Source: Chloroflexota bacterium (GTDB lineage: Bacteria; Chloroflexota; Anaerolineae; Anaerolineales; Anaerolineaceae). From it: a stretch of 41,519 nucleotides of DNA. Where the stretch lies: contig JAAYKH010000026.1 in assembly GCA_012522475.1 (NCBI GenBank), positions 1 to 41,519 of the forward strand. The letters are read 5' to 3'. The translations under genes and the position numbers were made by a program. Below, in pieces: positions 1-41,519 of this stretch; position 1 is the first letter of the stretch; every line of letters starts with the position of its first letter. The notes below the pieces were generated by a model that ran no database searches, was not told the DNA's origin, and saw only the letters and a program-made list of their open reading frames with translations.

Positions 1-552
1 ATAAAAAAGCGCGGCTTCAAAGTTAAAATCTGGATGCTCCTGAGAAAAAACCCACAATCGTCCAATCCCCGAATAGGGGGCCGGGTTTCCTGCATCATCC
101 AGGAAGATTTGGTCGGCATAAAACAGGTCGTCAATGGTAATGATCAGGGGGCGGCGTCCTTCCTGAAGGTGAATTTTGCCCCGCAGCCAATCATCCAATG
201 AAATCAGGGAAAAGCCAGCCTCATAAAGGGCGCCAAGTTGCTGGTCGAAGTCTGCCAGGCTGGTGACAAAACGTGAAGAATAAGCACCCTCGCGAGGGTC
301 GAAGCGGTGGTACATCAAAACGGGCGCCTGAGGCAAAGTTTCCCAGACGGTAGCAACGAGCTGTACCAGTTCTGATGCGGCCGTGGGCGTGGGGGTAATG
401 ATCGGCAGTGTGGGCTCCGGTTGTGTGGCATTCTCGTCAGGGTTTTCAAACCTGGGGAGCGGTGTGGTAAATTCAGGCCCACCGGTCGGCATATGGCAAG
501 CCGAAAGAACCAACCCGAGCACAATACAGTAAAGCAGTAAAGCGGTACGCAT
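1..552 (-). CDS. NodB-like polysaccharide deacetylase lipoprotein, 3' end beyond window
   Basis: Partial: 184 codons are visible and the frame runs off the left edge. Reading from the ATG at 552 gives a short hydrophobic N-terminus ending in the lipobox LSAC (Cys19), so this is probably a membrane-anchored lipoprotein. A Pro/Thr-rich linker follows (residues about 25-57). Then comes a domain starting APVLMYHRFD and containing PLIITIDDLF, which matches the opening of NodB-type carbohydrate esterase domains (usual motif TFDDG). The Gly after the two Asp is replaced by Leu, so deacetylase activity is uncertain. A second lipoprotein of the same architecture lies at the other end of the window (40275-41210). 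A TAAAAT box at 560-565 sits 7 nt from the ATG and there is no Shine-Dalgarno, suggesting a leaderless message. Fold assignment is fairly safe; substrate unknown. Confidence 0.75.
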   Translation of the reverse strand, partial: MRTALLLYCIVLGLVLSACHMPTGGPEFTTPLPRFENPDENATQPEPTLPIITPTPTAASELVQLVATVWETLPQAPVLMYHRFDPREGAYSSRFVTSLADFDQQLGALYEAGFSLISLDDWLRGKIHLQEGRRPLIITIDDLFYADQIFLDDAGNPAPYSGIGRLWVFSQEHPDFNFEAALFY

Positions 553-644
553 CGTATTTATTTTACTTTGCTTTTGAATTCTTTATAACAGTAAGCCCAG
601 GGCCTTGGCGTAAACAGCTAAAAATAGATTCACCGATACCTTTT

Positions 645-673
645 TTGATGTTCGATAAAACTTACGATATAAT
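645..673 (+). promoter_or_regulatory. Sigma70-type promoter of the Fe-S protein gene
   Basis: TTGATG at 645-650, a 17-nt spacer, and TATAAT at 668-673. It lies inside the longest possible reading frame of the downstream gene, which argues against the upstream TTG/ATG starts and for the start at 756. Confidence 0.75.
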
Positions 674-755
674 GATGGACTATGCACTCAATTTGCCAGA
701 CCATGCGCAATTCAGTTTTTTAGTTACGTCGCTGATTGGGTGCCAAGGAGTATTG

Positions 756-1580
756 ATGGCCAGACCGATGTGGTTTGTCAGTTTATTAAAGAAAAGCTTT
801 GGCCTGCGCTATTTCGGTGCAGAGATGACGAAATGGCCCCTGATCGGCCAAGTGATGGGGCGTGTCCTGCATAACGGCCATCGCAATGGCGATACCTTGT
901 TTTACCTGCCCAAAGATCGAGTGGTCATCAATGAAGCCATTGATGATCAGGAAAATATCGTGGTGCCCTCAGAAGTGGTAGCCCATTTTATCGAAGAAGC
1001 GAAATATATCTTTCTGATGAATGCCTGCCTCTGCCGGGAGGCAGCTGACTGCCAGGATTTTGATCACAACCTCGGCTGCATCTTCCTGGGTGAGGCTGTT
1101 TTAGAAATTAACCCAAAACTTGGACGCCTGGTGGACAAGGAAACCGCCCTAGCGCATCTTCAGCGTACCCGGGAGGCAGGCCTGGTGCACCTGATCGGCC
1201 GGGACAAGATCGACGCGATCTGGATGGGTGTCAAACCCTATGCGAAGTTAATGACCATTTGCAATTGCTGTCCCTGCTGTTGCCTGTTCCGTTTTTTACC
1301 GCACCTGGCGCCTAAACTGCAAAACAAGATCAAGCGTATGCCGGGAATCCTCGTTCAGGTGACCGACGATTGCATCGGGTGTGGGGTTTGTGCTGAAGGG
1401 GTATGTTTCGTCAATGCGATCACACTTGAAAATGGGCACGCCGTCATCACCGATGATTGCCGGGGGTGCAGCAATTGTGTGGAAGTCTGTCCACAAAACG
1501 CGATCCAGGTGGTGATTGAACAGGACGATTACATTGAAAACGCCATTAAACGTCTGACTGAAGCGGTTGACGTATTTTAA
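756..1580 (+). CDS. Cysteine-rich 4Fe-4S dicluster protein
   Basis: A 274-aa soluble protein, probably an electron carrier or redox adaptor. The C-terminal third has two ferredoxin-type clusters: CIGCGVCAEGVC, where the last spacing is CX4C rather than CX3C and no Pro follows, and a normal CRGCSNCVEVCP. Further upstream are two more Cys groups, ACLCREAADC...GC and CNCCPCCC, which could hold another metal centre. The frame is open from 645, but a promoter occupies 645-673 and the ATG at 756 has AAGGAG 5 nt upstream, so I place the start there. The gene stands alone between a divergent lipoprotein gene and a convergent methyltransferase, so its redox partner cannot be read from context. Confidence 0.8.
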   Translation: MARPMWFVSLLKKSFGLRYFGAEMTKWPLIGQVMGRVLHNGHRNGDTLFYLPKDRVVINEAIDDQENIVVPSEVVAHFIEEAKYIFLMNACLCREAADCQDFDHNLGCIFLGEAVLEINPKLGRLVDKETALAHLQRTREAGLVHLIGRDKIDAIWMGVKPYAKLMTICNCCPCCCLFRFLPHLAPKLQNKIKRMPGILVQVTDDCIGCGVCAEGVCFVNAITLENGHAVITDDCRGCSNCVEVCPQNAIQVVIEQDDYIENAIKRLTEAVDVF

Positions 1581-1600
1581 AAGGGGTTTATTTACCCATT

Positions 1601-2506
1601 TTATCCGGAAGTGCGCTCTTCCTCACGGGAGGCAGCCAAACGGGTTTCTGCCAGCTGGCAATAATCGGGGTTGATTTCATACCCCACATAGCGCCTGCCG
1701 TTCAGTCGGGCTGCCAGGCAGGTGGTGCCGCTGCCGGCAAAGGGGTCTAACACGATGTCTTCCTTAAAACTGTAAAGCTGGATGCAACGATGGGGCAGTT
1801 CCAGAGGGAATGGCGCCGGATGCCCAATCTTTGCCGCCTGAACGGCCGGAAACTCCCACACCGATTTGGTCCAGCTCAGGAAGTCATCCTTTTGAAGGGT
1901 GTCTTCACGGTTACCCCTGTGCCGGCGAAATCCCGTTTTTGAAAACACCAGAATGTATTCGTGCACATCGCGTAAAACCGGGTTGCTGGCAGATAGCCAG
2001 CTGCCCCAGGCCGTGGAAGGGCTGGCGCTGGCGGCTTTATTCCAGATGATCTCACCACGCATTAAAAAACCGATCCCCAGCATGCTTTCGATAATAAAAC
2101 TGTGCAAGGGAAGGTAGGGTTTACGTCCCAGGTTGGCGACATTGATGCACGCCCGACCGCCAGGCACCAGGACACGATAAACCTCCCGCCAGACTCTTTC
2201 TAAGAGCGCCAGGTAATCTGGTAAGGTCAGGTCCTGGTCATATTCTTTCTGTGCGTTGTAAGGTGGTGAAGTCACCATCAGGTGGATGCTGTTATCGGGC
2301 AGCTGGCCCATCGTTTCACTGGATTTACACAGTATCCGATCGAGTATCTCCGGCGGGACCGGTACCTCAAGATCGGGTACGTCATCCTCCCGAACCAGGT
2401 CGGCATACATCCTGCTCTTATAAAATCGAGAAGAATCGTGGCTTACACGGCCGGGGGTGCCAAAAGCGCTGGTCTGGGTGGCGGGCTTTTTTTCATCTTC
2501 AGCCAT
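1601..2506 (-). CDS. DNA methyltransferase, beta class (N4-C or N6-A)
   Basis: A 301-aa S-adenosylmethionine-dependent DNA amino-methyltransferase. The catalytic motif TSPPYN is at residues 79-84 and the AdoMet-binding motif DPFAGSGTT at 254-262. This order (IV before I) defines the beta class; the TSPPY form is commoner among N4-cytosine enzymes, but the base cannot be settled from sequence. The first 45 residues are polar and probably disordered. No restriction endonuclease, specificity subunit or Vsr gene lies next to it, so it appears to be an orphan (regulatory or protective) methylase. TATAAT on this strand (2515-2520) is 8 nt from the ATG with no Shine-Dalgarno. The neighbouring isochorismatase-like gene is divergent. 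Confidence 0.88.
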   Translation of the reverse strand: MAEDEKKPATQTSAFGTPGRVSHDSSRFYKSRMYADLVREDDVPDLEVPVPPEILDRILCKSSETMGQLPDNSIHLMVTSPPYNAQKEYDQDLTLPDYLALLERVWREVYRVLVPGGRACINVANLGRKPYLPLHSFIIESMLGIGFLMRGEIIWNKAASASPSTAWGSWLSASNPVLRDVHEYILVFSKTGFRRHRGNREDTLQKDDFLSWTKSVWEFPAVQAAKIGHPAPFPLELPHRCIQLYSFKEDIVLDPFAGSGTTCLAARLNGRRYVGYEINPDYCQLAETRLAASREEERTSG

Positions 2507-2605
2507 AATGGTCTATTATAGCCCGAGTTTCGCCAAATACATGTCTGGCTGGTAGATCACAGTGAAGGGGTATAATGTGGCTGCCCTGATAAAAACGGAG
2601 GAAAC

Positions 2606-3145
2606 ATGTTGAACACAGAAGAATCTGTGCTGGTTTTAGTTGATATTCAAACCCGGCTGGTTGAAATCGTCGATCGACAGGAACTGGTTGTGCCCAACAT
2701 CCTGCGCCTGATCAAAGGCTGCCAGGCGCTGGGCGTCCCAATCCTGCCCATGCTGCAGTCACCTGAAAAATTAGGGCCGATGCCATCCGAACTGGCCGAT
2801 GCTCTGAGCGATATCCCCCAGATTCCCAAAGCCGTCTTCAGCGCCCTACGAGAACCCGCCTTCCTGCTGGCCCTGCGCCGAACCGGTCGCAACCAGGTAC
2901 TGCTAACCGGCATTGAAGCGCACGTCTGCGTTCTGCAAACCGGCTTAGATCTTCTGGACGCGGGTTACCAGGTGCATGTACTCAGCGATGGCGTCTTCTC
3001 GCGTATGCCAGAGAATCAGCAACTGGCGTTGATGCGCCTGCACGATGCCGGCGCAACAGTGACCAGCGTTGAAATCGTCTTGTTCGAGATGATGCGCACA
3101 TCAACACACCCCCAGTTCAGGACCATTTCCAGGTTGATAAAATAA
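2606..3145 (+). CDS. Isochorismatase-family cysteine hydrolase
   Basis: A 179-aa single-domain alpha/beta hydrolase of the isochorismatase/nicotinamidase (YcaC-like) superfamily. The family triad is visible: Asp13 in LVLVDIQ, Lys75 in IPKAVFSA and Cys108 in EAHVCVLQT. The last also carries the typical hydrophobic residues before the nucleophile. Length is normal for a YcaC-type enzyme. The ATG is preceded by GGAGG at good spacing and by TATAAT at 2571-2576. The substrate cannot be inferred; members act on amides, isochorismate or unknown compounds. It is monocistronic and followed by the tRNA-Phe unit. Confidence 0.88.
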   Translation: MLNTEESVLVLVDIQTRLVEIVDRQELVVPNILRLIKGCQALGVPILPMLQSPEKLGPMPSELADALSDIPQIPKAVFSALREPAFLLALRRTGRNQVLLTGIEAHVCVLQTGLDLLDAGYQVHVLSDGVFSRMPENQQLALMRLHDAGATVTSVEIVLFEMMRTSTHPQFRTISRLIK

Positions 3146-3267
3146 AATAGCCCGAAACTGGCTGCAATTTTTTGCCCGGGTTAGCATTGCAGCGGGCTGA
3201 AACAACCCGCCTGCACAGCAATCAGACAGGCCCGGCATGACTGCAGCATAATACAAGCTGATTTCGC

Positions 3268-3296
3268 TTGACAATCATCGGGGTCAAGGTTAAAAT
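3268..3296 (+). promoter_or_regulatory. Promoter of tRNA-Phe
   Basis: TTGACA at 3268-3273, 17-nt spacer, TAAAAT at 3291-3296. This puts the transcription start near 3303, about 25 nt before the mature tRNA. Confidence 0.85.
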
Positions 3297-3328
3297 CATT
3301 CACACGCTCAGACAAGGAAGCGTCATAA

Positions 3329-3401
3329 GCCGAGTTAGCTCAGTTGGTAGAGCACGCGACTGAAAATCGCGGTGTCCACAGTTCGATTCTGTGACTCGGC
3401 A
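3329..3401 (+). tRNA. tRNA-Phe (anticodon GAA)
   Basis: A complete 73-nt cloverleaf. Acceptor stem GCCGAGT pairs with ACTCGGC, the D stem GCTC with GAGC, the anticodon stem CGCGA with TCGCG around loop CTGAAAA, and the T stem CACAG with CTGTG around TTCGATT. The discriminator base is A. A complete CCA is not encoded (ACCT follows the acceptor stem), so CCA must be added after transcription. Confidence 0.97.
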
Positions 3402-3416
3402 CCTTGTGTTTTAAAG

Positions 3417-3452
3417 CGCCAGTTTAATGCAAAAGACTGGCGTTTTTGTTTT
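3417..3452 (+). terminator. Rho-independent terminator of tRNA-Phe
   Basis: Perfect 7-bp stem CGCCAGT (3417-3423) / ACTGGCG (3436-3442) followed by TTTTTGTTTT. Confidence 0.88.
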
Positions 3453-3641
3453 CTTGCTTGAGCCGCAGAGGGGTGAAAGATCATTAATTTCAATCAGACT
3501 TCTTCAGTACGGGAATAAACACACGATAGTTAACTAAAATTTCAGCCAAATCTGCGCAGAATCACAGACGTGAATCTAAGCAGTACACTAAAAAAACGCT
3601 CACCCTGCAGAATTTAGCTTCTCAGTTGCCTCTGAGATCGG

Positions 3642-5045
3642 TTAGGGGTTGACCTGCCTAAATGCATCCATATCTACAGCCACCGCGTCCAAACGAGCTG
3701 CCTCTGCCGCAAAGGCCAGCAGGTGACTTTCCAGGGCATCCTCGGCACGGGTTAGTGGCGGACTCTGGCCACGCAGGGTTTGTACAAAAGCGCGCATGAT
3801 GCCCGCATCACCGCCGCCGTGGCCCGAAGCGTTGTCAACCGTGATAGGGAAGGAATGCCGTTGGGTCTGACCGGGCCCGTGAGGGTGGATCTCCAGCCAA
3901 GCCTGCCCGTAGGTGAACTTACCCAGCAGGGTAGCCTTAGAACCCTCGATCCGCAAAGTGCGCCCTTCCTCGTATGAATGTCCGTGCATGGTCAGGGTGG
4001 CTGTGATACCGCTGGGGTAGCGCAGGTTGACCACCTGGTGGTCGACAACATCGTTATCACAATGGTAAACACAGCGCCCATAAGGGCCGGTTTGCAGCGC
4101 GTGCAAAACGGCATCATCACTTTCCGGGTGCCTGGTGATGGTATTACGCGGCCAGCCACTGTAGCGCGTCAGCGTGCGGATGGGCTTGATAACCGCGCCC
4201 AACGCGTCCGCCAGGCGAGGATGGGCAATCGACAGCTTTCCAATGGCCCGCAAGACCGGGTTTTCTGCGCTAACCACCGCAGCTTTAATCGGATAGCTTT
4301 CTAAATAGATGCGGGGCGCAAAGAATGGACACGTTCCAGCAATGGGACACCCATCCGTACAGCGCGATGGGACGCCCGGGGGCGCGTTTTCGGGTTTGAA
4401 ATGGCGCAGGTTGCCAGTCGAGCTGAGCCAATCGACACGCTCCCCGGTGAACCAGTACAGGAGGTCCAGATCGTGGCAGCATTTTGCCAGGATCATGGGG
4501 GCACTTTCAGCGGCGTTGCGCCAATTGCCGCGCACAAAACTATGCGCCATATGGTAATAAGCTACATTTTCACTGTGGGCAATGTGCACAATTTGCCCCA
4601 GACAACCTGAATCGAAAACCTCTTTTAACTTCTGAAAGAAATACGTGTAACGCAGCACATGGCACACCATCAAAGTACGGTCGGCTTCCTTCGCAGTTCG
4701 GACAATGTGGATCGTTTCTTCCAGCGTAGTAGCTATGGGCTTTTCAAGCAGCATATCATACCCTGTTTTCAGGGCTGCAATGGTCGATTCATGATGGGTT
4801 CCATCCTGGGTGGCGTTAAGCACTGCGTCGGCAATTTTCTCGGCCTGCAGCGCTTCCTCCCAACTATTAAACTGACGCTCAGGTGGGATATGGTGAGCAG
4901 CCGAAAAGCGCGCCCGCCGTTCGGGGTCAGGCTCGGCAACAGCGGTGAATTGGACCTGGTCGGGGAACTTGAGAGCGTAGGGTCCGTAGGAATCCGCGCC
5001 GCGGTTGCCGGCGCCAAACAGTAGAATCTGAACAGGTTTGCTCAT
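3642..5045 (-). CDS. Gfo/Idh/MocA-family oxidoreductase
   Basis: A 467-aa NAD(P)-dependent sugar or cyclitol dehydrogenase-like protein. The N-terminal Rossmann fold starts VQILLFGAGNRGAD, and the family motif EKP is at residues 101-103 (LLEKPIATT). The C-terminal substrate domain carries HDLDLLYW. An insert around residues 228-245 contains three Cys (CTDGCPIAGTC), as seen in a subset of the family with extended C-termini, where it may bind metal or stabilise the fold. The ATG at 5045 has AAGGAG upstream and TATAAT further upstream. The gene stands alone, so the physiological sugar is unknown. Family assignment is secure. Confidence 0.9.
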   Translation of the reverse strand: MSKPVQILLFGAGNRGADSYGPYALKFPDQVQFTAVAEPDPERRARFSAAHHIPPERQFNSWEEALQAEKIADAVLNATQDGTHHESTIAALKTGYDMLLEKPIATTLEETIHIVRTAKEADRTLMVCHVLRYTYFFQKLKEVFDSGCLGQIVHIAHSENVAYYHMAHSFVRGNWRNAAESAPMILAKCCHDLDLLYWFTGERVDWLSSTGNLRHFKPENAPPGVPSRCTDGCPIAGTCPFFAPRIYLESYPIKAAVVSAENPVLRAIGKLSIAHPRLADALGAVIKPIRTLTRYSGWPRNTITRHPESDDAVLHALQTGPYGRCVYHCDNDVVDHQVVNLRYPSGITATLTMHGHSYEEGRTLRIEGSKATLLGKFTYGQAWLEIHPHGPGQTQRHSFPITVDNASGHGGGDAGIMRAFVQTLRGQSPPLTRAEDALESHLLAFAAEAARLDAVAVDMDAFRQVNP

Positions 5046-5158
5046 GCGGGGCTCCTTGTCAAGTGTGCTGTATAGGGATTATAACATCCCGCCCGTTAAA
5101 ATCCATGAAATTTTAATGCCGCAGGGTGTGATAAAATAAAAAATACCAGGTTCCTGTA

Positions 5159-5920
5159 ATGTTAAAATTTGATCTGCAAAAAATCGAAGAAGCCGCGTTA
5201 AACGCCTGGCCAGCGCCCCGTCAGATGCTGTACGATGGATGGGTTTTGCGCTTCACAGGTGGGCATTCCAAGCGCGTCAATTCGGTCAACCCGCTGTATC
5301 CCTCCCGGTTACCCCTTAACGAGAAAATCGAAGCCTGCGAAGGGCTCTATGCCCGCCTGGGGTTGCCCTGTCTGTTCCGTGTCCCCGATTACCTTGAGGG
5401 CTCAACGCTCGTCGAGGCATTACATGCTGCCGGTTACACCGCCTTTGACCCAACGCTTGTACTGGGGCAAGAGGTGCTAAAAAAAACCCGAAACGGGCCC
5501 GTACCATCCATCCAGGAAATACCCGTGGCGGAATGGTTCCGCTTGCGTGCGGCGTTTATCAACGTACCGGAGGAAGACCAGAGGGCCCACCATGCCATCC
5601 TGGCGTGCATCGTCCCTGAAAAAGTCTTGCTGGGCTTGTTTGACCAGGGCCAGCCGGTAGGCTGTGGCATGGGGGTGGCGGAAGGGCAATTGATAGGTTT
5701 TTTCAGCATTTATATCGCCGCCGGTTGGCGACGCAAAGGGTATGCAACCATGATGATGGACGCGTTAACAGATTGGGGGTTGGTGCACGGGGCAAATTTT
5801 GGCTACCTGCAGGTAGAGGCAGACAATCTGCCCGCCCTGGCGCTATATGCGCACCTGGGGTTTACGCCCTGTTATCAATATGTTTATTTTGGCAAGCAAG
5901 GGGCGTACGACAAAGCTTAG
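5159..5920 (+). CDS. GNAT-family N-acetyltransferase
   Basis: A 253-aa protein with a C-terminal GNAT domain. The acetyl-CoA pyrophosphate loop is visible in AGWRRKGYATMMM (R-x-x-G-x-A), and LYAHLGF is the usual motif near the end. The N-terminal half (LNAWPAPRQMLYDGWVLRF onward) resembles the extra domain of two-domain GNAT proteins in which only the C-terminal half is catalytic. Substrate unknown. It is transcribed convergently with the ABC transporter. TAAAAT at 5132-5137 is a plausible -10 box. Confidence 0.85.
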   Translation: MLKFDLQKIEEAALNAWPAPRQMLYDGWVLRFTGGHSKRVNSVNPLYPSRLPLNEKIEACEGLYARLGLPCLFRVPDYLEGSTLVEALHAAGYTAFDPTLVLGQEVLKKTRNGPVPSIQEIPVAEWFRLRAAFINVPEEDQRAHHAILACIVPEKVLLGLFDQGQPVGCGMGVAEGQLIGFFSIYIAAGWRRKGYATMMMDALTDWGLVHGANFGYLQVEADNLPALALYAHLGFTPCYQYVYFGKQGAYDKA

Positions 5921-5975
5921 CGAGCTGAACGAAGCATTCCCTTCGGCTCATTCTCCTCTACCTTCTTCCAGCCTT

Positions 5976-7889
5976 TTACTGCTTGAATTGCGTCTCGTAC
6001 AGATTGGCGTATAAACCGCCCAACGCGAGCAACTCCTGGTGGGTGCCGCGTTCGATCACCTCACCCTTGTCCATCACGAAAATCAGGTCCGCTGGAAGGA
6101 TCGTGCTCAGCCGGTGAGCTATGACGATCCTGGTGCGGTTGGCGTACATACGTTCCAGAGCTTCCTGGATCAATGCCTCCGATTCGCTATCCAGATGGCT
6201 GGTGGCCTCGTCAAGGATCATAATGCGGGGGTCTTTCAACAGCACCCGTGCCAGAGCCAGGCGTTGTTTTTCGCCACCGCTCAATCGATAGCCGCGCTCA
6301 CCGACAATCGTGTTATACCCATCCGGCAGATCCACAATAAACTGGTGGATGTTTGCGGCTTGAGCCGCCTGCATCAGATCGTCGTCGCTGGCCTGGGGGT
6401 TGGCATACTGCAGATTCGCCCGGATCGTATCGTGAAATAGGTAGGTCTCCTGGGTGACCATTCCAATGGAATCGGCCAGGTCGTCCAGACGCAAATCACG
6501 CAGGTCATGACCATCAATGCGAATAAGTCCCTCATCCGGGTCATACAGCCGCGGGATCAGGTAAGTCAGCGTGGTCTTTCCGGCGCCGCTGGGGCCGACC
6601 AGGGCCACCAAATCACCGGGATTAGCGCAAAAGGAAATATCCCTGAGTGCCAGCTCGCGTGCCTGGCTGGAAACTGGTTGGGCGGGGTCGCTGGGCTGAT
6701 GTGCTTCATCCGAAAGAACGCCGCCCACCTTCTCGATGGAATAAGGACGGTCAACATAACTGAGCAGGCCGTCATTTGAATCGCGGTATTTGAAGGTTAC
6801 GTTCTCAAATTCAAGCTTGCCCCGGGGTGATTCCAGGGGCAGGGCATCCGGTCGCTCCTCGATATCCACCGGCAGGTCGAGCACTTCAAAGACTCGTTCA
6901 AAACTGACCATCGAGGTGGCAAATTCCACCGGTGCGTTAATGAAACCCTGGAAGGAATTATATAGGCGCGAGAGGTAATCACCGAAGGCCACGATGGTAC
7001 CGAGGGTGAACATCTCTAAAATCACCAGGTAACCCCCGACGCCGTACACCAGCGCCGAGCCCACAGCAGTCAGCAAGTGGACGATGACCATGAAGACGAT
7101 CGCCATGGTTGCCCGCCTGATGCCCAGGTTTTTCACCTCCTCAGCGCGGTTGCTGAAGCGCTCGACCTCGGCTTCGCGCTGACCAAAGAGCTTGACCAAC
7201 AATGCCCCGCCGATATTAAGGGTTTCGTTCATCGTGGCGTTCATGCGAGCGTTCATCTCCATCTGCTGCCGGGCAATCTCGCGGAAAACACGACCCAACC
7301 GGCGGGCGGTGATGATGAACAGGGGCAGGATGATGATGCCCATCAGCGTCAGGCGCCATTCAAGCGTCAGCATGACCGTCAGGGTGATCAACACCTCGAT
7401 AAAGCTGGTGACCAGCGTCACCAGTGTGCGGCTGATGGCGGTTTGCGCTCCGATCACATCGTTGTTCAGGCGGCTGATCAGCTCACCCAGTTGGGTATGG
7501 GTGAAAAAGCGCAGCGACATACGCTGGAGATGGGTATACAGAGACACCCGCAAATCGAAAATGACACCTTCGCCCACCTGTGAGACCAGACGCCGCGTGA
7601 TAATTTGAAAAAAGCCACTGATGATCGGCAGGAGTAGCAAAGCCACCGCCGCCAAAACCAGGCGCTGCAGGTCTTTTTCAGGGATGGCATAATCGATCAG
7701 GTGCCTGAGGATCAGTGGCGAAAGCAGCGCCACCCCCGTATAGGCCAAAATCGAAAGCAAACTCCCGATCACCCGCCAGGTATAGGGTTTGCCATAGCGT
7801 AATACGCGTTTAATTTGCACCCAGGTGAGGCGCGGTTGCTCTTTAGACGCATGAATATAACTGTGCCAATTTCTTCCTCGCATTGCCAA
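5976..7889 (-). CDS. ABC exporter, fused membrane and ATPase domains
   Basis: A 637-aa half-transporter of the type I exporter (MsbA/LmrA-like) family. The six-helix transmembrane domain spans about residues 38-335. The nucleotide-binding domain has Walker A GPSGAGKTT (432-440), signature LSGGE (536-540), Walker B IMILDEATS (556 onward) and the switch His in AHRLS. About 40 residues of polar, Ser/Pro-rich sequence (370-412) are inserted between the first NBD strand (FENVTFKYRD) and ALRDISF. Two starts are possible: TTG at 7889, which fits the upstream AAAGGA, and ATG at 7883. Only one half-transporter is present, so it probably works as a homodimer. The histidine kinase gene lies 109 bp upstream on the same strand. 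Substrate unknown. Confidence 0.92.
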   Translation of the reverse strand: MAMRGRNWHSYIHASKEQPRLTWVQIKRVLRYGKPYTWRVIGSLLSILAYTGVALLSPLILRHLIDYAIPEKDLQRLVLAAVALLLLPIISGFFQIITRRLVSQVGEGVIFDLRVSLYTHLQRMSLRFFTHTQLGELISRLNNDVIGAQTAISRTLVTLVTSFIEVLITLTVMLTLEWRLTLMGIIILPLFIITARRLGRVFREIARQQMEMNARMNATMNETLNIGGALLVKLFGQREAEVERFSNRAEEVKNLGIRRATMAIVFMVIVHLLTAVGSALVYGVGGYLVILEMFTLGTIVAFGDYLSRLYNSFQGFINAPVEFATSMVSFERVFEVLDLPVDIEERPDALPLESPRGKLEFENVTFKYRDSNDGLLSYVDRPYSIEKVGGVLSDEAHQPSDPAQPVSSQARELALRDISFCANPGDLVALVGPSGAGKTTLTYLIPRLYDPDEGLIRIDGHDLRDLRLDDLADSIGMVTQETYLFHDTIRANLQYANPQASDDDLMQAAQAANIHQFIVDLPDGYNTIVGERGYRLSGGEKQRLALARVLLKDPRIMILDEATSHLDSESEALIQEALERMYANRTRIVIAHRLSTILPADLIFVMDKGEVIERGTHQELLALGGLYANLYETQFKQ

Positions 7890-7998
7890 GGTAAATCAGT
7901 CCTTTCTATAGGTTCAATGCCATATTTAATACGTAAGCATCAAGCTTACTAAAGGGTCACAACGGGAGCCAGGATCTGAACAAAACCGGGCTATCAAA

Positions 7999-9540
7999 TC
8001 AATCTCTGGGCAGAGAAAAACACACCCGCGCACCAGTATCAGTTTTTGCATCCGCCCACATGCGCCCACCATGCGCTTCGACGATCGCCCGCGCCAGGTA
8101 CAATCCCAGGCCGGCGCCTTTGGTCTTTCGGCTGGTATCCTGTGCCCGGTAAAAGCGGTCGAAGATGTGCGGTAGGTCGCCAGTGGCAATTCCCGGGCCG
8201 GCGTCAATCACACAGATCACCACCTGGTCGGGCAGGGTTTGCCCGCTGATGCGAATTTCACCCGCGGGCGCGTATTTGATCGCATTCGAGATCAGGTTGC
8301 TCAATACCTGCTCGATGCGCGATTCGTCCGCCAGTACGATGGGAAAATTCTGGTCAATATCGATCACAATGCGGTGCACATCCGACTGCACCTGGAAGCG
8401 CTCGGCCAGGCGCTGCGCCAGCAGGTAGAGATTCGCGTCCGCCTTTTTCATATGCACACCGTTCATCTGCAGCCGGTTAGCTTCCAGCAGGTTTTCAATC
8501 AAATCTGTCAGGCGATCGGTCTCTTCTTCAATCACCTGCAAGCTGCTGTTCATGACCTCACTACCCCACTGCACATCGTCACGCCGTAAGGTGCTGACAT
8601 AGCCTTTGATCAACGCCACCGGCGTCTTCAGCTCGTGGCTGATGATGGAAACGAACTCGCTTTTAAGTTCATCTGCCTGCCGGAAACGGGTGATGTCTCG
8701 CACCGTGACAATTGTGCTGATCAGGGTACCATCCATCGAGATGAGCGGGGCATAGGTAATGCCCACCGGCAGAGGCGGCTGTCCACCGGAGCGTTCAAGA
8801 TCGCCCTCCACATACAGGTGAGCCTGCGGTGAGAGCGGCCAGCCCCCAGCCTCGGCCTTCTCGAGGGTGATCCCGTTAGGCGGTTTGGCCCAGCGGATTA
8901 CGTCTTCATGGCTCAGGGCCTGCAGTTGGGCCTGCGTCAGACCGAACAGGCGGGCAAAGGCCGCATTGGTGCGTTCGATAGCGCGGTCGGGGCTGAGGAT
9001 CAGGATCCCGTCTGCCGCTGAATCGAGCATCGCGTCGGTGCGCTGTTTTTCCCGGTTAACCTCGGTATACAGCCTTGCATTGCGCACCGCGATGGCAGCC
9101 TGATTGGCAAAACTGGAGAGCAGCGAGCGGTCATTGGCTGAAAAAACGCCCTGGTAATTACGGAAGATGTAGATAAAGCCAGTCACCTCACGCTGGGCAA
9201 TCAACGGCAGCCCAACAGCCGAAAGCGTGCCCATGCTGATCTGATGCAGCAGCTGGTTAAGCTCGGAGAGCTGTAAGTTCGACGGTTCCTGGGTAGGTGG
9301 AATTTTCTCAAGCCAGGTGTTCAGATAGCGCTGAATAGCTTCCGGTAACCCATCGGCGACAGCTAAAAACCAGCGCGCCTGTTGGTTGCTGAGGGCAATA
9401 AAACCGGCGTGCCCGGCCAGCATTTCAATAGCATATTTCAGGATGCGTCCTAAAAGCTTGTCGAGGTCCAGCTCTTCGGTCAGCGCACGCGAGATTTCCA
9501 GTAGATAATCGCGCTGGCGTACACGGATGTCGGGTAACAT
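7999..9540 (-). CDS. Sensor histidine kinase with GAF and PAS domains
   Basis: A 513-aa apparently cytoplasmic kinase; no membrane segment is visible. Residues about 10-160 form a GAF-type sensor domain and about 165-290 a PAS domain (MLDSAADGILILSPD...RDITRF). The HisKA box SEFVSIISHELKTPVA carries phospho-acceptor His302. The HATPase domain has the N box SNLISNAIKYAP (Asn419), DAGPGIATGDLPHIFDRF and the G2 box KGAGLGLYLARAIVEAHGG. No response regulator gene is adjacent, so its partner is elsewhere. Downstream on the same strand is the ABC exporter, which could be co-transcribed. A TAAAAT box (9547-9552) sits 6 nt before the ATG without a Shine-Dalgarno. Confidence 0.93.
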   Translation of the reverse strand: MLPDIRVRQRDYLLEISRALTEELDLDKLLGRILKYAIEMLAGHAGFIALSNQQARWFLAVADGLPEAIQRYLNTWLEKIPPTQEPSNLQLSELNQLLHQISMGTLSAVGLPLIAQREVTGFIYIFRNYQGVFSANDRSLLSSFANQAAIAVRNARLYTEVNREKQRTDAMLDSAADGILILSPDRAIERTNAAFARLFGLTQAQLQALSHEDVIRWAKPPNGITLEKAEAGGWPLSPQAHLYVEGDLERSGGQPPLPVGITYAPLISMDGTLISTIVTVRDITRFRQADELKSEFVSIISHELKTPVALIKGYVSTLRRDDVQWGSEVMNSSLQVIEEETDRLTDLIENLLEANRLQMNGVHMKKADANLYLLAQRLAERFQVQSDVHRIVIDIDQNFPIVLADESRIEQVLSNLISNAIKYAPAGEIRISGQTLPDQVVICVIDAGPGIATGDLPHIFDRFYRAQDTSRKTKGAGLGLYLARAIVEAHGGRMWADAKTDTGARVCFSLPRD

Positions 9541-9858
9541 GGTTTCATTTTAACGCAGTTTCTTCAGAATGTAAGGGAAGGGGGCAGGAGTATTGTGTTG
9601 ATGACCCTGCCAGCAGTAATTTTTACAAATTAATGTCGTTTTTAAGCTTGGAGACAACTCGTATCGCGCCGCGCAGCCAGGGTTTGACATGACCTATGAA
9701 ACCGCCCAATAATTATTTGTAGCTTGCATGGCCCGTACGGACGAACCTCTCCATCCACCCATATGCTGCTTCCCGGCAGGAAAAGAGCTTCATGCTGGTC
9801 TCGTGGTCACTGCATGATCTGCAGCCATTCACCACTCATCACAAGTATAATCAACCCC

Positions 9859-10539
9859 ATGCCAGACCTGCCGTCTATCTCGCAGATCATTCGCTCCAAG
9901 CGCAAATCCTTCAGCCTGGAAGTCCAGCCCGACGGTCAGCTGATTGTACGCGCGCCGCGCGCCGCCACTCAGGCAGATATTAACACCATCGTCGCCCAAA
10001 AAGCCAGCTGGATTGCCAGAGCACGGGCGCGCCAGGCGTCTCACGCACAACTTTACCCGCCCAAAACCTTCACTCCCGGTGAAAAATTCTGGTACCTGGG
10101 GCAGCAGTATCCTTTGCACCTGGTTGAGCGCCGCCATCCCCTGCTAAGCCTGAACGGGGCCTTCACCCTCGCCCATCACGCACAGGCAGGGGCTAAAAAA
10201 GCCTTCATCGCCTGGTACCGGGCGCAAACCCGCCAGAACGTCCAGCGTCTGATTGCAAAATATCAAGCGCAACACGGCTTCAAGGTCAACGCGCTGCGCA
10301 TCACCAGCGCCCGTACCCGTTGGGGGAGCTGTTCGGGCAAGGGCAACCTGAACTTCACCTACCGACTGTGCATGGCCCCGCCCGAGGTGATGGAATACGT
10401 CGTCGTCCACGAACTGGCCCACCTGCGCGTTCCCAATCACAGCCGCACCTTTTGGGCCGAGGTCGCCCGGCTCTACCCGCGCTATCAGCATGCCCGCGCC
10501 TGGCTTAAGCAACACGGACATCTGCTTACGCTGGACTGA
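9859..10539 (+). CDS. YgjP/DUF45-type zinc metallopeptidase
   Basis: A 226-aa protein of the M48-related YgjP-like (DUF45) family. The metal-binding helix is VVHELAHLRVPNHSRTFW: HELAH plus the downstream His of NHS. The conserved RTRWGSCSGKGNLNFTYRL segment precedes it. The N-terminal IIRSKRKSFSLEVQPDG is typical of the family start. The frame extends upstream to a TTG at 9724, but only the ATG at 9859 gives the family length. TATAAT (9846-9851) lies 7 nt before that ATG with no Shine-Dalgarno. The cellular substrate of the family is unclear. The gene ends convergently with pepF. Confidence 0.88.
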   Translation: MPDLPSISQIIRSKRKSFSLEVQPDGQLIVRAPRAATQADINTIVAQKASWIARARARQASHAQLYPPKTFTPGEKFWYLGQQYPLHLVERRHPLLSLNGAFTLAHHAQAGAKKAFIAWYRAQTRQNVQRLIAKYQAQHGFKVNALRITSARTRWGSCSGKGNLNFTYRLCMAPPEVMEYVVVHELAHLRVPNHSRTFWAEVARLYPRYQHARAWLKQHGHLLTLD

Positions 10540-10569
10540 TAGCCTATCTCAGGAAATCAAATTAAAATC

Positions 10570-10597
10570 GCAGCGACGCTCAATTGGGCGTCGCTGC
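10570..10597 (-). terminator. Hairpin between convergent metallopeptidase genes
   Basis: Perfect 10-bp stem GCAGCGACGC (10570-10579) / GCGTCGCTGC (10588-10597). On the minus strand it is followed by the T-rich GATTTTAATTTGATTT, so it probably ends the pepF transcript. Confidence 0.65.
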
Positions 10598-10630
10598 CTG
10601 CTAGAATAATATGTCGCCTGATGACTGCGT

Positions 10631-12427
10631 CTAAAGTTCGCAATAGCGGTCTACCCGCTGCGCAACCACCGCCAGGCTGTTTGTCCAGAAATCTTTCGAG
10701 CGCAGATCAATGCCAAAGCGGGCGGCCAGGTCAGCAGCCGGCGCTTCGCCCGTGCTGGCCAGCAGTTGCTTATAATCCGGAATAAAGTCCGCACCCCGCT
10801 GCTGGTAGATGGCGTACAAACCCACCCCAAACAACATTCCAAAGGCATAAGGGAAGTTATAAAACGAGAGCCCAGCCGAATAATAGTGCGGTTTCCAGGT
10901 CCACATGAATTTATGCCGATAAGCCGGGTCCAAACCCTCGCCATAGGTCTGTGCCTGTGCATCTTCCATGATCTCGCAAAGCTCGTCGGCGCTCAATTCG
11001 GCATTAACGCGGCGATCGAAAACCTCTTTTTCAAACAAAAAGCGCGAGTAAATATCCACAATCACCTGCGAATCGCCGATCAGCGCGGTCTCCAGCAGCG
11101 CCAGTTCCTCCTGCGGGTCTTTGATCGTCTCCATAATCGCGTTAAACATGATCGTCTCACACATAATCGACGCGGTCTCCGCCATGGTCATCGGCGTCTG
11201 CGCCTGCAGCAACGTCTTGCCAGCCTGATACATATTATAGGTGTGATACCCATGACCCAGCTCATGTGCCAGGGTCATCACCTGGTCCAACGAGCCATCA
11301 AAATTTAATAAGATACGCGATTCCTTCACCCCTGGCACAGGCATACAGAACGCACCGCCCCGTTTGCCCTCGCGTTGTTCGGCATCGATCCAGCGGTTTT
11401 CAAAGGCCGTGCGGGCAAAATCTTTCAGGTCAGGCGAGAATTTTTCGAAATTCTTCTGGATGAACGCCGCTGCGTCATCAAAACTGAAATTTTTTTCCAG
11501 CTTGCCAACCGGCGCAAACAGGTTCCACCACGGCAGTGCCTCGCTCCCAAAACGGGCTGCCTTGGCTTTAAAATAACGTCTGAAGGTGGGGAAAGAATCT
11601 TGCATGGCCACCATCATCACATCGAGGGTTTCACGGTCGATGCGCGCCTGGTCTATCGGCGCGTGCAGGGCGTCGACACGGCCGCGATGCTTATTGAGCG
11701 TGTTCACCCAGCCCTTAATCCCGTTCATGCTGGCTGCCAAGGGCTCTTTGACGGATTCCCAGGCCCCAAACTCGGCGTCGTAAGCCCGTTTGCGCACATC
11801 CTCATCGGGGTGAAAGTACAGGTTAATCAGAGCCGGCATCGGTAAGGTCTGGGACTCACCATCAAGTTCGAACTCAACCGATTTTTGCGAGGTCACCGTC
11901 CCTTGCAGTTTCGACCACGCTCCCGCTGACGAAAGGTGTAGTTCGCTGGTCAGGATCTCTTTTTCTTCACTCATCAAGTATTGGCTTTGATCCGCAATTT
12001 CCATCAAAGGAAAGGCATGCTCGCCGGCGCTGTGGCCCAGCTCTAACACTTCGGGCAAAACCGAACGCAGCCGGCCCAGCTTGCTTTCCAGAACCACATT
12101 CACCTTCTGAAACTCAACCATCACCTGGTCAAATTGTGAATCCATCCGCATGGCCGTCTGGTTATAGGAATCCGTGGCAATAAAGGAATGCAAATAAGCA
12201 CCGATGGTGCTGCCTTTTTCAAGCAGAAGATTAACCTGATCCACCAGGGCGCTGATGGCTACGTTGAGCGTTTCTGCCGGGCTGTGCTCATCCAGTGCAG
12301 ATAGTTCCTGCTCAAAAAACAGGCGCAACGCTTCTATCTTCTCTTTTACCCACTCGATATCTCTGGCCAATTCTGGTGAATCGAGTCCGGGGTAAACATT
12401 TGTAAGGTCCCAACGTGGGGGTGTCAT
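10631..12427 (-). CDS. pepF: Oligoendopeptidase F (M3 family)
   Basis: A 598-aa zinc oligopeptidase, the usual length for PepF. The active-site helix is TLAHELGHGYHTYN (HELGH), with the downstream zinc-ligand Glu in MAETASIMCE. N-terminal TPPRWDLTNVYPGLDSPE is typical of the family. I choose the ATG at 12427 because AAAGGAG lies 5 nt upstream; 23 further in-frame codons exist but have no support. It probably degrades cytoplasmic peptides of roughly 6-20 residues. The leader is unusual: it carries a duplicated promoter, a stub of the DUF2807 gene and the tail of the PHP gene (12489-12579). A decayed second copy of the first 43 codons lies at 14475-14599 on the opposite strand. Confidence 0.93.
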   Translation of the reverse strand: MTPPRWDLTNVYPGLDSPELARDIEWVKEKIEALRLFFEQELSALDEHSPAETLNVAISALVDQVNLLLEKGSTIGAYLHSFIATDSYNQTAMRMDSQFDQVMVEFQKVNVVLESKLGRLRSVLPEVLELGHSAGEHAFPLMEIADQSQYLMSEEKEILTSELHLSSAGAWSKLQGTVTSQKSVEFELDGESQTLPMPALINLYFHPDEDVRKRAYDAEFGAWESVKEPLAASMNGIKGWVNTLNKHRGRVDALHAPIDQARIDRETLDVMMVAMQDSFPTFRRYFKAKAARFGSEALPWWNLFAPVGKLEKNFSFDDAAAFIQKNFEKFSPDLKDFARTAFENRWIDAEQREGKRGGAFCMPVPGVKESRILLNFDGSLDQVMTLAHELGHGYHTYNMYQAGKTLLQAQTPMTMAETASIMCETIMFNAIMETIKDPQEELALLETALIGDSQVIVDIYSRFLFEKEVFDRRVNAELSADELCEIMEDAQAQTYGEGLDPAYRHKFMWTWKPHYYSAGLSFYNFPYAFGMLFGVGLYAIYQQRGADFIPDYKQLLASTGEAPAADLAARFGIDLRSKDFWTNSLAVVAQRVDRYCEL

Positions 12428-12488
12428 AAGGTCTCCTTTCGAGTCAATCAAAAAAATAAGGTTGGTTTTTCCAGATTCAAAAATGTCA

Positions 12489-12504
12489 TCAGGCACGGTT
12501 GATT
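12489..12504 (-). repeat. Recombination junction: DUF2807 stub joined to copied PHP-gene tail
   Basis: On the minus strand the DUF2807-like sequence runs into AATCAACC (12497-12504) and continues as GTGCCTGA, exactly as at the 3' end of the PHP gene (14399-14414). AATCAACC occurs in both parents: 14399-14406 in the PHP gene and 14926-14933 in DUF2807. It therefore looks like the 8-bp microhomology at which the two were joined. Confidence 0.8.
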
Positions 12505-12525
12505 CAGTTGAATTTCCTATTTCAT
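12497..12525 (-). pseudogene. 5' stub of a DUF2807 gene copy
   Basis: Reads ATG AAA TAG then EIQLNQP, against MRQEIQLNQP in the intact gene at 14905. Codon 3 is a stop and the copy ends at the junction after about 10 codons. The upstream sequence through the promoter is also homologous, so this is a truncated duplicate rather than chance similarity. Confidence 0.8.
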
Positions 12526-12720
12526 CCAGTTACCCTCTGTTTCTAACAGCTCCATACCTTGATGGGAACGATTATATCACAAACTAAATAAAAATACGTA
12601 TAATATCATAATATCTTAATAACTCACCAATATTTATAAAGAATATCAAATGAATCTTTATAATAATTGATGATCAATATTATGAAAGCAGAAGAGGGAG
12701 AGCCGTCTGCGATTATTCAG
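12505..12720 (-). repeat. Left copy of the duplicated promoter block
   Basis: Read on the minus strand, this AT-rich block matches 14700-14925 on the plus strand at roughly 85% identity by eye across the promoter core, with few gaps. It runs from the 3' end of the 133-aa gene (GAATAATCGCAG) through the -10 box to the first codons of DUF2807. Confidence 0.85.
12571..12579 (-). promoter_or_regulatory. Captured extended -10 box upstream of pepF
   Basis: TGATATAAT on the minus strand, the counterpart of TGGTATAAT (14852-14860) in front of DUF2807. Transcription from here would give pepF a leader of about 135 nt containing a two-codon open frame (Met-Lys-stop). Confidence 0.55.
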
Positions 12721-13114
12721 CAGGCAGGTAAATTAAATGCTCCCAAACCGATTTCGCCCAGGCCAGGTCGTCTGGGTTATCCAAATAGAAGGCGATTTGC
12801 AGGCAGGAGTCATCACTGGCGGTAAAGGTATATAGCGAGAGGCGCTTTTTGTCATCCCGGGTGGTGTGAATGTGGGTGTATCCTAAACCAACAATCCCTC
12901 CCTTGGTTGAGACCAGGGTCTCCAGGGCGTCTGCGGGCATTTTTTCCTGAATCTGAGCCAACAAGGTGAGTTTGTCCGTTTCTGCTGGCAATCGAAAGGG
13001 CACCGTGATAATTGTGATCCCCGTTTTCCAAAAGATGAGCTCGCCTTCTTCCACCCTGCTGTCGAAATCTTCGGGAAGGTCAATCAGCCATTCTTTTGTG
13101 ATTTGAAACGCCAT
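12713..13114 (-). CDS. Small protein of unknown function (133 aa)
   Basis: I do not recognise the family. The protein is soluble, acidic, without signal peptide or membrane segment, and reads as an alternating alpha/beta domain (ITIITVPFRLP, KKRLSLYTFTASDD, SCLQIAFYLDNPDDLAWA). The ATG at 13114 is preceded by AAAGGA at good spacing. A degraded copy of its C-terminal third lies at 14600-14718 upstream of the DUF2807 promoter, so ancestrally this gene sat directly in front of DUF2807. It may therefore work with that protein. An intact frame next to a degraded copy suggests this copy is the maintained one. Confidence 0.75.
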   Translation of the reverse strand: MAFQITKEWLIDLPEDFDSRVEEGELIFWKTGITIITVPFRLPAETDKLTLLAQIQEKMPADALETLVSTKGGIVGLGYTHIHTTRDDKKRLSLYTFTASDDSCLQIAFYLDNPDDLAWAKSVWEHLIYLPAE

Positions 13115-13247
13115 AAGTTCCTTTCTGAGCGCGGATCGGATGTGTTTGCATCCTGCGGCAGGTTCATACTATAATCAGGTGGTGTTTATTATACCTGCAG
13201 GGCTGACTGCTGATGAACGCTCTATGGACTATGGAAGAAGGCCTGAA

Positions 13248-13484
13248 ATGTTTACCGACCCTGACGGGTCGATCGAGCACTTTGAATGGGGTTTATTTCA
13301 GGTCAACGGCCAATCTCACCGCGCCGATGGAGAGGGTATCGGTAAAGATATTGGCATCATCGCAGGAGCTGTATACGCGTGGAAAGGACGTCAGAGCTTT
13401 AACCACCTGACGCGCCAGGGTGTGGCGGTAAGTTTTTGGGCATGGCACGTGTTAAATGCCGTAAAGTGGACGATGCGTTCCTGA
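13248..13484 (+). CDS. Short Mth938-like domain protein, possibly truncated
   Basis: 78 aa from the ATG at 13248. The stretch IEHFEWGLFQVNG...GEGIGKDIGIIAGAVYAW resembles the start of Mth938/AAMDC-like domains (fold of unknown function, normally about 110-125 aa). After Trp the similarity fades: where the family has a Gly-rich VIGTGxxG segment, this has SFWAWHVLNAVKW, and the frame stops soon after. It is either a divergent short member or a decaying gene. The frame is also open upstream to 13140, but that part looks non-coding. It lies between the divergent 133-aa gene and the PHP gene, inside the rearranged region. Confidence 0.42.
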   Translation: MFTDPDGSIEHFEWGLFQVNGQSHRADGEGIGKDIGIIAGAVYAWKGRQSFNHLTRQGVAVSFWAWHVLNAVKWTMRS

Positions 13485-13523
13485 TAGAAACGAAGCGAAA
13501 AGAAAAAGGAAATTTGAGGTACT

Positions 13524-14414
13524 ATGGCGACAATTGATTTACACATTCATTCCAATTACAGTTCTGATGGAGAATTTCCACCGGCACAACTGGTTGAATT
13601 TTGTCTGGCAGCCGGGTTAACACATGCGGCCGTCGCAGATCATAACACCGCGAGGGCAGTCGACGAGACGCTTCAGGCTGCCACAGGGACACCGCTGATC
13701 ATCATCCCGGCAATTGAAATGAATGTTGTTTACAACGGGCTTGGCTTGCACATGCTTGGCTATGGCATTGACCACCATGCCGAGATTTTTAATGAAATTG
13801 CAGAGGATATTCGCCTTCAGGATCAGGCGAACTCTGCAAAAATGTTGCGCTTGGTACGGCAATTGGGGATTGAATTTGACGATGCGCTGATTGAAAGCCT
13901 GGCAGTTGATGGGATCGTGATTGCTGAAACAATCGCTGAGGCAGCCTTGCAGTTTGACGCCAAAGGTGAGAATCCGCTTTTGGACCCCTACCGCGCCGGT
14001 GGGCACCGGAGCGATAATCCTTATGTAAATTTCTACTGGGATTACTGTGCGCAGGGGAAGCCTGCCCACGTGCCCGTGGACTATATTACGCTTGAACAGG
14101 GGCTTGAGGTCATCCGCGCCAATCACGGCGTTCCTATCCTGGCGCATCCTGGTCAGCAGTTGAATGAAAACAAATCTCTGCTGGAGGAAATCGTTGCGCA
14201 GGGCGTTGATGGGCTGGAGGTTTACAGCAGTTATCACACCCGTGAGCAGGAGCATTTCTATCGTGATGCCGCCCTGGAACTGGGGATTTTGATGACCTGC
14301 GGCAGCGATTTTCATGGAAAGACCAAGAAAAGCATTCTGGTGGGTGGGACGGAGTGTGAAGGTCAGGAAGCACAAATTATTGACGCATTGCTGGAAAAAA
14401 TCAACCGTGCCTGA
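13524..14414 (+). CDS. PHP-domain metal-dependent phosphoesterase
   Basis: A 296-aa protein of the PHP family (TrpH/YciV-like, which includes nucleoside 3',5'-bisphosphate and RNA 5' phosphatases). Metal ligands are visible: DLHIHSNYSSDGE (His7, His9, Asp15), AVADHNTA, IPAIEMN, ILAHPGQ, YSSYHT and CGSDFHGK. Length is normal. No other domain is attached, which rules out a polymerase-associated PHP. The last codons (INRA, stop) also occur as a copy in front of pepF (12489-12504), so the 3' end was one breakpoint of the local duplication. Substrate not determined. Confidence 0.88.
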   Translation: MATIDLHIHSNYSSDGEFPPAQLVEFCLAAGLTHAAVADHNTARAVDETLQAATGTPLIIIPAIEMNVVYNGLGLHMLGYGIDHHAEIFNEIAEDIRLQDQANSAKMLRLVRQLGIEFDDALIESLAVDGIVIAETIAEAALQFDAKGENPLLDPYRAGGHRSDNPYVNFYWDYCAQGKPAHVPVDYITLEQGLEVIRANHGVPILAHPGQQLNENKSLLEEIVAQGVDGLEVYSSYHTREQEHFYRDAALELGILMTCGSDFHGKTKKSILVGGTECEGQEAQIIDALLEKINRA

Positions 14415-14474
14415 TGGCGCTTTTGAATCAGGAAAAACCAGCCCTATTTTCCGATTGACGCGAAAAGAGGCTTT

Positions 14475-14599
14475 ATAACACCCCCTCGTTGGGGCCCTGC
14501 AAGTGTTTAGTGTTTACCCCGAGCTCGATTCGCCAGGATTGGCTCGGGGCATCAAGTGGGCAAAAGAGAAAATAGAAACATTGCACCTGTTTTCTTGAG
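14475..14599 (+). pseudogene. Remnant of pepF 5' end
   Basis: Translates as ITPPRWGPASV-stop and, after a frame change, VYPELDSPGLARGIKWAKEK..., against MTPPRWDLTNVYPGLDSPELARDIEWVKEK in intact pepF. The start codon has become ATA. A 7-bp tandem duplication (GTGTTTA at 14503-14509 and 14510-14516) shifts the frame, and a later TGA ends it. Homology to the pepF leader extends upstream to the PHP stop codon. Confidence 0.88.
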
Positions 14600-14718
14600 C
14601 ACAAACGACCCGCCCGGGATAACAAAAAACGCCTCTCGCCAGATGCCTTTGCCGCCAGCAAAGCCCCCTGCCTGCAAATTACCTTTCATTTGGATAACTC
14701 GCGCGACCAGCCGAATAA
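14600..14718 (+). pseudogene. Remnant of the 3' end of the 133-aa gene
   Basis: In one frame it reads RDNKKRLSPDAFAAS and CLQITFHLDNSRDQ, against RDDKKRLSLYTFTAS and CLQIAFYLDNPDDL in the intact protein encoded at 12713-13114. About 43 nt corresponding to the C-terminal residues are deleted before GCCGAATAA. The remnant abuts the pepF remnant, so the middle of that duplicate was lost. Confidence 0.85.
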
Positions 14719-14851
14719 CCGCAGGCAGCTCCCCTCTTCAACTTTCATAATATCGGTTATTAATTATTACAAAGAACTATTTGATATTCTTTATAAATTC
14801 TGAGGAGTTATTGAGATATTATGATATTATACGTGTTTTTATTTAATTTTA

Positions 14852-14860
14852 TGGTATAAT
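14852..14860 (+). promoter_or_regulatory. Extended -10 promoter of the DUF2807 gene
   Basis: TGGTATAAT, an extended -10 element, about 45 nt before the start codon, in a very AT-rich stretch (14740-14860). There is no convincing -35 box. The element is conserved in the duplicate at 12571-12579. Confidence 0.65.
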
Positions 14861-14904
14861 CGTTTCCATAAAGGTATAGGCGACTAGAAACAGAGGACAA
14901 CCGG

Positions 14905-15570
14905 ATGAGACAAGAAATTCAACTGAATCAACCTTTTTCCAAAGTCAGATGCAGGGATATCGGCACGCTGATCTTGACCCAGGGCGATCAACCCTCACTG
15001 ACCGTAGAAGCCGATGAGGAGCTTCTCGCAAAGCTGGTCGCAGAAGTGCGCGGCGACAGCCTGTTCTTAGGCCTTGATGAGGACTGGTTCGCCCAGTTCG
15101 GAAAGATGTTTTCATCAATCTTTACCGAGCCCGATCGGAAAATCACCTATCATCTCACCGTGACTGATTTAGACCAAATCCACATCAGCGGGAAAATGGA
15201 CCTGGCATGCGATACCTTCAAAGCCAGGGATCCCAAACTGCAGATCTCGGGGTTGGGCCAATTGAGCTTTGGTCATTTAGAGTGCACCAACCTTAAAGTG
15301 TCCATCAGCGGTCGGGGTGAATTTTCAGGGGCGGGTTGGGCTGAACATCAATCTATCCATATTTCAGGCTCCGGTGAGTATAAAACCCCGCATCTTGCCA
15401 GCCAAACCGCCCAAATTGTAATTTCTGGCCAGGGCAACGCCACCTTGCGGGTTGAGGAGAGCCTCGATATTACCATCTCTGGTATGGGCAAGGTGCATTA
15501 CTACGGGCAGCCGAAAATGCGCCAGGTGATCAGCGGCATGGGAAAAACAAAAAGGTTGAATGATCAATGA
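14905..15570 (+). CDS. DUF2807 / putative adhesin head (GIN) domain protein
   Basis: A 221-aa protein built of repeated beta-strand turns with the hallmark pattern ISGxGxxxxxxL: HISGKMDLAC, ISGLGQLSFG, ISGRGEFSGA, ISGSGEYKTP, ISGQGNATLR, ISGMGKVHYY. This is the DUF2807 (head GIN) beta-helix family. Most members are exported, but here there is no signal peptide or membrane segment, so it is either cytoplasmic or leaves by an unknown route. AGAGG precedes the ATG at 8 nt spacing. The pentapeptide-repeat membrane protein gene follows 29 nt downstream and may be co-transcribed. A truncated duplicate of promoter plus first codons lies at 12497-12720. Confidence 0.85.
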   Translation: MRQEIQLNQPFSKVRCRDIGTLILTQGDQPSLTVEADEELLAKLVAEVRGDSLFLGLDEDWFAQFGKMFSSIFTEPDRKITYHLTVTDLDQIHISGKMDLACDTFKARDPKLQISGLGQLSFGHLECTNLKVSISGRGEFSGAGWAEHQSIHISGSGEYKTPHLASQTAQIVISGQGNATLRVEESLDITISGMGKVHYYGQPKMRQVISGMGKTKRLNDQ

Positions 15571-15599
15571 AAATTCGATAAAATAATAAGGGAGGCGTT

Positions 15600-16265
15600 A
15601 TGAGACAGGAAATAAAAATCGAAAAGAAGGCTTCAGAAGTCATCCAACCCCGCTCCGTTGAAGAAGCCCAGGAGGCTATCCGCACCCGGCAGGACCTTTC
15701 CGGCGCGGATTTGCGCGGCATGGCGCTGAAGAGCATCAGCGCGGTTAGCGCAGTTTTACGCGAAACTGACCTCACCAAAGCGGACCTCTCGTATGGGCTG
15801 TTAATCAACCCCAATTTTTATAAAGCTTCGCTGCACGATGCCGCGGCGCATAACACCATCATCTTGGGGGGCGACCTGGTCAAAACCAGCCTTATTCAGG
15901 CCGACCTCAGTCATTCAGCCATTATCGGCACGGATGCCAGCGAATCCGACTTCGAGGGTGCCAATTTACGCAGCGCTGCCCTGGTGGGCACAAACTTCAC
16001 CAACGCCAACTTCATCCAAGCCAATCTGACGAATGCTCGCCTGGCCGGGTTGGATGTCACCGGTGCAGATTTCACCGACACAGACCTGACCGGAACGCGG
16101 GCGTATAACGTCAACTGGGAAAAGGCGAAGATCCAACCTCCCAGCCTGCCAGGTCCGCTCATTCAACTCTCCGCCTGGACCTGGTCGGTTATTTTGGGCG
16201 GGTTCCTGGGCGTTTTCGCGCTGCTGATTTATTCACGAACCCGGAAGAAACGAAAACCTCTCTAA
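15600..16265 (+). CDS. Pentapeptide-repeat protein with C-terminal membrane anchor
   Basis: A 221-aa protein. Residues about 30-170 are tandem pentapeptide repeats of the A(D/N)LxX type (LSGADLRGMAL, ADLSYGLLINPNF, ADLSHSAIIGTDA, ANFIQANLTNARL, ADFTDTDLTGT), predicting a right-handed quadrilateral beta-helix. A single hydrophobic segment near residues 192-211 (WSVILGGFLGVFALLIY) is followed by the basic tail SRTRKKRKPL, so the helix is probably tail-anchored with the repeats at the membrane surface. GGGAGG precedes the ATG. It follows the DUF2807 gene closely. Function unknown; topology is inferred from the positive tail. Confidence 0.88.
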   Translation: MRQEIKIEKKASEVIQPRSVEEAQEAIRTRQDLSGADLRGMALKSISAVSAVLRETDLTKADLSYGLLINPNFYKASLHDAAAHNTIILGGDLVKTSLIQADLSHSAIIGTDASESDFEGANLRSAALVGTNFTNANFIQANLTNARLAGLDVTGADFTDTDLTGTRAYNVNWEKAKIQPPSLPGPLIQLSAWTWSVILGGFLGVFALLIYSRTRKKRKPL

Positions 16266-16512
16266 TTCGTCGGGGATTGTCCAAGGGTCCAAAATGATGC
16301 TCACAGTCTGTCAAAATCAATGATCAGTCTTTTTTATAACAGCTCGCAATTTAAATCGTAATACCACCGAATAAAAATAGCATCCCCCTTTTTAACTGGC
16401 TTTACTTCCTTGCGCTCCAAGCATGGCGCATGAACAAGAAAGGACCGCCATATTTAGCTATCATATTTTTTGTTCGAGGCATCAAAGGCGAGCGCGCTGA
16501 TATCAGCAACAC

Positions 16513-17019
16513 TTACTGGCCGACTTCGACCTTGTTTTCAGCGTCCTTTTCGCCGTACCAATCATTGCGATAACGCTCCAGTCTGGTCAGGTGAGACAAA
16601 TTCAGTTCCGTCTGGCAAACCAATTCTTTCAAAACCCCCTCATTGCCACCGGCCATCTTGCGCACCAAATCACATTCAAAATCACGCGCTTCTGCCCAGG
16701 CAATCTGGCTTTCAATCAGGGCGACCTGGCGTGCTGTGTCGGTCTCCATATCGACAAGTGCATCTTCTAATGTCATTACCAGCGATTCAGAAACCTGAGC
16801 CGCCTCATTGAAACAAATAATCGCCTCCTGAATGGTTAATTCGCCCGAGCAGTCTGGCATATCCTCCAGCGAAGTATACTTGGCGCGAGGCGTGACGATT
16901 AACCCGGGCTGTTTCTCGCCCGATTGCGTCTGCTGGGAAATTAAAAAAGCGGTCACCAGCAGAAAGCCCGCCAGGGCTAAAAGGGTGATCGATTGCATAT
17001 GATTCCGAATTTTACTCAT
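16513..17019 (-). CDS. LprI-like (DUF1311) exported or membrane-anchored protein
   Basis: 168 aa. A hydrophobic segment at about residues 11-28 (ITLLALAGFLLVTAFLI) is either a signal peptide or an anchor. The rest is helical with spaced Cys (DCSGELTIQEAIICFNEAA, FECDLV, LVCQTEL) and the W...R..EC...GG pattern followed by C....L..R...L. These are characteristic of the lysozyme-inhibitor LprI-like/DUF1311 family. The mature domain probably lies outside the membrane with disulfides. It is monocistronic and divergent from the UroD-like gene. Confidence 0.7.
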   Translation of the reverse strand: MSKIRNHMQSITLLALAGFLLVTAFLISQQTQSGEKQPGLIVTPRAKYTSLEDMPDCSGELTIQEAIICFNEAAQVSESLVMTLEDALVDMETDTARQVALIESQIAWAEARDFECDLVRKMAGGNEGVLKELVCQTELNLSHLTRLERYRNDWYGEKDAENKVEVGQ

Positions 17020-17302
17020 CGAATCGCGGTGACCTGCCTCATTAAGAAAGAAAAGCGCTGTTCATTTTGTTCAAACCCCAGTTTTGTCCTGCGGTATTAA
17101 TTGATTATAACCCCAAGAAAGCCTCAAGGGAAATCCTTACCACCCGATCATTAATATTAAGATTAATTTCTGCTGATTAAATTTCCTTTTGAATGCCATC
17201 CTGCCTGCATAAAAATAACAGCAGCCAGAGGTCGGGCGATAGGCAACCCAACCTGAGCTTAAAGTGTGCAAAACGGGTAAAATCAAAGCAGGAGAGTCAA
17301 CA

Positions 17303-18238
17303 ATGAAGCAAGTTGAACGTATGCGTACTGTTCTTGCTGGTCGGGTCCCAGACCGCGTGCCAGCAAGTTTTTGGTTTCACTTCCCCGATGATCAAGCCCA
17401 CGGGGAAGCTTCGGTTAAGGCTCATATTGAATATTACCGTCAGGTTCAACCCGATTTTCTAAAAATCATGAACGAGCACCCCTACCGGTCGGAAATTCAG
17501 CTTAAAAACCCAACGGATTGGCGCAAGCTAAAACCGGCGCCCCTGAAGAGTGAATTTTTCCAAGCACAACTCGATGAGATCAAACAAATCAGCGATATTC
17601 TCCAGGGGGAATGCCTGACCACAACCACGATCTTCAATCCTTTTTCCTCCGGCAACCACGCCTCAGGCCACAGAGTGACGCAACACCTCAAGGCAGACCC
17701 GCAATCCGTGAGTATTGGTCTGGCGGTCATCGCAGAAAGTCTGGCTGAATTCGCCCTGGCTTGCCTGGACGCTGGCGCTGATGGTATTTATTTTTCCGCC
17801 CAGGGTGGCGAAGCGGACCGCTTCAGTGAGCATGAATTCCTCCAATTTATCAAACCTCACGATCTGGCCGTGCTGAAGGGGATTAATGAAAAGGGTGAGC
17901 TGAATATTCTCCACATCTGCGGTGATAATATCCGCTTGCACCTGTACTGTGATTATCCCGGGCACGTGATCAACTGGGCGGAAACCTCACCATCAAATCT
18001 ATCTTTAAAGGCAGGCAAACGCTTATTTAACCGCCCCATCCTGGGCGGGCTTGACAATCGCGGCGTGATCGTCAATGGAAAGCCGACAGAGATTGAGAGC
18101 GCGATTCACGCGATTATCCGCTCCTTTGGCCCCGAAAACCTGATCATCGGCGCAGATTGCACCCTGCCAACGGACATCGACAGGGAGAAAATCCGCCTGG
18201 CTATCGAAGCACCAGGCACTTACCCGATGCCGGCATAG
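17303..18238 (+). CDS. Uroporphyrinogen decarboxylase-family protein
   Basis: 311 aa, TIM-barrel UroD family. N-terminal VERMRTVLAGRVPDRVPASFW is the family opening. GADGIYFSAQGGEADRFS, LHICGDNI and the closing ENLIIGADCTLP match the barrel core. Many such proteins outside haem clusters are corrinoid-dependent methyltransferases (MtaA/MtbA-like) or of unknown role. No haem gene or corrinoid protein is adjacent, so true HemE activity is doubtful. The ATG at 17303 has AGGAGA upstream; 13 extra in-frame codons are unlikely to be used. Confidence 0.82.
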   Translation: MKQVERMRTVLAGRVPDRVPASFWFHFPDDQAHGEASVKAHIEYYRQVQPDFLKIMNEHPYRSEIQLKNPTDWRKLKPAPLKSEFFQAQLDEIKQISDILQGECLTTTTIFNPFSSGNHASGHRVTQHLKADPQSVSIGLAVIAESLAEFALACLDAGADGIYFSAQGGEADRFSEHEFLQFIKPHDLAVLKGINEKGELNILHICGDNIRLHLYCDYPGHVINWAETSPSNLSLKAGKRLFNRPILGGLDNRGVIVNGKPTEIESAIHAIIRSFGPENLIIGADCTLPTDIDREKIRLAIEAPGTYPMPA

Positions 18239-18332
18239 GGTTTTTCCAGATGTTTATTCAATCGCTAAACCGGCTGGCACCGATATTTTCTGCTGTTATT
18301 CATCTTCAACCATTTAACCAGGAGGTCTATAG

Positions 18333-18824
18333 ATGAAAACGCTATTGCTGATGCGCCATGCAGAAGCAAGCTGGGAGCGCCCTGGACTTACCGATCATGA
18401 ACGCCCGTTGCATAAACGCGGTCGCAAAGACGCTAAATTGATCGCCAAAGTCATGGACGCGAACCATCTTTTTCCTAATTTAATCCTTTCATCCACTGCC
18501 AGACGAGCGGTTGAAACGGTTGAGGTACTGGTTGAAAATCTGGGTTATACAAACGAGATCATTTATTCCGACGCCCTCTACATGGCTGAACCCGACGATT
18601 TCATTGACACCCTGCAGAAGCTTGGGGACGAGATCGACAACGTGCTGATCGTTGCCCACAACCCCGGTCTGGAAACCTTCTTGCAGATCATCGTTGGTGA
18701 GATTACGTCGATGCCCACCGGCAGCCTGGGACACCTGGTACTCAATCTGGAAGGTTGGTGCGAGATCTCCTTCGACACCATGGGCAAACTGGCAGGCTGC
18801 TGGACACCGAAAACGCTGGTATAA
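18333..18824 (+). CDS. SixA-like histidine phosphatase
   Basis: 163 aa, histidine phosphatase (phosphoglycerate mutase-like) superfamily, SixA type. The catalytic motif is LLLMRHAEASW (Arg8-His9), with LSSTARRAVETVEVL (second Arg) and VLIVAHNPGLE (second His). SixA enzymes dephosphorylate phosphohistidine in HPt or PTS proteins; the substrate here is not shown. AGGAGGT precedes the ATG at good spacing. It follows the UroD-like gene by 94 nt and may be read from the same transcript. Confidence 0.88.
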   Translation: MKTLLLMRHAEASWERPGLTDHERPLHKRGRKDAKLIAKVMDANHLFPNLILSSTARRAVETVEVLVENLGYTNEIIYSDALYMAEPDDFIDTLQKLGDEIDNVLIVAHNPGLETFLQIIVGEITSMPTGSLGHLVLNLEGWCEISFDTMGKLAGCWTPKTLV

Positions 18825-18866
18825 AAAAGCTAACGCTCACCGATTGTTTACATCACAACGGGTATT

Positions 18867-18911
18867 AAACAAAAATCAGCAGAGACAGCTTGTTTTGCGT
18901 CCCTGCTGATT
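18867..18911 (-). terminator. Terminator of the decarboxylase operon
   Basis: Stem AATCAGCAG (18874-18882) / CTGCTGATT (18903-18911), extended by GAC/GTC after one mismatch. On the minus strand it is followed by TTTTTGTTT. It sits between convergent genes. Confidence 0.8.
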
Positions 18912-18928
18912 GATAGGCCTTGGAAAGC

Positions 18929-20047
18929 TTACACGATTCCCGAAACCAGGGCTAACAGCAACCCCCCGGCGATGACGCTGCCTAACTGTCCGGCGGTATT
19001 GGCGCCCATGGCATGCATGAGAATAAAGTTTTCAAAATCCTCGTCCTGAGCCATTTTAGCCGCCAAACGTCCCGCCATTGGAAAGGCGCTGATCCCCGAT
19101 GCGCCGATCAACGGGTTGATCTTGCCGCGGCTGATAACCGCCATCAGTTTGCCAAACAACAACCCGGCTACCGTGTCCAGGATGAAAGCAAACAATCCCA
19201 AACCCAAAATCATCAAAGTCTGCAAGTTCAGGAAGGCTTCTGCGCGCATTGTGGCGCCAATCGCCAGCCCGAGAAACAATGTGGCAATGTTAATCAACTC
19301 ATTTTGAGCGCTCTGGCTTAAGCGATCCACCACCAGGCTCTCGCGCAGCAGGTTGCCTAACATTAACGAAGCAATCAAGGGGGCGGCATCCGGCGCCACC
19401 AGGCTGACCACAACCGTCACAAAAATCGGGAAGATCACCAGAGTTAACCGCGAGACCTCTCGGGGAGCATAGTCCATGCGGATCATCCGCTCTTTGCGCG
19501 TTGTGAGGGCCTTCATAATCGGCGGCTGGATGATCGGTATCAGGCTCATATACGAGTAAGCCGCCACGGCGATGGGGGCCAACAGCTCTGGCGCCAGCCG
19601 AGCGCTAACAAAAATCGCCGTCGGGCCGTCAATCGCGCCGATCACCCCAATCGAAGCCGCCTGATTTATTGGAAAGCCCAGCAGCAGCGCCAGCAAAAGG
19701 GTGCCGTAAATGCCAAATTGTCCGGCGGCCCCCAAAAGAACCATCTTGGGCTGCGAGAGCAGGGGGCTGAAGTCAATCATCGCTCCCACACCGATGAAAA
19801 TCAACAGCGGGAAAAGCTCCGAGGCGATCCCAGCTTCATAAATCACCTTCATAAATCCTGCATCAGTAGACATCCCAACATTGGCCATGATGCAGCCAAA
19901 GCCAATCGGCAACAATAGAACCGGTTCATACTCTTTGACCACCGCCAGGTAAACCAACACCACCCCTGCCAGTATCATGACCGCATTGCCCCAGGTGAAG
20001 GCCGTGAATCCCTTGGTGATCTCACGTAAAAGGAAAGAATAGTCCAT
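18929..20047 (-). CDS. mmdB: Na+-pumping methylmalonyl-CoA decarboxylase, beta subunit
   Basis: 372 aa, highly hydrophobic. It belongs to the OadB/GcdB/MmdB family: the membrane subunit that decarboxylates carboxybiotin and moves Na+ outward. About ten membrane segments are visible, with the family's conserved stretches GVGAMIDFSPLL, GAIDGPTAIFVS, YMSLIPIIQPP and GASGISAFPMAGR. It is the last gene of a four-gene minus-strand cluster, 12 nt after the biotin protein. Together with the carboxyltransferase it identifies a membrane-bound decarboxylase rather than a biotin carboxylase complex. Confidence 0.92.
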   Translation of the reverse strand: MDYSFLLREITKGFTAFTWGNAVMILAGVVLVYLAVVKEYEPVLLLPIGFGCIMANVGMSTDAGFMKVIYEAGIASELFPLLIFIGVGAMIDFSPLLSQPKMVLLGAAGQFGIYGTLLLALLLGFPINQAASIGVIGAIDGPTAIFVSARLAPELLAPIAVAAYSYMSLIPIIQPPIMKALTTRKERMIRMDYAPREVSRLTLVIFPIFVTVVVSLVAPDAAPLIASLMLGNLLRESLVVDRLSQSAQNELINIATLFLGLAIGATMRAEAFLNLQTLMILGLGLFAFILDTVAGLLFGKLMAVISRGKINPLIGASGISAFPMAGRLAAKMAQDEDFENFILMHAMGANTAGQLGSVIAGGLLLALVSGIV

Positions 20048-20059
20048 CGGCTGGCTCCC

Positions 20060-20494
20060 TTATTCTGCAAAGGTAATCAGCAACTGCCCGTGGTTAACCC
20101 GATCACCAAGATTGATCTCAACGGATTGGATCACGCCCTCACGGCTGGAACGGATCGCATTTTTCATTTTCATCGCCTCCAGCGTGCATAGCTCCTGGCC
20201 GCGCGTCACAGCGTCACCGGGTTTTACCAAAATCGCCACAATCACGCCGGGCAGTGGTGAGGTCACATCGGCAACATTAGCGGCCCCCGCTGGCGCAGCC
20301 GGGCCGCTAAAGCTCGGAGTCGCATCCGGCACCGAGGTTACCGGCACAAACGCCTGTTCTGGCGCTATCGGCGCTGAAACTTCCGGCCATACCTCAAAGC
20401 GTTCACCCTGCACCCTGGCAATCACCGGGCGGGCATGGATATCTTCAATTTCAACCGTGTATATCTGGCTGTCAATCTGAACTTCGAGTTTCAT
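20060..20494 (-). CDS. mmdC: Biotin carrier subunit of the decarboxylase
   Basis: 144 aa from the ATG at 20494, chosen because GAGGA lies 7 nt upstream; the open frame continues to 20725 but overlaps the preceding gene. The N-terminal 40 residues (MKLEVQIDSQIYTVEIED) are the usual docking region. A Pro/Ala linker follows (about 41-75). Then comes the biotinyl domain with LEAMKMKN (biotinyl Lys109) flanked by SPLPGVIVAILVKPGD and INLGDRVNHGQLL. It carries CO2 from the carboxyltransferase to the beta subunit. Confidence 0.9.
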   Translation of the reverse strand: MKLEVQIDSQIYTVEIEDIHARPVIARVQGERFEVWPEVSAPIAPEQAFVPVTSVPDATPSFSGPAAPAGAANVADVTSPLPGVIVAILVKPGDAVTRGQELCTLEAMKMKNAIRSSREGVIQSVEINLGDRVNHGQLLITFAE

Positions 20495-20498
20495 TAAT

Positions 20499-20852
20499 CT
20501 ATCCTCTTTTTTGCTGTGGTTGCAACTGCCGGCTGCGATGGACGCTCTGCCAGGGGTTAATCGTCCCTGCGCCAACGTGCGGTTCAAAACCCAGGGGATG
20601 TGAATGCCCCTGTTCCATAGCCAGCCCAACCGCCACCGCGGCTGCCGCAGCACGGCGTTGTTTTTCAATATCCGCCAATACAGGCGGCGGGGGCACTTCC
20701 TGGCCTTTTTCTGCCTGCATTTCAAGTGCTGCCTTGGGCGTCGTCACCCGCACCAGCAAACCCATCAGCCACCATAAAAAGATAATCACGACAAACACCA
20801 ACCCCATACCGATCAGCGTAATCATCAATCCTTGCAAGATAACTTCATTCAT
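20499..20852 (-). CDS. mmdD: OadG-like small membrane subunit of the decarboxylase
   Basis: 117 aa. One N-terminal membrane helix (LMITLIGMGLVFVVIIFLWW, residues about 9-28), a Pro-rich hinge, and a C-terminal tail starting DIEKQRRAAAAAVAVGLAM. This is the architecture of the OadG/MmdD subunit that holds the soluble and membrane parts together. It lies 11 nt after the carboxyltransferase gene and 4 nt before the biotin protein gene, so the order is alpha, delta, gamma (biotin), beta. Confidence 0.88.
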   Translation of the reverse strand: MNEVILQGLMITLIGMGLVFVVIIFLWWLMGLLVRVTTPKAALEMQAEKGQEVPPPPVLADIEKQRRAAAAAVAVGLAMEQGHSHPLGFEPHVGAGTINPWQSVHRSRQLQPQQKRG

Positions 20853-20863
20853 CGCAAAACCTC

Positions 20864-22408
20864 TCAGACGGGCATATTGCCATGTTTGCGGGGTGGACGT
20901 TGCTCAACTTTGTGCTGAATCGCCCGCAGGGCAGTGATTATTTTCAGGCGTGTTTCTGCAGGTTCAATCACCTCATCGATGTAACCGGCGTGAGCAGCAG
21001 CATAAGGCGTCAGAAAGCGCTGGCGATAATCATCTTCCAGGCGTGCTCGCTCTGCTGCCGGGTCTTCCGCCCGGGCCAGGTCTTTCCCATAGAGAATGTT
21101 GGTGGCGCCTTCCGGCCCCATCACGGCAATTTCAGCGCTGGGCCAGGCATAGTTGATGTCCGTGCCCAGGTATTTGCTGCTCATCACCACATAAGCACCG
21201 CCATAAGCTTTGCGGGTAACCACGCTGATCTTCGGTACGGTCGCCTCGGAGTAAGCGAATAAGACCTTGGCGCCGTGGCGGATGATGCCGCGATGCTCCT
21301 GCCCCACACCTGGCAAAAAGCCGGGAGAATCTACAAAGGTGATCAGGGGAATGTTGAACGCGTCGCAGAAGCGCACCGTCCGGCACAGCTTGTCAGCGGC
21401 GTCGATGTCGATCACCCCGGCCATCACACCCGGTTCCTGCGCCAGAATGCCCACCGTCATCCCATCGAAGCGCGCCAGCCCTACCAGGGCATTGCGGGCG
21501 AAGCCAGCTTGCAATTCCAGAAAGGAACCCCGGTCCACCACGGCTTCGATCACCGTGCGCATGTTATAGGGTTCGCTGGGATCCATCGGCACCAGGTTAT
21601 TAAGCACATCAGCCAAGCGTTGCGGGTCATCACCTGCGGGCTTATGCGGTGGGTTTTCAACGTTGTTGGCCGGTAGATAACTCAACACGTGGCGCGCTAG
21701 GACTAGGGCAGAACCCTCATCTTCTGTGATCAGGTGTGCAATCCCACTTTGGGTCAGGTGCACCTGTGCGCCGCCCAGCGATTCAAAATCCGTCTCTTCA
21801 CCGGTAACGGTCTTGATCACCTGCGGGCCGGTCAGAAACATAAAGCTCTGCTTTTCAACCATGATGATCATGTCGGTCAGCGCTGGGGAATAGGCTGCGC
21901 CGCCAGCACAAGGCCCCAAAACCAGGCTGATCTGCGGCACCACTCCGGAATACTGGGCATTGCGCTTGAAGATTTCGGCATAACCGCCCAGGCTCCGCAC
22001 ACCTTCCTGGATGCGCGCGCCGCCCGAATCAATCAGCCCCACAATCGGGCAGCCGTTAGCGGCAGCCAGATCCATCACCCGGCAGATCTTCCGGCTGTGC
22101 ATTTCGCCCAATGCTCCGCCCATCACAGTGAAATCCTGGGCATAAACATAGACTGTCCTGCCCTCTACCGTGCCATAGCCGGTCACCACCCCATCGCCTA
22201 AATGAGCCTCATCTGCTGGGACCCCGGTTTGGGTAATAAAGGGTTCCAACTCGGTAAAGCTGCCCTTATCCAACAGGGCATCCAACCGCTCTCTGGCGGT
22301 CAACTTACCCTTGTCGTGCTGGCGGTCGATCTTATCCTGCCCGCCGCCAAGCTGTGCTCTGGCGCGCATGGCGCGCAGCGCCTCAATTCGTGGATCAACT
22401 TGTGTCAT
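20864..22408 (-). CDS. mmdA: Methylmalonyl-CoA decarboxylase alpha subunit (carboxyltransferase)
   Basis: 514 aa, acyl-CoA carboxyltransferase family (PCC-beta/MmdA). N-terminal HDKGKLTARERLDALLD, the acyl-CoA site GGARIQEGV, GPCAGGAAYSPALTD, and the C-terminal YGGAYVVMSSK with AVMGPEGA are all present. The neighbours are OadG, a biotin carrier and the Na+-pumping beta subunit, and no biotin carboxylase is seen. I therefore infer (S)-methylmalonyl-CoA decarboxylation to propionyl-CoA coupled to Na+ export, as in propionate fermentation. Glutaconyl-CoA is a less likely alternative substrate. A strong AAGGAGGC precedes the ATG. Confidence 0.9.
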   Translation of the reverse strand: MTQVDPRIEALRAMRARAQLGGGQDKIDRQHDKGKLTARERLDALLDKGSFTELEPFITQTGVPADEAHLGDGVVTGYGTVEGRTVYVYAQDFTVMGGALGEMHSRKICRVMDLAAANGCPIVGLIDSGGARIQEGVRSLGGYAEIFKRNAQYSGVVPQISLVLGPCAGGAAYSPALTDMIIMVEKQSFMFLTGPQVIKTVTGEETDFESLGGAQVHLTQSGIAHLITEDEGSALVLARHVLSYLPANNVENPPHKPAGDDPQRLADVLNNLVPMDPSEPYNMRTVIEAVVDRGSFLELQAGFARNALVGLARFDGMTVGILAQEPGVMAGVIDIDAADKLCRTVRFCDAFNIPLITFVDSPGFLPGVGQEHRGIIRHGAKVLFAYSEATVPKISVVTRKAYGGAYVVMSSKYLGTDINYAWPSAEIAVMGPEGATNILYGKDLARAEDPAAERARLEDDYRQRFLTPYAAAHAGYIDEVIEPAETRLKIITALRAIQHKVEQRPPRKHGNMPV

Positions 22409-22619
22409 AAGCCTCCTTATTGGTGACTGTTTCCGTTCAAAAGCTTATTGTAACATTAATTGGGTATGGGAAATGGGAATCAACCGGTGAGGAATTTGTA
22501 TGGATGCCGATTGTAAAATTGGGCAGCTTATTTAAATATCTTAAGAATGTGCTGATCAACGACCAGAACACGGCGTCGCGCAATTCCTAATGCCGCCCCG
22601 ATTAGCGATCAGCCCTCCA

Positions 22620-25052
22620 CTATTCTATGTAGGCCCAGAACACCTGGTGGCCAAAGGCCACGAAAGCGATTCTGTCCACCCCGATGGTAAAAGCTGTAGC
22701 CACCGGCGATTTGACTTCATATCCCCCAAAATCGGAACGCATACGTTGATCAAGTCTGAAACGCAGTGAAAACCGAAAGATATCGGCGTGATCCGCGTCC
22801 AGGATATTCACCGCCGGGTCGGGCGGGGCGGAATACAGCACCGACACAAACCGGGAGTCGGGCATCACTACCGGTTGATTCTCTTTCCCGAGCCGGCTGT
22901 CCACAAATTCTACCGGGTTCTCGCAGCTGACCGGCTTGTCAGGCAACCCGGTGGTGACACAATGCGCCAGTTTGCCGTCCTCCCGCAGTAGATAAATTTC
23001 CGCCCCGTTCACGGCAAGATCAACCACCTGGCTTAAAGCAGGTTTTTCGCTCACCCCCGCGCCCCCGAAGAGCAGCTTCGGTTCATCTAAAAACTGCCCG
23101 TTGGTCGACCAGTAAACCCGTACCGCCTCAACTGATGGATCGAGTACATACAATGTATTGCCATCAGATGCAATGCGCGTCACCGCACCAAGCGCGCCTT
23201 CACCGCGCGGCAGCGTCTGAACCACGGGGTCCTGCCCCGGGCCGCAAAAAACGACGTTGCCAAGCGCATCCGCCGCCAATACATGCGCCTGGTAGGGGTT
23301 GTTAATCGGCAGCGGCGCCATATCCACCAGCATATCCACCATGCCCCCGCTGAACCCTCCTGCCCGGCACACAAAATCGGTATCAATTTCATAGCCCTTA
23401 CTACCCCGGGTGGCATGGATCACCTGTCCGCCCTGTGCGTCGAGCATGTATAAATCCCAGCCAAAGGAGATGATGCGGGTGATATTGATCTCCTCGTGCA
23501 GCGAACCGATGATGGCTGGGTGATAGCTGAGCCGCTGCGCGCCATCCAAAATATCCAGAATGCGCTGGGTGTTGGCGCGCAACTGGGTGACCTCATCCGT
23601 CGAACGGAGTGATTCCGCCTGCTCTAAAAATTGGAGTGCCTGGGCGTAATCTTCGCGCGCCTGAAGGGGGTCTTCTGCCACCTCCGCCGAAGCGGCTAAA
23701 ATCTCCGCCTGATCCAGATAAGATAGATACTGCAGCGTTCTGCCCCGCACCAGGAAAATACTCATGGCTATCGCCACCACAACCAGCGGCACGACAATCA
23801 CAATGCTCAACTGGGTGCGCATTGGCAACCCCGGTTGTCCCGTTTCATCCGCCAGTCCGCTCCTGGCGAGCAACTTATTAAAGAAGTTCGCCAGCTTTTC
23901 CCGTGCACTGCCCCACCATTTAAAAAATCCTGCCAGGCCCTTCAAGCCCTCATCACGGATCGCGCCCACCTGTTCTTGCAGGGCTTTACGTTCCGGATAC
24001 GATTTTTCTGTAACTGCCGGCTGAACGCTTTCCAGCCGCGCCTGGGCTTCAGCCTCAATTTCTGCTGAGGGGTGATCTGCAACAATCGGCGGAGTAACAG
24101 CCGTCTCGGTGGCCTCAACGCTGATGCTTGGTTCATCATCCTCGCTGATTTGCCCAGAGGGCGGTGCTGACAAGGGCAAGCCTTCTTCAGGCAGTTCGAC
24201 CGGCGGCACACCCTCGTGTGTCAGTAGCGGATGCGTTTCATCAATTACCGCACTTTCCACCAGGCTTTCATCCGCAGTTGACATTTCAGGTATGTCAACG
24301 ATTTCCTGGTCCGCGATTAATGGTGCCGGTTGTTTGTGGCTTTCCGGGGTTGAAACAGGCTGATGCAGTATTGAAATCTCCCCTTCGCCGGGCACTACCT
24401 GGGCCAAATCCAGCCGCAAGTTGGGCGAGGACTGATCCAACAAACGTCGGCGCAATTGCTCCAGGCTGGGAAAGCCATCTTTGCACAGGCGCGCCTCCGT
24501 CCAGGTGGGCGCGGGCGCATCGGCTGTGGTGAAAAGGTAAGCTCCGGCACCCAATTCGGCCTGGTAATAGCGGATGGCGGGCGTCCGGCTGTAACCCAAC
24601 CCGCGATCCATCAGGCTGGAATCGTAAAAATGAGCCAGCCCGGTCTGGGTCAGCGCGTAGGTATGGATCAACCCGGTCTGGGCAATGTAGACAGCCCTGC
24701 GATGTACAGCCGCCAGGTTGATGGCGCCGCTCACCGCGGCACCCGTCTGGGCGGCCTTGAGGTTCCTTTCCATTAGGGTCAGGTTGAGCGTCTCAATCAA
24801 AGACCGCAACGCCGAGGTCACCGAACCACCCGTTTTAAAAAACGTGTCGGCTAATTTTTCCAACCAGACCTCCTGCAGTTCTGCAGCGTAATGCGCATCG
24901 CCGCTGACAGCTAGAGAGAGGATCAACTGGTCTTCTGCTCGACTGCGTGCCGCCCGGCGCGGTGCGCCTACAGCAATAAAGCCTACCTGCGCCGCGATCG
25001 GCTGTCCTTTTTCCTGGTGGATGGGGATCAATTTTAGATCGTACATGTGCAC
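22620..25052 (-). CDS. Large membrane protein: PP2C-like N-terminus, TM, C-terminal repeat domain
   Basis: 810 aa. Residues 1-230 resemble a degenerate PP2C (PPM) phosphatase fold: RAARSRAEDQLILSL, AVSGAINLAAVHRRAVYIAQTGLIHTYAL and GAYLFTTADAP parallel the strands that carry metal ligands in true PP2C enzymes, but those Asp residues are largely absent. Residues 230-350 are a low-complexity Pro/Glu/Ser linker. One membrane helix lies at 414-435 (LSIVIVVPLVVVAIAMSIFLV), followed by a short coiled segment (445-500). The rest is a beta-rich repeat region that looks like a propeller, probably outside. The start could be GTG 25052 or ATG 25046. No close family recognised. Confidence 0.75.
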   Translation of the reverse strand: MHMYDLKLIPIHQEKGQPIAAQVGFIAVGAPRRAARSRAEDQLILSLAVSGDAHYAAELQEVWLEKLADTFFKTGGSVTSALRSLIETLNLTLMERNLKAAQTGAAVSGAINLAAVHRRAVYIAQTGLIHTYALTQTGLAHFYDSSLMDRGLGYSRTPAIRYYQAELGAGAYLFTTADAPAPTWTEARLCKDGFPSLEQLRRRLLDQSSPNLRLDLAQVVPGEGEISILHQPVSTPESHKQPAPLIADQEIVDIPEMSTADESLVESAVIDETHPLLTHEGVPPVELPEEGLPLSAPPSGQISEDDEPSISVEATETAVTPPIVADHPSAEIEAEAQARLESVQPAVTEKSYPERKALQEQVGAIRDEGLKGLAGFFKWWGSAREKLANFFNKLLARSGLADETGQPGLPMRTQLSIVIVVPLVVVAIAMSIFLVRGRTLQYLSYLDQAEILAASAEVAEDPLQAREDYAQALQFLEQAESLRSTDEVTQLRANTQRILDILDGAQRLSYHPAIIGSLHEEINITRIISFGWDLYMLDAQGGQVIHATRGSKGYEIDTDFVCRAGGFSGGMVDMLVDMAPLPINNPYQAHVLAADALGNVVFCGPGQDPVVQTLPRGEGALGAVTRIASDGNTLYVLDPSVEAVRVYWSTNGQFLDEPKLLFGGAGVSEKPALSQVVDLAVNGAEIYLLREDGKLAHCVTTGLPDKPVSCENPVEFVDSRLGKENQPVVMPDSRFVSVLYSAPPDPAVNILDADHADIFRFSLRFRLDQRMRSDFGGYEVKSPVATAFTIGVDRIAFVAFGHQVFWAYIE

Positions 25053-25105
25053 CTGACCATTTTTTATTCCAAAGATTACCTACATTATACACTCTCGCGC
25101 TAAGG

Positions 25106-25111
25106 TATAAT
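25106..25111 (+). promoter_or_regulatory. -10 box of a probably leaderless gene
   Basis: TATAAT ends 7 nt before the ATG at 25119, and no Shine-Dalgarno lies between. Transcription would start at or next to the start codon. Confidence 0.55.
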
Positions 25112-25118
25112 CACAGCC

Positions 25119-26150
25119 ATGAAGTTTCAACGCTATCACAATTTTGCCGAGTTGGCGCCTATCAGGGACGCCTGGAATTTGCTTTTAGAAAACAGTGCAA
25201 GTGACGTACCATTCCTCACCTTCGAATACCTGCAAGCCTGGTGGCAAACTCGCGGCGGCGGAGAATGGCCTGAGGAGAGTCAGCTGGCGATCATTGCCGC
25301 CACAGAGGGTGAACGCCTGGTAGGTGTGGCACCCTTGTTTTTCGCCGAAAACCTTCAGGACAAACCTGCTTTAATGTTCGTAGGGGCGATTGAGGTTTCC
25401 GATTTTTTAGATTTCATCGTCAGGCCAGAAGACCTGCCCCGGTTTTTAAGCGTGCTGCTGTCATATCTATTAAATGAAGCCGACCTACCCCCCTGGGATG
25501 TGCTGGACCTTTACAATTTGCTGGACAACTCCCCCACCCTGAACGCCCTGGAAGCAGAAGCCCGCGCGCGCGGCTGGGCACACCAGCAAACCTACCTGCA
25601 GCCGGCCCCCTACATCCCGCTGAGCGGCGATTACGAGGCTTACCTGATGAGCCTGGAGAAAAAACAGCGCCACGAGGTCCGCCGCAAGTGGCGCAACGTG
25701 GAAAACAGTCTTGCCAAGCCAAATTTTTACACCGTCCAGGCGGCAGAGCAGCTGCCCGAAGAAACCCAGGCCTTCATTGAGATGATGGCACAGGACCCCA
25801 ACAAGCACGCCTTCCTGACGCCCGCCATGCGGCATCACCTGGCGGTTACTGCCCAAACCGCCTTTGAGGCCGGCTGGCTGCACCTCTCGTTTTTTACGTT
25901 GGATGGGGTTAAAGCAGCCGGGCATTTTTCGTTTCTGTACAAGAATCGGTTATGGCTCTACAATTCCGGCTGGGAATGGGCGTTCCGCGAGTATTCACCC
26001 GGCTGGGTACACCTGGCACACCTGGTGCAGTGGTCGCTTGAACAGGGGCTTACCGAGGTCAATTTTATGCGCGGCGATGAGGATTATAAGTACAAGTTCG
26101 GTGGGGTCGACCGGCACGTGTATCGGATGACGCTGACGCGGGTGAAATAA
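25119..26150 (+). CDS. FemAB/BioF2-type GNAT acyltransferase
   Basis: 343 aa, GNAT-fold family related to FemAB and the BioF2-like (CelD-type) acetyltransferases. Visible features: DVPFLTFEYLQAWWQTRGG near the start, SGDYEAYLMSLEKKQRHEVRRKWR in the middle (a signature helix of this group), and the C-terminal LYNSGWEWAFREYSPGW...VNFMRGDEDYKYKFG. Members act in exopolysaccharide or peptidoglycan modification, but neither the acceptor nor a polysaccharide cluster is visible here. It is divergent from the large membrane protein gene. Confidence 0.85.
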   Translation: MKFQRYHNFAELAPIRDAWNLLLENSASDVPFLTFEYLQAWWQTRGGGEWPEESQLAIIAATEGERLVGVAPLFFAENLQDKPALMFVGAIEVSDFLDFIVRPEDLPRFLSVLLSYLLNEADLPPWDVLDLYNLLDNSPTLNALEAEARARGWAHQQTYLQPAPYIPLSGDYEAYLMSLEKKQRHEVRRKWRNVENSLAKPNFYTVQAAEQLPEETQAFIEMMAQDPNKHAFLTPAMRHHLAVTAQTAFEAGWLHLSFFTLDGVKAAGHFSFLYKNRLWLYNSGWEWAFREYSPGWVHLAHLVQWSLEQGLTEVNFMRGDEDYKYKFGGVDRHVYRMTLTRVK

Positions 26151-26214
26151 GAAGCTGGCAGTTGATCGTTGACAGCTGATAGTGGATTGCGGTTTGATCT
26201 GCAAGCCTGAACTT

Positions 26215-26590
26215 CTGTCATTGCACCCAAAGGGAGCAATCTCAAACATGTTGCCTGGGATCACTTCGCAAACTCATGATAACAATTACACACTTAAACA
26301 CCACCACAATCTGTCATTGCGACCAAAGGGAAGCAATCTCAAACATGTTGCCTGGGGTCACTTCGCAAGCTCGTGATGACAATTACACACTTAACACCAC
26401 CACAATCTGTCATTGCACCCAAAGGGAAGCAATCTCAAACATGTTTCCTGAGATCACTTCACAAGCTCGTAATGACAATTCCACAATTTCACGTCACCCC
26501 AATCTGTCATTGCACCCAAAGGGAAGCAATCTCAAACATGTTACCTGGGATCATTTGGCAAGCTTGTGGTGGCAAACTCCACCATAATCC
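26215..26590 (+). repeat. Tandem array of four 96-bp repeats
   Basis: Unit starts are at 26215, 26311, 26407 and 26503, exactly 96 bp apart; the last unit decays near 26590. Each unit begins CTGTCATTGC, contains AAGGGA(A)GCAATCTCAAACATG near its first third and a (G/A)ATCACTTC-like core, and carries a TGTCAT...ATGACA-type inverted end in the better-preserved copies. Units differ by substitutions and compensating 1-bp indels. The array is probably non-coding; the open frames through it only reflect the period being a multiple of three. It fills most of the 597-bp gap before hrcA. Confidence 0.9.
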
Positions 26591-26657
26591 CTGATTACCC
26601 AATCCTTCTTACCACCATTTCTTATAAAACGCATATACGCACGGCGGCCGCGCTTTC

Positions 26658-26686
26658 TTGACGCCCTTAACCCCGCATGGTAAGAT
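26658..26686 (+). promoter_or_regulatory. Sigma70 promoter of the heat-shock operon
   Basis: TTGACG (26658-26663), 17-nt spacer, TAAGAT (26681-26686), with a start expected near 26693, a few bases before the CIRCE operator. Confidence 0.88.
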
Positions 26687-26701
26687 TAAACCTGTGCTAT
26701 T

Positions 26702-26728
26702 TTAGCACTCTCCCTATGAGAGTGCTAA
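26702..26728 (+). promoter_or_regulatory. CIRCE operator
   Basis: Perfect CIRCE: TTAGCACTC (26702-26710), 9-nt spacer, GAGTGCTAA (26720-26728). It is the HrcA binding site, placed just after the predicted transcription start and 19 nt before the hrcA ATG, so HrcA represses its own operon. Confidence 0.98.
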
Positions 26729-26747
26729 AATTTAACCGGAGCGTACC

Positions 26748-27779
26748 ATGCGACTGACCGACCGTCAAAAATTGATCCTGACTCTCGTGATTCACGAGCA
26801 TATCCAAACCGCACAGCCGGTTGGGTCTAACACGCTGGTCTTAAAATACAATTTGGCGATGAGTTCGGCCACCGTCCGCAACGAAATGAGCGTCCTGACA
26901 GAGGTCAACCTCCTGCGTCAGCCACACACTTCCGCCGGGCGGGTGCCCACCGAAGAGGGTTATCGCTTCTTCGTCGGCAACCTGATTCAAAAAAGCACAC
27001 TCCCCACCACCACGCGCCGCACCATCACCCACCAGTTCTATCAATCTCGTCAGGATGTCGAACAGTGGCTCAGGCTGGCCGTCTCGGTTTTAGCCAGCCA
27101 GGCCCAGGCCGCCTCACTGGTGACAGCGCCCCACGCTGAAAAAGCCATCTTCAAGCATTTAGAGCTGGTCGCCACCCGCGGTCGGCAGGTGCTGATGGTG
27201 CTGGTATTGATGGACGGCGATATCCGTCAACAATTCATCACCCTGGCCGAGGCCATCTCGCAAGAACGTCTCTCCGAGATCGCAGGGCGCATTTCAACCC
27301 TGTGTATCCGCTGCGATTCAGCCGACATCGCCCGCCTCCGAAGTCAGTTTGACGCCCTGGGCCAGGATATCATCGACATCCTCCTGGCAGAAATGGCGCT
27401 GACCGAAGAAGCAGCCACCGGTGAAATCTACCTGGATGGGATGACCAACGTCCTCTCCGAGCCCGAATTTGCCGAATCCGACGAGGCCCGCCAGGCCCTG
27501 TATATCCTGCAGGAACGCTCGCTGCTGGAAAACCTGATCGCCAGCACGATGACGAATACCGATGTCGGTGGCATCCAGGTGCTGATTGGCGGTGAGGGCA
27601 CCTGGGAAGAACTGCGCCAGTGTTCGGTGATTCTGGCCCGCTACGGCGACCCGGAATCCCTGACCGGTTCGATCGGCGTGCTGGGCCCTATCCGCATGCC
27701 TTACGATCGCGCCATCTCTACCGTGCAATTTGTCGCCAACGTGCTCAGCGACCTGGTTTCTGAGATGCTGGCGGTGTAA
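26748..27779 (+). CDS. hrcA: Heat-inducible transcription repressor HrcA
   Basis: 343 aa, full length. The N-terminal winged helix starts LTDRQKLILTLVIHEHIQTAQPVGS and continues MSSATVRNEMSVLTEVNLLRQPHTSAGRVPTEEGYRFFV, all classic HrcA. The C-terminal dimerisation domain contains VLIGGEGTW and GSIGVLGPIRMPYDRAISTV. GGAG precedes the ATG and a perfect CIRCE lies upstream. It is first in the order hrcA-grpE-dnaK-dnaJ-prmA. HrcA needs the GroE chaperonin for activity in known systems; no groESL is in this window. Confidence 0.98.
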   Translation: MRLTDRQKLILTLVIHEHIQTAQPVGSNTLVLKYNLAMSSATVRNEMSVLTEVNLLRQPHTSAGRVPTEEGYRFFVGNLIQKSTLPTTTRRTITHQFYQSRQDVEQWLRLAVSVLASQAQAASLVTAPHAEKAIFKHLELVATRGRQVLMVLVLMDGDIRQQFITLAEAISQERLSEIAGRISTLCIRCDSADIARLRSQFDALGQDIIDILLAEMALTEEAATGEIYLDGMTNVLSEPEFAESDEARQALYILQERSLLENLIASTMTNTDVGGIQVLIGGEGTWEELRQCSVILARYGDPESLTGSIGVLGPIRMPYDRAISTVQFVANVLSDLVSEMLAV

Positions 27780-27820
27780 CCCGATGAAATAATCGACTTT
27801 ATTATCCATTGGAGCAATCT

Positions 27821-28396
27821 ATGACCGTAGAAAAACAAGAGAAAAATAAAAAACGAACCCACAACGAAGAAAATGAAGAAAACCATCCTGCCGATGAAGA
27901 CCAGACCATGATCGGCCTGACCTACGATGAATATACGGCGATGGAACAGGAACTCGAAACCCTTCAGGAACAAGTTGCAGAACAAAAGGATAGCTGGTTG
28001 CGCACCTGTGCCGAATTTGATAATTATAAAAAACGCGTGCAGCGCGATACCGCCCGCGTCAACCAGGACGCGCTGGCCAGCACCGTTAAAAGCTTTCTAG
28101 TTATCGCTGACGACCTGGAACGGGCGCTCAAAGACAAACCCGTCGGCAAAGATTCTGCGGCCTGGGTTGAAGGAATCGAGCTGATCTATCAGAAACTGTT
28201 GAACCAGATGAAAAACCAGGGTGTGGAACGCATGGATGTCAACCCGGGGGATGCATTCGACCCCAACATCCACGAAGCCATCACTCACGAGGAACACCCG
28301 GATTATACCGGCGGTCAGATCATTGACATCGTCCAGCCCGGGTACCGCATTACAGACCGCGTCATTCGCCCGGCGATGGTGCGCGTCGCTCAATAA
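27821..28396 (+). CDS. grpE: Nucleotide exchange factor GrpE
   Basis: 191 aa from the ATG at 27821, with GGAG 6 nt upstream; an in-frame TTG at 27809 is less likely. The charged N-terminus (about 1-35) is disordered. The long coiled coil (MEQELETLQEQVAEQKDSW) leads to the family motif AEFDNYKKRVQRD. The C-terminal beta domain carries GDAFDPNIHEAI and GYRITDRVIRPAMVRVA. It releases ADP from DnaK. It follows hrcA by 41 nt and precedes dnaK by 29 nt. Confidence 0.97.
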   Translation: MTVEKQEKNKKRTHNEENEENHPADEDQTMIGLTYDEYTAMEQELETLQEQVAEQKDSWLRTCAEFDNYKKRVQRDTARVNQDALASTVKSFLVIADDLERALKDKPVGKDSAAWVEGIELIYQKLLNQMKNQGVERMDVNPGDAFDPNIHEAITHEEHPDYTGGQIIDIVQPGYRITDRVIRPAMVRVAQ

Positions 28397-28425
28397 TCGA
28401 TTGTTTTTAAAGGAGGCACAAGCAC

Positions 28426-30330
<1,905 letters not shown>

Positions 30331-30345
30331 CCTAAGCGTCTACAA

Positions 30346-30373
30346 CGGTGCCCGGCATGCACACCGGGCACCG
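30346..30373 (+). other. Stem-loop between dnaK and dnaJ
   Basis: Perfect 10-bp inverted repeat CGGTGCCCGG (30346-30355) / CCGGGCACCG (30364-30373) with an 8-nt loop and no T run. It lies in the 134-bp dnaK-dnaJ gap and could stabilise the upstream mRNA end or partly stop transcription, lowering dnaJ relative to dnaK. Confidence 0.65.
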
Positions 30374-30464
30374 CAAACGATAAGCCGTTTGACAGGCTCA
30401 CGTCAAATGGGTAGACTTATCCAGCCGAATTACGAGCATAGTTAATAGAATTAGATCAGAAAAA

Positions 30465-31595
30465 ATGGCAAAACGTGATTATTACGAAATACTGGGCGTC
30501 CCGCGTGGAGCAAGCGACGATGACCTGAAATCTGCTTTCAGGCAGTTAGCGCGCCAGTATCATCCGGACGTCAGCAGTGAACCGGATGCTGAGGAAAAAT
30601 TTAAAGAAATTAACGAAGCGTATGCTGTTCTTTCCGATAGCGAAAAACGCGCGGCCTATGACCGTTTTGGTCACGCCGGCGTCAACACCCAAGGCATGCC
30701 CGATTTTACCAATATCGATCTTTCGGACATCCTCGAAGGGTTGTTCGGGTTTGGCGGTTTTGGTGGGTTTGGCGGCATGGGCGGCAGACGCACCCGCAAT
30801 GCCCCCCGCCGCGGCGCTGACCTTTCCAGCAAGATCCGGTTGACCTTTGAAGAGGCAGCCTTTGGCGTTGAAAAAGAGCTACAAATCACCCGGGATGAAC
30901 AATGCCAGACCTGTAACGGCTCGGGCGCCAAGCCAGGCACCACCCCCGTAAACTGTCCGCAATGCAATGGTCAGGGTGAAGTGCGCCAGGTCCATCAGAC
31001 CCTGCTGGGTTCGATGGTACAGGTGGTCACCTGCCCCCGCTGTAATGGCTCGGGGGAGATCATCGAAACGCCCTGCGAAACTTGTCATGGTCGCGGCCTG
31101 GAACGAAAGACAATCAACAAACTGGTCACCATTCCTTCGGGCGTCTCCGATGGCGTTCAAATCCGCCTGGCTGGCGAGGGCCAACCCGGTATCTACGGCG
31201 GGCCTCACGGCAATTTTTACCTGGAAATCGAAGTTGAAAAGCACGCTTTCTTCCGTCGCAGGGCTGACGACATCCTGCTGGACCTGGACATCAACATTAC
31301 CCAGGCTGTTCTGGGTGACGAGATCCGCGTCCCAACCCTGAACGGTGAAGTCGATCTGCGGATTCCAGCGGGCACACAGCCTGGAAAAACCTTCCGCCTG
31401 CGGGGTCGGGGCATCCCGCATTTGCGCGGCTCTGGCACAGGCGACCAACTGGTCACCGTTTCAGTGCGAATCCCCACGCGGTTGAGCGGAGAGCAGCGCG
31501 AACTGTTCGAACTGCTGGCGAAAACCATGGACCCTGATATCAAAATCCAGGATCAAAGCTTTTTCGATAAATTGCGCGAGGTGTTTGGTGGCTGA
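30465..31595 (+). CDS. dnaJ: Chaperone DnaJ (Hsp40, type I)
   Basis: 376 aa. J domain with YHPDVSS (HPD motif); Gly/Phe-rich linker [13 protein letters not shown]; four zinc-binding repeats [24 protein letters not shown] and CETCHGRG; C-terminal substrate domains with [17 protein letters not shown]. It stimulates DnaK ATPase and delivers substrates. No strong Shine-Dalgarno is seen, so it may be translated at a lower rate or from a separate start. Its stop codon overlaps the start of prmA. Confidence 0.98.
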
Positions 31596-32529
31596 TGGGG
31601 AAAGCCCGGTCCACTGGATTGAAGCCAAGCTGGTAACAGATGGCGAGTTAGCCGAAGCCCTAGCCGAAGTACTGGGGCGTTTTGTTGCCAACGGTGTGGT
31701 CGTGGAAACTGAAACAGTTTTCAACCCAAAAACCCAGGAAAATGAGCCTACAGGGAACATAGCCGTCTTCGGCTACCTGCCAGCCGACAGCCAGCTAGAA
31801 GAAACCCGCCAGAAGCTCGAAGAAGCCCTCTGGTACCTGGGGATGATCGCCCCGTTGCCGCCGGTTCAATACCGGCCCATCCAGGAAGAAAATTGGATGG
31901 CTCTCTGGAAGACCCATTATCAACCCATTCAGATCGGGCACAAGCTCCTGATTATGCCCGCCTGGCAACACCCTGAACCGGATGAAAGCCGCCTGGTGGT
32001 GCGCATCAACCCGGCCATGGCCTTCGGCACCGGTACCCACCCCACCACACAGCTCTGCCTGCGCTTGATGGAAAGACATCTCATCCCTGGGGCGTCGGCC
32101 ATCGATGTAGGCTGCGGCTCGGGCATCCTCTCGATCGCCGCGCTGCTGATGGGCGGCGATCATGTCCTGGCAGTAGATATTGATGAACAGGCCGTCGCAT
32201 CTACCCTGGAAAACGCAAATCTGAACCCTATTGATGCAGCCCGCCTGGAAACCGGCCTGGGCTCTGTCGAGGAAATCCTCACCGGCCGATTTTCGATCAG
32301 CCAGGCCCCGCTTGTGCTGGTCAACATCCTGGCGGCGACCATCGTTCATTTGTTCAGCCTGGGCCTGGGTGACCTGGTCAGTTCCAACGGTGTTCTGCTG
32401 CTTTCAGGCATCCTAGCAGACCAAGAGCCCGCGGTCATACAAGCCGCCGTAAGCGCTGGTTTTACGTTAACCGAGCGCTTGAACGATAGTGATTGGATGG
32501 CCCTGGCGCTGAAAAAAGCTGTGTGTTAA
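31588..32529 (+). CDS. prmA: Ribosomal protein L11 methyltransferase PrmA
   Basis: 313 aa from GTG 31588 (TTG 31585 is also possible). The start overlaps the dnaJ stop codon by 8 nt, so translation is probably coupled. AdoMet-binding motif [17 protein letters not shown], preceded by the PrmA signature [18 protein letters not shown] and followed by LVNILAATI. The N-terminal domain ([19 protein letters not shown]) matches the L11-docking domain. It trimethylates ribosomal protein L11. Placement after dnaJ is a recurring arrangement also known from Firmicutes. Confidence 0.95.
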
Positions 32530-32626
32530 CCCACACAGACCCTGGCAACAAAAGCACCATGGACGCCATAGCGTTGGGCGAACGTGGTATCATTGGTGCC
32601 GGCATCACAACCTGAGAATTAAGTCT

Positions 32627-33280
32627 ATGCAACAACCTGAAAAACAATATACCTATGCGAATATCCACTGTCTCTTAGTCGACCTGGACGACACCCTCTA
32701 TCCCTACCATACCGGTGTTTGGGGCATGGCCGCCAACCGTATTGATCAGTTCTTGGTGGAGGAGATCGGTGTTCAACCTGCTGAAGTGAAATCTATGCGG
32801 GAGCGCCTCTTTACGCAATACGGCACCACCCTGCGCGGCTTGCTGATTGAAAATAAGGTCGACATGGACCATTATTTAGATTATGTCCACGATATCCCCA
32901 TCGATGACCTGCTGGCACCCGATCCCGAGCTTGACCAGATGTTTCACACGCTACCCCAGCGTAAGGTAATCTTCACCAACGCCAGCACAGACCATGCCAA
33001 GCGGGTTTTACGCCGCCTGGGTATTCAACATCATTTTGAACGCATTATCGATATTTACGACATTTTCCCTTTTTGCAAACCCCAGATTGAAGCCTATCAC
33101 ACAACCCTGGATATCATCAAAGAACAATCTGAACACTGCCTGATGATCGATGATAACGCCAGGAACCTGGCCACGGCCCGGTCCCTGGGTATTAGCACCG
33201 TGATTGTCGGGCCCCAGCCCCACGATGGCAACGCCCATATTAACGAGATTAAAGAACTCGGTCGCTTGCTCACACCTTGA
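32627..33280 (+). CDS. HAD-family hydrolase, pyrimidine 5'-nucleotidase-like
   Basis: 217 aa, HAD subfamily IA. Motif I LLVDLDDTLYP (nucleophile Asp19, acid/base Asp21), motif II IFTNAST, motif III Lys in FCKPQIEAY and motif IV LMIDDNARN. The DLDDTLYP form is typical of the SDT1/pyrimidine 5'-nucleotidase-like group, which dephosphorylates nucleoside monophosphates and related metabolites. It follows prmA by 97 nt and may be the last gene of the heat-shock transcript. Exact substrate unknown. Confidence 0.88.
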   Translation: MQQPEKQYTYANIHCLLVDLDDTLYPYHTGVWGMAANRIDQFLVEEIGVQPAEVKSMRERLFTQYGTTLRGLLIENKVDMDHYLDYVHDIPIDDLLAPDPELDQMFHTLPQRKVIFTNASTDHAKRVLRRLGIQHHFERIIDIYDIFPFCKPQIEAYHTTLDIIKEQSEHCLMIDDNARNLATARSLGISTVIVGPQPHDGNAHINEIKELGRLLTP

Positions 33281-33534
33281 GGGTCAAATTGCGGCCGGCT
33301 TTTTAAGGATAGAGGTCGCAGGACTGATTCATTGCTATCAGGGGTTGACTGGCAAAGGGCATGTGGTTTTCTGGGCGTCTGATCGCAAGCCTGCAAACTG
33401 AAGGCGATCCAATTCAAGTTCCCTTGCCAAACAAACAGATTTCCTCGTTCGAAGCCCTACGCACTGCGTTCAAAATTAAAAATAAACACCCCCAACGTTC
33501 TAAGGTCATATCTTTTTTTTATTGAGACGCTCGC

Positions 33535-34857
33535 TCATTCATTCTTTAGCGCCTGAACAGGCACCAGGCTGGCCGCCTGGACCGCCGGATAAACGCCCGA
33601 GATTAGGCCAATCAGCGTTGAAAAAGCCAACGCAAACAGAATCAGCCAGGGCGGCGTGGCAACCGACAGTGTGGCAGAACCGCCCCCCATCATCCCCGAA
33701 TTTTGCCCGGCCATATAAACACTGCCGAAAATATTGATCAATTCCCCCAGCAGCAAACCCAACAACACACCCCCAATGCCGCCAATAAAACCAATACTCG
33801 CCGATTCACCCAAAAAGATGCTCAGCACGTCCTGGTTTGTGGCGCCAACCGCTTTCATTAAGCCGATTTCGCGGGTGCGTTCCAGGATGGCCATGGTCAT
33901 GGTATTGGCGATGCCAATTGCCGCCACCAGCAGGGCAATACCGCCCACCCCGCCAAAGATCACCTGAAGGACCACGAAGAAACTGTTCACACCCTGGATG
34001 AATTCCTGGGGCGTATAAGCCATAAACCCCATATCATTGATTTGGCTGGCAATATTCAGCACGCTTTCACGGTCTTCAGCAACAACGGTGACCATCTCAT
34101 AACCGTCTTTTTTCGGGTCGAAACGCCTGCCATTAACCCAGGCATTAATTTCTAAAACCTCGTTCAGAGGCATGTACACCGAGTAGTCCCATTCACTGCG
34201 AGAAGCGCGGATAATCCCTGCCACCCTCAATTTAAGCGCTTTCTTAACTTCAATATAATTCCCCGAACCGTCTTCGCTCCATTTTGTCAGCTCCAGGGTC
34301 ATGTGCTGATCTTGCAGGTCAGACAGGGCAAGCGGTTCCTGCTCAGCGCGCTGGTTGGGGTCGTAAAAATTCTTCAGCACTTCTTCCCCGATAATCACCG
34401 TGCCTTTGGTGAGTTCATATGTACCGGATGCCATCTCCAGCCCCAGCACCGAAAGATCATCAGTACCAATTCCGATAACATTGGCCCACGCCTCCAGCTT
34501 GCCTGTTTTCAAAATCGTCATGGCATAAACACCGGTGCGCGGGATGGCCGCTTTAACCAGGGGGATCGCGCCAATTTCCTCAACCACGTCCGGGGTAATC
34601 GGCGGCGGGGAGGTATACTCACCCCCTTCCGCTTCAATCATCATCTGCGCTTCCCAATCCGGGTAAACACTAATTTGAGACATTTCAGCAATATTGCCAA
34701 ACTGGGCACTGGCGTTCTGTTTCAAACCCTGCGCCAGAGAGACCAGCACCACAACTGCTGCCGTGCCGATCACCACACCGATGGCTGTCAGCAATACACG
34801 CCCTTTTCGGCGGTTAAGGTTCAGCAGGATCAAACTGATTAATTCACGTGGTTTCAT
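33535..34857 (-). CDS. MacB/FtsX-type ABC transporter permease
   Basis: 440 aa. N-terminal helix after RRKGRVLLTAIGVVIGTAAVVVL, a periplasmic or extracellular MacB-core domain (about 45-280), then three C-terminal helices with the FtsX-family stretch ANTMTMAILERTREIGLMKAVGAT. This fold drives mechanotransmission (lipoprotein or peptide export, or cell-wall enzyme control) rather than classic transport. It is the last gene of the minus-strand operon with its ATPase (36284-36988). No HlyD-type adaptor is present; a secreted CARDB-like protein takes that position. Confidence 0.9.
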   Translation of the reverse strand: MKPRELISLILLNLNRRKGRVLLTAIGVVIGTAAVVVLVSLAQGLKQNASAQFGNIAEMSQISVYPDWEAQMMIEAEGGEYTSPPPITPDVVEEIGAIPLVKAAIPRTGVYAMTILKTGKLEAWANVIGIGTDDLSVLGLEMASGTYELTKGTVIIGEEVLKNFYDPNQRAEQEPLALSDLQDQHMTLELTKWSEDGSGNYIEVKKALKLRVAGIIRASRSEWDYSVYMPLNEVLEINAWVNGRRFDPKKDGYEMVTVVAEDRESVLNIASQINDMGFMAYTPQEFIQGVNSFFVVLQVIFGGVGGIALLVAAIGIANTMTMAILERTREIGLMKAVGATNQDVLSIFLGESASIGFIGGIGGVLLGLLLGELINIFGSVYMAGQNSGMMGGGSATLSVATPPWLILFALAFSTLIGLISGVYPAVQAASLVPVQALKNE

Positions 34858-34869
34858 CGGATTTCACGC

Positions 34870-36264
34870 TCAGGGGAGGTCGTAGGGCACCCCTTCACCA
34901 TAGTCTATTGGGGGTGGATTAATACCGCTGTCCAAGCCAAGCAGTCCTTTGAGGATACGCAAGAGCTTTTGCCACAGGGTTTCTTCAACCGTCGGAAACT
35001 CTCCATCTTCAAAGCCGCCGTCTGACGGGAAGAACTCATCTTCCGGGTAAAAATCGCCCATATCCATTTCAAGCACATCGATATTGAGCACGGTTTCAAA
35101 AACACGCGCCTGATTGAAATCATCGGTGTAATTCACACTGACTAAAATTTCCATGGGCCCGGCCTGGAAAGGCGTGATCATCGGGTCCAGGGTGAAGTAG
35201 AAACCGGGGTCAATCGCCCCAACCAGTGCCATATTATTCTCTAACTGTGCATCGCTGGCTGCCACCAGAATATTCCCCAAAATAACCGCCTGTTTACCGA
35301 GATTAACCACCTGCAGGGGCAAAAGATTGGGCTGGTTGGCAAAGAAAGGGCCTGGCTCCATAGAAAAATCAACTTGTATCGACGGCAGTCGATAGACCAG
35401 CAGGGTGATCACCTGGTTATCAACAACTTTCTGTTCGTCCTCTGTCACATAAACGAAGGAATAGCTCAGCGAGTGAGCCCCAGGTGATGTGTTCACATTG
35501 ACAATAATTTTTTGGGTTGTTTGCACGCTTTCACCGGGGAGAATATCTCCGATAAATTTGATGTTCGATGAATCGAGCGGGGCAAAATGGGAGAAATCAC
35601 CGGTGTTACCGGTAATCCCTGGTTGGGGTGTTCCTTCAGGGTTCATCTCAACAGTTCCGCCGCCTAAAACCATCGAGACTGCTTTCGCGGCCGCGTTGCC
35701 TAAATTTGTGATGTTGAGGTTCAGATCAAAAATTGTGCCCGGCTGCAGAATGGTCTCATCGGTTGAAAAGGATTGAATCACCAGCTGCGGGCTCAGCACT
35801 GGCACCTTGGTTGGCGTGGAAGGGTTGTAAACTGGGGTATGGAGGTCAATCGCCAAATTAAAACTATCGCTATAGCTATTGCCGTCATAGTCTGAGTAGT
35901 TGATGTTGACGGTGGCATTGGCAATCTGTGCGCCCCACAGTTCCGAGCTGACCGTAAAACTTTGTTTAATGCCTTTCCTTTCACCCTTGATCAATTGATA
36001 GATCGTTTGTAAGCCGCCGGTTTCCCGCGGGATCAGATCGCCAGGAATAAACTCGATCATCAGGTTGGTGGCGGCGCTCTGCCCGTTGTTGATGAAAATC
36101 ACGGTCAGGGTGAAGGTTTCGCCGCGCGCGGGCGTTGTCGCCGAAGCATAAGAGTCAATTGAAATAACCGGGCGATCAGCAGCGGTCTGTGCTTTGACAG
36201 ACGGGCTGCTTTGAAATAAAACGCCGATCAACAGAACAAGTGTTAACAAGATCTTCTTTTTCAT
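34870..36264 (-). CDS. Secreted CARDB-like repeat protein
   Basis: 464 aa from the ATG at 36264, which has AAGGA upstream; 16 extra in-frame codons are unlikely. A clear signal peptide (MKKKILLTLVLLIGVLFQ...VKA, cleavage expected near residue 26) is followed by at least two beta-sandwich repeats of the CARDB/DUF11 type: ARGETFTLTVIFINNGQSAATNL and PGTIFDLNLNITNLGNAAAKAV. The C-terminus is acidic, then amphipathic (LWQKLLRILKGLLGL), which might touch the membrane or the permease. It lies between the ATPase (19 nt) and permease (12 nt) genes, so it is probably an extracellular partner of that ABC system. Confidence 0.85.
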   Translation of the reverse strand: MKKKILLTLVLLIGVLFQSSPSVKAQTAADRPVISIDSYASATTPARGETFTLTVIFINNGQSAATNLMIEFIPGDLIPRETGGLQTIYQLIKGERKGIKQSFTVSSELWGAQIANATVNINYSDYDGNSYSDSFNLAIDLHTPVYNPSTPTKVPVLSPQLVIQSFSTDETILQPGTIFDLNLNITNLGNAAAKAVSMVLGGGTVEMNPEGTPQPGITGNTGDFSHFAPLDSSNIKFIGDILPGESVQTTQKIIVNVNTSPGAHSLSYSFVYVTEDEQKVVDNQVITLLVYRLPSIQVDFSMEPGPFFANQPNLLPLQVVNLGKQAVILGNILVAASDAQLENNMALVGAIDPGFYFTLDPMITPFQAGPMEILVSVNYTDDFNQARVFETVLNIDVLEMDMGDFYPEDEFFPSDGGFEDGEFPTVEETLWQKLLRILKGLLGLDSGINPPPIDYGEGVPYDLP

Positions 36265-36283
36265 ATTACATTCCTTAACGTGT

Positions 36284-36988
36284 TCATGAAACCTGTTGGA
36301 CGGCCTGTTCATAAACTGATTCTTTCACAATACTGCCATCCAACAGGTAAATAATATGCGACGCAAACTGACGCATCCGCGGGTCATGCGTAACCACCAG
36401 AACCGTCCGCCCATTTCGATTGAGGCCAGCAAGAATTTCCATGATGCTGTATCCGCTGGCAGTGTCAAGGTTGCCGGTAGGTTCATCTGCCAAAATCAGG
36501 GTAGGGTCGTTAATCAACGCCCGCGCAATGGCAACCCGTTGCTGCTCTCCCCCTGAAAGCTCCGAGGGTTTGTGGCTGGCTCGATCGGCAATCCCCACCT
36601 GCTCCAAATAGAACAGGGCTTCCTCAATCCTTTGCTTACGCGGCACGTTCATAAAACGCATGGGAAAGCTGACGTTTTCCAGGGCATTAAACGATTGGAT
36701 CAGATTAAACGATTGAAACACAAAGCCCACTGTTTTCCGTCGGAAAACGGCCAGGTCATTTTCATCCAGCTGCGACAGCTTGCTTCCGTCCAAGTAAATT
36801 TCGCCGCTGGTGGGTCTATCCAGTCCACCCAGCAGGTGCAACAAGGTGCTCTTCCCCGAACCGGAGGGCCCCATCACGACCGATAACGATTTTTCAGGCA
36901 GGCTCAGATCGACACCATTAAGCGCTTTTACAATGGTGTGCCCCATTTCATAATGCTTGTTGAGGGCCTCGGTATGTATGTAGTCCAT
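36284..36988 (-). CDS. ABC transporter ATP-binding protein (MacB/LolD type)
   Basis: 234 aa. Walker A GPSGSGKSTLL, Q loop VFQSFNLIQSFNALENV, signature LSGGEQQRVAIARAL, Walker B LILADEPTGNLD and the switch His in VVTHDPRM. This sequence pattern is that of MacB/LolD/FtsE-type ATPases that pair with FtsX-fold permeases, here the one at 33535-34857. It lies 9 nt after the YIP1 gene and 19 nt before the secreted CARDB gene. Confidence 0.95.
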   Translation of the reverse strand: MDYIHTEALNKHYEMGHTIVKALNGVDLSLPEKSLSVVMGPSGSGKSTLLHLLGGLDRPTSGEIYLDGSKLSQLDENDLAVFRRKTVGFVFQSFNLIQSFNALENVSFPMRFMNVPRKQRIEEALFYLEQVGIADRASHKPSELSGGEQQRVAIARALINDPTLILADEPTGNLDTASGYSIMEILAGLNRNGRTVLVVTHDPRMRQFASHIIYLLDGSIVKESVYEQAVQQVS

Positions 36989-36997
36989 ATCAACACA

Positions 36998-37768
36998 CTA
37001 AAAGAAGATGAAGGGCCGCGCCGTACTCAACCCGCCCAGTTGCAAGCGAATAATGCCTGGTATCAGCGCCAGGATGATGAAAATTAAGCAAGCGATCAGT
37101 GTTGTGACAATCGCCTTGCCTGGCTTCAGTCCGCTGATCATCGAGCTGCCTAAAACCAGCAAGAGGATAAACCAAATCCCGTACAGGTCGATCATCTCTA
37201 ACACCAGCCGCAGGTAGGCTGTCCAGCCTGCAGCTTCCTGGCTAATTAATCCGGAAAGCCCCTGATCATCAATGATCTGTTTGGTTGAAAGCAAGGCAAT
37301 AATCTGCACCAGGCTGCGGATGGCAAAAGGAACGGCTGCCCAGGCAACAAAATTGAAGTACACCTCGCGCGGCTGCCGCGAACCCTTGAGGGTCATCAAT
37401 AGGTGCAGAATGCTGCTGAACAGAAACCAGCCCAGCCACAAGCCAACCAGACTGCTGAGCAAGGGAAACACAACTGTAAACAACGGACCTTGCATGGCCA
37501 TCTGTCCTTCGTGGAACTGGTTCTGCTGTTCGGTTGTCCAATAAATAAAGTCATCGGGCGGCTGGGCAAGGTTCATGACGGTGTTTTGAAACCTGGCAGG
37601 CCCGCCCGCCAAGGACGCGAAGACCACCATAACGGTCAGTAAAAGCATCGGAATGCTCCAGGCATAGTTTTGGATCTCAGCCAATTGTGCGAAGACCCGA
37701 CGCGGTTTAAAAAATATATCCAATAAAAAATGCCAGTACTTTTTCGGGGTTTCTTTCTCATCTACCAT
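36998..37768 (-). CDS. YIP1-family membrane protein
   Basis: 256 aa from the ATG at 37768, chosen for GGGAGA 7 nt upstream (13 further in-frame codons are possible). The N-terminal cytoplasmic part KKYWHFLLDIFFKPRRVFAQL is typical of the YIP1 family, followed by about five membrane helices (for example IPMLLLTVMVVFASLAG, LLSSLVGLWLGWFLFSS, IVTTLIACLIFIILALI). First gene of the operon with the MacB-type transporter, so it may help assemble or regulate it. TATAAT on this strand lies at 37808-37813. Confidence 0.85.
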   Translation of the reverse strand: MVDEKETPKKYWHFLLDIFFKPRRVFAQLAEIQNYAWSIPMLLLTVMVVFASLAGGPARFQNTVMNLAQPPDDFIYWTTEQQNQFHEGQMAMQGPLFTVVFPLLSSLVGLWLGWFLFSSILHLLMTLKGSRQPREVYFNFVAWAAVPFAIRSLVQIIALLSTKQIIDDQGLSGLISQEAAGWTAYLRLVLEMIDLYGIWFILLLVLGSSMISGLKPGKAIVTTLIACLIFIILALIPGIIRLQLGGLSTARPFIFF

Positions 37769-38162
37769 TTCTAATCTCCCAGTGTGTAACCTGAGTTTTA
37801 GCAACACATTATATTAGACGTGGGAATAATTACTTATGTTCCCAATTGTAAATCCGAATCTGGCAACCTGCAAACTAAGGTTTCAGGCCTGCAACGCGCC
37901 TGCCCTCACCGTGTTTTTTGGTTTCAATCAGTTACGCCACGCTCAGATCTCCTGGGTGCTCATTTCGCGATGCGTTAGGACTTTTTTATTCTTTTCAACG
38001 ATCTTGAAATCAAAAAAAGTACAAGTTTTCATATCCTTTGTTAATGAATATGTGGTAACCTTCAAAGAATATGTTAATGCAGTCATCATCCAGCACCGAG
38101 CCCGGGCTTGAATCGTCTATGGAAGTAAAAACAACCTGGCGCCGGATGATAAGGAGAATTCT
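37769..38162. other. Intergenic region between divergent operons
   Basis: 394 bp between the YIP1 operon (-) and the S41 protease gene (+). It must hold both promoters: a TATAAT is seen on the minus strand (37808-37813), and AAGGAG on the plus strand just before 38163. A 91-codon plus-strand open frame at 37836-38111 has no recognisable features or ribosome site and I do not call it. Confidence 0.5.
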
Positions 38163-39488
38163 ATGGAATCGAAAAGACTCCAATCTTGTTTAATAATACC
38201 AATCGTCATCGTCTTTTTAGGCCTTGCCTTCGGGTTAGGTCTGGGTGCAGGTTACCTCATCCTTCGCAATACACGCCCCGACATCCTCGTCACAGGCCCT
38301 GTAAGCTGCCCACCTTGCCCTGAGGTAATCATCACCTCTGAAAACGGCGAATCGATCATCACACCGATTGAGTGCCCCAGGTGCCCTGAAATTCCCTACG
38401 TGGATGCAGAGGCCGATACGCCCGAAGACCTGCAGGGTTTATTTTCCCCCTTTTGGGAGACCTGGGGAATTGTCCACGAGGAATATGTTGACCAGCCCGT
38501 GGATGATCTGGCGTTGATGCGCGGCGCCCTTAAAGGCATGCTGGACGCCCTGGAAGATAAACATACCTCGTACATGACCCCCGAGGAGTTTACCCAGGCA
38601 AATGAAGCCCTGGAAGGTGAATACGAGGGGATTGGAGCCTGGGTTAATACCACTGGCGATTACGTGGAGATCATCAGCCCAATGCGCGGCTCGCCAGCGG
38701 CTGAAGCCGGTTTACAGCCTAATGACATCATTGTCGGTATTGACGGCGAGGATATGACCGGCATCCCCGGCGACCTGGTGCTCCGGCGTATTCTGGGCCC
38801 CGCCGGTAGCGATGTCATTCTGAGCATTCGCCGTGGTGCTGAAACTTTCGACGTCAGTTTAACACGAGCAAAAATCATTGTACCCTCAGCCGACCATGAA
38901 ATGCTGGAGGGCAACATCGCCTATATTGGCTTGTACAACTTTGGCGATAATACCACCGAACAACTACGCGCTGCCCTGAAAGACCTGCTCTCGCAAAACC
39001 CGGTCGGCCTCATTTTTGATTTGCGCGGGAATGGCGGAGGTTACCTGCATATCGCCATTCAGGTTGTGTCCGAGTTTATCGCTGATGGCGTGGTTATGTT
39101 TGAACAATATGGCGATGGTGAAACCTTCACCTACCATGCTATTCCCGGTGGATTGGCGACCGAAATCCCCCTGGTTGTGCTGGTGGATGAGGGCACGGCC
39201 TCTGCCTCGGAGATCACCGCTGGCGCTATTCAAGACCTCAATCGAGGCCCACTGGTAGGTGTGACAACCTTCGGCAAAGGCTCGGTTCAGAACTGGATCA
39301 CCCTAAAAAACGATGCGGGTGGTGTGCGCGTCACCATTGCGCGCTGGCTTACGCCCAACGGACGCCAGATCAGCGAAGTAGGTCTGGAGCCTGAATACAT
39401 CGTTGAATTAACGCCAGAAGATTACGCAGCAGGGCTCGATCCGCAATTAGATAAAGCGATCGAGGTTTTGAAAGAACTGAGTCAATAA
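38163..39488 (+). CDS. S41 C-terminal processing protease
   Basis: 441 aa, CtpA/Prc family. One N-terminal membrane helix (residues about 10-35), a Cys-containing linker, a leading helical region with LKGMLDALEDKHTSYMTPEEF (family signature), a PDZ domain (about 155-235) and the S41 domain. The catalytic Ser347 is in DEGTASASEI and the general-base Lys372 in FGKGSVQ, 25 residues apart as in known CtpA enzymes. The protease faces outside. Odd feature: CPPCPE (49-54) and CPRCPE (71-76) between anchor and protease. AAGGAG precedes the ATG; the membrane metallopeptidase gene follows 27 nt later. Confidence 0.95.
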   Translation: MESKRLQSCLIIPIVIVFLGLAFGLGLGAGYLILRNTRPDILVTGPVSCPPCPEVIITSENGESIITPIECPRCPEIPYVDAEADTPEDLQGLFSPFWETWGIVHEEYVDQPVDDLALMRGALKGMLDALEDKHTSYMTPEEFTQANEALEGEYEGIGAWVNTTGDYVEIISPMRGSPAAEAGLQPNDIIVGIDGEDMTGIPGDLVLRRILGPAGSDVILSIRRGAETFDVSLTRAKIIVPSADHEMLEGNIAYIGLYNFGDNTTEQLRAALKDLLSQNPVGLIFDLRGNGGGYLHIAIQVVSEFIADGVVMFEQYGDGETFTYHAIPGGLATEIPLVVLVDEGTASASEITAGAIQDLNRGPLVGVTTFGKGSVQNWITLKNDAGGVRVTIARWLTPNGRQISEVGLEPEYIVELTPEDYAAGLDPQLDKAIEVLKELSQ

Positions 39489-39515
39489 ATGAAAACTAAG
39501 GACGGTGGATAATCA

Positions 39516-40214
39516 ATGTTTCCAGTGTTTGACCCGAACTACTTATTTTTTATGCTCCCGGCGATCCTTTTGGGTTTGATAGCCCAATTTTACGTCAACA
39601 GTAAATATAACAAGTGGAGCCGGGTGCAAAACCGCTCCGGGATGTCCGGAGCGCAGGTGGCGCAGGGCCTGATGACAGGCCACGGCATGCAAAATTTACA
39701 GCTCAAAGGCATCGCCGGCCATCTGACCGACCATTATGACCCGCGCAATAAAACCCTGGCCCTATCCCAGAATATTGCCCAAATCCCAAGTGTGGCAGCC
39801 ATGGCCATTGCCGCCCACGAACTGGGGCACGCCCAACAAGACAAGGAAAACTACTTTCCTATGCGGCTGCGTTCAGCACTGGTGCCCATGGTAAACATCG
39901 GCACCAACTTGGGGTGGATTCTGATCATGGTGGGGCTGCTCATCCAGCTTAGCGGATTGGCCTGGCTGGGTGTGGTCGCCTTCTCTGGCGGCGTGGTGTT
40001 TTCATTGGCCACCCTGCCCGTGGAACTGGATGCCTCCCGCCGGGCAAAAGTTATGCTCAAATCCAGCGGAATGATTACATCGCAGGAGGAGGAGCGGGGG
40101 GTGAAACAGGTACTGAATGCCGCGGCGTTAACCTATGTCGCAGCCATCATCACCTCACTGATGCAGTTGCTGTACTTTGCCTCGATGGTCAGTGGCAGGA
40201 GTCGCAGACGTTAA
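39516..40214 (+). CDS. YugP-type membrane zinc metallopeptidase
   Basis: 232 aa, Zn_peptidase_2 (YugP) family. An N-terminal helix (LFFMLPAILLGLIAQFYV) and two or three C-terminal helices surround the zinc motif AIAAHELGHAQQD (His101, Glu102, His105). SGMSGAQVAQGLM and DHYDPRNKTLALS are family signatures. Length is normal. It lies 27 nt after the S41 protease, so the two may form a membrane-protein quality-control pair; that pairing is inference from position only. Confidence 0.9.
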   Translation: MFPVFDPNYLFFMLPAILLGLIAQFYVNSKYNKWSRVQNRSGMSGAQVAQGLMTGHGMQNLQLKGIAGHLTDHYDPRNKTLALSQNIAQIPSVAAMAIAAHELGHAQQDKENYFPMRLRSALVPMVNIGTNLGWILIMVGLLIQLSGLAWLGVVAFSGGVVFSLATLPVELDASRRAKVMLKSSGMITSQEEERGVKQVLNAAALTYVAAIITSLMQLLYFASMVSGRSRRR

Positions 40215-40274
40215 CCCGGTGTGAGTGGCTCGGCGCCACGCTCGCATCACTGTTTTCGGAAAGGGCGTCCTATT

Positions 40275-41210
40275 ATGCGTAAAGGCTTTTCATTTCAGAT
40301 GATACGCATTTTATTGGTCGGTGCAATCATCCTCACGGGCTGCCAATTTCCCCAGGCGGCACGAGAGGCTGTTCCAGCAACGGAGGCCCCGACCGCCACA
40401 CTGCCAAACCCCACGCAGACCGTGGAAATCCTGCCACCCACACCAACCGCTACGGTCACACCATCGCCTTCACCCACACCGGTGCCGCCCACGATGACGC
40501 CCAGCCAAACGCCCACCCCAAAGTGGGTTTATCACGAACCCGGTGAGGTTGTGGCGCCAATTCTGCTCTATCATCATATCGCCGGCGAGGATGCCGACAA
40601 CCGTTACTTTGTTTCCATTTCCGATTTTCAAGCTCAGATGAAATGGCTTTTCGAAGCAGGTTATACTGCCATTACAATTTCTCAGTTGGTTGATGTTCTT
40701 CTGGAGGGTGGTGATTTACCAGAAAAGCCGATTGTGCTCACCTTTGATGATGGCCATTTTAGCGTGTACGAACATGCGTTTCCCATCATGGACGCGTTTG
40801 GCTTCCCAGGTGTGTTTTATATCGTTGCCAACCGAATCCACGACGTTAAAGATTTTGTCAATGTTGAACAAATTAAAACCATGCTGGATGCCGGCTGGGA
40901 GATCGGCAGTCACGGTTATTCTCACCTGGATATCACCCAGGATCATGCCAGTGCCGATTATGAAATTGCCCAATCCAAAGCAGATTTGCAAGCTGCTTTG
41001 GGTGTACCTGTCAATACCTTCGCCTATCCATTTGGAGAAATTGACCCGTTTACCGCTACCTTCGTCAGCAATGCTGCGTACCGGGCCGGCATGGGGTTGG
41101 GACAATCCATCACCCACACCTGGGGAAATTTGTTCTACCTTCATCGTATCGAAATTCACGGCACCGATTCCCTCGAGACTTTCATCGCCAGGTTTAACCC
41201 GGAGTATTAA
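40275..41210 (+). CDS. NodB-type polysaccharide deacetylase lipoprotein
   Basis: 311 aa from the ATG at 40275. Lipobox ILTGC (Cys23); a Thr/Pro-rich spacer (about 30-85) as wall-spanning stalk; then the NodB domain starting APILLYHHI. Catalytic motifs are intact: LTFDDGH (Asp158, Asp159) and SHGYSH (His213, His217), followed by FAYPFGE. It therefore probably removes N- or O-acetyl groups from an envelope polysaccharide or peptidoglycan. The earlier frame start at 40221 is unlikely. It follows the metallopeptidase by 60 nt. A diverged relative is partly seen at 1-552. Confidence 0.92.
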   Translation: MRKGFSFQMIRILLVGAIILTGCQFPQAAREAVPATEAPTATLPNPTQTVEILPPTPTATVTPSPSPTPVPPTMTPSQTPTPKWVYHEPGEVVAPILLYHHIAGEDADNRYFVSISDFQAQMKWLFEAGYTAITISQLVDVLLEGGDLPEKPIVLTFDDGHFSVYEHAFPIMDAFGFPGVFYIVANRIHDVKDFVNVEQIKTMLDAGWEIGSHGYSHLDITQDHASADYEIAQSKADLQAALGVPVNTFAYPFGEIDPFTATFVSNAAYRAGMGLGQSITHTWGNLFYLHRIEIHGTDSLETFIARFNPEY

Positions 41211-41259
41211 GAGCGCCTGGCTCAAATTTTGAATCGATCAAGCCAAAGAATTAAAGAAA

Positions 41260-41291
41260 CAGCCCCCGTCAGGATGAATTTATGGGGGCTG
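41260..41291. terminator. Bidirectional terminator hairpin
   Basis: Stem CAGCCCCC (41260-41267) / GGGGGCTG (41284-41291) between convergent genes. T-rich sequence follows on the minus strand (TTTCTTTAATTC) and a short T run on the plus strand (CCTTTT). Confidence 0.75.
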
Positions 41292-41319
41292 ATACCTTTT
41301 AAGAAACAAATTATTGATA

Positions 41320-41519
41320 TCAGGGTTTCAGGATAGCAAAATCAGAAAACCCAACCATAATATTCGGCTGGTTCCAGGTACCGGTGAAAAGCCCAACCTG
41401 ACCCGGCTGGTAATAGTCGCTATCCACATCAACAAGCAAAGTCTCGTTAATCGCTAGGGCAAAACCATCCCAACCACAATAAGCTGCCAGGGTGTAGGTT
41501 CCACTGGAGGGGATAAAAC
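41320..41519 (-). CDS. C-terminal end of a laminin-G/jelly-roll domain protein (partial)
   Basis: The last 66 codons are in the window; the 5' part lies beyond the right edge. The frame reads GTYTLAAYCGWDGFALAIN, then YYQPGQVGLFTGTW and MVGFSDFAILKP before TGA. The G-x-VGLF...F-x-DFAI pattern is the usual closing of concanavalin-like (LamG/DUF1080-type) beta-sandwich domains in extracellular proteins. What precedes this domain is not known. Confidence 0.7.
   Translation of the reverse strand, partial: FIPSSGTYTLAAYCGWDGFALAINETLLVDVDSDYYQPGQVGLFTGTWNQPNIMVGFSDFAILKP

Follow-up and report, generated by a model that had tools for sequence, protein, structure and literature searches.

Inversion with duplicated breakpoint strips at a peptidase-DUF2807 locus of an uncultured Chloroflexota bacterium

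Rearrangements in which inversion is accompanied by copying of DNA are known from several systems. In bacteria, passages of PMC8963470 use the term DNA duplication associated with inversion, together with an abbreviation for it, and describe the phenomenon also in Thermus; passages of PMC3120642 and PMC6933940 credit a duplication-with-inversion mechanism to Furuta et al. 2011 (PNAS), and PMC4671568 likewise speaks of such a mechanism. In the Drosophila accounts concerned, staggered breaks with fill-in are the usual reading (PMC7584159, PMC5080602), and replication-based repair is admitted as an alternative in PMC7584159. For starving E. coli, the relevant part of PMC3161906 models nearly reciprocal inversions as two inverted template switches, and it also reports, for 16 of 300 isolates, embedded inverted duplications that have a pair of junctions and microhomology of 3-30 bp.

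The locus described here lies in a stretch of 41,519 nucleotides, analysed as a whole and called the window below, and the lineage in which it was inverted is an uncultured Chloroflexota bacterium. Its anatomy is that of DNA duplication associated with inversion, and it is a well-resolved further case of a rearrangement known elsewhere. That an inversion with copied ends took place, by any route, is hardly in doubt. Very probably the history of the locus was one in-place inversion of three genes (P133, DUF498 and PHP), in which the strips at the two breakpoints were duplicated as inverted copies, whichever route produced them.

Gene order in the relatives and in the window

Fifteen genomes of the same genus were compared, six of which are 76% complete or less, and the gene for P133, a protein of 133 amino acids, and the peptidase gene lie on one stretch in 13 of them. 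All 13 of these readable relatives have one order, in which the pentapeptide-repeat, DUF2807 and P133 genes point one way and, beyond P133, the DUF498, PHP and peptidase genes point the other way, DUF498 being recognised in 11, PHP in 5 and the peptidase in all 13. P133 stands directly upstream of DUF2807 in each of the 14 same-genus relatives that have P133, while both a DUF2807 orthologue and an adjoining pentapeptide gene are found in 15 of 15. On the other side, a YgjP gene adjoins the peptidase gene and converges with it in 11 of the 13, and the other two contigs end inside the peptidase gene. Two relatives are less informative: G005 has pentapeptide-DUF2807-P133 and is devoid of the peptidase gene, and G008 shows pentapeptide-DUF2807 only, on a contig of 3.2 kb. 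Outside the genus, P133 was detected in 2 of 105 other genomes searched, at 33-38% identity, and the stretches around these two loci carried none of the companion genes save one DUF2807 match of 26%.

Compared with this order, the window has P133, DUF498 and PHP flipped as a block of about 2 kb between the peptidase gene and DUF2807, with both flanks in place. The unmoved left flank consists of a YgjP-like metallopeptidase gene (9859..10539, plus strand; PF01863) and the intact M3 family oligoendopeptidase gene (10631..12427, minus strand, ATG start at 12427; PF01432, TIGR02290), which is unmoved as well and whose orthologues in the 13 relatives are 70-81% identical. An earlier label for the latter, pepF, holds as far as M3 oligoendopeptidase is concerned and fails as the pepF equivalog, the protein scoring above the cut-off of TIGR02290 and below that of TIGR00181. 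Within the inverted block lie the intact P133 gene (12713..13114, minus strand), which gave no match in Pfam or NCBIfam, a decayed DUF498 gene (13140..13484, plus strand) missing residues 49-103 of the relative's protein, and the intact PHP-domain gene (13524..14414, plus strand; PF02811), whose orthologues, 59-62% identical, were found in 5 of 15 same-genus relatives. The window's own reading frame at 13140-13484 had no family match in profile searches; its counterpart in a relative matches DUF498 (PF04430), and the label DUF427-like was dropped on this account. A scan for terminator-like sites returned seven where 3.1 (sd 2.1) were expected, and one of the seven is at the end of PHP (14407-14420). 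The unmoved right flank comprises the intact DUF2807 gene (14905..15570, plus strand; PF10988) and the pentapeptide-repeat gene (15600..16265, plus strand; PF00805). Turning the segment back restores the joins seen in the relatives, with the peptidase leader next to the end of PHP and the 3' end of P133 next to the DUF2807 upstream region.

A reading made from the sequence alone had derived both places from a single ancestral locus, and this part holds. The order that it proposed for that locus, PHP-pepF-133aa-DUF2807 on one strand, was sought in the relatives and occurs in 0 of the 13 readable ones, all 13 having halves that point in opposite directions. Nor is tandem duplication, an excised circle or relocation upstream needed, the arrangement being an inversion in place with the YgjP-peptidase and DUF2807-pentapeptide flanks unmoved.

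Duplicated strips and their relics

Comparison of the whole 41.5-kb window with itself (blastn, minus strand, E up to 1e-4) gave two inverted repeats: block A, 12290-12504 against 14620-14399 (78% identity, E 1.6e-44), and block B, 12497-12864 against 14933-14610 (73%, E 6.6e-62, with one large gap). This bears out the sequence-only reading, according to which the pepF leader and the gap between PHP and DUF2807 hold each other's pieces: the two stretches align as collinear blocks A and B, with the left join at AATCAACC, and the block order is swapped as had been described, B then A on the minus strand at the left and A then B on the plus strand at the right. Each block is present once per breakpoint, in opposite orientation. 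The observed score was 364 against a best of 43 in 200 mononucleotide shuffles. Of the 18 pairs of at least 28 nt returned by a repeat finder, 6 are pieces of A and B, and the other 12 (28-48 nt, 70-80%) fell short of E 1e-4. No inverted repeat at E 1e-4 was detected in 15 of 16 relatives' stretches (14 same-genus and 2 same-family); the sole exception is a 45-bp pair at 8281-8478 of stretch L018, distant from both breakpoints. Moreover, the DNA of the left junction matched only one of 16 genus genomes, the window's own. Across these 16 stretches and, for the left junction, the 16 genus genomes, the duplicated strips are found in the inverted arrangement only.

Strip 1, about 203-212 bp, runs from the end of PHP to about codon 42 of the peptidase gene, and strip 2, about 320-364 bp, from about codon 84 of P133 to codon 10 of DUF2807. 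On the left, all on the minus strand, the 5' end of the peptidase gene, to about 12298-12302, falls within block A and is preceded by the left copy of its leader and the PHP end at the start of block A (12428..12504; 62 of 73 aligned bases identical to 14399-14471). Upstream of these lie a relic of DUF2807 codons 1-10 (12497..12525; 26 of 29 bases as in 14905-14933), which reads MK* and so has the stop at codon 3 that had been claimed for it, and the left copy of the DUF2807 upstream region (12526..12712; 157 of 188 aligned bases identical, the aligned ends being a few bases wider). The 3' part of the intact P133 gene, from about 12860-12864, also belongs to block B. On the right, all on the plus strand, the last codons of PHP open block A at 14399, and sequence alignments place the right copy of PHP end, leader and peptidase 5' relic at 14399..14608. 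The peptidase relic itself (14475-14608) has ATA for ATG and is frameshifted by insertions of 7 bases and 1 base; it is identical to the gene at 90 of 116 positions in the multiple alignment and at 96 of 116 in the pairwise alignment. It is followed by a relic of the P133 3' part (14610..14712; 77 of 97 bases as in 12863-12767), which has no start codon and has a deletion near its end, yet keeps a frame free of stops throughout, and by the DUF2807 upstream region in its original place (14713..14904). The lost start, the insertions, the deletion and the stop at codon 3 in these scraps agree with the later decay of complementary parts that had been suggested.

Peptidase, PHP, P133 and DUF2807, the four genes that the breakpoints cross, are each represented by one intact copy and one scrap, and it is because both strips were copied in inverted orientation that each cut gene retained an intact copy. 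With its ends copied, an inversion can thus be harmless even where it cuts into four genes. Gene calling alone would reveal just the altered gene order and an odd gap of 500 bp.

To gauge the age of the copies, a tree was built from the peptidase and P133 pieces of the window together with those of 13 relatives; it draws on only about 210 informative window columns, and G005 and G008 were omitted, having no peptidase gene and no P133, respectively. The left and right window copies are sisters with full support (1.000 in FastTree, 100 in IQ-TREE), indicating that the duplication arose after the window's lineage had separated from all the relatives included in the tree. The relic branch (0.27-0.28) is 7-11 times longer than the intact branch (0.02-0.04), and the relics have diverged by about 20%. 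Divergence is similar across all strips (JC 0.11-0.24).

Upstream regions of the peptidase and DUF2807 genes

Some 50-60 bases ahead of the peptidase gene, 10 of the 13 relatives have a perfect TATAAT, as counted in 91-nt stretches (1000 shuffles gave a mean of 0.8 and a maximum of 4); both window copies of the peptidase leader lack it. Since neither copy carries it, the gene's own TATAAT was probably lost before the inversion event. Upstream of DUF2807, 13 of 15 relatives carry an extended -10 motif, TGnTA[TC]A[AC]T (500 shuffles gave a mean of 0.2 and a maximum of 2), the two misses being G012, in which an insertion shifts the motif outside the searched stretch, and G008, in which the contig ends. 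The motif is also present in both window copies of this region, as TGGTATAAT at 14852-14860 in the original place and, by motif search, as TGATATAAT at 12579-12571 on the minus strand in the left copy. The left motif is the nearest one to the peptidase gene, which it faces from 149 bases upstream, with the MK* mini-reading frame between them.

A rearrangement can give a gene a new upstream region, and the copied DUF2807 promoter may have taken over the peptidase gene, replacing the lost promoter of its own, a reading that we put forward tentatively and hold to be somewhat short of probable. If true, the duplication would have put a working promoter before the gene that had been cut off, and the inversion would have been tolerated on that account. 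The two DUF2807 upstream copies are 83.5% identical (JC 0.186) and have thus diverged about as much as the gene/relic pairs (JC 0.196 and 0.241), so that divergence alone is no proof of selection on the left promoter copy. As well, a sigma-70 scan listed 4 promoter-like sites where shuffles predict 4.4, did not include either extended -10 site, and therefore lends the takeover no backing.

Route of the inversion and comparison with known systems

Junction 1 (12497..12504, minus strand) is the 8-bp perfect microhomology AATCAACC, which both parents carry, PHP among its last codons (14399-14406) and DUF2807 at codons 8-10 (14926-14933), so that the breakpoint named in the sequence-only reading holds. 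One flank of the junction agrees with its parent at 12 of 12 bases and the other at 11 of 12, and among 300,000 breakpoint pairs drawn at random, a fraction of 6.7e-5 had microhomology of at least 8 bp. Junction 2 separates the peptidase and P133 relics (14608..14614, plus strand) and was placed by column comparison by eye; perfect microhomology at its exchange point does not exceed 1 bp, and the junction lies at the edge of a tract in which its two parents are alike at 9 of 13 positions. A 6-bp GGATGA occurs just downstream in both parents, and it was rejected as the microhomology of junction 2 because the column comparison puts the exchange upstream of it. Ku (PF02735) was found in none of the 16 genus genomes searched, 8 of which are at least 90% complete; in the control search of 14 genomes it was matched in Bacillus subtilis only. 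Failure to find Ku is compatible with Ku-independent end joining.

The microhomology at junction 1 and the failure to find Ku in the 16 genomes together favour two inverted template switches as the route, which we consider probable by a modest measure; since junction 2 has at most 1 bp, the support from microhomology comes from one junction. In the uninverted order the two copies of AATCAACC are mutually inverted, so that a stalled strand can anneal at the other one, on the opposite template. A replicating strand would stall at AATCAACC and switch from the end of PHP to the start of DUF2807 on the opposite strand, copy back through the segment, and overshoot the point where it had switched, entering the peptidase gene and thereby duplicating A; a second switch, into P133 and short of the first landing site, would then duplicate B. 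The segment of about 2 kb and the strips exceed the E. coli cases in length, which counts against this route.

Staggered breakage with fill-in, and a larger inverted duplication trimmed by deletions, would lead to an identical end product. In the former, staggered double-strand breaks would leave overhangs of about 210 and 360 nt, which are filled in before end joining rejoins the segment in reverse. The low microhomology at junction 2 suits end joining, but with four nicks and two long overhangs required simultaneously, no Ku found in the 16 genus genomes and an 8-bp match at junction 1 that is rare by chance, we regard such breakage as unlikely, though still the foremost alternative to template switching. 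More doubtful is a history in two steps, with a tandem inversion duplication of the whole region followed by deletion of the outer P133-DUF498-PHP copies, leaving scraps. It has a precedent in the embedded inverted duplications that accompanied amplification events in 16 of 300 E. coli isolates (PMC3161906, in the part concerned); however, it needs extra deletions whose ends by chance spared each of the four genes once, and both junctions would have to be deletion joins. The similar divergence of the strips fits one event, as we infer for this locus, rather than two, although steps in quick succession are not separable by it.

Two further explanations carry very little weight. In the sequence-only reading, the segment between the two copies of AATCAACC in the one-strand order underwent tandem duplication or was cut out as a circle, and then came to lie upstream in inverted orientation; this formally accounts for the permuted blocks and employs the same junction. 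As the one-strand order is found in none of the 13 readable relatives, whose halves point apart, and the YgjP-peptidase and DUF2807-pentapeptide flanks have not moved, the circle and tandem-duplication model was discarded as highly improbable. An artefact of assembly might be suspected in a metagenome-assembled genome of 89 contigs in which, alone, the inverted arrangement is known. The arms, however, differ by 22-27%, with a longest exact shared run of 21 bases, the relic copies sit on their own long branch, and the window's genes match the same genus; an assembler does not create diverged copies, and the chance of such an error is accordingly negligible.

Among the known systems, DNA duplication associated with inversion shares with this locus a bacterial inversion recognised against relatives, duplicated DNA, and the gain or disruption of genes where the breakpoints lie. 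Set beside what the sources cited above describe, the window is marked by the duplication of both strips, a segment only about 2 kb long and relics that have diverged by about 20%. With both junctions, both strips, 13 uninverted relatives and relics showing that the event is not recent, it offers an unusually complete natural record. The Drosophila inversions attributed to staggered breaks likewise have inverted duplications in the inverted arrangement only, at one or both breakpoints, and in the O4 inversion of D. subobscura gene fragments remain as duplicates, as far as these aspects are treated in PMC7584159 and PMC5080602. Unlike those inversions, the present one occurred in a bacterium in whose genus Ku was not found, spans kilobases instead of megabases, and has microhomology at one junction. 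The model for starving E. coli, as given in the part of PMC3161906 concerned, similarly invokes a pair of inverted switches, not quite reciprocal, at sites that are non-homologous or share microhomology. In E. coli, the mismatch of the exchanges is a few tens of bases and the fork about 1.5 kb, whereas in the window the strips measure about 203-212 and 320-364 bases and the segment is about 2 kb long.

PHP and DUF498 genes of the inverted block

The PHP-domain gene (window 13524-14414) is patchily distributed, a close orthologue being present in 5 of the 15 same-genus relatives, and in all five it lies between the DUF498 gene and the M3 family oligoendopeptidase (peptidase) gene. Within the inverted block, the window also carries a decayed DUF498 gene (13140-13484), which lacks residues 49-103 of the relative's protein and has its 3' end shifted to a different frame, and a Pfam search of this copy returned no remaining match.

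Sequence around the peptidase gene

What remains of the copied DUF2807 start (window 12517-12525, minus strand) lies upstream of the peptidase gene and reads as just two codons and a stop (MK*), a short frame that could affect downstream translation. At the other end of the gene, the last ~70 codons are present as two extra tandem copies in the relative G012 (contig stretch L020, 6759-7262), located after a peptidase gene that is itself intact.

P133 neighbourhood in G005

In another relative, G005 (contig stretch L061, 8850-15225), two large genes lie upstream of P133, the 133-aa gene without a family match, and no peptidase, DUF498 or YgjP-like metallopeptidase gene was found on this fetched stretch. 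The locus perhaps represents a second rearrangement adjoining P133. From a reading of the sequence alone, the two large genes look like AddA/AddB helicase-nuclease subunits.
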